64,000 nt of DNA from contig NC_061064.1 of NCBI RefSeq assembly GCF_021917145.1, positions 1,329,185 to 1,393,184 on the forward strand, written 5' to 3'. The position numbers were made by a program, and so were the translations under genes. Origin of the DNA: Hypomesus transpacificus. Lineage: Eukaryota; Chordata; Actinopteri; Osmeriformes; Osmeridae. The notes beneath the pieces are model-generated. The model did no database searches. It saw only the letters and a list, made by a program, of their open reading frames with translations, and had not been told where the DNA came from. Shown in pieces: positions 1-64,000 of this stretch; within the stretch, counting starts at the first letter, position 1, and each line of letters begins with the position of its first letter.

Positions 1-208
1 GGTGTGTGTGTGTGTGTGTGTGCGCCTGTGTGTGTGCGTGTGTGTGTCTGTGTGTGTGTGTGTGCCTGTGTGTGTGTCTGTGTGTGTCTGTGTGTGTGTG
101 TAGGTGTGTGTGTGTGCCTGTGTGTGTGAGTGTGTGTGTCTGTGTGTGTGCGTGTGTGTGCGCCTGTGTGTGTGCGTGTGTGTGTCTGTGTGTGTCTGTG
201 TGTGTGTG

Positions 209-249
<41 letters not shown>

Positions 250-324
250 CTGTGTGTGTGCGTGTGTGTGTCTGTGTGTGTGTGTGTGCCTGTGTGTGTG
301 TCTGTGTGTGTCTGTGTGTGTGTG

Positions 325-359
<35 letters not shown>
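1..359. repeat. Compound TG microsatellite/minisatellite
   Basis: Almost pure TG dinucleotides broken by regular interruptions (tgcgcctg, tgtgtctg, tgtaggtg) that recur as a higher-order pattern of roughly 100 bases. The long open frames across it are a product of the repeat and do not look like protein. The left end is cut by the window. Confidence 0.95.
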
Positions 360-3300
360 CTGCTCACAGACTGCCAGTGCTTGTCAGATGTCTCGACTCA
401 CCCGTATGTCATTAAAGGATTACTAGACTCACAATACCTAATTCTTTCATTTGTCTCAGGTCACAACCTGCCAACACTGCCTCTATTGTTTTCTTTTTGT
501 CCGCATGCAAATATCAAGGATCCACGTAAACACCTCAAAACAAAACACACATCAAGCTGAAAACTGAACTGTCAGTCAGAGTTCAGGAGCTAATCAGCTT
601 TATGGCCCCCTGAGATTCACCCCCTTTCTTCTGGAAGACAAAGCAAGCGAGCCGGCGGATGATGGAGAGATAGGATGATGGAGAGATAGGATGATGGGGG
701 TTTAATGGTAAATATGAGCAGAATATAAGTCAGCAGATAAAACAAGTCACTCAAAGTCATTTCCTCTCCATTTCACACACAGAGATCCAGTTCCATCTGG
801 AGCTGTCCGTCAGGCTGACTGGCAGCTAGGCCCTCTTCACTGATAACGCTGGAAAGCCTGAGCGTTCAATAAGTTATATCCTGTTTTCTATGATAATTAC
901 ACACACACCATGTGACTTTACTATTTTTGGAAAGTACCTCACATTGTGATGTGATGAATTCGAAAGAAAATATATAAACGACATATATAAACTGATTCCT
1001 GTACATTGTGGTTCCTATAGGCTCGCGTAAAGCTGGACTTGGTGTGACCAGAGACTAAAAATGTGAGAGAAGGAAAGAGAGAAAGCGAGAGAGAGACAGA
1101 GAGTAAGCACTGGGAGGAACAGCAGTGACTGCAAAGTGAGATAAACAGCCTGAACCCTGTAGCTATGCGGCAGCTTCCCTGCTTCCAGAGGGTTCTCTGA
1201 GACCGTGCCCATACATCAGTCGTTCCACGGTCGCTGTACTGATACCTCAGTAATGGGCCAGCCCCTCATTGGCTGAGAAGCCTCCTCATTGATCACGATT
1301 GGAGGGCGGGATGACGGCAGGGGCAGGACTAGTGGGCGGTCCTCGTCGTCATCTACAGGTGACACGTTTCCTCCGACAGGTGGGTTTGGCTCGCTGTGTC
1401 ACTTACGATATTAATGGGCCTGTTTGGCACCTCCTTCGCCTGGCTCCGTCTCTTCATCTGGCGCGCCAGACGCCAGTCTGCATTCATTGCACACAAGTCC
1501 ACGCTTGGAGCCACACAGCTGATGGCTGCAGTGTTTGCAGCAGCCGACTCAAACACGTGACCATACACGTCCCTCTCCATTCAAACAGCACGTGGACACT
1601 GGCATTTGTGCATTTGATGTTGGGTTAACCAATGATATCGTTTTAAAGTGGCAGGAAGTCTCCCGGTCATTGCTACATGTTGGATGCATTCTAGGAACTG
1701 CTCAGGGTACAGTTTACTAATCACAATAGACACCAATCCTAGACTCCATTTATTTTCCTTCACTGTAAAGCCGGTGAAAGGCTTCTGTTTCCCCGATCAC
1801 TTGAGCTTTAAAAGTCTTTGAGATTGAGATTGTCTGTTGAGCCATGCTCTCATTGTTCATGGTCTCTCAGGATTCACAGCACACATAGGCTAGATGTATG
1901 TCTCTGTATTTTACTCTTTCAGATCTATCATTTTCATTGCAGTGTTTATAAGCTATCTCCACACCAAAGGCCCCTCTTGCAGCCAGGATTGCTTTCCAGT
2001 CGATTGTGCCTGGACAATCACTGGTTCTATTATCATGAAGGCATTTCTTCATTTCTTCAGGTACAACAGGGTGAGACAGCAGCAGGAGATCTTTATTTAT
2101 TTTCCAGGAAAAAAAAAAAAAGGTTAATAAGAAGAGACATTGCCAAGGTCATTGCTTTCAAATTACAGTTAGCCTGATCTCAAATATCTCTTTTGTCAGC
2201 TGCAAGGGCAGGATAAATAGAGGCAGAGAGAATACCGGGCTTTCGTGAGGCCAAACACCACAAAAGATCCTTTCATTGAACCCTGCAGTCTTCTGTCACT
2301 GCGTGCTTCCTGAATGGAGCTTGGCTGCTGAGCCTTCACTAAACAGCATCTTCATTCTGCTGGAAGAACTCAGAGAGCCGACCTGTTATCATGACCAGGA
2401 CCAAGTCACAAAGGCCTCTATGTAAACCATGCTTGTGTCCAATGCATTTGTAAGTGACCTGTATGTCCGGTCGTTTTGATTTGAGTTTCTTTATCGTACA
2501 GCGGCACGCTACTGATGTATTACCTGAGCAAGATCACACAGGGCAGGACCACAGGCTGTTTACAGTGGAAAGAAGTACCGCTGAGAGAGACAGAGACACA
2601 GAGAGAGACAGAGAGGGGGAGAGAGAGAGGGGGGGGGGAGAGAGAGAGAGACAGAGAGAGAGAGGGGGGAAGAAAAAGGGAAAGAGGAATGGGGGGAGAG
2701 TGAAAGAGAAAGACAGATCGCAGCAGTAAAACCACACTTCCTGTATTTGTGTTGTCCGTGTTCAGAGAGATCCATCAGCAGAGTGAACCCAGCCCTCTCT
2801 CCCTCCACAACGCAATCACCCGAGGCTCTGTCAGCCACAAGGACACTCGCTGAGACAAAGCCTCCGTCCATCCATCCTGCCTCCATGCCAAGGGTAATCT
2901 TGTTCCCTGTTTGTCATATCGGAGACCACAATGAGAGGCGTCATCACTCTCTCCTGGGCCGACAAAGGCAGACAGTGATGGTGGACCGCAAGGGCCCGTC
3001 TGGGAATACAGATATGCTCATCTGCCCATCACCCAGTCCGGTTAAAGGGCTGGGCGGACAGGAACACAGTCCTGTTATCACTTTAATCCAGAGAGAAGAG
3101 AATGACCGTGTTTATCAGCGATGCCTGACACCATCACGATCTCTGAAACAGCCCACTGGTTCCCCTGGACGGAACTTTCTGACCCTCTCTGCAACACTAC
3201 ATCATCTTTAACGTCCTAGCTCTTCAGCTCCAACCTGACCTCACACAAGGTGCCATGTTTACTCTGATACGTACTGCCCTCTGCTGGTTGATCACAGAAC

Positions 3301-4140
3301 GTCAGAACAGTTTGCAACGTTTAAGGTCACTTTGAAACTTTAGCGCCTCGTAAGTTCGGTCCTCACACCAAATGAATAAACTGCAAATTATCAGTAGCAA
3401 AGAGCGGCCGTTCGAGGCGAACTATCTGTGACGTAAGATACATATTTATGAACCTGCTCAGCAGGCTCTAAGGCAAAGTTATATCCACCAAAAATGATCT
3501 CCCGACGCCATCTAGAGGGTGGTTTGCCCAAGTAAAAGTAAGTTACTGTACATAGTGGGAGTGAAAGCTGGCCTCACACGCGGGGGAGAGGCGTCTTTCT
3601 ATGACAACACAGAAGTATAACACATAGATTGCCAAAGTAGCAGAAAGTCGCTAGATTTGTGAAAAATCGCTAGATAAAATTTTGGGGTTGCTAGGGAATG
3701 TAAAAAATCAAAATCGCCTCATGGAGGAGTAGGATTATGTGAGAGTCTTAACATGAGAGGCCATCTTGGATGATTTGGGTTTTGACAATTGAAAAGAATA
3801 GTGTGGGGTCTGAGAAGGGTATGGTGTGCGGGCCTACAGGAGCCACTGTAGCATAGAATGTCTAATAATATATCCTTAAACAGGCTCTGACTGTAGTGCT
3901 CTGCGCAAAACCGGAAGTTGAAAGATGGCGCGGTCCGTTTCGCGCCATCGTACACTTTCCATAGAAATGAACGGGGATGCCATCTTTAAGGAGTCTACGG
4001 TAAAGGCAGGAGTGCTGCTACAAATGTAGGTGAAACGTTTGAAATGCCACCATCTAGTGTCCGAAAGCTGACACTGCAATTACATATCTATAGCTAGTTA
4101 AAATAAAAACGTACAAACACAAGACAAGCAAGACCAGCCA
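360..4140. other. No recognisable gene; low-complexity patches
   Basis: I see no conserved coding exon here. It contains a short GGATGATGGAGAGATA repeat near 660-700, a GA-rich tract (2580-2715) and short open frames, the longest at 2747-3211, none of which resembles a known family. Several phrases between 3480 and 4080, such as the CGCGCCATC segment near 3940, look like decayed interspersed repeat, but no ends can be drawn. It may be intergenic or belong to introns of a gene further left. Confidence 0.5.
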
Positions 4141-4863
4141 GGATTTTTAAAGAAAATTGAACATTTTAATGGAAACTGAAATCGTGAACACAAGTTTTTT
4201 TAATTAAATGTATTACATTGGTTTTGAATTTGGAGGGTTATCATGCTTAAAAAAAAAACAAAAAAAAACATTTAGGTATTTGTAATGAGATGCATTGGTT
4301 AAATTCAGAAAAAAAAGAAAAAAAATCATGCTGCTGCCTTGGAAAATTCTGAGGGTGTCAACTGACCAGGAGCAGACTAGTAACGGCAGGCACAACAGCC
4401 ACGAGAAACGAAGATGTGCTTCATCTGTGATTCTCAAACACACCTCTCAGCTTTAGCACATAACCTCTCAGACACAAGCAAGACTCACATTTCCCTTGTC
4501 CCTATCACAGAGAGAGGTGTGAGTTCACAGATCACTTTTCGATGCCATAAACCGTAAAGGCTACCCCCCCATACACACAATATGCTTTTTACAACAAACA
4601 TGGGCAACAAGAAATAAGAGAAAAGTCCAAATGGAACACAAACATACAGTCCAGCTTTTCCCCGTTACAGTTGAAAACTGCGTGAAGAAGCAGCACTTTC
4701 GGTATTTGTTATGTCTATTATATATTGTTTTTCTTTTAGTATTTGTCTACACTCATACCATCATACACCCATAGTGACATTCAGCTGCTACAGTTGAGAC
4801 AACACTCACAGGAACACACGCCTGGCTTAACCCCATTAGGTACTCCCTCTGGTTGGCTCTCTC

Positions 4864-4864
<1 letters not shown>

Positions 4865-4912
<48 letters not shown>
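4865..4912. repeat. Poly(C) tract, 48 bases
   Basis: Uninterrupted run of 48 C on the plus strand, read as G48 in a minus-strand nufip2 transcript. It lies inside the probable nufip2 3' UTR, 248 bases from a complementary G34 run. Confidence 0.95.
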
Positions 4913-4915
<3 letters not shown>

Positions 4916-5063
4916 TAGGGGAGCGACAGTCACCGTACCCCAACATCTAGTGTACCTTTTGGCGAATGTGTAATAAGAGTTATTATACTGGACTTCAACA
5001 CGCTCGCCCAACTTTAACACCAAAAAACCAAGAGCCTCGCCAACACAAAACCAGGGTCCGACT

Positions 5064-5069
<6 letters not shown>

Positions 5070-5094
<25 letters not shown>

Positions 5095-5101
5095 ACACAC
5101 A
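5070..5101. repeat. GCAC/CA microsatellite
   Basis: Seven tetranucleotide GCAC units followed by CA units, between the poly(C) and poly(G) tracts. Confidence 0.9.
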
Positions 5102-5158
5102 CCACAACTGTTGGAGGAAATGCTTCAAAAACTCATTCACAAGAACTTAAGGAGGGTG

Positions 5159-5160
<2 letters not shown>

Positions 5161-5194
<34 letters not shown>
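5161..5194. repeat. Poly(G) tract, 34 bases
   Basis: Uninterrupted run of 34 G on the plus strand, C34 in a minus-strand transcript. It is complementary to the C48 tract at 4865-4912. Confidence 0.95.
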
Positions 5195-5195
<1 letters not shown>

Positions 5196-6418
5196 AACTA
5201 AGGGGTACTATTGCCATTGGCCACAAGATATAAACATTGAGGCTCTAAAATGAAAGTTATAATTCAGCCACAATAATAACTAAGTAGTCTAACAGGTTTT
5301 TCAAACGGTATGACATCTTAATTCTCCCTATAATTTTCTTTTGAAGCAAAGTAGTTTCGTTCTAATTGTGCATCTATGAATAAATTAAGTGACAATTCAA
5401 AAATAAACTCAGCTTCCCCCCCCCTTTTCTTTTTTTTTCTTTCTTTTTTTTTTTTTTTTAAACAAAGACATAAAAGTTAATACATTAATGCGTTAGAACA
5501 AATCAAACAAATAAATTGAAAGATGTGCTACTTTACACCTTGGACAAATAGCTGAGTATCCCAGCTAACAGTTTTCATTAACATGAAGACAACTTGAAGA
5601 ATGATTGCAGGTAAATGATTTTCAAGCCATGACATTTGCATTAATAACTCCTAAATACAATAAGTCTTTCAGTTTCTTCCATTCCAGTGAAAGGAAGCAA
5701 AATTATAGCAGTCAGGAAATTTGAAGAGCAACTGTCTTAGAAATGTTTAAAAAAAGGAGCGAAGAGACACATGGCACAGATACAATTTGGAAGCAATTTA
5801 AAAAATTAACATTATCAAAAATCACTGGTATAAGTATACTTTTCTCACAGGCACCTGAACATGAATCATAAGAGGGGAACCTTGCATATTATTTGAAGAA
5901 CACATTTTAGCGTGCATACTCCCAAACATCCTGGCCACAAGGCTCCACTCATCTCGAACCCTTGGTGGCCTTCAGCAACATCCTTAAAGGGTTGGGGGGG
6001 GGGGGGGCAGGGGTAAAAGAGGTGAAAATACAGCCAGAATCCTCATGTTAATGCTTTTCTGTACCCACATGAAGTAAGCTAACACACTCACTCACATAAT
6101 AAGTACTCCACTATCAAGAACCTGCTTTTGGTTTACAGATTGCAAGACTAAAGTAATAGGCAAAGCTATTATATTTAGATGCATATTCAAAAATACCCAT
6201 TTTGATTTGCTAAGTGCTTTAAAATATGGGGGCCGAAGTGGGCCACATTTGTGATACTCCATGTGCAGAACAAGAATCTGCTCAAATGCAATTGTTTATA
6301 ACAGAAGAGAACACTTCTTATAAAATCAATACACACAACTCTGTCAGGACTGTCCATAACACACACCAACACTTAACCGCTGACAGGTCACCTGTTGTAC
6401 AGTAAGAGGCAAAAACAT

Positions 6419-6475
6419 GGATCCACTCAGGAGCAGAGGATCCACTCAGGAGCAGAGGATCCACTCAGAAACAGA
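6419..6475. repeat. 19-bp tandem repeat, three copies
   Basis: Unit GGATCCACTCAGGAGCAGA repeated three times, the last copy diverged. It lies in the probable nufip2 3' UTR. A plain (GT)n run also occurs at about 6907-6930. Confidence 0.85.
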
Positions 6476-8496
6476 GGAGACAAAAGGGTTTGGGCTTACT
6501 GATTCCCCCCCATGGGGGTTTATGAATGTTGAACATTTCAAGGGAACTTGGTCAAGTTCTTTCATGAACTGCGCATGGACAGAGACCATTTAAGAGACAG
6601 AGACATAACCTCTGGTTATATAATCATAACCTCTGGTTGTATAAACTATGTCCAAACTGTTGAACTACGCAAAGCAGACCCAGTAGTAACATTTCCCACA
6701 CAGCGGATAAGACAAATAAAAACACGCATACACTACTGCATGTGTGACTTCCACTGGCTTACTCTGCAGCCGTAAGACATTTGACAGTTTGAGCTAAACC
6801 ACTTGGACACACACAGCGTACGATGAATGTAAACCAAGCCTTTTGAATCCCACAGGTCTACCCTCTGCAGGTGATCTCAGAGAAACCTGTGTGTAGCACG
6901 TAGCCAGTGTGTGTGTGTGTGTGTGTGTGTAGCAGTGGTGTGTGAGACTTCTTTGACGTTCCTCATCACTCTGCACGCTGTGATGTGAAAACACAAGAGG
7001 ACACAACAAGGAAGTGCAGATGAACTCCTGCCATTGCATATTAACAGGCCTGACTCTTAGCTACTGTAAACCGAGGAGAAGCGTTTCAACCCATGACTGA
7101 CAGGTCATCTGAACCGAACAAGGACCACATTTTTCATTTAAGGGTTGACACCAGAGCACAACAGAATACTTAACTAAGGGAATCTGTGTGGACAAACAGC
7201 TTCAGAGCTTCGTCGCTCCAAAGCTTAGCGTTAAGGCCAGCTGCTTGCATGATGCGCCCCTCAGCAAGCTTAACATTTTGGTTTTTAGTCACAGCTCATT
7301 CGAGTATTCCTAAGTCTCATTCTGGGTGTGAGCTGGTCAAACGTTGGGCATCCCACTAGACCGGCGGAAAACAACATGGCTTCACCGACACTACCTGACT
7401 GACATTTTATATTTCTGTATTTATCTTTGTTTTTCTGAAAAATATCAACAGCCTATAGCCATTCTCGAAAGGAGTATTTCATGTCCTCACATATCGGTTT
7501 GTAATTAAAAGATAAAAACAATTAGTTTACATAAAGTGCTATTAATCCACACATCTAAATCACTGAATACCATGGAAGAGGAACTTGTGAGTCAGACTTC
7601 CTCCCATGGCTAAAACCACCCCAGTGAAACATGGTGGTTCCACACCCACAGGTCTCCGTCCACAACACAACGTGCAGCTCGAGGTCAGCCAGCACCAGCT
7701 CAGGTAGTGTGGAAACTCATCTTACAAGTGTGGAGAAAAGCATGTCAGCAAAACTCAAAACCATCACCTTAATCTCCTAAACGTTCATGACCGCCCAAAA
7801 GAGAGAACTAGGGACATTTTTACACACTGCCCAAGATTGGAAGTAGAAGTTACCTGCGAGTAACTGGTATCACAACTGTTGTCATGGTCAGGGTCATCGG
7901 ACAGTATTGCTTTTTGTCTGTAATCTTTGCTTCGCGTTATAACAGTACTGTCAATTATCATCAACAACTCGTTTATCTACACCAGTAAAAGACGTGCAAC
8001 AAAATCGTAATACCTACAAAAAGATTAAAGACCAACGTAGAGATGGCATGAAATATTAACATAACAGGTACATTAGAAAAATGAAAAATAAGTCTCCGTG
8101 CTAAGATAACAAGCAACAAAAAGTGGTGTATGCAAATGTAGCCAAAATAATAGCATAGGACTCAGGCCTCTCTACAGACTAAACACAGCAAATCCTCCCC
8201 CTGAAAGAGAACACGTAGCCCTTGCTCCATAACAAGTCATTTTATGGTTCTTCCAGAACTAGTCTCATGAAAGTTCTTTGAAACTAATCTCAAGTTGAAG
8301 AGGAAATCAACCACTATAGTAAAATAACTGATGCCACCAAATATGTGGATTGATTAAATCATAAGGGCTTAAGAAAAAGAAAGAAAAAGATACATAGGTT
8401 AATTTCCCCAAATAAGGACTAGTTCTACCAATGTCCTGGTGTCAGGTTGCTCCGCACACATATCACCAGATGCCGACCTGGCTGAGTGTTAGTGCC

Positions 8497-8570
8497 CTGA
8501 CCCTCCCAGCCCTGACCCTCCCAGCCCTGACCCTCCCAGCCCTGACCCTCCCAGCCCTGACGCTCTCCCA
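8497..8570. repeat. 15-bp tandem repeat CCCTGACCCTCCCAG
   Basis: Four near-identical copies of the 15-mer plus a diverged fifth, in the probable nufip2 3' UTR. An apparent minus-strand open frame here (GQGWE repeats) is a product of the repeat. Confidence 0.9.
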
Positions 8571-9122
8571 GGCCTGATGCTTGTCTGCACGTGGGAGCAT
8601 CACACGGTGGTTCACATCTCATCGTACAGGACAAACAAAAATAGTGTCAAAACAAAAACACACCCCAGAGTCAATATTCTGGACGCACGCTAAAGAAATG
8701 AAGACCAATGCTTTCAGTTGTCGTTCAACCCTAAACCTTGTCAAGCTTCCTGCCTGGTAGCACCAGCTCACACTCCAGGCGTTCTTCACCGATTCACTTC
8801 TCTCACAATGGATTCACAATTGTACATATTGATGTGTATGCATAAACTAGGATATACCCAGGATGTACGTTTGAACGCATAGAGAAATAAAATGATTGAG
8901 GCATCCTACAGTGAGACAAGAGTCACCACAGTTCGACAGGTTCAAGGCTGGAGGGGGGCTCTGTTCCTTTCACGCCCAGAGAAGGAACACACACCAAGGT
9001 CTGTCACAGCTGAAAGTGTCAAGAGTCTGTTCAAGTTGGAGGCAACAGCCCTCTCACAGCAAGGGTACTGGTCCTTTCGTAGTTCCAAACTCCGGCACAC
9101 AATTTTCTTCCCAATACCTTGA

Positions 9123-9128
9123 TTTATT
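9123..9128 (-). terminator. Candidate proximal polyadenylation signal of nufip2
   Basis: TTTATT on the plus strand gives AATAAA on the minus strand, about 250 bases after the nufip2 stop codon. It could make a short 3' UTR isoform. The region down to about 4150, with ATTAAA matches near 4160-4205, could be a long isoform; human NUFIP2 is known for a long 3' UTR. Which one is used cannot be told from sequence. Confidence 0.4.
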
Positions 9129-9375
9129 TCACAATGTCTTCAACCTCCCTCCTCGTCTTCAATTTGTTTTTCGATCAGATGACCCCCCATCAACCCCCAA
9201 AAATGTGAGTCCATTATCCCACAGAAAGTCTGTCACACACGTACACACACACACACACACTCGACCATCGTTCTCAGTTCTCTCTCACTCTGTTTTGTTT
9301 TTGAAAGCAATCCCAACTGCCGTGCTTGTGACCGTAGCACTGAGCCAGTCGCTGGCTTCGTGTCCACATTCTCCC

Positions 9376-12300
9376 TCACTGGTCTGGTGCACGCTGGGGC
9401 TCATCGTAAAGCACGACTCGATTTGGATCTGGGGATGGAAAAAGAAAAACACAGGGTTGATAAGTCAGTGAGTTGATACTTTTTGTTGTTTGGTTTGTTA
9501 GCATAACATACAACAACATAAATACATATAAAATAAGTAAATGGGTCAGAGTCCCATACCTTGTTTTTGCAAACTTAAGATGTATCCCATTTCTGTAGGA
9601 CAAAGACACAAACATGGATTATGATAACTGACATGTCAAACTGTTTTACATCCAAGACCAGACCAATAAAAGTAGGTTGAAAGAGAGCTAGAAGGAAATA
9701 TGAACATTTCAGAGATTCATCAAATTTCACTTATAATCAAACAAAGACAACTAGACACTCATTTCAATTTCAAGCGAGTAGATTACAAATTACCTTTAGT
9801 GTGATAATTAACAGCAGCTTTAAGATCAAACGACCCCCAGCTACACCTTCGATCCAGGCTCCTGAGCCGGGCCTGCACCTTGGAAAGCCCCGACTCCAGG
9901 GTGGTCAACGACGACTGGACCGTCTCAGCAGTCGGTTTACAGGAAGCAGCCTGCGATGCAGCCAGACTCTTAGCCTCGCCCTTTGACTTGTCGAGGCCAG
10001 CATGATGAAGGCCGGCTCCTTCTTCCCTCGCCCCTGAAGCAGGGCAGGAAACAGTGGACACACCACCGGGGGTACTAGTCCGTCTGTCCAGGTCTACAGT
10101 AACGCTGGCAGGCTCGGGGCTAGGGGAGCTTGCGTCAGGACATGGCTGGTCTGCAGCGACAGTACACTCCCCTTGAAAAGTGACCGGCAGGGCCTTCCCC
10201 TCCCCACGCTGCTGGCCGCCTCCTCCCTCAGCTCCCATGTTGGGCTCGTTGATGAAAGAGAGACCCCACTGATTGTGGAAGATTTCTCCCAGGCCCTTCT
10301 GATGTGTCTGAGACGCTGGGTTGTCCACTTGACGTGCACTGGGGAGCACAGGTTGCATATTTAAAGGGTTTAAGGGAATGAAAAGAGTACACTTCCTCGT
10401 TTCAAAAGCTGCTGCGGGATTGATTGAGGAGCTACAGTTACTGTCCGAAGAAGATGCTACGTTCTCGCCGCAGGGGAGAGAGTGGGCTGGTGGGATACTA
10501 CTAGCAGCAGAAGCAAAGAAGGTACCACCAGACGGGACGCCGTTTCCATCTCCAGAAATGGGTCCGTTAGTAAAGCTAGCTGAGGTGATGGTTTTCATAG
10601 CAGACATGGGGACCTGTGACAGTCTGATAGGTGCCTGAGGAGCCAGCGACTCTCCTCCAGCTTGCGCTGGCTTGTTTAGGTTTTCCTTCACTTTACTTGC
10701 ATAACTGATCTTGGGCACGATTTTAGCACTGCTATTGTCCACAGGAAACACTGGAGGAGGCTTAAACAAAGTCCAAGAATCCTCTTTAGTTGAGGAAGAG
10801 AGCTTGGCTTTGGTCCGGTCCTCAAACCTTTTACCAGAAGCGCCTGCTGTCTTACTGTCAGAGTCTTTCCTCTGCAGGTCTCCCCTCGCGTCCTCAGGAA
10901 CCGCTGTCCGTCTGGGTAGTGTGTGGACGTCTGCTTTATGGGCTGACTTGGTGCCGTAGGGTCTGGGGCCGGCCCCGGGGTCGCACGCCTCAGGGTCGCA
11001 CGCCTCAGGGCTGGACGCCTCAGATTCGGCCGAGGCGCAGCCGTGCTGCATGTCTCTGTTCCCGTCTCTCGTCACATTCTCACAGGTCTTGATGCCGTTC
11101 CTTCCACCCCTGCGTCTCTTAGGAGTGGTGTATCCACCTTCAGACCCGCTGCCGTCGTGGTCAGGGGCGGGGTCGCCGGAGAAACCGTTGGTGATATAAA
11201 CAGAGTTCACCTCCCCGTTCTGTAGCGAAGCCGAGTCGTTCTTTTCCGATTCCTGACCCTCACAGTGGTGGACGTCCAAGGCCCGGGCCTTGTCATCACT
11301 AGTCATCGTCTTAGTCTGGACCAAGCCGCTCGCGGGTGGAGCAGAGGAGTAAACCTTTTGTGTCGACTTCTGTCTCGCGTTGGCATTTGTCAAATGTCTG
11401 TTACCATTGTTTGTGGTGGCGTGTGCGGTACCAGCTGTGTGATCTGCAGACTGGATCCTTTCCCCCCCAACATCACTGGGGTTTAATTTGCCATTTCCTA
11501 AGAATACAAAATATTACAAACAAATTAGTTGAAATGACCCAACCCTCATCTGTTAGTCTGTACATTTCTCAGTAGTATAGACTCATTGTCCAGGTCAGGA
11601 AAAGTCCACCATGTTAGAGTTGTCAAAGTACAAACTATATTACATTGATTGAAAAGTTTAGTTGATTAAGTAATGTAATTAAGATGATCAATTCTAAATT
11701 AATGTTAGCCAACAAGTCCCAATGGGAATTAAGTCATTATTGTTAAGCTACATTTGGTAACTGGTAAGGTGGTTGCCGTTTTAAGTCGTTTATTGTAATA
11801 AACTAATTTATACTAATAAACTTGTTCAGATGTGCAAAACAAAAAATATCCTTCGTGACATGGGGGCATGCATTTACAAAGTGTTCTTAGCAAACGTTGA
11901 ATTGCTAGCTGACTCCTTGTTTCGTAAGCTTCATGCACATTCATGTTAACTATTTGTGTAAGATCGAAATGTTTGCGTGGCTTCAAGGTTGGTGGCCAGC
12001 CAAGATAGGACTAGGAGATGCAACAGGCCTACTGTGCCTAACCTCAGCTAGCGAGGAAGCTACTGGTTGCAGGCAGCTAGCGCTGGCTAGTTCATATTCG
12101 CTAGTCGGTCTACCGTTTATCACAAATAAAACTCGCATAATAATGAATATTTAATGAAAACATGTAGCTGAGGATAAAGAATAGGCCGTTAAATAGATGC
12201 ATTCCGACTTGAATCTTATAGACACAGTGCACACTGTCAGCTAGCCAGCTAAATAACTGGGATTGGTAGTGAGCTAGCTAGCTAGCATTCATGTTGTAAC

Positions 12301-12967
12301 ATGGCCGACAGGAAAAGGCAGCAGAACATTCCAGTGGAGCCGGCTTGTTAGCCAGCCGAACACGAATCCGTTTTAAAAGTAGTTCAATGCATCTTTACAT
12401 TCTTAGGACAGCCATATATAAACACGTGTAACAATTGTAAGCATATATATGGACAAATTAATTTGTTGATGGAATTGTTAACGGGGTAAAATGGCAAAAA
12501 CTGGGTGGCGAATACTCGGTGCACAAGGTCAATCCCCCATCTGTCAAATCACCAGTGACAGCTGTCACGCTATGTTCACCCCAACCACAACTAGCAGCAT
12601 CATGTCAGGTTTACTTTTGTCTAACCACTTAAAAAAACTACGTGGTGTTATTTTACGCTAACAGCCATTACACTTTAACGTTTGTTACAACGATGACAGC
12701 TAGCTGGCAGGTCATTTCGACTGGCTTAGTCATTGACGCTAGCCACTAGCTAAGTGTTAGCTAGCTAGCCACAGCTAGCTGATCAGCCTGCTGACTGGCT
12801 GGCTAACTTTTCCGGATGGCCCAACCTGTTTTCTTCGTCTGCGTTTCCTGATCCTGGAAGTGGATCTGCTCATTTTTTATAGACGTTTTCAATTGAATGG
12901 GACTTCTTTCTTCTCCATGGGGGTGATATCGTCTCTCTTGTGCCCGGACTTTGGGCTGTTCCTCCAT
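9376..12967 (-). CDS. nufip2: NUFIP2 homologue (FMR1-interacting protein 2)
   Basis: Four coding exons: 12967-12826, 11497-9794, 9592-9560 and 9428-9376, 1932 nt or 643 residues. NUFIP2 proteins bind RNA and the fragile-X protein FMRP and associate with ribosomes and stress granules (family knowledge). Recognisable blocks include the GSGSEGGYTTPKRRR segment, KEDSWTLFKPPPVFPVDNSS, PKISYASKVKENLNK, LSQVPMSAMK, NQWGLSFINEP and WGSFDLKAAVNYHTK. A 33-base microexon gives EMGYILSLQKQ, and the last exon ends in a proline/acid tail closing with APDQ, as in human. I chose the ATG at 12967 because the family begins MEE; an in-frame ATG at 13063 would add 32 residues without similarity. The histidine-rich N-terminus of the mammalian protein is missing. 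Splice phases agree at all three junctions. The protein is mostly low-complexity and probably disordered. Confidence 0.95.
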
Positions 12968-13788
12968 TGAAGTGTAATAGAATATCCGACTGCTTCCACC
13001 AGCAGTGTCTGCAGAGTAGAAGACTGCCGATGGGAAACTAGAGTCGGCTGTAGAATCACCCAATCAACGACAGTGTAAAACGGAAGCTATTTGAGGCCCA
13101 TGAATACGTCAGCAGAATGTCTAAAAAGTATCAAAGCTACTATTTTGGGTGGACCCCACCCCTCTCTCGAAATCCAATGAGTTGGGACGTGTTTGGTTGT
13201 TCTCAGAAAACAGGCATGTTATAGAGTAGACAACCGAATTCTGTAATCTGGGCGCAGTGTCGTGTTTCCACCAGTGTGAGTCAGAATGGTCTGGACTCTA
13301 AGAAGCTTGTTGAATAGTTTAAGTCCAAAGTCTATTAAAGTCATCCTTTTGGTCGCACCCTGCTGAAAGGTGATTTGATGATTTGGTACAGATCTCTACG
13401 CGTTAGTTGGATAAAAGCGAATGGTTGTTTTGCTCTGAAGTCACTAGATGGTGCCCTAGTTATGAGTCTTCAATCCCCCTACTTGGTGTGTAGTCACATT
13501 CGCAGCGCCTCACATCTAAATAAAGCCGCCAACATGCACATCTCAGACGGGGGTGGGTCTCGCATTGCTAAAATAGAAATAAGAGTAAGCAAACAACTTT
13601 AGTCTAAAAACATACATCTGGATTTATTTGCATAATTTGCAACACACATTATCGGTTGTGACTCAGTAAATATATTGCACGTAACCTACAATACACCTAC
13701 CCATAGAAGTGATAATAGCTGATGATACAAGTTTAGACATATTAGCATAGAAATTCGAATCACCCACTCCTATTTCATCTCCTCTCCT
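12968..13788. other. nufip2 upstream/promoter region, no coding sequence seen
   Basis: Sequence upstream of the nufip2 start. It must hold the minus-strand promoter and 5' UTR. No TATA box in a convincing position and no conserved open frame were found. Confidence 0.4.
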
Positions 13789-13860
13789 CAGAATCAGCTT
13801 TATTCACCAAGTGAGTTTACACACCCAAGGAATTTACTGTGGCAGGAAGATGCATATGAT
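13789..13860. mobile_element. Fragment of a common teleost interspersed repeat
   Basis: The phrase AATCAGCTTTATTCACCAAG, followed by a CACACCCAAGGAATTTACTG-like stretch, matches from memory a dispersed repeat seen throughout fish genomes (family not named here). It ends about 150 bases before the first DRP2-like exon and may mark the breakpoint that truncated that gene. Confidence 0.45.
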
Positions 13861-14004
13861 AAACCTATAAGAATATAAAATATAAAAATTAGAAAATGTA
13901 CTAGTCGAAATAATCCTCTTCTCTTCTCCCATATATAGATATAGATATAAAGGAACAATTTTCTTGAGACCATGTTCTCGGTCTGTCTCGTCCTCTCTAA
14001 ACAG

Positions 14005-14403
14005 ACGACATTGGGGGAGAAGATGCGTGACTTTGCCATAACACTGAAGAACAAGTTCAGGTCAAAGCAGTACTTCAGCCAGCACCCTCAGAGGGGCCAC
14101 CTGGCTGTGCAGGTTGTCCTGGGAGCAGGACGCGTGGACAGGCAGGCCCACACACCCTGGTGCTCCCACACAGCTCAGCAAGCCACCTCCTCTTTCTCCA
14201 CCTCTTCCTGTCTCCTCCTATCCATCCTACAGCTCTTCCTGTTTCCTCCTCTTCCCTCCTACACCTCTTTCTGTCTCCTCCTCTTCCCTCCTTCTCTTTT
14301 GACCAAGGCCAAGACCACAGAGGGCCGGGCTGGAGGCCTGTCTGGAGATCCTGGAGGAGCACAACAGACCCAGCTGGGCCGCCTCAGGGAGCTGGTACTG
14401 CAG
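14005..14403 (+). pseudogene. 3' fragment of a dystrophin-related (DRP2-like) gene, frameshifted
   Basis: A 108-base exon (14005-14112) with a good acceptor (CTCTCTAAACAG) and a GT donor reads [20 protein letters not shown], then [10 protein letters not shown]. This is the segment just after the ZZ zinc finger of DRP2 and dystrophin. A second piece (about 14304-14403) matches the DRP2 coiled coil: [12 protein letters not shown], then [10 protein letters not shown]. The two halves lie in different frames, consistent with a one-base insertion before EACLEI and a loss of about ten bases after EEHNR. The spectrin, WW, EF-hand and ZZ exons are absent, since nufip2 begins about 1 kb to the left. 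Between the pieces is pyrimidine-rich repeat. Splice-like segments at 14732-14823 and 14889-14969 follow without recognised similarity. DRP2 is a membrane-cytoskeleton adaptor; this copy should not make one. Confidence 0.7.
14200..14310. repeat. Pyrimidine-rich CTCCTCTTCCCTCC repeat
   Basis: Imperfect repeats of a TCCTCCTCTTCC motif between the two DRP2-like pieces. A purine-rich partner (GGCAGAGGGAGGCAGG units) occupies about 14400-14490. Confidence 0.75.
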
Positions 14404-14823
14404 GGGGAGGCAGGGCAGAGGGAGGCAGGGGGAGGCAAGGCAGAGGGAGGCAGGGCAGAGGGAGGCAGGGGGAGGCAGGGGCTGGGGAAAAAGGGGTGTG
14501 GGTTGGGGCAGAAGCAGGGTAGGGGTGATTGGAGGCTTGGTTGGTGAGGTCTTACTCATGGTACATCTTTGTTGTTCCTGAAGGCAATTAGTGAGACTAG
14601 TGTGTTGTGGAGAGTGTGATGCAGATGAACATGTCTTTATTGAGAGCAAACACATCTCCAGTTTGAAAGAACATCTTCAAGATTTGTACATCTTCTCTTC
14701 TTTACAATATCTGTAAAATGTTTTCCCACAGCCTGAAGACGGTTCAGAGGACATCAAGTTGCTCGGAGCCTCCTCGGCTGACAAGACAGCAGAGCACAGC
14801 CATGTCTGACGCAGAACACACAG

Positions 14824-15946
14824 GTAACACTGCACAGGTAACACGTGCAGAAATGGTGTTTCTCTGATGTTCCTCCCACTGTTAACAGAAGCCTTGCAGG
14901 GGCGGAGACACAGACACACAGCCTATCACCTGCAGTGGGTCAGAGAGCAGTTGAGGAACGGTGAAGTGAGTACTGGGTTCACAGCCGTTCTAGAACTTTC
15001 TCTTTCAAGAATGTTCAGCGCCAGAGCTTCCCTGGGTGGGACAGATATGCAATTTTCTAACGTTTGTATAATGTCTGCATGTATAATGAAACGTATACAT
15101 GTATTGCATGTATAATGAAACCTGGTTCCTGCTTCCAGCTCATCTTTTGTTGTTGGGTGTTCCTCATCTCTGCTTCTCCCAGATGCAGGTCCTCTGCTTG
15201 GACACGAGGTGGTGCTGTTGTTTCAGAAGGCAGAGCTGATATCAGCGCACATTAGAAGAAGTCCCGTCCTCCACACAGGGATCTGGACAGCTCGTAGTCG
15301 ATCGGTCCCTCAGTCGATCGAGGACTGATCGCTGTTCACCGGATGGCACTAATCCCTGAGATTATTCCTTGCACGTCGCCTTGGATGCAGTTGTACCAAT
15401 TTGCACCGACTGTACATTTTGAAATCCTGCAAATATAAATGCATTCTCACTCAGGTATACAGCACCTGTCACGTGCGAACGATGATATTCTTTACTATTG
15501 TTTAAAACTTTGTGGCAGGAATACCTTGCATTCAGTTATGCACTTGTTATATTTTACTTTGAATGAAAAGCAGTGCAGATAACACCAATAGTGTTATTGT
15601 CGTGAACGTTCAGTCAGAACCCTTATCAAACACACAGATCCATCCATATTTAGGATGAATTATGAAATAGGCCTACTTATTAGAGAGAAGCCTGGAGGTA
15701 ACTTTATGACAAACCGACTAGTTGTTACAGTAAGTACAACTGAAGGAAAACAAACGTGATAATGGTAATGCAATATTAACAGTTTCTAATGGAACAGCAG
15801 ATTTCACACACCCCTGACTCCTAGAGAATTGGAGAAGTGCTCACAGATGGAACATGAACGTACATTACAGTTCAGTATGTGTTCACTCACTGACTCCTAA
15901 ATTAACAATCAAACAAGGCGCAAGCTCACAAACATCAATCTTTAAC
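14824..15946. other. Intergenic, no gene recognised
   Basis: Between the DRP2-like relic and the end of glra4. A segment at about 14889-14969, preceded by TTAACAG and followed by GTGAGT, looks like an exon by its borders but matches no family I know. Nothing else can be supported. Confidence 0.4.
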
Positions 15947-15952
15947 TTTATT
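15947..15952 (-). terminator. glra4 polyadenylation signal
   Basis: TTTATT on plus equals AATAAA on minus, 520 bases beyond the glra4 stop codon. It is the first full signal found in that direction. Confidence 0.55.
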
Positions 15953-16474
15953 GTCAGTCCCAACAACAATTTAGATAACATGAACAAGTTAGTTCTCCTA
16001 TATGTAACCGTCCACTGTGATAAGCGGATAATTCCAGCATCATTTTGTCACCTTTTTTCCTTTGACCTGAAGTATAAATAGTCTCTTCCCATCAACACAG
16101 TTCTCTAACATGTTGGGTATTATCTGGTGTTTTGCCTTTTTGAATCTAGTGGCCACCTAGTCAATGAGTGCTACCAGTCCACAGGAGAAAAAGGTTGTGA
16201 AAGAGCCTACTTTAAAGATTTAGCATGCATTCCTGACTCAACTCCTGGCCTTGTGCCCTAACAGTTGTGACAGTAAAATGAGCTACAGCACAGAAATGAC
16301 AGTGTAAATCTGCAGTTTCACTGAAGTGTAAATCAATAAATAACATTAATTGATTTATAGCTTCCATGGGCACATGTGATTTGACCAAGAGTTCTACAGA
16401 GTTCACCGTCGTCAGTTTAGCTGTGTCTTCTGGTGGTTGTCCGTAAATGCTAAATGTTTGTTCTTGAAAACTAG

Positions 16475-22879
<6,405 letters not shown>

Positions 22880-24353
22880 TCTCCACAGACAAACTCTTTA
22901 CAAAAACTAGATGAACAATGTTGTTTAAAAGTCAGTGAGTGGCCAGTGACCCTGGACAGATGAGCATGGCGCTGGTGCCGTAACCTGGCAGTCCTGTGAA
23001 CCTCGCTCTCCGCAGGTGGATGCTCCAGGACACAGCCTCTCTATAATTCAGTCGCGAGGGAAGTTTGGCTGTTTCAGTGTTTGTGAAGAGGGCTACAAGA
23101 TGTGTCTCTCATGGCCACATGCTTCAGGAATTCCAGCAGGAATATTTAAAGAGACAGCTACCATTTTTAGACCTTGTTTTTTCTCAAGGCTCAAGCTCTC
23201 ATGCTTATGACAGCTTTTGATTTTGATGAGCGGTTTAGATTCATAGCCAAAGCTGTGGTTGGCAGTGAAATACATTATTTTAATTTTATATAAAAGTAGA
23301 AAAATAGCCAAGTAAATTTAAATTATTAGCTAAATTATACACTTTACTTTCTTAATTATATTACAATATATAACTAGATTAAAACAAAGGTTACATTTGA
23401 AAAGTAGTCCATCAAAAAAAAAGTATTGTGAATCATGGTCATTTGATTTAAAATTGAAAAGAAACCAGTCACACACACTTAAGTCTTAGGCCAAGGACAG
23501 AGAGAAGATAAGGTGAAAGATATTTTGAACTTGCTGAAACAGAGACTGAATATGTTTAATCTTGCATTATCAATGTTTAATTCAGTACATTAAATTGACC
23601 CTCCCCTACTCTTTGCACTAATTGCATCAGGCTTGTTGAACAAGGCTAATATCTATGGAGCAACTTTCAGTAAAGTAATCCATTTATGCATATATGAAGA
23701 AAGCATTTCATGGCGTTTTCCTTCTACAGTAAATCGTCATGCGGACCACATTGTGAACCGTTACTGTACCGGGAACTCTGAAGACAAACGTGAGACCACT
23801 CCTTACTCCCATGTGGGGTCTTTCTGAAAGGGAAAGTGTGTCCACGGACCAGAATATTGTAAAAACCTCTGCATGTGAAAGTGTTTCCAGAAAGGATAAG
23901 TAGGCCAGCCTTAATTTTAATGTGGGAGTTCTCTTCAGAAACAAACTCGAGTCCTACTTGCTGAGTGCTTGTGATGGCGGCAGCAAGCACAGGTCAGGCG
24001 CCCTTTCTCCACGAAGCCACCTCCATCTCCTCTCAGAACCACCGACCCAGATGAAACCTAACGTTTCCCCGCAAGACACACTGGCCTCTCACCCCACCCT
24101 CCCACGCCAGGATGAGGCTGGAGATGTGAAGTCACATGAAGGGAGGAACCAGATATTTAATTCAACCAAACAGTGTCTCTTCCACTCCAGTAAACTCTAG
24201 CAGAAATACTAACCATCTCATCAGGATAGGGGAGTCACTGCAGAGATGACAGGCCTGCAGGGTGCTTCAGATCACAACACATCCAGCTACCAGGAACATC
24301 ATACGCCTGAGTCATTCAATCCATCATTCAAATGATTTCACTTTAAAAATATC
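22880..24353. other. Intergenic between glra4 and aifm1
   Basis: Holds the glra4 promoter (minus strand, just right of 22879) and otherwise AT-rich sequence. No conserved exon was found; the open frames at 23633-24200 have no recognisable similarity. Confidence 0.45.
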
Positions 24354-24359
24354 TTTATT
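24354..24359 (-). terminator. aifm1 polyadenylation signal
   Basis: AATAAA on the minus strand about 425 bases after the aifm1 stop codon. Confidence 0.65.
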
Positions 24360-24780
24360 GCGGCCGTTTCCATGATGAGCCGCTTTGATCACACTGAGGG
24401 TAAACACCCATCTCCGAGGACACTGTCCCACGAGCAAAACTATTTAGAGGAGGGGCAGTCTGCTGAATCACAGGACGCGACATGAAGGTTTTGGAGGCAG
24501 GGCAGCATTCTTGTGAGACGGATTGAATATCTATATCATGAATAGAAAACAAAACGAAAAACAGCTATACCTGAAACAAATGAACAAATTACGCAAAGAA
24601 CCCCCCCCCCCAAGCGGTGAAATGTACAAATAGCAGATGTCCATAAAGATTCTTCTTTTTCTGAATGCATCTTTGCAGATGTGTGTGCGGGAGCCAGGCG
24701 ATGACTGAGACAGTTCAAAGCCTTCATGAGCAGAGACGGCGTCCTCTCATTGGCTCAGTGGCTGTCTCCACTGAGCGCGC

Positions 24781-27700
24781 TCAGTCATCGTGAATGTTGA
24801 AGAGCTTGGCCACCTCGTTCAGATCCGTGTGCTCCTCGCCATCCTTGATTATCTGAGGAGACAAAACAGGCTTTCAGAAGACGACAAACAACTTGAAATA
24901 CTAATAAAAAAAATAAAAGAAAAAACTAAAGCACACAGAACTCATCTGAGATGTTCTCTTTCCCTTAGCAACATCGACATCCCTCCCTCCCCCCTCCCTC
25001 TGGCATTCTCCCTCACCTTCCTGGCGATGGGCATCCTGTTGAAGACGTTCCACAGGATGATGCCGACCACCACCTTGTCCCGCAAGTAGAAGATCACCCC
25101 CTTCCCATAGTCGTCCTTCTGCTGCAGGGGGGCGGGGGGCGGGGTGGAGGACGCCACAGGGCTGCTGGCCACCGCCTCCGTCTCACTCTCAGACCTGATC
25201 CCAGTTCCTACACAACCACACACACAACCACACACACGTCCACACACACGTCCACACAATGTTCCTCCCAAAACAGACATGGTTCCTCCGTACCTCATGT
25301 GAGGGCCTCTAAGAGCAGGGCTAAGTAACACAGGGCTAGTGAGGGCCTCTGAGAGCAGGGCTAAGTAACACAGGGCTAGTGAGGGCCTCTGAGAGCAGGG
25401 CTAAGTAACACAAGGCTAGTGAGGGCCTCTGAGAGCAGGGCTAAGTAACACAGGGCTAGTGAGGGCCTCTGAGAGCAGGGCTAAGTAACACAGGGCTAGT
25501 GAGGGCCTCTGAGAGCAGGGCTAAGTAACACAGGGCTAGTGAGGGCCTCTGAGAGCAGGGCTAAGTAACACAGGGCTAGTGAGGGCCTCTGAGAGCAGGG
25601 CTAAGTAACACAGGGCTAGCCAATACAAGACAACATTCCCCAAGTTCCTACCTGACATCTCGGCGGCAGCCCTGGGCGTGTCCTTGGCGGTAGCCTTGGC
25701 AAACACGCCCACGGTGGGCAAGCTGCTGTCCACGATGCCGATGGCCTCGTAGCCCACGTCCGGCCCCAGGTCGCTCCTGCAGGACATCACACTCTTACAG
25801 CTGGGTACCGGTGGGCGCTGCGCTAAAGCCTACTGTGCCTAGTGCACACACGTGTTTCACGTAGCACCAGGATCCAGGAGGAAGGTAGTACAGTCTGTGT
25901 GTCCTGGTTTAGCTGTGTGTGAAATGACATAGAGCCCTCTACCTAGGGACCCCGAGAGAGCAGCTCCTACCAGAACATGGACTGGTGCCAATAAGGCTTG
26001 TTAGCGCCGGTCATGTTCTCCCCGGCCAGCCGGCCGCTGACCACCGCGTGGTCGTGGTGCTCCACCCGCCTGCGGCCCAGCCTGATGTCGTAGAAGCACG
26101 CCGCGTCGCCCGCCTGGAGACACACAGCACAGCATTGCAGCTCCACCGGCCACAACAGCACACATAGGGGACCCTGAGGTGTCTACCCTCCTACCCCTAC
26201 CAGGAGGGCCAGCTGTTGCATTGCTCCTAAGATGTGGAACTCTTGTTTCCATTAGGAAATGCTCTGCTGTCCTGTCCTGTCCTGTCCTGTACTTACCACC
26301 CAGATGTTGGACCTGGCCTGCAGCTCTGCGTTGACCCTGTAGCCCCCGAAGTCTGAGTCGACTTCCAGTCCTGCTGACTTGGCCAGCTCCGTGCTGGGCT
26401 CCAGCCCCACAGCCGCCACCAGGTGGTCCGTCTTCACCTACACGCCCCGCCCACGCGCCACACACGCCCCGCCCCGCAGACACCCCCGCACACGCCCCGC
26501 ACACGCGCCCCGCACACACGCCCCGCACACGCGCCACACACGCCCCGCCCCGCAGACACCCCCGCACACGCCCCGCAGACACGCCCCGCACACACGCCCC
26601 GCCCCGCAGACACGCCCCGCACACACGCCACACACACATGCACAGAGAGGTCATTATAGTGGGAATAACAGGCTTGTTTGAGTTGTGTTTTTCAGGGTTT
26701 GCGACGTACCACACGGCCATCTTTCAGTTTGATTTGGACCTTCCCATCATCAAAGCTCACTTTCTTCACCAGCGCCTCCGTGATCACTCTCACCCCCTCT
26801 GAGGAACAGAACCCAGTGCCAGTCAAGCAGCCTCCAGACACGCCGTCAAACAGTCCCCCCCCCCCCCCAGCAGGAGAACAGCAGCACGTGTTTACCACTC
26901 TTGACTTTCTCCGTGGTCCAGTTGCTCAGGTATTCTGGCAGCACCTTGCCCATGTTGCCCTTCTCAGGATACATCTGGACCACCTCCAGACCGTCTTCAC
27001 TGGCTGTGGGATACATCAACAACATGAGAGACACGCCAACACGCTCTGGTTAGAACACGGGCAGCCAGCACGGGCTGCGGTCAGAGGCTCATTTGCTGCT
27101 TGCTACCTCTGGAGCAATGACTTGAAATTGTGCACCGTTACTGCGAAAATACACCACAAAAGTATTTCGCCTTAGGTCTTACATCTCCTGCCCAGGGCAC
27201 AGGCCAGCTCACTTCCCAGGAACCCTCCTCCAATGATGGTTATGGATTTGATCTCTCTGGAAACCTTCTCCAGAGCCTTAAAGTCATCCACCTAGACATG
27301 GGCAAAAGTCCAGAACTGCTCAGTGGGGGAAAGACCACTTTGTGATTTATTACAAGATTTTCTAGTGTAACTTTCTTGTATTGTTGTCTCTACTGTTAAG
27401 AATGGTGAATTGGGAACATGTGAACTGCGCCAGTTTTCCCTAGTCTAAGACGGAACATTGTGGTTCATGCCAGCGTTCACAAACAACAGCTCCCCCTGCT
27501 GGTAGAAAGGAGAAATAAACCCCCAAGTTGAACGATTACCTTTCTGAAAAGTGTGGTCCTCTTATTCACTTCCTCTCCAGCTCTCTCTATTACCTGCAGG
27601 TTCCTGGGCACACCACCTGGAGGACAGACCACCAGCGGCTCATTCACAACCCACCTGGGCTTATTACTAATTACACCTGAAACTTCAGCCTTGCCATTGT

Positions 27701-30700
27701 AACTTAAGCCGCTGGCTAGCAGGTGTGTTCATGTCTTACCTGTTGCAATCAGACACTTGTCGTAGGAGATCTCCGAGTTATCACTGAGTCTCACTTTGTT
27801 TCCTCTCACATCCATGTGCACCACCTAGGAGAGAGAGAGAACGAGAGAGAGAACAAAATAGAATCTTTTTAACTTTGAAAATAAACTGTCTGTGGAGATG
27901 TACAGAAAGGGCTAGTTTGACAGGAGATGTGATGACATGTTGTGATGAGACTTTGACAGGAGATGTGATGACATGTTGTGATGAGAGTAAGCGACCTTCT
28001 TCCCCGTCATCACGGCCACCCCTCCATTCTCCGCCTTGTCCAGCTCTTCAGGGCTGACGTAGAATGAGGGCGGCTGGAAGTAAATACTGACCACACACAC
28101 ACACAATCAGGTTGTTGTTCTTCAAGGCAGTCCTTCTCAGAACACAGCAGACATTCACTCTCTGAACAACCTCTGAACACCACACATAAACCCCTGTGAC
28201 CTGGGAGTTACAGGGTGACCATGTGTGGTCTTCAGCCCTGGTCCTCAGGGCCCACTGTCCTGCATGTCCCAGATGCTTCCCTGCTCAGACACACCTGCTT
28301 CCAATCAGGCTTCAGCAGAGCTTCTCAACAGCCCATTCACCTGAATCAGGTGTGTTGAAAGAGTGAAACATCTACAACGTAAAGGACAGTGGGCCCTGAG
28401 GACCAGGGTTGAAGACCACTGGTGTAAACTACCGGGCTCCGTTCAAACGAGGAGGGATCCCAGCAGCCCTGCGTGAACCCACCTCCTCTCCTTCCCGTTC
28501 CACTGTTTGAAGCGCAGGGTGTCGGTCACCCCCGGGTCGTCAGAGAACCACAGCTCCTTGGACAGCGGGGGCCTCATGTATGGGAGATCCCCCTCTTCAG
28601 TTACTATCAACACCTGGACACACACACACATACGGTACAAGTCATTAGGACCTTCGAATGTTAACGATAAAGGGAACAATCGATTCCTTTTACAAGGTAT
28701 TCATCTAATTGAGCTGGAGCCTGGTTCTTGACAGGGGCCCTGGCAGGAGAGCTCACTGACCCTGGCTCCTGGGTCCCTGGCACGGATCGACCTGGCGGCT
28801 GCGAAGGAGGCAGTGCCCCCTCCAATCAGGAGGTAGGGGGCGTGAGGGGGGACCGGGAGGGGGGCGGGTGCAGGGGGCTCAGAGACAGGGGTGGCGCTGG
28901 GTTCTTCTGCTGGAGCTGGGGGAGCAGAGAAGAGAGATCACCACACAACCTCCTCCTGGGATACGGACAGAGGCAGCCACAGACAGACCGCCTCACAGGA
29001 CAGACAGACGGACGGACTGAACCATGTGTCTGGGATTATCGGTAGCCGTATGGATGAAATGTTTCAGCACGTATGAAGCCAGTAACCTTAAGAGGGATAA
29101 AAGGAAAGTGAAATGGGGTCAAAATGGTAAATAGGTTCATGTGAGAGCTTTTAGCATTACCAAGAAACACAACACACAGAGCGATAACCTTAAACTTGGG
29201 AGGAGAAATTAAGACAAAACCATGACGGGCGTCAGCGAAACGAAGGAGAGATGTGTTGGAAGTAATGTTATCGTGTTCTGTCTGCCCATTCCCACTCCAG
29301 CCGATCTGGAATCAGGTCTTACCACTCTCTGTCTCAGCTGCAGACTGAGGTTCAGAGCTCTCTGCAGGGGGGCTGTCAGCTGCAGACTGAGGTTCAGAGC
29401 TCTCTGCAGGGGGGCTGTCAGCTGCAGACTGAGGTTCAGAGCTCTCTGCAGGGGGGCTGTCAGCTGCAGACTGAGGTTCAGAGCTCTCTGCAGGGGGGCT
29501 GTCAGCTGCAGACTGAGGTTCAGAGCTCTCTGCAGGGGGGCTGTCAGCTGCAGACTGAGGTTCTGTCAGCACAACCGGAGCATTAGGCAGGGTAGAGAAA
29601 ACTCAACGTGCTTGACGAAAAACGCAACGTGCTTAACGAAAACAAAGACCATCTTCATGCACCTGTCCGAGCGCTTACCGCTGTCCACTACAGGAGACTG
29701 TTCTGTGGGCTCCGAGGAGGGCGGTTCTGCGGCCGTGTCTGGTTCTGGTTCTGGAGCACAACAGCAGAACTGAGAAACAGCTGGTTCCCTAACTGCTGAA
29801 TTACACGTGAACTCTTCATCAGAGTAGTCTTACCACTCTGCACTGGGACAACCAGCGGCTCAGACTGCCTTAGCGCCCTCTGTCTTAGCGCCCTCTGTCT
29901 TGGCGCCCTCTGTCTTGGCGCCCTCTGTCTTGGCGCCCTCTGTCTTAACACCCTCTGTCTTGGCGCCCTCTGTCTTGGCGCCCTCTGTCTTGGCGCCCTC
30001 TGTCTTGGCGCCCTCTGTCTTGGCGCCCTCTGTCTTGGCGCCCTCTGTCTTGGCGCCCTCTGTCTTAACGCCCTCTGTCTTAGCGCCCTCTGTCTTAGCG
30101 CCCTCTGTCTTAGCGCCCTCTGTCTTAGCGCCCTCTGTCTTAGCGCCCTCTGTCTTGGCGCCCTCTGTCTTGGCGCCCTCTGTCTTGGCGCCCTGTCTTG
30201 GCGCCCTCTGTCTTAACGCCCTCTGTCTTAGCGCCCTCTGTCTTAGCGCCCTCTGTCTTAGCGCCCTCTGTCTTGGCGCCCTCTGTCTTAGCGCTCTCTG
30301 TCTTAGCGCTCTCTGTCTTAGCGCTCTCTGTCTTAGCGCTCTGTCTTACCGCCCTCTGTCTTGGCGCCCTCTGTCTTGGCGCCCTCTGTGTTAGCGCTCT
30401 CTGTCTTAGCGCTCTGTCTTAGCGCTCTGTCTTAGCGCTCTGTCTTAGCGCCCTCTGTCTTAGCGCCCTCTGTCTTAGCGCTCTGTCTTAGCGCTCTGTC
30501 TTAGCGCTCTGTCTTAGCGTGCTCTGTCTTAGCGCTCTGTCTTAGCGCTCTGTCTTAGCGCTCTCTGTCTTAGCGCTCTCTGTCTTAGCGCTCTGTCTTA
30601 GCGCGCTCTTGTCGGGTTTCAATCATCTTCAGCTGCAGGGATGTGCAGCCAGGAGGTGGTGCTGCAGACAAAACGTGCATCCTGCTAAACAGAAGACGTT

Positions 30701-33700
30701 TTCTTCTCCATCAGTGCGTCACGCTCACCTTCAGGGGAAACTGCAGGAGTTTCTACAGCAGCAGCTTCAACATCAGGAGGGGTGTCTGTCCCAAAACGGT
30801 TCAAGAAAAAGGGAGAAAAGCTCAACGCTCCAGAAAAGCGTGTTTGAGGAACGAGTGACAACCTGCCGTCCTCTCGTAGCGAACAGCTACATCACGGCAC
30901 AACAGAATCCACCAAGTCACAAGGTGAGTTTGGAGAAGCATGCATTTTAAAAAGTACATTGTTGAAAATATGTTTGTTCAATGGAAAGAATGGTGATAGT
31001 TGAGAACTAAGAAGGAAAACGTGTTGTCGAAGATGGAGAGAGAGGCAGACGTGCAACTAAAAGACCACAGACAGAAGTCCACAAACTCCACAGACATCGC
31101 CACCACCATCCTGTGTTTTAAAGGTTTCTTTGAGTCCTGTTCAATCTCTTTTCCGTAATCCTTCAGCATTCATTCCCAACCGACTATTTGGACATTTGCA
31201 GGCCAGGTTATGGTGGGGTGAGAACCGTAAGAGGAGTTTCAGAGATGCTTGAGAGCAAAGTAGACCTAGGAACCTCTCATCAGTTCATGCAAGTTTGACA
31301 GGAAACAAACTTGCAGAAAAGGGATATGTGAAAGTGTCCTCGAGGATGAGGATGCATGCCAGGGGGAAGAGCAGAGGGTGGAAGACTCAACCACCAGAAG
31401 GAGCATGACACATGCAGAGCTCAGGACAACATGTTAATAAATGCTATATTTAAATATTATTAGATGTTAACTTGTGCCACGGACGCTATTCCCAGCAAAT
31501 GCAGTGAGGACAGAAACAGCTACAGCACTGTGCAAGAGTATTGGACGCAAATGAAGAATTGACTAAAGTAAAGCTAAATTGCTTTAAGATAATGAAATGA
31601 ACTAAAAAATACATATTACAGAAAATATTCATGTTGGAAATCTTTGGGGTGCCTAAAACTTTTGCACAGTACTGAAATTCAGCCTGCATACTGACACATC
31701 GTGAGGGTTAGAATGGATTAGGAATATATGGCTGCCAGGAATCTATCCATACACATATACATCTATTGTCTATGTGCATGTCTGTACAGCTTATATATGT
31801 ATCTATCGTTAGAACCTGAGGCCTGTTCCGTGGTTTCACTGGGGGGGTGTTCCTCTGGGGCGGGGGAAGGGAGGGTCTCCTCCTCGACGGGGAGGGGGGA
31901 CTCGCTCTCAGGGTGTTCCTCAGGGGCAGGGGGGGACTCGCTCGCACCGGCTGGAGGTTCAGAGCCCAACACGAGGGGCTCTTGTCAGTGGAAGATCACA
32001 CGCACATCATGTGTTAGCTTAGCACACACAGGCATACTGGGGAGCACAAATAGGTCCCTTCGGACAGGACAGCCAGACTTAGCAAAAGCCAAGGCAGGGA
32101 GACTAGAGTATGAAGCTAATTAAAGGCCACGATGGAGCAGTGCAAGCCAAATGTTTGTAAGTGTGGATGTATCTACCTGTCAAGCTGTACTCAGGAATCT
32201 CATGTACAGATGTGTATGTGTAGGTTAACTGAGTCATTCTACAGCATCATTGCAACACTAGTGAACCCTGCAATGAATGCGGTTAGGTTCACTTCGAGAT
32301 TGTGGAACCATTGGCGTTTTAGTCTATACGTTAATATCTGAACATTCTTTTAGTGTATTGTGTAACTCTAACTGTTGTAGTCAATTCTTATTGTATGTGT
32401 TTTATATTGTATTTGTTTGTCTTTTGCCATGTTTTGTATTGTGCTATGTTTTTTGTGTGTCCGGAATAAAGAAATAATAATAATAATAATAAGGCGTTAA
32501 TAAAGCAAAACCACACTAAATATTGACTTCTTGAGATTCACTTAGTAGTACATGTTATGATCACTAAATGGGTCTTTATTAATACATGGTTAACAGAGAT
32601 TGCACTAGCAACTCTTTGAAGCAGGTGTCCCTGCATCGACCTCAGGAGATATTTGGGGGGTTTGGTGAACTTGTACGTCTCCACTAACCACTGGTGTAAT
32701 CTGTCCTCATGGGAGGCCTTTTAGAGCTGCAACATCTCAGGATTCATCCAACGTCATAAAAAAGATTATCAACTGTGGTTTAAGATAGCTATATATTGAA
32801 TTATTTGACATTGTTAAAAAGAGGACCGGTATTAATTTTTTATAAATCAATAAAAACTCACCTTCAGTAGTGTCAGCAGCTGGTTCCGCTGTAAGACATC
32901 AAATTTAAACAAGGATCATCCTCAAAAACATTCTTGTCTGACAGTACAATCTCCAACATGACAGGTTGGGAAAAGTGCAACAGATCAGGCTCTTCTGTCA
33001 CATAAGTGCAGATAAGAACGGATTACCTGGTGACTCCGTTGACAGGTATGTTTCTGGCTGATCTGGGGCAGACTTATTTGGTCTGGAAGCTATTTCTTCA
33101 AGTCGATCATTATATCTATCTTTGTCTCCTTTGATGGTACGGTATGCCTGTGAAAACATGTTCATGACTTTGCATTAAACTTTTGACAGCTTGGTTTATG
33201 GTATTTTGTCAGGGTAAATGTAGCATTGAATTAAAACATAATTATTACGATAAACATAAAACAAAACCGCCGACTTCCCTTGACAATCCAGATGTGTCTA
33301 TTAAATTTGGCTCTTAGAGCTCGTCTGCACCGTCAACAACAAAACATACTCAAACCAACAACTACGCCATTATTACTCAAACCTACAACTACAGCAAATA
33401 CGCCATTATTGACATATATTTCTTGTCGGGGTACTTACATATATTCCTCCCCCGAGGCAGGCTGCTCCTACCAGGAGGAAATAGATTTTGTTTTCGTTGC
33501 CACCTGCTGGAGCTTCTGATGACATGCGTGCCAGAGGAAGCAACACCGGACTTCTCTCGTTGTTCAACACTAATTCAAAACATTATTTTAGGTTAGAATG
33601 GAGCATTAATTACGAAGCAAGTGTATGATGATGTATTTAACGTGCAAAATTTGTGAGCACATTCTGAATACGAAATAAACTAATCTGTCCGTTGACCTAA

Positions 33701-34495
33701 CATTGCCTTAAAATCAGTCATAACGCAACCGCTGGCCAAGTTATGCATGTTACAGTTGTCAAAATGCATTCAAAGCTAGCTAGCCCCCAGTTCAATCACA
33801 GATTTACCTTTAGCGTTAGTTAGCAAGTTGGCATTTATTTAATTTTAATACATCGTAATACCATACTGACAACTAATTTCAGACTATACAGTGAGCCCGC
33901 GACGCTTAACCAGCACCACGTAGCTAACTTTGCCTTTGGTGGTGGTCAGTGTGCACACATGACGAGAAACGACCTTGGGCTTGAAGGAAAGCCTGCAATA
34001 TGACAGCGCCACGTTTATCTTACTATCTGAAAGTGAAAAGTGTGTCAATCTTGCAGTTAACTGAAATTTTTGCTTATTCATTCATTGCTCAAGCTGATAA
34101 AGCCGGTGTTTTATAATGGCCATGTGGATTGGTGGGTATAGAGTCCCTAGATATCTAGCTCCAACAAGCTAGCTAATAATTATCTAAACTACGTTATTTA
34201 TTTAGCTAGCTATTTAGCAAGTCGCCATAGACCAGCAAGCCAGCCCATGTCCAACTTTGTCATGTCTTAAAATCAAATATCCCATTGACATTCTCTGTTA
34301 AATTGTTTCCTATATCCAGAGCAGTGACATTAGCTAGAGCTAGCTAGGGTATCAGTGTTTCGTTAGCCAGGACTCGGAACAAGCTGTCGAGTGCAGACAG
34401 TACTTGCCTGCTCTCCTTGTGTTTTGCCGGCACAAAGTGGAGGAGGCTCTGGTGAGCGGGGCCAGCTTTCTCCACATCGTTCTACACTTCAGCAT
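24781..34495 (-). CDS. aifm1: Apoptosis-inducing factor 1, mitochondrial, with enlarged linker
   Basis: Twenty-one coding exons: 34495-34408, 33569-33439, 33147-33027, 32888-32862, 31980-31816, 30785-30729, 29750-29679, 29562-29323, 28915-28761, 28613-28483, 28086-27996, 27824-27740, 27616-27540, 27291-27183, 27003-26896, 26798-26710, 26437-26297, 26113-25971, 25776-25652, 25207-25017 and 24852-24781. The total is 2418 nt or 805 residues. AIFM1 is an FAD/NADH oxidoreductase of the mitochondrial intermembrane space needed for respiratory chain assembly, and it moves to the nucleus in cell death. Seen here: an Arg-rich targeting peptide ([16 protein letters not shown]), a membrane helix ([16 protein letters not shown]), FAD motif [18 protein letters not shown] motif [16 protein letters not shown], and the C-terminal [16 protein letters not shown]. 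Human AIFM1 has 613 residues; most of the extra length is five Pro/Glu/Ser-rich exons before the FAD motif. The first donor is GC rather than GT. Confidence 0.93.
25303..25620. repeat. 40-bp minisatellite, about eight copies, aifm1 intron
   Basis: Tandem unit starting GTGAGGGCCTCTGAGAGCAG, then GGCTAAGTAACACAGGGCTA. Copies are almost identical. It lies between exons 25776-25652 and 25207-25017. Confidence 0.95.
26440..26640. repeat. C-rich CACGCCCCGC minisatellite, aifm1 intron
   Basis: Irregular mix of ACACGCCCCGC, CCCGCAGACAC and ACGCGCCACAC units. The acceptor of aifm1 exon 26437-26297 lies at its edge. Confidence 0.9.
27912..27987. repeat. 35-bp direct duplication in aifm1 intron
   Basis: The phrase TTGACAGGAGATGTGATGAC plus ATGTTGTGATGAGA occurs twice, ending close to the donor of aifm1 exon 28086-27996. 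Confidence 0.8.
28220..28421. mobile_element. hAT-like MITE with ~40-bp terminal inverted repeats
   Basis: The left end (TGGTCTTCAGCCCTGGTCCT and onward) and right end (AGGACCAGGGTTGAAGACCA) are inverted copies over about 40 bases, enclosing roughly 120 bases. The end sequence resembles CAGTGGTCTTCAACCC hAT-type elements of fish. No matching 8-bp target duplication is visible, so exact ends are uncertain. It lies in the aifm1 intron between exons 28613-28483 and 28086-27996. Confidence 0.65.
29323..29562 (-). repeat. aifm1: Coding 42-bp tandem repeat inside an aifm1 exon
   Basis: Five near-perfect 42-base units plus a partial copy encode the 14-residue unit [14 protein letters not shown]. 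The exon is 240 bases, starts and ends in phase 1, and has a clean acceptor (GTGCTGACAG) and donor (GTAAGACC). Unit number could vary between individuals without shifting frame. Confidence 0.85.
29834..29865 (-). other. Unplaced exon-like segment in aifm1
   Basis: Reads [11 protein letters not shown] and ends at a strong donor (GTAAGAC) in phase 1, like the neighbouring linker exons. The only nearby acceptors, at the edge of the 15-bp repeat, give the wrong entry phase. It is therefore left out of the gene model. Confidence 0.3.
29868..30612. repeat. 15/13-bp minisatellite (GCGCCCTCTGTCTTG), aifm1 intron
   Basis: About 50 tandem units; the left two thirds are mainly 15-mers, the right third mixes 13-mers and 15-mers. 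On the minus strand the 15-mer could read KTEGA, but the 13-mers and a stop at the left edge break the frame, so I treat it as intronic. Confidence 0.9.
31523..31674. mobile_element. Short MITE with 27-bp imperfect terminal inverted repeats
   Basis: Left end CAGCACTGTGCAAGAGTATT and right end (reverse complement) CAGTACTGTGCAAAAGTTTT are imperfect inverted copies about 150 bases apart. This type of end (CTGTGCAAAAGTTTTAGGCA) is common in fish genomes. It lies in an aifm1 intron. Confidence 0.6.
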
Positions 34496-34967
34496 TATAC
34501 TAGTGGACTGGGGCTCTTTTTGGTAGAAACTTCGCTACCTAGCCAGCTACAACACTGCCTGCTCACTAGCTTTTCTATGACCACAGAAGAGCGCCACGAT
34601 AGCTGCCAGGCTAACTACCAGGCCAGAGACAGCAGGTCAAGTCAGCGACAACGGATTCAAGGACCCTCGGATTGGGTTACGAGGTGAGCACGTAGGAGGG
34701 GCTTCCGTTTTTGTGTCACCTCATTGGTTCACAAGAGCAGTCATCGCGCTGGTGTTAGCCGCTAGCCTAAAACGAGCATACTCTGTCAACCACAAGTTCC
34801 CGCCCTTCTCACAATGTAATTGGTGATTCCGTTTACACATGCGTATTAGCTCAACTCCTATTGGCTATTTTGCAAAATTGATTATTCGTTCTTCTGGGGG
34901 CAAATTTCCTGCAGAGATTGCTCTTTATTGCCTAGTAGTCGATGTCCTAGTCAAGTAAAAACATGGC

Positions 34968-35086
34968 CCAGTTTCCCAGACATGGATCAGCCTAGTCTTA
35001 AACTAAAAAACATTTTTTCAACAGATCTCTATTGAATTGTTATCTTACTTTAAGACTAGGCATAATCCATGTCTGGGAAACTGGAC
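34968..35086. mobile_element. Fold-back (hairpin) element between aifm1 and nono
   Basis: The arm CCCAGTTTCCCAGACATGGA, then TCAGCCTAGTCTTA, is mirrored by TAAGACTAGGCATAATCCAT, then GTCTGGGAAACTGG, giving about 35 paired bases with a loop of about 45. It is probably a MITE. It lies between the aifm1 5' end and the nono 3' end. Confidence 0.75.
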
Positions 35087-35166
35087 TTGATGAATACAGT
35101 TTGGATTGTGGAATAAACCTATTTCTTCTGAAAAAATGCATTGAACCCATTAAATGACTTTTAGAT

Positions 35167-35172
35167 TTTATT
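35167..35172 (-). terminator. nono polyadenylation signal
   Basis: AATAAA on the minus strand, about 315 bases after the nono stop codon. Confidence 0.6.
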
Positions 35173-35484
35173 CAAAGTTCAGAAAGACTGACAATTAAAA
35201 AAAAAAAAAGAACGTTCACTATTTCTATATAAAAGTACATTGTTTTGAGGGATAGAAAAGTAAAGCCTGTACAGAAGCAATTTCCATTAGAAAATGCAAC
35301 AACAACAAAAATCTAAAGAAACTCACAAAAATAAAAAATGAGCAATGACAATGATATTCCCTACATTAAAACAAAAAAGTCTCCAAAAATCCTGACAATT
35401 TCCATAGTTAATAAAAAGACACCTTTAATGCATGACCTTTAAAATGCAGCCAGGTACATGAAAACTGTATGATAAAGCGGACCC

Positions 35485-38400
35485 TTAGAACCTGCGTCGC
35501 TTGTTAAGACCAAAATCAGCCGGGCCTGGTGGGCCCCTTGGGAAGCCAGGCTGGACCCCCCCAGGCATGTTGCTGTTCCCCGGCCCCCCCGGCCCCTGGC
35601 CCTGAGAGAGGGAGAGAGAGAGAGAGAGAGAGAAGGCACATCTCATCATTACTTTGCTTGGTCAGTCACAGTCTCTCTAAGCTCAATGCTGCTGACTAAA
35701 CAGGATGTTAATAGTTGAATGAAAACTGGTTGTGGTAATATGTGGTAATGTGAGAACTAAGAACAATGCTCAGTAGTGCATGCCGCAAGGTGACCTTTTA
35801 AAAGCCAGGGTAGGTAAGTTCTGCGAACCAGCAATTCTGGCTGAATTCATTGATTGCTATCAGGATGTGAAGTTAACTTCAGCAAATATGACCACCAAAA
35901 AAGTGCATCTCAACATTACCAACTCTGCCTTTAATATGCTGCAATATATATTGCAACATCTATCTATATCTATATATTATTCAAAAACACATTTTATTTG
36001 ACAATACCATCAGTGGGGCGTTCTCGGCCGGCAGGTTAGGAGCTCCTGCAGGAACGGGGTTCCCGCCCAGTGAGTTTCTGTTTGGCATTCCCTGTCCTGC
36101 ATCAGAAGACAGTGTGTCAGACCAGGGACATCCAAACTACACCACAACCCAAACAGCCCCACATGAAACACTGAGCCCTTACCAGTCATGTGCATCCTCA
36201 TCTCCTGCTCCCTCTAGGTTCAACAGAAAACACAAGACATGAGACAGTGTTCCAGACGAAGATTCAGGACATAGGTATAAAAGCTGCAAATTTGTCCCCC
36301 TCAAACTTTACTAAGAAACTTGTATTTGTAATGTCAGTATATAGCCACACCCTCAGTTAATAGGAAAAGCTGTCCCACCCACACATGGGAAGAAAAAAAA
36401 CGATCCCCCTGTCGGGAAGAACCTAGAACGTAGGGAATGGTATTCCCTCTGACTCACGTTTTCTGGAAAGTTCCCCTTGAAGCCCTCTTGCCTGCGCCGG
36501 ACTTCCTCTCCATGGAGCCTCATGTCCTCCTCCCTCCGGCGCCGCTCCTCCTCCTGACGGATCTCCATCTGCTTCCTCTTCTGCAGCTCCTGGTTGTGCT
36601 GCTCCTCCATCCTCCTCAGCTCCTCCTGGCGCCTCAGCAGGTCTGACGGACGGCGGGAAAAACATACGTTAGGGTTTTTTAATTAACTAACAGTTTAAAC
36701 AAAGATTTTTTGCGAAATTTCACTTTTATAATACCGCACAAAAGAAGACATAGATATAATAAATTAATATATAACGCATTTAATAAATTAATATATCAGG
36801 CATTTGTGGAAAAAAACTTGGGTACGTAAGACTTATTATGCCAACACCAAAACATATTTCATAGGCCAGAGTCTGGCCTGGTGTGGCCCCATACGCACCC
36901 TGCCTCATCAGCATGACCTGGTGTGGCCCCATACGCACCCTGCCTCATCAGTATGACCTGGTGTGGCCCCATACGCACCCTGCCTCGTCAGCATGACCTG
37001 GTGTGGCCCCATACGCACCCTGCCTCATCAGTATGACCTGGTGTGGCCCCATACGCACCCTGCCTCATCAGTATGACCTGGTGTGGCCCCATACACACCC
37101 TGCCTCATCAGCATGACCTGGTGTGGCCCCATACGCACCCTGCCTCATCAGCATGACCTGGTGTTCATGCCTGGCGGCTTCCATTTCTGCCTCCAGCTTC
37201 TCCTGGGCCTCCTTGATGTTGCGGTCCACCTGCTCATACTGCTGCTTCTCCATCTCCATCAGGGCCTTCCAGCGCATGGCGTACTCAAACTCAAATGACC
37301 CCGGCTGGGCAAAACGCGGAGGTTGCTCTCTCTCCCTGGGAGTAAAGATTGAACTCAAGGTTAACACTGGGTTGCTTTCAAGATAAAACACACATCATAA
37401 TTCACGTTTTTTATTTATAAAAATATGTGTTTATATATATAGATATATATCACAGCTGAGAAACATGGGTTGACAAATAGTGGTGACGTACTTGTGAAAC
37501 TGCTGGTTTTTGCTCACAAGCTTCTCTGGCAAGCCCTCATCCTCATCAAACTGATCCATTGGCTCCACTGTCACCGGTCTAGGAAATCTGCCAGGGGAAC
37601 GTTTTACTGTTAAAATCGACTTACTTCAGACAGTCAATTCAGCTGAAGGAACGTCATTAAATGCTACCATTCTAAACCCCATCCCAATACTCACGCAGTC
37701 AGGAGAAATGCCCCATCGGCACAGCGGTCCAGAGCCTTCCTTGCACCTGGCTTCCCAGTAAATTCCACAATCCCTTTTCCTGTGGGTCTTCCTCTATCGT
37801 CTACTATTACTATGGCCCTCTCCACCTGGCCGAAGACGGAGAACGCTTCTTCCAGGAGCTCGTTGGATACAAACTGTGGCAGGTTTTTCACAGTGAGAGC
37901 CGCTCCGTGCGTCGCAAATCTCACTCGCAGCTGCCTACCTCTGAATTGGGTGTCATCAAGCTCGGCTTTGGCGATATCTGCCACCGTTTTGGTCTCCTGT
38001 TGGTAAGAAGATTGTCATTAACCTATGTATAAAATGTCTGAAAATGAAACCAAGACTTTAGCCTACCGTTGAGCAGTTAAATATTATTGTGCTATAAAAT
38101 GGATGTTAGGCCATAAAACAAAATTGATATTGATGATCTTAGACATGATTACTCACCAGTCTAATAAACCCGAAGCCCCTGTCTTTATTGATGAAAATTT
38201 CAGAGGCCTTTCCGTACTTGGAAAACAACTTCTCCACCTCTTGTTCCGTAACCCCAGTCGGTAAATTCCCAACGAACAAACGACTGCGCTGAGTATAAGC
38301 CTTCTCCCCAGGTTTCCTGAAGTTCTGTAGATCTATAGTCAAACCAGCATCTAGGAAGAAGCAAAATGAAATCACATACGTAGTTCCAAGGCTTAAAGCT

Positions 38401-38556
38401 GTGGTACTAGTAGTGTCTTAATATCCGTACAAACTTACTATGACTTCGCTCCTCGTTGGATAGCTCTGCATGCTGTCCATTGCTGTTAGAAGGTCCGGGT
38501 TTTTTCTGGTCTATAGGGCCAGACTGATCACCGCGCGGACCCCTGTTCCCTTGCAT
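35485..38556 (-). CDS. nono: NONO (p54nrb), DBHS paraspeckle RNA-binding protein
   Basis: Nine coding exons: 38556-38439, 38350-38157, 37996-37695, 37587-37492, 37335-37139, 36642-36458, 36213-36183, 36096-36008 and 35601-35485, 1329 nt or 442 residues. NONO binds RNA and DNA as dimers with SFPQ or PSPC1 and acts in paraspeckles, transcription and repair. Order seen: short Gly/Asn-rich N-terminus; [23 protein letters not shown]1 ([30 protein letters not shown]); RRM2 ([27 protein letters not shown]); NOPS region ([20 protein letters not shown]); long coiled coil ([20 protein letters not shown] onward); Gly/Pro-rich tail ending KRRRF. NONO fits better than SFPQ or PSPC1 because of the short N-terminus and the RRM1 lead-in. 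The coding exon begins exactly at the ATG after a CTGCTAG acceptor, so the 5' UTR lies in a separate exon. The exon ending at 37139 abuts a tandem array that copies its own splice donor. Confidence 0.95.
36881..37160. repeat. 40-bp tandem repeat copying a nono exon end and donor
   Basis: Seven tandem 40-base units. On the minus strand each holds CAGGTCATGCTGATGAGGCA, then the donor GG|GTGCGT (GTGTGT in one unit) and ATGGGGCCACAC. The first unit is the true 3' end of nono exon 37335-37139 (QVMLMRQ); the others lie in the intron. Confidence 0.92.
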
Positions 38557-39156
38557 CTAGCAGGATTGAAAAGAAAAATCGTAATTGGCATTTGAAAGCA
38601 AATGCATTCATAGTACTTTCAACCAACAGGGCCTTATGCTTTTGAAATTTATGTAGCTCCTTATCTTACTGAAATTACATTAGATGTATCTTATGAAAAT
38701 AAATACGTATAATATATATTCTTAAACTATTTTCGGACGTTTTGCAGAAAAACGTTTTTGATTAGGTGAGTTAGCTACAGTACCTAGCTTCGTCGGTACA
38801 CATGCAATGATCCATGGCCTAAAACTGTAGATAGTGCTAGCAAGCTAGTTTATCTAGATGACCATCATCAGTCTTCTCATACAACACCAACAACAAAATT
38901 AAAGACAACTTACGTTAACTATTTAGGGTTGGGGACCAAGTAACGTTACTCGATATCTGACGAGAAGCAAATTTAGCCTAGCTAGCTAATAAACCTACTT
39001 TGTTCTCAATTTTCCGTCTTAGCTAGTGTGACTACTGCTAATGTTGGCTAGGCTAGCTACTTGTGCATCACCACATCTTACGTAATACATTCAATAACGC
39101 GCCTTCGATTTTTCAGATTGACTACCTAGCTTGAAAGGTTTAAAATACAAACGTAC

Positions 39157-39260
39157 CTTTGCAAAATCAAATTTGTTCAACAAGCTAGCAAGATCACCGA
39201 GGTTCTAAAACCGTCGCAGGTCCTTACAAAGGACTAGCAGTAGCAAGTAATTTCAGTCCG
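39157..39260 (-). other. Probable 5' non-coding exon of nono
   Basis: On the minus strand, sequence ending TTTGATTTTGCAAAG is followed by GTACGTTTG, a good donor in the right place upstream of the coding exon that begins at its ATG. The 5' edge is a guess. Confidence 0.4.
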
Positions 39261-40046
39261 TACCACACACCCCCAGTCCACCAAGTGGTGTGTTCGTTTT
39301 TGCAAAAGTACTCGATGTGTCACCGGCGGTGGTTGGCGAGGGATAATATTGCTCCCTAATAATATGTAGGCTACATTACCTCGGACCAGAATTACCTCGG
39401 ACCAGAATATGATTGACCCTAAAACCAGTTTCTTGACACATACGCTGATTACATTTATTTTGAAAAAGCAGTTACATCGAGATCACTGACGTAAAAACAT
39501 GTCGAAGGAATGTCCAGCTGGAAATTTAACACGTCATATCTTTATTTGATGAATGTAAGTAGACTATGCATGAAAAGCAGAATCATTTAAATGCACTTCT
39601 CAATATGGCTTTTATTCTAAACTTATGTTGTAGCCTAAGATACATTAGTTAACCTGCAACCAAACTAAAATATGTGCATGTTGATATGTCGATGCGAAAC
39701 TGCTTCACATGCGTTCTCGATATACAATCTGGTTCGCCAACCGCGAAGACCGGGCGCCAAAAACGAAGTACAGTCAGCGATTTCAAAACCTAGCCAATAG
39801 CAGGAGGAGAAATACGAATGCGTTTTAAACCTTATCAGAGCCTGTTTTACTTTGTTTTCGTTCACCACACTAGAGGGTGGTCGAGTCGTATTTTTTGATG
39901 AAGCCAGTCTTGAAAATGCTAGAACATAACCAATCTAGGTCTAATGTCTTGGATTTAGCCCCCACCAGACCACATACGTAATAGCTCGTGGTGGTCATAG
40001 TGTACATGCAAAAATAAACATTTTGTAGTCAAATGCTTAAAATGTG

Positions 40047-40052
40047 TTTATT
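40047..40052 (-). terminator. Polyadenylation signal of the uncharacterised gene
   Basis: AATAAA on the minus strand about 105 bases after the stop at 40155. Confidence 0.6.
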
Positions 40053-40154
40053 GTTTTCTCAAGTAAAAACAGACCACCACCCCATGAAAGATGCGAACAT
40101 ATCTCAAAACTCATAGCTACAGTTGGTACATAGGAGTTACGAGCACTGAAGTTA

Positions 40155-41854
40155 TCAGGATTTTACTCGCTTTGCCCCCTCCACATAGTCTTCCTTCGTC
40201 AGCCGGTAGCCCCAGTGTTGTAATGTCTGTCTGACCACTGGAGAGACTGCTAAATTGTCAAAGCCACAGCCCGACCGGACTATTTTAGTGATGAGATTAT
40301 TCTTCCATCTGCCTCTCAGTCCCGTACATTTAGCCCATCGTCCCACCTGCCGCTCATCATCCTGGGTACGTCTGCCCTGGTAGAACCTGTCACAAATCAG
40401 CATCAAAACTGGATTTTGATCGTGTTTCAGTCACCACATTATGGATATCATAGCTGCACGTTTCTTAAACAATTATTTGGCATCCTGCCTTTGGGCACCC
40501 TTACCCTTGATATTATTTTACATAGATTATTTGAAATAAAATAAGTCTTGGATGTTATTCCTGAGCTGTTGCTTTCACACCTGCAGTACCACTGAAACCA
40601 TCCATAGGGATCCTGGGTAACGATCCAGCCACTGCTCTCCCACATCTCCAGACTGCCGCCGCACTTCACTTTGTACGTGTTTACATCTTCCCTGTATGCA
40701 GAGGAGGCCACCTGTACAAGACAAACAATTACACTTCAATACAAAACATTTTAGGACATAAATACATTTAAGTACCTTCTTAATTCCAAAGCAATGTATA
40801 ATTAAATTGGCATGGACACCAGTAACCAGTTGTTCAATATGTATCTGCAGGAAGTTTGATTCACAGAGAAAATGTCATTATATTTATTAGTAAAATTTTT
40901 TTTTGGAGAAATCACCTGTTTGGGAATGTCTAAACTTTTCAGCCAGTCTTCAGGGAGCTCTTTCCAAACATCTTGGTAGTTTTGCTCTTAAAAACATTGG
41001 AAAACCAGACATTAGTTTGTAGTTCAATTAAAATCTCACTCATCTAAGTTTACAATGAAGTAAAGGACTCACTTGTGACGCTGGAGTGTATTGGTCTAAA
41101 GTATGTTCCTCCAAAGCTTCCAGCTTGGAGCACTTCCTTTGGAGTCATATTAGGCCGGAACATTGGGAACCCTAAAAGGATTTACAGGTAATATGAGTAT
41201 ACAGAATAGGTATTAAATAAATATGTCAGTACATCAAGCAATATGACATTACATAGGTTATAAATATAGGCATAGGCTAGACTTCTAAGACCTTATGTTT
41301 TTCGTTCACCCCCACCAACTATACCTGTGAACACAAGTTCTCCTTTCCCATTTCTTTCGACCTCTGGGCCACCATCCTGAGTTTTTTTCTTGCTCGACTC
41401 TATGGAGCTCTGTGAAACTGAGGTGTCCAAACGTTTTCGTTTCTTCTGAAGTGAGTCATCCTTAACTTTCTTGTCTGTAGGTAGTTTTGTCACAAATATG
41501 TAAGCTCGTAGCGTGAACTTCACATTTTCTGAAATATTCAAGAGCAACTCTCTGTTGTTTTTGTATCCTACCTTTGACAATAGTTTTCTTTGCACATTCA
41601 GTTGAGAGTACATTGCTTGACGTGGGAATCTTGTCATGGTTCGTTTTACCTGCATTTAAACAAGAATGCAGTTTCAGAGTTACCCATTTTCGGAACACTA
41701 CAAACCATTTGAAAACAACAATTAAAAATGTCCGGTTATTTCACTTGCCATCATCCTTTGTTTTGAACTTCTTCCCTGCAACACTTTCATCAACAGAAGA
41801 GGGTGCCTTTCTTTTAGCTCGTTCAGTGATCTTTTTGTTTTTCCCTTTCTCCAT
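40155..41854 (-). CDS. Conserved uncharacterised protein, YGWFQWYCR family
   Basis: Seven coding exons: 41854-41749, 41649-41572, 41474-41325, 41171-41073, 40986-40916, 40711-40581 and 40386-40155, 867 nt or 288 residues, all phases consistent. I do not recognise a named gene. The first 110 or so residues are Lys/Ser-rich and probably disordered, with basic clusters (KGKNKK, KKRKRL, SSKKKT) that look like nuclear localisation signals. The rest looks like one folded domain rich in Trp and Tyr: MTPKEVLQAGSFGGTYFRPI, YQDVWKELPEDWL, WESSGWIVTQDPYGWFQWYC, RFYQGRRTQDDERQVGRW, GRWKNNLITKI and QTLQHWGYRLTKEDY. My memory is that similar tryptophan-rich proteins occur in fungi and plants, which I cannot verify here. 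Intron 1 uses a GC donor (GATG|GCAAGT). Head-to-head with vma21, 1 kb apart. Confidence 0.85.
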
Positions 41855-42782
41855 TTTCCGTTAGAATCCAAAAGATGAATTTAAATACTTTAAGCAAACA
41901 GCCAAAGCGGCCTTTGAAATCTTTCAGTCGAATCCAAACGATTACAATAAGTGCGTATGGTTTATGCAGTAAATCTGTAGTTAACTAGCGTTAGGCAAAG
42001 AAACCATTGGAGAAATATATTGGTTTTGTAACAGCAAAATGCCACTTCCTGTGTGTAAAATAGTAACCAATCAGATCTCTGATCGCCGCACAGACAAGCA
42101 CACAACATCAGCCAATGAAAAATAACTTTCTCACCACAGTAGAACCAACGCCTCATTAGTTTTGTTGACCCTGTTGTCGACCTTAACGTCACAAAATTAT
42201 TTAAACCTACCCGCTAACAAATGTTTAACACAAACATTTACATATCTATAATTATAATCTACATTTGTATGCCATTTAATGCTTGTGGTATTACATCTTA
42301 TTGTGGACAATACAGCCAAAAAATCCAACTTATTTACATTATTATCTTGTCGAATGTAGGAAATCTTTTGAACATCTTTGTTTTCTTTAACCCAGTCTGT
42401 CAGTGGCGGGTATGGCTAGCAGTGCGTCCACTACCCCCTGGATCTTCTGGACAAAATCCACAATAGTTGGCCAGTTGGATATATGCATTGCCAGCTGCTT
42501 TCTATCATAGTGGATCTAAGACTAATTGCCTCTTATTTTCATGCTACTAGAGAAAAGATGGCTTGCTATAACCCTAACCCTATAAAACAATTTGATTTCA
42601 TGTCAATTACCTTCTCGGTGATTTTACAGGCAAACACTCATTAGTCTAATGTCATACATGACTATTATCTACATTTAAGAGGCCATTAATTCACCTTGAT
42701 CAGCAATCAAGACCGTATATTTAACTTGGCTATTTTTATTTCGTTGTTTGTGTCCTTTCCTTTTAAATATCTCCGCCACTAT

Positions 42783-42788
42783 CACGTG
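42783..42788. promoter_or_regulatory. CACGTG E-box upstream of vma21 (CLEAR-like)
   Basis: ATCACGTGGT lies 114 bases before the vma21 ATG. It matches the core TCACGTG of the lysosomal CLEAR element (GTCACGTGAC) bound by TFEB/MITF proteins, with mismatches at both flanks. Confidence 0.4.
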
Positions 42789-42901
42789 GTACAAACCCGG
42801 AAACGTCCGTTTATTTACAACGCCACATAGCATGACCTAACCATCGTCATCTGTCAGTAAGATATATTTATTAGCCATTCAAACACTTTCTCGAAATTAA
42901 A

Positions 42902-43598
42902 ATGGAAAACTACGACAAACAGTCATTGAACGCAATGCCTGGTCCTGTTCCTGATTTCAGGGGGTAAGTAGCTGCAGTGTTGGCTGGCTAGCTAGCTAGA
43001 TTAGATATAGCTACCTACTGTGCAGTGTTGGCAGTCTAGGAGAAAGACCCTGACTTAATTGCAATAGTCAAAACAAGTCTCGATAGCCAAACCGCTGTTT
43101 TCAAAGTAAATAATGCTGGATGTGGTCCAATATGGATGGTCACGCATGTCTTTCCGATTTGTTTTCTTCCAGAAATGATGGGTCGTTGGTGTCAGTACTG
43201 AGGACGTTGCTGATCTTTACTATTATGATGATTACCTTGCCAATAGGTTTATACTTTGCCACAAAAGCTTATTTGTTTGAAGGTAAAATCTATTATTTCA
43301 AAGTGTTTCCTAACCCTTTGATCGTTTGAATCAGGAAAATAAAATAACATGCATACTATATACCATTAAAAGAAGCTCCTAACTAATGATCCACTAATAG
43401 ATTTATGAAAAATTAAGAACTGTATGATGTGACTATGATTTTGTCTGATTTCCAGCCTCCATGGGATATTCCAGCAATGACAGCTATTTCTATGCTGCCA
43501 TAGTGGCAGTTGTGGCCGTCCATGTGATCTTGGGTCTCTTTGTGTACGTCGCCTGGAATGAAGGCTCCCGCCAAACCAGAGAGGGCAAGCAAGACTAG
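42902..43598 (+). CDS. vma21: VMA21, V-ATPase assembly factor
   Basis: Three coding exons: 42902-42963, 43173-43282 and 43456-43598, 315 nt or 104 residues, the usual family length. VMA21 is a small ER membrane chaperone that helps assemble the V0 sector of the proton-pumping V-ATPase. Two membrane helices are visible: TLLIFTIMMITLPIGLYFAT and YAAIVAVVAVHVILGLFVYV. The family phrase SNDSYFYAA sits between them, and the tail WNEGSRQTREGKQD ends with the acidic/lysine retrieval-type signal seen in vertebrate VMA21. Splice sites: GG|GTAAGTA, TTCTTCCAG, GAAG|GTAAAA and TTTCCAG, all phase-consistent. Upstream, the uncharacterised gene is transcribed away from it, so the 1 kb between may be a shared promoter. 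Confidence 0.96.
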
Positions 43599-43842
43599 AC
43601 GAGTCAAATATTTGTGTAACTGTGGTTCAGCAGAAGAGCACAGAAGACACAGGGCCTCTCAGAGGCCTGGAGCCCACAGACCACAAATGCATTGACCTGG
43701 TTGAAATGAAATGGTTGATATTTGCAGGGTTGTCTGTTGAGTCATGGAGATGTCAGTGTCTGAAGTGGCAGTAACTGGCCAGAGAGAAGAGCAACTGCAG
43801 AATCTGCTTGTCCAGTTATGGAAATTGGGGACAGAAATTGTT

Positions 43843-43848
43843 AATAAA
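43843..43848 (+). terminator. vma21 polyadenylation signal
   Basis: TTAATAAATC contains AATAAA 245 bases after the stop codon of vma21, giving a short 3' UTR. Confidence 0.7.
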
Positions 43849-43869
43849 TCAGTCCCTATTGCAGCCATT

Positions 43870-46039
43870 ATTTGTTTTGTTGGTTAATCAGATACAGCCC
43901 CTTGCTTATGTAGTCATCAGGTCAGTAGATGAGAGGCACAACAAACATTGTATAATGTATGCTAATGGTCACTTTATATATCATAACATGATCTTATTTT
44001 TTCCATGGTCATGATCCAGTCTTTAGTAAATTACAGCATTGTCTCTTGTAAAAATATTTTCCTACAAACCTCATAGCCACACACATTTCAGCTCTTTTGT
44101 TACTTGATTTGATATATTCTGAATTAAAACATGTTCCCAACAGGTTTATTCCCATTTTTTCTTATGTAGAAGCTCGTATGTAAAATGTTTGTCCTCCAAA
44201 TGTGAAGTGTCAGTATCTCAACCCCTGAAAATACAAAAACATTTTCCAAGTCAGGCCCCCCAAAAAACAAGTAATGTATTCTAGTGCCAGTATTACTACC
44301 AAACTTCATTAACTGTGAAGAAAGGCCCTACTGTATTTTCCATCCATCTTATATCACAACCATGTAAGGATCATCACTGTGCTGAGGAGGATGCCAGAAA
44401 TGGCACATAAAGAAAATATGAAGCAGATGCGTTCACAGCAGGAAAGTGGCAGCCATGTGTCTGAGGTCAGGACTTCAGGATTGTATAACTGTCCCAGTGG
44501 ATTGACAGAAATATGGGAATATTTTTACACCGGCAAGATGGTCTGTTACATTAGCACTACTTGTGGGTTGAATATAATTATTACCCTTGAATATAAGTTT
44601 AGACATTTATGTGTTAACTAGCTGATAGTTGACACTCATCGGACTTAGCATTTATAGAGTTTCAACTGCACCTTGTTTGCTCATGCAGAAAATCATGCAG
44701 GTTGTTTCAAACATGTCTTTTAGGGCATGGTCATGTGTGTGTGTGTTATCCCTTAACTAACTCGGATGATATAGATTGTTCGGTGTGTTTTTCACAAGGT
44801 TAATTTCCATTAGCCCGTATTTATCCCTGAATCACTGATTATATGTTCTGTACGATAATGACTTAAGAAGGAAGTGCATCAAAGTTTTTATTTTTTCATA
44901 CATTTTTTAAGATCTTTATCGAACATAATTAACACATCATACATGTATTATGGCATTTGCAATGTCAAATCAACAAGTATCATCGCAAGGCCCATGGTGG
45001 CTTCTGCTTGGTGTTAATATCCATCTTATCTTGAAACCTAGTGTATTTCCATTGTGTACAGAGAACAATCTTAATTGACAGTTTGACAATGCTTCAACCA
45101 CAAAAAAAGAAAAAAACAAAATTGTTCATCAAAATCTTTTATTTTACAAATCACCCACAGGCTTTCCATTTGTTTACAAATCCCAGATCTAATAAAACAA
45201 CGAATCATAAGAGTTAGTCAATGAGTAATCTGCATGGTATGATTGTGCTGACAAGCCTTTAATTATTACATCCAAGCATGTCGGTGAGGATTAAATAATA
45301 TTAAGGATAGCGTTTCTGTCTTCCAAAATATAAATATTTCCCCAGTCGCCATGGACACATATGCACTCATATCCTGTGGGCATATTTATTGTGCAATAGT
45401 AACACAGGATGAATCACCAAGTACCCACCCATTTGTAGCCTTTATTTTTTCTCCCGTTTTTTATTTTCACTTTATTTACCGATAAACCCATGAATTTGGC
45501 AATTACAATCAATCGCCAATCATCAGTTTTCCTGTTTATTAGCCTTCTGAAATTTTCACAATGCTCGCAGTGTCACTCATCAGAAGGGAAGTCCGCCCGC
45601 TGTGTTCTCCCAGATAGCCAAGTCATGTTAATTAGAAGTAGCCTATTGAACCAAACATACATCTATGCAATCTTACATCCACATTCAAACATTTAGATGT
45701 TAAGGCAGCAATAGCTTTTCACCGACACTTTTTTAACCATATATGTTTACCTGATTTTCTAAAATGACATGCCACATTTCGACTTGGCCACTTAAGTTTA
45801 CAATTCAATTTGTCATGTAGACATTTGGTTGAGAATTACCATATTATTGTGACATAGGCTAGCCCTACAGTAACTACCTATATTATGCCCCAATCTGCCA
45901 ACTGCACGAACCTATTTTTACTTATTATAAATTATGAATTATAAAACGGCAAGTGTAGCCTTAAGGAGGTTATGTCAATGAAGTTAGTTATTCCGGTTAC
46001 CACTCTGCTTTACTTTGGTCACTCCCTTTAACTCCTTTT
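43870..46039. other. Intergenic, AT-rich, no gene recognised
   Basis: Between the vma21 3' end and the next candidate exon. No conserved exon, RNA gene or transposon end could be supported. Confidence 0.5.
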
Positions 46040-46252
46040 ATGGTATGACGCAGACTGACGCTGTTCACTGTGAGCGTGTGGGTTGGAAAATGATCATCAT
46101 AGCAGAAAGAACTTCGTAGTTATTCATTGCAGACTGAAACGGAGCCAGTTGCATAACGCTTTTATGCGTGTCTAAGAACAGGACAGGACTCGGAAAAACT
46201 CTTATTTGCTGACTACTCTTAAGGTCCACTGATTCACGAATCTTTGACTAAG
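46040..46252 (+). other. Candidate non-coding first exon (possible npas2)
   Basis: A stretch of moderate GC content ends in TTTGACTAAG|GTACGT, a strong donor, with no acceptor-like border upstream. Orientation fits the npas2 gene 15 kb to the right, whose relatives have very long first introns. There is no coding evidence; the 5' edge is arbitrary. Confidence 0.3.
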
Positions 46253-48123
46253 GTACGTCCATGCATTGTTGCTTTAACTTTAAGTTGTAGCCTACATTGA
46301 CCCGGTTAGGCTAGATGACATAAGTAGCCTACCAACTGTTGGAATATTCTGACACAAAGCTTACTTGTCTACTGGACATAGAATATGCGTAAGATACAAC
46401 AAGGTGGAACTTGTTGCGTGGTGACTTGTGATAACAATTCGCGATTTATTTTCCGCGATTATCTTATTTTGGTTCTGGTCGGAACACCTGAATGAAAGCT
46501 TGTTGTGCAGCTACGTTACGCATCTTGCAGATGCGTTTTATGACAGAAATCATAAATAGCACACAGTCTCAAGGCTACAAGGAAAGTAAGCTGGTTGGTT
46601 ATCCATGATTGAACCGTTAATGTTTTTTGAGGGACGAATCTTGTGAAATGGCACCTTCGCCAATTTGTCTGAAATAAATAAATAATCAAAGTAGTGTAGT
46701 GGACATACATGTATTGTTACGTAATATAGTGATTCAAGACGAATAATGAGCCGGTATGTGACGTCAGGGCATGGAATATACTGTTCGGACTGTACCATGA
46801 AGAATTTTGGCGTGAGCTTCTGACGTAGGCTACATCCTTGCATATTGCATCATAGAAAAGTATGTATTGTTGAGGTAAAGGTTTTCACTAGGCCTATGTG
46901 AGTTTGTCAAATTTGGCCTCCACTTCCGCTCCTTAAATTGGAAGTAACTCAGGGAATAGCCTACAATTGACTAATCTATCCGTCCACTCACCTGAAAACA
47001 TATAGGCCTATCTGTCAGTCCCAGGTTAAGGCATAGTGACAGTGTATCTTGTCTCGTGCAGCACATTTTTATTCATGCACAGTTTCTGTTTTGTGTTGGA
47101 AATATTTTTTAAATAATGTTTTGCTTTATGGCTCATGGACATATTAATTTGTAGCCTCTTTGTGTGGAGCAAAGTGTCTAGTTCCACGAGTTCAGACGTC
47201 TAATTCTGAGTGAAGGGTGAAGGGATGATCAAGTGAGATAAGTACTAGGTCAAGTGCCAAGATCTCTGTAGAAATTAGGTCTTATGTTTAAACACTGACT
47301 GCCCTCTACTGGGAATATTATTTTTTGCTCTTTAAGTCACATTCAGAATCTGTCACTACACTCACGAATACCTGCACAGTTTCATTCTCTCATCAAGTCT
47401 AGTATAAACAATCTATTTTTTTGTGATTCAAAAGGAAATTAGGTCCTTGCCCCACTTCAGAGTGGAAAGGGTTTTTGCTTCTCTTTGCCTGAAAAGATGC
47501 TGTGTTAACGTTAGGTAACTGATGACACGCAGCCTAGTCTCTGATGTCGAGCCTGCTGGAGGGAAAGTAGGTCAGTAGGCCATGTCCTGCATGCGGAACG
47601 CTAGTCAGAATAACACTGGAGCTGCTTAGTGTGACTGGTCATGCACAAATGGTGCAGGTCTGCGCGAGTCAAAGGCATTTCAAACGTGCGCTGTCCCTTT
47701 AAAACAGAATGAGCCTCTCCGCAAAGCTATGATGAATTTTCAATCCTTGTTGATTCAATTCAGCCACATAAGAAACGGCAGGTTTATTTGGCATATAAAA
47801 TGAGCTGTGTCACCCTTTTCATACCTGAAGCATCATCTTTAATAATCCTTTATGCCTTCTCAGTGGAATCAACCTAGTGGGATAAAAATATAGGCAGATA
47901 TCTGATTTGTTTACTTCTAATGTATTTGTTTAGCATTTATATATGCAATTATTCTAACAGTAGCATACTTCTGGGATGTGAAATTGTTCGAGTCTTGAAC
48001 ATGAACCCATAGGATTTTGACACCCAGGTGGACTTTTCTATCAATTAAGGCATTCTGGGAAATCTGTAAGAATTTAGTGTGCGTGTGAATACAAAGAAGT
48101 CTTCTGCCTCTCTCTTCCTAGGA

Positions 48124-48125
<2 letters not shown>

Positions 48126-48215
<90 letters not shown>
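48126..48215. repeat. (CT)n microsatellite, about 85 bases
   Basis: Nearly pure CT dinucleotides between GGATCT and CGCCTG. An AT-rich (TATATA) run follows at about 48435-48480. Confidence 0.95.
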
Positions 48216-48217
<2 letters not shown>

Positions 48218-49683
48218 CTGCTTTCAAGGTGCTCTTTTTATCTCTTTCCCTGAAATTCAAATGTTACTTCTAAAAGTGTTGACAATTTACTCATTAAGTG
48301 ATCTCTTAAACCAGCCAGGGCCTGCTTGAACCCTCCCTTTGGTTTATACTACATAATAGATTTATTTAAAAGCACTTATTACTGAGACCACTTGAAAATA
48401 ATGTAGAAATTAAATTACTCTGGCAGTGCACAAAAGTTATATTTATATATATATAATATATATATATATTATATATATAGAAGAGATTCCTCTATTCAGC
48501 TCCATCCCTCTGTTCAGATGTGCAACGTCATATGTGTGTCAGCTGTGCTTAGCTTGCCTCATCACTGACACCATGCAGCATGGCTAATGTCCTGCCTTGG
48601 GCATGGCCAGCGCCAACATCATTCACAAAACTGCTTTCTGTGGCACTGATTCCTGGGCGTTTATTTTCAAGATGTGTTCATGGCTTTTGTGTTTTGGAGA
48701 CAGGTTATCAAGAGGAAGCTAATCTCATGATGTGAGGTTTAACCTAACTTGGGTTAGGGTTAGATTGCGGTGCTTGAATTAAACATGAAAAACAAGGTCC
48801 ATTTCTCCATTCATTGATTCTAATTCCCTTATGCAACACTGATTTCACCACCAGTCAATCTTGAGTGGAATGTCAATCAGTTTTACATTGTTGGTGTGAT
48901 GGATTATGTCACGGTTCCTGACCTTCATGACCTACAGACCTAAAATGGTGCTGTTGTTACCTAGGAGACAACAGAGCATCTGATCTAATACACGAGAGAC
49001 ACTGGAGAAATCTAACCAAAAGCCAGAGCCAGAATTTCAGAACATGATTGGCTGATACGTCAGACAGCTTGTAGTTTAGCTAGAAGTTTTTCGTCATAAA
49101 AAAAGAGACTTTACAGTATCTGGAACTACATTCCTTGTGCTTGGCAAGTGGTTCCTCTGCCCATTGGAACCATGTTGCACATGACTCTTTAGAGTATGTC
49201 TGGTATTCATGTCACCCGCTTTAACCTTCTAACTGTGACAGACCAAATGTTCAGCTCCGGTTATATAACTGCCGGTACAGACGTCATTGGCCTCTGCTGA
49301 TGTCGCTCATCTCCTGCTCCACAGCAAACACTCTTTGTATTCAGTAGCTACGGGCGCAGACCTACTAGAGCATGATTAAGACACTTAATTGCTTTTTCCT
49401 TTTATGTTTCTTCCTGTGTTTACTGGGATTCATGTTACGTGAACTGGCACGCAACTTCAGAGTCAAAATGTCAAATACCATCATGCGTCCGGTACAGTGA
49501 GTAGTGATGTCTGTGGGACATTCTTGAAACACATTACCACTGTGTACTCCAGTTTTTCCACCTCGCTGAGAGACAAGTGTTTAACCTGAGAGACTTGAAG
49601 AGTGGTTTCGTTTATGGCTTTTTATTCACTAGGTAGATCATCCCTCCCACACAAATGAGTACTGTTAGCAGAGAGGTGAAAAT

Positions 49684-49995
49684 ACACCAGACAGGGCTTG
49701 CTCCGTACCCCAGGCAGGGCTTGCTCCGTACTCCAGACAGGGCTTGCTCCGTACTCCAGACAGGGCTTGCTCCGTACCCCAGACAGGGCTTGCTCCGTAC
49801 CCCAGACAGGGCTTGCTCCGTACACCAGACAGGGCTTGCTCCGTACCCCAGACAGGGCTTGCTCCGTACCCCAGACAGGGCTTGCTCCGTACCCCAGACA
49901 GGGCTTGTTCCGTACCCCAGACAGGGCTTGCTCCGTACCCCAGACAGGGCTTGCTCCATACCCTAGACAGGGCTTGCTCCATACCCCATGCAGGG
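49684..49995. repeat. 23-bp minisatellite
   Basis: About 13 tandem copies of a 23-mer (CAGACAGGGCTTGCTCCGTA plus CCC). Because 23 is not a multiple of three, all six frames carry repetitive open frames, none credible as protein. Confidence 0.95.
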
Positions 49996-52900
49996 TTTCC
50001 CTCAATGCATGAGCTATTCCCGCTCTCTGTCTTTATGAACCTGGCTTTCGTTTGGCTGCCAGTTCATACTGGCGGTTGACGCGTTATCAGCACCTCCCAA
50101 GGCAAAAGGTCACAGTCAAGGATTGGGTGTGGTCACTCTAGTTGTTTCCTATGAAGGAAGACTATCTGGGCTGGCCCTGCCCTTGTGTGTGAATGACCTA
50201 GATGTTGGACTCAGGGTGTCATCTGTGTGTTAGTGAGGCAGTCACTGGATTTGTGTTGTGAAACGGCTTTCTGAAGCTGCCTCCAAAGTCAGAACGTCCG
50301 TCTGCCAAAGAAATAGATTGAGTAGTAGAAAGGGATATTTTTTTACGAAAGCATATTTAATTTGACCACTTCTTGAGTTCAATTGTTTCTACAAACATTG
50401 TCATGGACAGTCATTGTGAACAAAATTACTTAATAATATTTAATTAACATGTGCCTTCAGAACCCAAGACACTAAAGTAGTTCATGCCCATGCCCATGTG
50501 TTACCACCAGCTAACCTCGGCTGGAGTTAGTCATGCCGATTTGCTCGTGTCCCTTGACCTCCTCTACATGTTTGTATGAGTTTTTCCATTTGAACAGTAT
50601 CTCCAGCACACACTCACACTGAGTCCCGCCTCTGTGTACACATGTCAAGAGGGAGACACAGGGATATGAGTTTCAAGCAGTCAACACTTTCGTGGCTTTT
50701 CCCAGATGACACAGAGGGCAGGAGATGGTTTTAATCTTGAACAATGAGAGCAAAATGAGGTTGTAATTGAGGGGGAATGAGACATAGGATCATATTTTCC
50801 AGAGCGGTGTGCTTCACTTGAGGGCAGAGTAGACTTACGCTTCAGTGCAGGCTTAAATACTTATGTTATGATCATGATCATGTTTTTTCAGCCCAATATG
50901 TTCCTTCAGGGTAACATAACAGAATCGTGAGCGTTCTTCAGCCAATAATTCAATTAAAGATGGAGTCTTCTCTGATCCTGTGCACAGAGAGCGCTGAATG
51001 GGCCTTTCCACTCCTGCCCTAGAATCCTGACCCATATAGCTGCTCACACACTGCTTTAGGTAACTGTCATCATGCAGGAAGCAAGGATTTGGTCTTTTAC
51101 TCTGGTGCACACACCATGATGGTTCATGAAGTCATCTGTGCTTTTCATGTTTTTTGTTGTTTTTCTACACTTCTGTAGTCCATTATTAAACTCTTAAGAT
51201 TTAGATTCACAAAGAAAAACGTACCCATGAAATATCCTCCTTGTTAAAGTAATGGTCCAAGTCAAGGAGCTATTTCATGATTTGTCAAGGGAAATCCCAG
51301 ACATATTATCTTACTGTAGTATGTACTTAGGACTTTCATTTAACTGAATTATTCAATAAGTTACCAGTCACCTCCACATTATTTTGTCAATGCCTTCATA
51401 TAGCAAACTCCATCAGTCAAGGTATTCAAAGTCTATTACATGTTGAAATACATTATTTACACTGTTTATGCCTCTGGTACAGTAGTTTTGGACCCATGTG
51501 TAATTGATCATTTATCAAAGTCAGACACTCGCTTCATGGCAGGTGGATTTCTAACACAGCCTCTATGATTAGATGATTAACCTGGTGTGTATTACCACAG
51601 TCATTGGCAAAGTAATTTGATGGGAGTTTGTGTTAAAGCTCTCTGATTGATAAATTCATAGGAACTGTGTATTAATCACGTCTGTATAAATCTGAACAAA
51701 TCATGAATCAGTAATACTAATGAATAAAATACATTTTCTACAGACTAATGAAATAACTTTTTTAGATCCTCAAAAGATGAAAAACTTCATGATTCAGTTT
51801 GCATGTTGCTTGCTTACAGAAAGGTCCATTGATTTGACATGAATAATTTCTTATATAATCTATTTGTTGAAGCTATTCTGTCTGCATGTGACACCAACTC
51901 AACAGCATCAGATATTAGCACCTGGAATGTTTGTGAGTGCATGACAATGTCAGCCTACTCCCTGTCATGGCATGAAATGAATTCAGAGAGAGCCTGCAGT
52001 CAAATAATGATCATTTGATATGGACTTGTCAGCTGCTCCCAACTCACATGATGTCTCCTGTGCGTGTTGTGGAAGGTGTCACTTCTCAGAAGCTGATGCT
52101 TGTGCCCCCATTGTTGCTGTGATTTGGGAATGCTTTTTACACATGCTATCTTTATAGCATCAGCGCAGGTATGTTCACATGTTGAAGCAGACTGGTGATG
52201 GTTGGAAGATGGGATGTTGATTTAAACTGTTACATCTGAAAATTTTTTTTCTTTACGGATATCTCCATCAAGATGTTTTAGGTGATGGGTTGGTCAGGTG
52301 AATAAGTCTGAAATAAGTCTGGCATGCTGTATGTTGCAATTGCCAATGATAGCCAATTTTGATATTTGTTTCCAAAAAGAGAAGTCATTCTGAAAAGAGA
52401 TCATACTTCTGGACATAATATTTTAATATTTGTTTGGATGTACCTTTCTCATACACAGATTTAGCAGTTTAGAATCCGAACTGTAATCTGAAAAGTACAC
52501 AAAAGCAAATTCTTGTCACGGCTCCTAACATTCCTCAGCAGATTACCTTGTGAATTATTCCAGAATTGACACTGTTTACTTTCCACTCACTGTTCGATGA
52601 GGTGAGAAGTAGAACTGTCTTGGGTGATGGAAAACAGAAGACCATTATGAATCTCTACCACATAACGTTTCCATGGGAACACAGAGCGAACAGCATCACC
52701 CACAGTCTGATTAATGACAGTCAGTTGCTTCAGAGGCGGACGGTGATGACATCACAGACATCAGCATCACAGATGCCAGCGAGAGGCAGTATGCCGCAGC
52801 ATGTTCTTAGTATTAACGTTTTCTATTCTATTTATTTATTTATTTAGGCTTCTAATTTCTCTGTATTCTAGAACCAAGATATCCCTGTTGGGAGGGGGGC

Positions 52901-53594
52901 ATTAAACAAGACACAGTCCATCCATTTGTTATGTCAAGTAGACCATTTATGAACTCTCACTGTCATCCCATTATCCAGTTGCCTGACCTACATAACAGAA
53001 AGGAACTAATCTGTACGTAGGCGGATGGTGAATAATACAGTGAAATGTGGGAGATCTTTATGAATCATATATATGGCTCAGACCTCCTGGCATGAGTACA
53101 GTTCTGTTTGCATGATGCAGCATCCTTCTCGTAGAATAGTTCAGTTTGTCATTACCGTCTTAATATTCTCATGTTTGATCAGCTTTCTAGCTAAAGCAGT
53201 ATTTTCCATCAGTGACACCGTATTTAGTACAGATCTCCATGTTTAGTTTTCTATGCCCACCAGTGAGATGGGTTTTGATTTAAGGTCAGATTTAATTAAA
53301 CGCTTCCATCATGCATATTGTAGGAGCACTTAGGTAACATAATTATGAACAAAACATTGCTTATTAACAACTCACATGCCTTAGAGAAGGGTGACACTTA
53401 ACGTACAACCTGCATGACTAGGGGAACAATATTCAACACTTAGATTATCTGAGTGGTTCCAGAAAAGGTTTTTCCAAATCATCCCAATATCGTCATGCTT
53501 TAAGGTGCTTAATGACTGCAATGCTGAGAACAGACCCATTGGTCCTGTAGTCCTCGACTGAAAAGTTTTTGTAGTTTTGTTTATTCTTAACCAC

Positions 53595-55164
53595 AAGTAC
53601 TAAACACATTCATAAAGGAGCAGTAAAGTACTAAACACATTCATAAAGGAGCAGTAAAGTACTAAACACATTCATAAAGGAGCAGTAAAGTACTAAACAC
53701 ATTCATAAAGGAGCAGTAAAGTACTAAACACATTCATAAAGGAGCAGTAAAGTACTAAACACATTCATAAAGGAGCAGTAAAGTACTAAACACATTCATA
53801 AAGGAGCAGTAAAGTCTAAACACATTCATAAAGGAGCAGTAAAGTACTAAACACATTCATAAAGGAGCAGTAAAGTACTAAACACATTCATAAAGGAGCA
53901 GTAAAGTACTAAACACATTCATAAAGGAGCAGTAAAGTACTAAACACATTCATAAAGGAGCAGTAAAGTCTAAACACATTCATAAAGGAGCAGTAAAGTA
54001 CTAAACACATTCATAAAGGAGCAGTAAAGTACTAAACACATTCATAAAGGAGCAGTAAAGTACTAAACACATTCATAAAGGAGCAGTAAAGTCTAAACAC
54101 ATTCATAAAGGAGCAGTAAAGTACTAAACACATTCATAAAGGAGCAGTAAAGTACTAAACACATTCATAAAGGAGCAGTAAAGTACTAAACACATTCATA
54201 AAGGAGCAGTAAAGTACTAAACACATTCATAAAGGAGCAGGAAAGTACTAAACACATTCATAAAGGAGCAGTAAAGTCTAAACACATTCATAAAGGAGCA
54301 GTAAAGTACTAAACACATTCATAAAGGAGCAGTAAAGTACTAAACACATTCATAAAGGAGCAGTAAAGTCTAAACACATTCATAAAGGAGCAGTAAAGTA
54401 CTAAACACATTCATAAAGGAGCAGTAAAGTCTAAACACATTCATAAAGGAGCAGTAAAGTACTAAACACATTCATAAAGGAGCAGTAAAGTACTAAACAC
54501 ATTCATAAAGGAGCAGTAAAGTCTAAACACATTCATAAAGGAGCAGTAAAGTCTAAACACATTCATAAAGGAGCAGTAAAGTCTAAACACATTCATAAAG
54601 GAGCAGTAAAGTACTAAACACATTCATAAAGGAGCAGTAAAGTACTAAACACATTCATAAAGGAGCAGTAAAGTACTAAACACATTCATAAAGGAGCAGT
54701 AAAGTACTAAACACATTCATAAAGGAGCAGTAAAGTCTAAACACATTCATAAAGGAGCAGTAAAGTCTAAACACATTCATAAAGGAGCAGTAAAGTCTAA
54801 ACACATTCATAAAGGAGCAGTAAAGTACTAAACACATTCATAAAGGAGCAGTAAAGTCTAAACACATTCATAAAGGAGCAGTAAAGTCTAAACACATTCA
54901 TAAAGGAGCAGTAAAGTACTAAACACATTCATAAAGGAGCAGTAAAGTACTAAACACATTCATAAAGGAGCAGTAAAGTACTAAACACATTCATAAAGGA
55001 GCAGTAAAGTACTAAACACATTCATAAAGGAGCAGTAAAGTCTAAACACATTCATAAAGGAGCAGTAAAGTCTAAACACATTCATAAAGGAGCAGTAAAG
55101 TCTAAACACATTCATAAAGGAGCAGTAAAGTACTAAACACATTCATAAAGGAGCAGTAAAGTGA
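53595..55164. repeat. 1.57-kb minisatellite of 31-bp and 29-bp units
   Basis: About 52 tandem copies of AGTACTAAACACATTCATAA plus AGGAGCAGTAA. Two unit forms differ only by the dinucleotide AC (AGTACTAAAC versus AGTCTAAAC). Apart from this indel almost no substitutions are seen (one GGAAAG near 54240), implying very recent expansion or strong homogenisation. Confidence 0.97.
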
Positions 55165-55977
55165 ATTAACAAACATTTTGTATAATGTTTCATCGGTTGA
55201 AATGATGGCTGTACTTCTAATGTTGTTGTGGGAGCAATTACTTTTGTAAAGCACAAGGCCTATAGGTAAATAATTGATTCTGTTTCCTGAAATTGAAGTC
55301 AACTTTTAATTCCCATTAGAGGAAGTTTCTGTCCATAAATGGGATATTTATTAACTCACAAGGTTTAAAGTTGAAACGTGCACAAGGCATGTGTCAGCAA
55401 TTTAGACTCTCATGTAAACAGAGTAATAATATTTTATTGCCTTGGATATCCACCACACTGAAATCTTTTCCTTGTAGCAGTTGAAAGTTGTGTTGTGGAC
55501 TAGCTGACATCGGAGTGTGGTGACAAATGCAACTTGTAAGTTAAAGACATAGCATACACTTACTGTGAAGATCCATTTTCACAGACATGACATTTGCCTT
55601 TTGCTCTTTTTAATTAATTTCAACTAATCAAGTACATGTCGAAGATGTGTCAATGAAATACTGTATGATATAATGTGGATGACAAGGTTGTTTGCGTTAG
55701 TGTTCTCAAGGAACTAAAGTGTGCTGCTCAGTGAAAATATGTAACAAAGCATAAACATGAGGTTGAGATCGGTGACTAAAAAACTAAGAAGAATAGTCAG
55801 ATAAGAGTACGTGTGTTTTCATACAGGTTTATGATTCACTGTGTTCAACTGAGCACAGATTCACTGTGTTCAACTGAGCACATATTCTTGGCTTTCTGTC
55901 ATTGGCGTGGACAGCCTAGCATAATGGTAGAGCTAGGGGTTTTGGGTCTCCAGTCAAAATGCCATTGAGGGGTCCTC

Positions 55978-56557
55978 TACGGTGGCCCGGAAGTGCAAAT
56001 TACACCCCCTAATATGAGTACATCCCCCAAATGAAAATACTCCCCCCCCAATACGAGTCAACTCCCCCCAAATCGGATGAATTCTTCTATAGCCAAACAC
56101 ATGTTCTGGTGCACGTAAATCTGCCAGGCTATTGCATTTTGTACTTCTGTCGATCAATTTCTTATTTATTGTTAGTTAGCCTACTGCATCCAATCAGCGC
56201 TAAAGTGTAGTACCTACCCTTTCCGTTCAGAGTTAATGTAATGTGTTTTTGAGTTAATGTAATGTCGTTTTCCATTTGGGGGAGCGCGTTTTTGTATTGG
56301 GGGGAGGTGAACAAATCATCCGATTTGGGGGGAGTTGACTCGTATTGGGGGGGAGCGCGTTTTTGTATTGGGGGGAGGTGAACAAGTCATCCGATTTGGG
56401 GGGAGTTGACTCTATTGGGGGGAGCAGGTTTTTGTATTGGGGGGAGGTGAACAAGTCATCCGTTTTGGGGGGAGTTGACTCGTATTGGGGGGGAGTATTT
56501 TCATTTGGGGGATGTACTCATATTAGGGGGTGTGGTTTGCACTTCAGGGCCACCGTA
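55978..56557. mobile_element. MITE-like element with ~100-bp terminal inverted repeats
   Basis: The left arm starting TACGGTGGCCCGGAAGTGCA is mirrored by the right arm ending TGCACTTCAGGGCCACCGTA, with pairing continuing for about 100 bases each side. Flanking GTCCTC at 55972-55977 and 56558-56563 is a probable target duplication (a 4-bp TCCT reading is also possible). The right half contains an internal minisatellite of GGGGGGAGTTGACTCGTATT and GGTGAACAAGTCATCCG phrases. No transposase frame. Confidence 0.8.
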
Positions 56558-56681
56558 GTCCTCCTAGCTGTTAACCCCAAACAACAAATCCTGTAGGTTC
56601 CTTGTAAGCAGGTGGGGTCCCCTGCTGGACATGTGGCCCATAGCAAACTTGTGACACAGCTAAATCTGAGTCTGTCTAGCC

Positions 56682-57526
56682 CAGGGGTGTCAAACTCATT
56701 TCGCATCGTGGGCCACATACGGCCTAGGGAGATGTCAAGTGGGCCGGACCATTAAAATTATACCATACTCTGCTATAAATAACCAAAATATCATGTCTTT
56801 CTTCTGTGTTATCTAGTTTAATTGATACAAAGACCATATCGTATAAAGTCCGTCCAACCGCTTTAACAAGTAATGATCTCTTCGGTGGTGTAGTTGGTTA
56901 AAGCGTTGTACGATTACATATTGTTAATGCGAATCTGGGATCCCAAGTTCGCGCCCCAGTCCAGTGAATCTCGTACGATATTCTTTAACTTTTACTGTGA
57001 GAAAATGACATAATTCTAAAGGCCTACGGATGTATCACAACATTTTAATGTGTGAGCACTAATATCAGATCAAAATGAACACATGTAGCCTTAATTAAAT
57101 ATTGAATAACGTAGGGTAGTCTACCGTCGGAGACAACCACTACGCCTCATTCAGCCAGTTTAAACGGCTGCTAGATGACGCTGTTCATTTTCAAAGCGCC
57201 GATAGTTCGGCTCTTTGGGCCGGCACAATCCGGAAGAAACCATCAAAGCTTCACAAGGCATCGTTCGCCCATCCCTAGTAGAGACCAAGGTATTAATTGA
57301 TACCGTCTGCTGTTTTCAGTCTGTCTCAGTGATGCGGCTTGTCTTCTACTCTGATGGAAAGAGTGCGCCCCCAAGTATTCGAATGGCGGTATACTGCAAG
57401 AGTGAATTAAAAATATTAATTCCATGTCTTTTATGCATTTTTTCCACTTTCAAATTATCCTGCGGGCCTGATCGAACCTCCTTGGGGGCCGGTTCCGGCC
57501 CGCGGGCCGTATGTTTGACACCCCTG
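56682..57526. mobile_element. Non-autonomous hAT transposon with perfect 8-bp TSD
   Basis: Starts CAGGGGTGTCAAACTCATTT and ends ATGTTTGACACCCCTG, inverted ends typical of hAT elements. The 8-base target duplication GTCTAGCC is perfect at 56674-56681 and 57527-57534. GGGCCGGACC-like and GGGCCGTATG phrases near the ends also pair. The 845 bases inside have no transposase frame. Confidence 0.92.
56885..56962 (+). other. tRNA-like sequence inside the hAT element
   Basis: TGGTGTAGTTGGTTAAAGCG fits a polymerase III A box, and about 45 bases on CCAAGTTCGCGCCCC resembles a T arm/B box with a mismatch. It is probably a tRNA-derived relic carried by the transposon, not a working tRNA. Confidence 0.35.
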
Positions 57527-57534
57527 GTCTAGCC

Positions 57535-58150
57535 TGTGTGACAGGATTCAAACCTAAGTCTGTACAAACTATCCCCTGAATCTTAAGTCCGACTTTAGTT
57601 GTTTGGAGACTTAACTCTAGCCCCGGGTGACTTAAGAATGTTCTCATACACAACCTCTCACCTACTGCATACGCACTCTGTAGGCTACAGTCCCTGCTAA
57701 ATAGATGGGTCAGTCTTAACTCAAGTTATCATCAGGGTCAACAATGGAAGTAAGGTCAATAAATAATGAAAGAGGATTGCTAATTGCCTGACACCTTGAA
57801 TGTTGTCAATCTGGTGTGGTAAAACACCTATAAAAAATGCATTTGGTTAAGGATTTTTAATGATACGCCTACAGTGTTTGTGTTTTCTACTCCAAAATGT
57901 TATAACGATCAAACAAACTGCGACTGATCAATGCGCCTTGCTTTGGGTGAACCATCCGCTACAAACCGGAGTTTAGATATCTCAATATGACTTAAATTGT
58001 GCCGTACGCCTGTAGTATCGTCTTCGCGTTATCTTTTTTTCTGACTGAGTATACTTCAGTGGTGTTGCACAGCCGGTTGCTAATGATGTCGTTTGCCAAG
58101 TATTGAGCTACCGACTGACCTACTTTCCCCTGTTCTCAGCGACTCAGTGC
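57535..58150. other. No recognised feature
   Basis: Sequence between the hAT element and the candidate TATA-containing promoter; nothing supportable seen. Confidence 0.5.
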
Positions 58151-58452
58151 TGTTTATAAGAGACTGCCAACGGAGTATGTTGAGTGTGACAGAAGGACTG
58201 AGGAAAAAGCCAACAAGCACAACTCATGGAATTGTTTAGTGATAGTCTTTTATAATAAGTATTTCGGGCTATTTCGAATTTGTATTTATAATAGACCCTC
58301 GCACAGCTAGGTTATCTCTTCGTAATTATTTGCGGTGAGCTGGCTAACCTACTTGGCTCTGAGCGAATTACATCGGCAATGTTGTAAAACGAGTAGGCAA
58401 CCTTTCAAAGTAAAGTATGTATCTGTAAGTCAAAGAAAGTCCAGTCTTCAAG
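58151..58452 (+). promoter_or_regulatory. Candidate TATA promoter and non-coding first exon of npas2
   Basis: TGTTTATAAGAG at about 58152-58163 resembles a TATA box. About 270 bases on, AGTCTTCAAG|GTATGT is a good donor at 58452. Together they suggest an untranslated first exon in the direction of npas2. No transcript evidence is available. Confidence 0.35.
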
Positions 58453-61124
58453 GTATGTAATGTACTCTGTCGATTTATTACATTTAAACGTGATGTTATA
58501 GTTATTTCAATTGCATGCGTGTTGAAATGTCATACTCGGAATTGTCGCAATTTAGGTGTCAAAACATGACATTTTCCTTTTAAAAGCGTTCGGTTTTCGC
58601 AACCAAACTAGAGAAGCGCTCGTTTCTATTAGCATATTCCGGATATAGGTTAATAATTGCCTTAAAGGCCAAACGTAAGCTCACTGTGAGCAAAGCAACC
58701 ATGGTGTGAAATATTTCTCGTAATGTTGATCATTAGCCTACAAGGTTTTCACTTGACATAAATTGAGCATTATAACCAAATAAACTGGAGATATCTAGTT
58801 CCAATTAACGCTACTCCTGTGTGTGCAATATTGAATATTGTAATCAATTATCTGACTGTCACAAACGGTGCACCCTGAATGCCGAGGTTTTTGGTCCTGG
58901 CATGGTTGTGAATCATAGTGCGAATACATGTCCAGTTTATCTGACTTGACTGTATTTGATGTTTTATCCTCAACGATCTAGCATACAATTGGTTTGTTTT
59001 CTAGTATGGTTGGATATGGAATTGTGAAACTGTGAAAGGCAAACTGACGAGTTACTTCTTGATGTAGCCTACAGGAGAAAAGATTTGCCATCTCACTGAA
59101 TCATGGTTCGGGAAGGTTGTTGAGTGTGTAAATATCCCTCCACAATGTGATGCCCCAAGGAATCGTTGAAGGTGTAGCTGGGGTTAGAGGTCACTTCCTA
59201 TTCACTGCAGTTTGACACTGAGGACCAACGACTCGCTGTTCCGTTTCCATTGCAGTAAGACAGGTTTCATTACCTATCTTACACTCCAAATGTGAGGTGC
59301 TATTATGGGTTATTCCTGCTATCACACGCCCCCATGATAGAGCTGGTTTGTTTAATCATCCGCAATCCGCATTAATATAGCCCTCATTCACCCATGTCTT
59401 GTGCTTCAGCGCCTCAGAAAACCCTGGGAGGAGCAGCTGCTGGGGTAAGGATTGAATTTTGATGTAGAAAATGTTCTAGTTATGATCATAAAAAAAAGAA
59501 TATTGTTATTTCTACCTGCAACCAAAACAGTTATGTTTCCACAAGGTTCCTGCAGGTTAGGACAGTTTAGTTTCTCAAAGAGAGTAGTTCACGTTGCACT
59601 CAAATGATTGCACAGAGCCACCTGTGTGTAATTTTAGTTATTTTATCCTCGTTCTGTATCCAGGGTCAACCAGAGAAAGAAGTTGGGCAGATCATTCAAT
59701 ACAGTGCATAAAATACAAACAAATCGTTGATTTGGTCCAATGAAATTTGTGCACATTATCAATCTCAAGGGGAAGATATTTACATTGACTTTATTGACAG
59801 TAGTCTATTCAACACTGCTGAATATCCATCTTTTTTGTCCCAGTGTACAGCTCCTTACTGTCCATCCCAGTAGCACATATGACTTTCATTTAGAGGAAGA
59901 AGACTGAAATGTAATATCTCAACATGTTCCATCAAAGGCCACGTGTGTGTTTCTGTATATTAGTCATGTGGAATAAACCCTGTGTTCCAGCCCTGTGGAA
60001 ATGGGCACAGGTTTGCCGTTCTCAGACGCACAGAAAAACTAGGAACAATAAACAACCACCTACTGTCCCAGCAACGTAAACATTACACTCTTCAAAACAT
60101 GTCCATCCTTTGAAGCATGAGTATTTAATTTAACTGGATCCTAAAGATTTAAGTGTGTATGTGGTGCAAGAAAAAGGGGATGGTTGTCTCAATATCTGGG
60201 TAGAATGACGTCATCAGCTATGACAAAGAACTGGCAGGCTGTAACTTTGCTGTAGATTCAATTTGTTTTGATTTAGAGTTTGTGTTAAATACTATTTGAA
60301 ACTCACCGTACACAATCTTGCGATGTGGATATGGAATATGGATGTTCATCCATTATGGATGTTCATCCATATTCCCCTCTGGAGTGCAGGACATGGATTC
60401 ACATGATCTCATCTGCTGCAAGACCCCGTTGGGGTTTTTGTTAGTTAAGACACCTAAGGAGGAGGATCTGATGTTGGTGAAGGCTGTTCCTCTCCCCAGA
60501 GTTGATGCCCTGTGTTCAGATGCTGCCTTTGTGTTTGGGTCCTGTGGGAAGGAGCTGAATGAGGTGGCTCTCTCACTGCCTGTTATTACTGGTTATCAGA
60601 CGAGGTGTCAGCCTCTCACAGTTTTCTAGGTCAGATCACCTCCTTATGCTGGAACCAGGTGGTAACTGAAGATGTTAAACACACTTTCCTTACTGTCATT
60701 ACGAGTGATATGCCAGACTACAAGATTACAAAGCAGTAACATGCTGTTTAGTCAGACTGCCATACGCTCATCATTGCTAATGATGTTTCTGTATTCATAT
60801 TTATGATAGGATGTACTCTGTAGAAAAATACAAGCGTTCTTTGAATTCCTGTCTGCCCGACAACAGAGACGGTAGATCTGTTATCATTATATAAAATATG
60901 TTGGTGTGAATCATGAGTATGATAGGTTAGTGGAACTGTTCACCCCCCCCCCCCCACACACACACACACACATACACACCAACCAACCACACTTCTTCTA
61001 ACATCTGTCAGATCATTATAATCTCACGCCCAGTGTGCAGTGTATGGTGTACTGTGTTTGAGATACAGATTGCCTACAGGAATCTATGCTATACCTTAAA
61101 TATCTTACTCTTCTTTTTTCACAG
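58453..61124. other. Probable npas2 5' intron
   Basis: No conserved exon recognised. A plus-strand open frame at 60318-60629 (phrases such as GFLLVKTPKEEDLMLVKAVP) has protein-like composition but matches nothing I know. A poly(C)/CA run lies at about 60943-60972. Confidence 0.4.
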
Positions 61125-61313
61125 ATCTGGGTGTTTTTGCGTGCGACTCCAGGCTAGAGCAGGGGATCAGTCGTTTATTCAGAGGTGTTTCAGTGCAACC
61201 GACGCGGATGGGCTACGCCAGATGCCAGAGAGGGCCTGGATGGGAGAGGGAGTGAGAATGGACAACCTGTTAGACTTTGGAGGCCTCTGTCCGTCCAGCC
61301 GGAGAGAATGGGA
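61125..61313 (+). other. npas2 upstream exon, possibly coding
   Basis: Bordered by a TTTTTTCACAG acceptor and a perfect GTGAGT donor. It can be untranslated. Joined to the next exon, however, it is in frame with the conserved bHLH start. In-frame ATGs at 61222, 61240 and 61258 would add residues including MDNLLDFGGLCPSSRREW. Confidence 0.5.
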
Positions 61314-61439
61314 GTGAGTGTCCACTCTCGTGAATTAACTGTTTTTTATTTATTTATTATAACTGTGTAATTGTGTTTTGTGAACCACTGTAGTACCACT
61401 GCACCTGTAAGGAAACACTGTCAATGATGATATGGGTGG

Positions 61440-61600
61440 GGTGTGTGTTAGTGTGGTGTGTTTACTGTAGTGTGTTAGTGTGGTGTGTTAGTGTGGTGTG
61501 TTAGTGTGGTGTGTTTACTGTAGTGTGTTAGTGTAGTGTGTTTACTATGCTGTGTTTAGTGTAGTGTGTTAGTGTGGTGTGTTAGTGTGGTGGTGACGCT
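61440..61600. repeat. GTGTGTTAGTGTGGT repeat in npas2 intron
   Basis: Irregular 15-bp-scale repeats of TGTTAGTGTGGTG between exons 61125-61313 and 61652-61708. Confidence 0.85.
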
Positions 61601-61676
61601 GGTAGTCAGTAGAGCAACATTCCAACCTGTCTCCCTCCTTCTGACCTGCAGCACGAGCAGCTGTGTGGACGAGCTG

Positions 61677-63730
61677 ATGGATGAAGATGAGAAAGACAGG
61701 GCAAAGAGGTATTTCAGTGTGTGTGTGTGTGTGTGTGAGAGGGAGGGGGGGTCGGAGAGAGAGAGAGAGAGAGAGATGGGGAGAGGGAACAGAGGATGGG
61801 TCAGGGGAGTGGAAAGTAGGGAGTAGCTTACATTGCTTATAACACTGAGGTATGAGCTAAGTCGTCAACATGATAGGAATCATAGCCAGAAGTTCCATGA
61901 ACCTCCAAGGGCAAGTAGCCTATGATTGGAGGAAGGGAGAGGGGGAGAGGGAAGATAGGGTATAGAGACAGAGATTGTTCCCCTTGTTCAGCATGAGTAT
62001 AGAGTATTTGGTATGGCACTCTTATTGGACATAAAAGCTTTTACACTGTCGGCCATGACACTGTTGCCATGCCAATGTCAAGCCTTCCCCAAGTTGTCAG
62101 TGTCCAGAAATCTCTTTTCACCTGGCCACATCTAGCACAATGACAAGTGTTTAGTAAAGCTATTCTTTGCCAGACAGCTTACAGAAATGTCTCGGGAACG
62201 CGTGAAGAGCCTGTTCATCTAGGTCAAGACACTTTGGACTCGTCAGTAATGATGTACATAAGTCAACGAAAGTAGACTTTTGAATCCCAAATGACCTCAT
62301 GTTTTCACAGGAAAGTCGAGTGCACATTTATGAGGCTTGTGTGGGGTAAATGATCTAGCACTACAGAACTGAATTTACAGGGGGGAAAAAAGGTTACAAG
62401 ATGTATCGTAACGTGTGCAATTGCCCATAGGTTTATAAATGTGATCTGATTACTGATCTGTTGACAACATGCTTACTAGTGACAATGCTGGGGTGTCAAT
62501 GATCATCCATATTTTTAAATATGCCCCCTGTATTGTGTGAACATTCATTAACATTTGTGTTATTGACTGTCCTACCACCTTAAGCAACATGCAGGATGTC
62601 GTAGTGTGGGAGGAATTAACACATCCAGATAACGATGAGACTGTCGGCTGCGTTGCTTGACAGGCTAGCTGTTAGCGGTCTGTCTATAGTCACACTGGCT
62701 AGCTGTTAGCGGTCTGTCCATGGTCACGCTGGCTAGCTGTTAGCGGTCTGTCCATAGTCACGCTGTCTAGCTGTTAGCGGTCTGTCCATGGTCACGCTGG
62801 TTGGTAGTCGTGGGTTGAGAGGAGAGGATTGGCCGGGCTTTGAGACCAGTCATGTTGACCTGTCTTCTTCGTTGGCTCCTCTATTTTAAGGGCTTCACGT
62901 AACAAATCAGAGAAGAAGAGAAGAGACCAATTCAATGTGCTCATCAAGGAGTTGTGTACCATGCTCCAGGGCCAGGGTCACCCTCGCAAGATGGACAAGT
63001 CCACCATCCTGCAGAGAACCATCGATTTCCTGCAGAAACAAAAAGGTAGGAGGTTATTGTGACTGGACGGTTGTGGATTATTACAGAGAAAACCCCTCAA
63101 CTGACCTGTTGTGTGCACAGTGTGTGTGTGTGTGCATGGTGTGTGTGTTTGTGCATGGTGTGTGTGTGTGTGCACGGTGTGTGTGTGTGTGCACAGTGTG
63201 TGTGCGTGTGCACAGTGTGTGTGTGTGTGCATGGTGTGTGTCTGAGCGTAGGGTGTAAGGATTGTGAAAAGAGAGAGTGCTCACTGTCCTAGTAAAAGCC
63301 CCAAGAAAGCGTGGGATGCAGGGGCAGAACCTGAGAGGGTAGATGGTGAGCTGGTAGCTGCGCTCGCCGGACAGAGAGATAAACGAGAGGAGTAGTTTAC
63401 CACTGGAGCGGACTCAAGAGCCTCAGCACTGTCAGAATCAAGGGCACAGCTGTCAGTGTTTACCAGATGGCAGTCAGACTGAAACATTCCTGATCTTTCA
63501 TGTTCCATCAACTCTCTTCCTCCTCCGTTCCCTCCGTGGCTGCAGTGAGAGAGGCTGGTCTGAGGTGTTGCTCGCCCACCTTTGGCAGCCTCCTGGAGGC
63601 GTGGCCTAAGCTGATTCTCTTTCTGTCCTCTCTTCCAGAAATCACGGCCCAGACAGAGATGTGTGAGATCAGGCAGGACTGGAAGCCTTCCTTCCTCAGT
63701 AATGAGGAGTTCACCCAGTTGATGCTCGAG
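61677..63730 (+). CDS. npas2: NPAS2-like circadian bHLH-PAS factor, 5' part
   Basis: Coding exons: 61652-61708 (ATG at 61677), 62891-63045 and 63639-63730; the rest lies beyond the window. NPAS2 pairs with BMAL1 and binds E-boxes to drive clock genes. The protein starts [20 protein letters not shown], as in mammalian NPAS2, with basic region [13 protein letters not shown], helix 1 ([10 protein letters not shown]), helix 2 ([16 protein letters not shown]) and the start of PAS-A ([20 protein letters not shown]). NPAS2 is preferred over CLOCK because of [18 protein letters not shown] has EEDDKDKAKRVS. The HLH loop (QGQGHPRK) is two residues longer than in mammals. Splice phases are 2, 1 and 0. 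An in-frame upstream exon may extend the N-terminus. The last donor (63731) coincides with a SINE target duplication. Confidence 0.9.
61717..61785. repeat. GT and GAGA microsatellites after npas2 exon
   Basis: (GT)n at 61717-61736 then GA-rich run to about 61785, directly downstream of the donor at 61709. Confidence 0.85.
61855..61932 (-). pseudogene. Inverted PAS-B exon fragment of a CLOCK/NPAS2 gene
   Basis: The minus strand reads [20 protein letters not shown] followed by HVDDLA. This matches the PAS-B segment of CLOCK/NPAS2 proteins (pattern [21 protein letters not shown] followed by V/I-DDLE). It lies inside the npas2 intron between 61709 and 62890, in the opposite orientation to npas2. 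Flanking codons on both sides lose similarity at once, and on its 5' side the sequence is a CCCTCTCCC pyrimidine tract that could be an old polypyrimidine tract. It looks like a duplicated, inverted exon scrap, not a working exon. Confidence 0.75.
62664..62800. repeat. 34-bp tandem repeat, four copies
   Basis: Unit GCTGGCTAGCTGTTAGCGGT plus CTGTCCATGGTCAC repeated four times with minor changes, about 90 bases before the npas2 exon at 62891. Confidence 0.9.
63115..63245. repeat. GTGTGTGCACGGTGTG microsatellite-like repeat
   Basis: TG-rich repeats with GTGCATGG/GTGCACAG interruptions in the npas2 intron. Open frames on both strands are products of the repeat. Confidence 0.9.
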
Positions 63731-63743
63731 GTAAAAACCCTGG

Positions 63744-63820
63744 GGGGTCAGATGGCTGAGCGGTTAGGGAATCAGGCTATTAATCAGAAGATTGCCTGTT
63801 TGATTCCCGGCCGTGCAAAT
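63744..63820 (+). mobile_element. Short tRNA-derived SINE head with perfect 13-bp TSD
   Basis: A 77-base insert with A box (TGGCTGAGCGGTTA) and degenerate B box (GTTTGATTCC), the same family head as the SINE at 22170-22363 but lacking body and tail. The flanks GTAAAAACCCTGG at 63731-63743 and 63821-63833 are identical. The left copy is the splice donor and intron start of npas2 exon 63639-63730. Confidence 0.9.
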
Positions 63821-63867
63821 GTAAAAACCCTGGCACCCCGTTGACCCTGGATTTCCCAAGTAAGGTG

Positions 63868-63928
63868 GGGGGATTTGAACCAAGGAGTTCTTGTTCCACA
63901 GGCAAACGCTCTAACCGCTGATATATAC
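63868..63928 (-). mobile_element. Second tRNA-like (SINE) relic
   Basis: The minus strand reads a partial A box (TCAGCGGTTAGAGCG), an anticodon-arm-like stretch and a B box (GGTTCAAATCC). The 5' acceptor-stem part is lost, so it is a tRNA-derived repeat rather than a gene. Confidence 0.55.
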
Positions 63929-64000
63929 CCATGACCAATATGGAATTATGTAAGACGGTTTCTCAGTGTTGACTAAGTCAAGCTACAGAACTTTCTAGCT

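What the first reader, a model, noticed from the sequence alone, without database searches (positions are those of the whole stretch)
29323..32888. aifm1 linker enlarged by a cassette of symmetric phase-1 exons
Between the membrane-helix exons and the FAD-binding exon, human AIFM1 has a short linker. Here five extra exons (27, 165, 57, 72 and 240 bases) fit perfectly. All start and end in phase 1, all have usable splice sites, and all encode Pro/Glu/Ser/Ala-rich acidic sequence (for example [35 protein letters not shown]). Symmetric exons can be gained, lost or skipped without frame change, so the distance between the inner-membrane anchor and the enzyme domain could be tunable. The 805-residue total is about 190 longer than human.
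Basis: partly seen in the sequence, partly recalled or inferred. Interest (0 to 1): 0.75.

Follow-up and report, generated by a model that had tools for sequence, protein, structure and literature searches.

The report
Long acidic tether in fish AIFM1
A fish mitochondrial enzyme gene appears to carry four or five extra, frame-neutral exons that would lengthen the floppy acidic tether between its membrane anchor and its enzyme domain; the exons look real, but whether the fish tunes the tether's length by splicing is untested.

Summary
A 21-exon aifm1 model on the minus strand (34495-24781) joins in frame into 805 residues; five extra exons (27, 165, 57, 72, 240 bp), all phase 1-1, sit between the anchor exon and the FAD exon. 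They add 187 residues, net charge -47, no Lys or Arg. Candidate symmetric exons coding acidic P/E/S/A/T/D/Q-rich peptide number 5 here in phase 1 (four of the exons and a 39-bp piece of the 165-bp one), and 0 in phases 0 and 2, antisense, other aifm1 introns and the rest of the window; the criterion was set after seeing the exons. The 165-bp exon is weak: its donor scores below all 14 certain GT donors. The 240-bp exon is 5.5 perfect 42-bp repeats. Genome repeat matches fall in introns, not in the exons. Comparison with human alone probably overstates the oddity: Pfam's AIF-MLS profile seems to have a low-complexity stretch at this place. Most likely a disordered spacer extended by in-frame exons; tuning by splicing is plausible but untested. 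No cDNA and no other fish gene could be consulted.

The parts
34408..34495 (-). aifm1 exon 1 (start codon); GC donor (GAGCAG|gcaagt), ends phase 1
33439..33569 (-). aifm1 exon 2, membrane-anchor region
33027..33147 (-). aifm1 exon 3, end of anchor and start of linker, ends phase 1
   Evidence: alignment to human and mouse AIFM1 chains
32862..32888 (-). extra exon 4, 27 bp, phase 1-1, AEPAADTTE; acceptor 2.3, donor 8.1
31816..31980 (-). extra exon 5, 165 bp, phase 1-1, weak sites (acceptor -1.7, donor -4.4); other in-frame acceptors at 31950 (-1.1) and 31854 (6.7), other in-frame donor after 31840 (-2.7)
30729..30785 (-). extra exon 6, 57 bp, phase 1-1, [19 protein letters not shown]; acceptor 0.0, donor 6.5
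29679..29750 (-). extra exon 7, 72 bp, phase 1-1, [24 protein letters not shown]; acceptor 3.8, donor 4.2
29323..29562 (-). extra exon 8, 240 bp, phase 1-1, coding minisatellite: five identical 42-bp (14-codon) units [14 protein letters not shown] and a partial sixth
28761..28915 (-). aifm1 exon 9, FAD-binding exon; it opens with [27 protein letters not shown], of the cassette's composition
24781..28613 (-). aifm1 exons 10-21, conserved oxidoreductase and AIF_C region
29865..30609 (.). intron 6 minisatellite, 15 bp x 51, 93% matches; similar stretches elsewhere in the genome
32122..32492 (.). intron 4 stretch with copies elsewhere in the genome
31565..31674 (.). intron 5 stretch with copies elsewhere in the genome

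Best explanation
This is the fish orthologue of AIFM1, with its membrane-to-enzyme linker lengthened by at least four, probably five, coding exons. The product would be an unstructured, strongly acidic spacer: up to 254 residues from the end of the anchor to the FAD domain instead of 67 without the cassette. It would let the flavoenzyme stay anchored in the inner membrane while reaching further into the intermembrane space. The exons are frame-neutral and end alike, so gain, loss or skipping of any of them is tolerated, and exon 8 can also change by 14 residues at a time through gain or loss of 42-bp units. Shown here: exon structure, phase, composition, absence of detected genome copies of the exons. 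Inferred: that they are spliced into mRNA, the spacer role, and the reach (roughly 6.6 nm to 14.4 nm by polymer scaling). Not shown: any regulated change of length.
For: In-frame gene model: 16 exons, the number implied for mouse by PMC8048367 (passages), plus 5. Composition plus splice sites: 5 candidates in phase 1 (four exact exons and a 39-bp piece of exon 5) against 0 in phases 0 and 2, antisense, other introns and 117.8 kb of window; at a much looser splice cut (-7), 5 against 5 in all phases together in those 117.8 kb, and 200 shuffles give mean 0.145, max 2. At acceptor >= 0 and donor >= 4: 4 non-overlapping phase-1 candidates, the four exons, against mean 0.24, max 2 in 300 shuffles and 9 in 117.8 kb of window. 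By the scores, 4 of 5 cassette exons pass that cut and 3 of 14 certain internal exons do. The certain FAD exon opens with the same composition (85% PESATDQ; cassette 92%; rest of protein 41%) and charge-hydropathy lies on the disordered side (0.381 against boundary 0.504). Of 39 genome matches to the interval, 38 are not the locus itself and all 38 fall in introns 4, 5 and 6. A published finder using composition plus splice sites recovered 94% of annotated human titin PEVK exons (PMC6469411 passages).
Against: No cDNA. The splice-score sum alone is only modestly better than chance, and phase 0 gives as many candidates; at acceptor >= 0 and donor >= 4 phases 0 and 2 also give 2 and 1. Cut-offs and composition criterion were set after seeing the exons, and the splice tables are recalled. 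Codon usage trained on the certain exons puts the true frame first of three sense frames in only 2 of 5 exons, and cassette GC3 is 0.48 against 0.72. Exon 5's donor is poor.
Confidence: 0.72

Rival explanations
1. Splicing-tuned tether: tissues or conditions include different exon subsets, so the distance between anchor and enzyme (and perhaps CHCHD4/MIA40 docking or release) is regulated. This is the best explanation plus regulation.
For: All 32 subsets stay in frame with unchanged junction residues and give 32 distinct linker lengths from 67 to 254. Other AIFM1 isoforms arise by splicing of exons 2 and 3 in mouse (PMC8048367 passages). Tissue-specific exons in human often encode disordered segments (PMC3437557 abstract). 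Exon 8 holds four internal in-frame acceptors scoring like its true one.
Against: Symmetry alone does not show skipping. Four of the five exons have splice-score sums at about or above the median of the certain exons, which suits constitutive inclusion. No transcript data.
Confidence: 0.2
2. Four exons are real and the 165-bp exon 5 is a decayed, rarely used or differently bounded exon.
For: Donor CAG|gttcta scores -4.4, below all 14 certain GT donors of the gene (minimum -2.2), and acceptor -1.7. Several alternative in-frame boundaries.
Against: Its acidic P/E-rich stretch in the right frame (87.5% PESATDQ over 40 codons) ranks third of 777 open stretches in the window. Certain exons 2, 17 and 19 have worse acceptors.
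Confidence: 0.35
3. The exons are ordinary across fishes: a long low-complexity linker is the general state and mammals have the short version.
For: Pfam AIF-MLS is 192 positions long and its second half takes P/E/S/A-rich sequence: 6 of 6 shuffled cassettes reach profile positions 166-185, while 5 of 5 generic replacements stop at 81. I recall longer-than-human fish AIFM1 entries, but no call confirms it.
Against: The Pfam signal is composition only: real order 28.3 bits, shuffles 16.1 to 34.0; the real sequence without exon 5 stops at 81. Two of 3 neutral low-complexity replacements also reach 176 and one of 2 basic ones 125. No other fish gene was seen.
Confidence: 0.55
4. Not exons at all: low-complexity stretches in a large intron that happen to be open in phase 1.
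For: The gene's introns are rich in minisatellites; exon 8 is itself an array, open in a second sense frame by its codon scores and sequence, and codon usage does not discriminate the frame.
Against: Five in one phase and none in the other two, antisense or elsewhere by the composition test; good paired sites at exact boundaries for four of them; no detected genome copies of the exons where introns have them.
Confidence: 0.08

Closest known systems
Mammalian AIFM1 (AIF)
   Same: Orthologous oxidoreductase and AIF_C domains (best PDB match 891 bits to an AIFM1 chain), same anchor and linker position, 16 shared exons by inference.
   Different: From AYKT to the FLLIGGG motif the 8d3j chain has 50 residues (counted on the alignment); the equivalent here is 67 without the cassette and 254 with it.
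Mouse AIF2 and AIF3 splice forms
   Same: Isoforms made in the same N-terminal region by exon choice (PMC8048367 passages).
   Different: They change or remove the anchor (exon 2B; loss of exons 2 and 3), not the linker length.
Titin PEVK segment
   Same: Many short, repetitive, Pro/Glu-rich, alternatively spliced exons that are hard to annotate without composition cues (PMC6469411 passages).
   Different: Unrelated muscle protein; Lys-rich as its name says, while this cassette has no Lys.
Coding minisatellites
   Same: Exon 8 is a perfect 42-bp array, a multiple of three; copy-number variation of coding tandem repeats is described in human genes (PMC1273636, search listing only).
   Different: Whether this array varies between individuals is unknown.

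Membership tests
AIFM1 (apoptosis-inducing factor 1) | C-terminal AIF_C domain (PF14721) | tested here: met
   197.5 bits against cut-off 25.9, residues 659-786
AIFM1 (apoptosis-inducing factor 1) | FAD/NADH oxidoreductase core (PF07992) and closest similarity to AIFM1 chains | tested here: met
   173.7 bits against 26.1; the best 21 PDB sequences are AIFM1 entries, up to 891 bits
AIFM1 (apoptosis-inducing factor 1) | N-terminal AIF-MLS profile (PF14962) | tested here: inconclusive
   Below the curated cut-off of 29.9 bits though E-values are low: 28.6 bits (1.5e-6) for the long form, 26.4 (7.4e-6) for an N-terminal piece without the cassette
AIFM1 (apoptosis-inducing factor 1) | Mitochondrial import, inner-membrane anchoring, CHCHD4 binding | not testable with these tools
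   needs protein experiments
Alternatively spliced disordered linker exons (PEVK-like arrangement) | Symmetric in-frame exons coding low-complexity, disordered-type sequence | tested here: met
   in the model all five are phase 1-1; 92% PESATDQ and charge-hydropathy on the disordered side; exon 5's boundaries are uncertain
Alternatively spliced disordered linker exons (PEVK-like arrangement) | Transcripts with different exon subsets | not testable with these tools
   no transcript data held
Transposon-derived (exonised) exons | Exon sequence has copies elsewhere in the genome | tested here: not met
   38 of 38 non-self genome matches lie in introns 4, 5 and 6, none in the five exons; only best candidates are scored and simple repeats are skipped, so exon 8's array is less well tested; a separate exon 8 query did not complete

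The most novel reading that the evidence does not exclude
AIFM1 in this fish lineage is held on a splice-adjustable, strongly acidic, Lys/Arg-free tether of 67 to 254 residues. Regulated exon choice and 42-bp copy number would set how far the NADH-sensing enzyme and its import partner reach from the inner membrane, and a protein cut near the site equivalent to mammalian residue 103 would leave with a long acidic tail attached.
Probability: 0.15. Interest if true: 0.7.

Novelty: new variant of a known kind. Interest (0 to 1): 0.38.

Why it matters
AIFM1 links NADH sensing, disulfide-relay import and cell death. A gene that lengthens its membrane-to-enzyme linker nearly fourfold (67 to 254 residues) with frame-neutral exons offers a natural way to ask whether tether length matters. 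There is also a practical warning: residues 99-342 form one 244-residue tryptic peptide, so ordinary tryptic proteomics would hardly see this linker, and short repetitive exons of this kind are hard to annotate automatically, as shown for titin (PMC6469411 passages).

Tried and rejected
Codon-usage scoring of frames, trained on the certain exons, was uninformative: the true frame is best of three sense frames in 2 of 5 exons. Splice-score sum alone was only modestly above background. The apparent Pfam AIF-MLS extension over the cassette was rejected as sequence-specific evidence because shuffled cassettes do as well; it was kept only as evidence on the profile's composition. Origin of the exons by duplication of one another: for the 15 pairs of exons 4-9 with 30-base flanks the best ungapped 24-base match is 14 to 17 of 24, without a consistent register, so not supported. 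A retrocopy that would reveal splicing: 13 of 13 protein matches in the genome fall in this one gene. Paper searches aimed at fish aifm1 listed 7, 16, 3 and 2 papers; from titles and abstract starts none concerns linker exons, and I did not read them all. One search (15 of 3,102 listed) gave nothing on this point, on cleavage sites, returned no paper. NCBIfam gave nothing.
Full report
Gene model. Reading the minus strand from 34495 to 24781 gives 21 exons joining to 2418 bases, 805 residues, no internal stop. All introns are GT-AG except intron 1, which is GC-AG (GAGCAG|gcaagt). Pfam finds AIF_C (197.5 bits) and Pyr_redox_2 (173.7 bits) above their cut-offs, and the closest solved structures are AIFM1 chains. 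The passages seen of the AIF3 paper imply 16 exons in mouse (PMC8048367), so this model is those 16 plus 5. In the window's own genome (437 Mb, 376 contigs) the FAD exon has one match and the 478-residue oxidoreductase part has 13, all in this gene.

The five exons. They lie between exon 3 (33147-33027) and exon 9 (28915-28761), with lengths 27, 165, 57, 72 and 240 bp, each phase 1 to phase 1. They add 187 residues: 41 Pro, 37 Glu, 35 Ser, 31 Ala, net charge -47, no Lys or Arg. Residues 99-342 form one 244-residue tryptic peptide. From AYRTIK to the FAD motif there are 254 residues with the cassette and 67 without; the same distance is 50 in the human chain 8d3j, counted on the alignment. Exons 3 to 8 all end in G, and all 32 inclusion patterns give different, in-frame linker lengths.

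Chance. Splice matrices were recalled human-like frequencies. With acceptor >= 0 and donor >= 4, the interval 33026-28916 gives 9 candidate phase-1 exons that reduce to 4 non-overlapping ones, the 27-, 57-, 72- and 240-bp exons. Its antisense and the gene's other introns give none, 117.8 kb of window (plus strand whole, minus strand outside the gene) give 9, and 300 shuffles give mean 0.24, max 2. These cut-offs were chosen after scoring the exons. At the same cut-offs the interval holds 2 phase-0 and 1 phase-2 candidates, and with a simple sum the excess is modest (sum >= 4: 4 against 1.22 in 60 shuffles, 1 antisense and 1.61 per 4.1 kb elsewhere; phase 0 gives 5 and phase 2 gives 2). Adding the composition seen in the certain FAD exon leader separates them: 5 in phase 1 (four exact exons and the 39-bp stretch 31854-31816 within exon 5) and 0 in phases 0 and 2, antisense, 3.8 kb of other introns and the 117.8 kb. 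At a much looser splice cut (-7) the interval still gives 5, now with the full 165-bp exon and slightly longer versions of exons 6 and 8; the 117.8 kb give 5 in all phases together, and 200 shuffles give mean 0.145, max 2. Only symmetric exons of 24-300 bp were scanned.

Exon 5. The 165-bp exon is the weak one. Its donor scores -4.4, below the lowest of 14 certain GT donors (-2.2, exon 11), and its acceptor -1.7, although certain exons 2, 17 and 19 are worse on the acceptor side (-5.7, -6.9, -2.3). In-frame alternatives exist. Its coding content is striking: 87.5% PESATDQ over 40 codons, third of 777 open stretches of the window. I read it as a real but possibly rarely used, differently bounded or decaying exon.

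Exon 8. It is five identical 42-bp units and a partial sixth. Arrays in the gene's introns have other unit lengths, among them 15, 36 and 40 bp. Four internal in-frame acceptors (exon starts 29505, 29463, 29421, 29379) score 1.2, like the true one. A second sense frame of this exon is open too, by its sequence; the frame is fixed only by splicing phase.

Origin. Of 39 genome matches to the interval's DNA, one is the locus itself and the other 38 fall in three intron stretches (query 669-1039, 1487-1596 and 2563-3286, that is window 32492-32122, 31674-31565 and 30598-29875). None touches an exon. The exons are thus not copies of a repeat that this search can detect; it scores only the best candidates and skips simple repeats. 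They show no clear similarity to one another at DNA level. Codon usage neither supports nor excludes coding.

Family context. The Pfam AIF-MLS profile (192 positions) aligns to the anchor part (residues 42-92, profile 30-81) without the cassette. It reaches profile 175 in the full protein, and in 330-residue pieces 144 with the real cassette, 181 without exon 8, 185 without exon 6, but only 81 without exon 5. Six of six shuffled cassettes reach positions 166-185 with 16.1 to 34.0 bits (real 28.3), so order does not matter. Five of five replacements of generic composition stop at 81; of three neutral low-complexity ones two reach 176 and one 82; of two basic ones one stops at 81 and one at 125. 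The profile therefore seems to hold a low-complexity stretch at this place, which suggests that long linkers are already part of the family and that mammals are on the short side. That is inference; no fish sequence could be consulted.

Mechanism. The best reading is a disordered acidic spacer. In the alignment to human AIFM1 (numbering taken from the 78-613 construct named in PMC11832770), human residue 103 lies opposite fish residue 93, ahead of the cassette, which starts at 114. A 103-residue truncation is the 57-kDa marker in PMC8048367. That release cuts AIF near there is recalled, from no call. A protein cut there would keep the spacer on the enzyme side. AIF with CHCHD4 forms an import platform anchored at the inner membrane (PMC11832770 passages), so a longer spacer would widen the volume that this pair can sample; simple scaling gives about 6.6 nm without and 14.4 nm with the cassette. 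None of this is tested. The passages of PMC11976965 found held no mention of the linker.

Verdict. Confirmed anatomy, one weak exon, plausible but untested tuning, and a comparison with human alone that probably makes it look stranger than it is.

Noticed in passing
34408-34407 (minus strand): Exon 1 of aifm1 ends in a GC donor (GAGCAG|gcaagt).
   Followed up: no
29865-30609, 25299-25619, 26440-26644: Large intron arrays in aifm1: 15 bp x 51, 40 bp x 8, and a G+C-rich array with 11-, 13- and 76-bp periods.
   Followed up: partly
29379-29562 (minus strand): Exon 8 holds four internal in-frame phase-1 acceptors scoring like the true one, so unit-wise shortening by splicing is possible in principle.
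   Followed up: no
19215-20087: A tandem-repetitive stretch that is open over about 200 codons or more in two frames on each strand.
   Followed up: no
9783-11393 (minus strand): A 536-residue open frame that resembles NUFIP2 (name recalled, not searched).
   Followed up: no
20312-20431 (minus strand): An open stretch of nearly pure Ser/Pro (97.5% PESATDQ over 40 codons).
   Followed up: no
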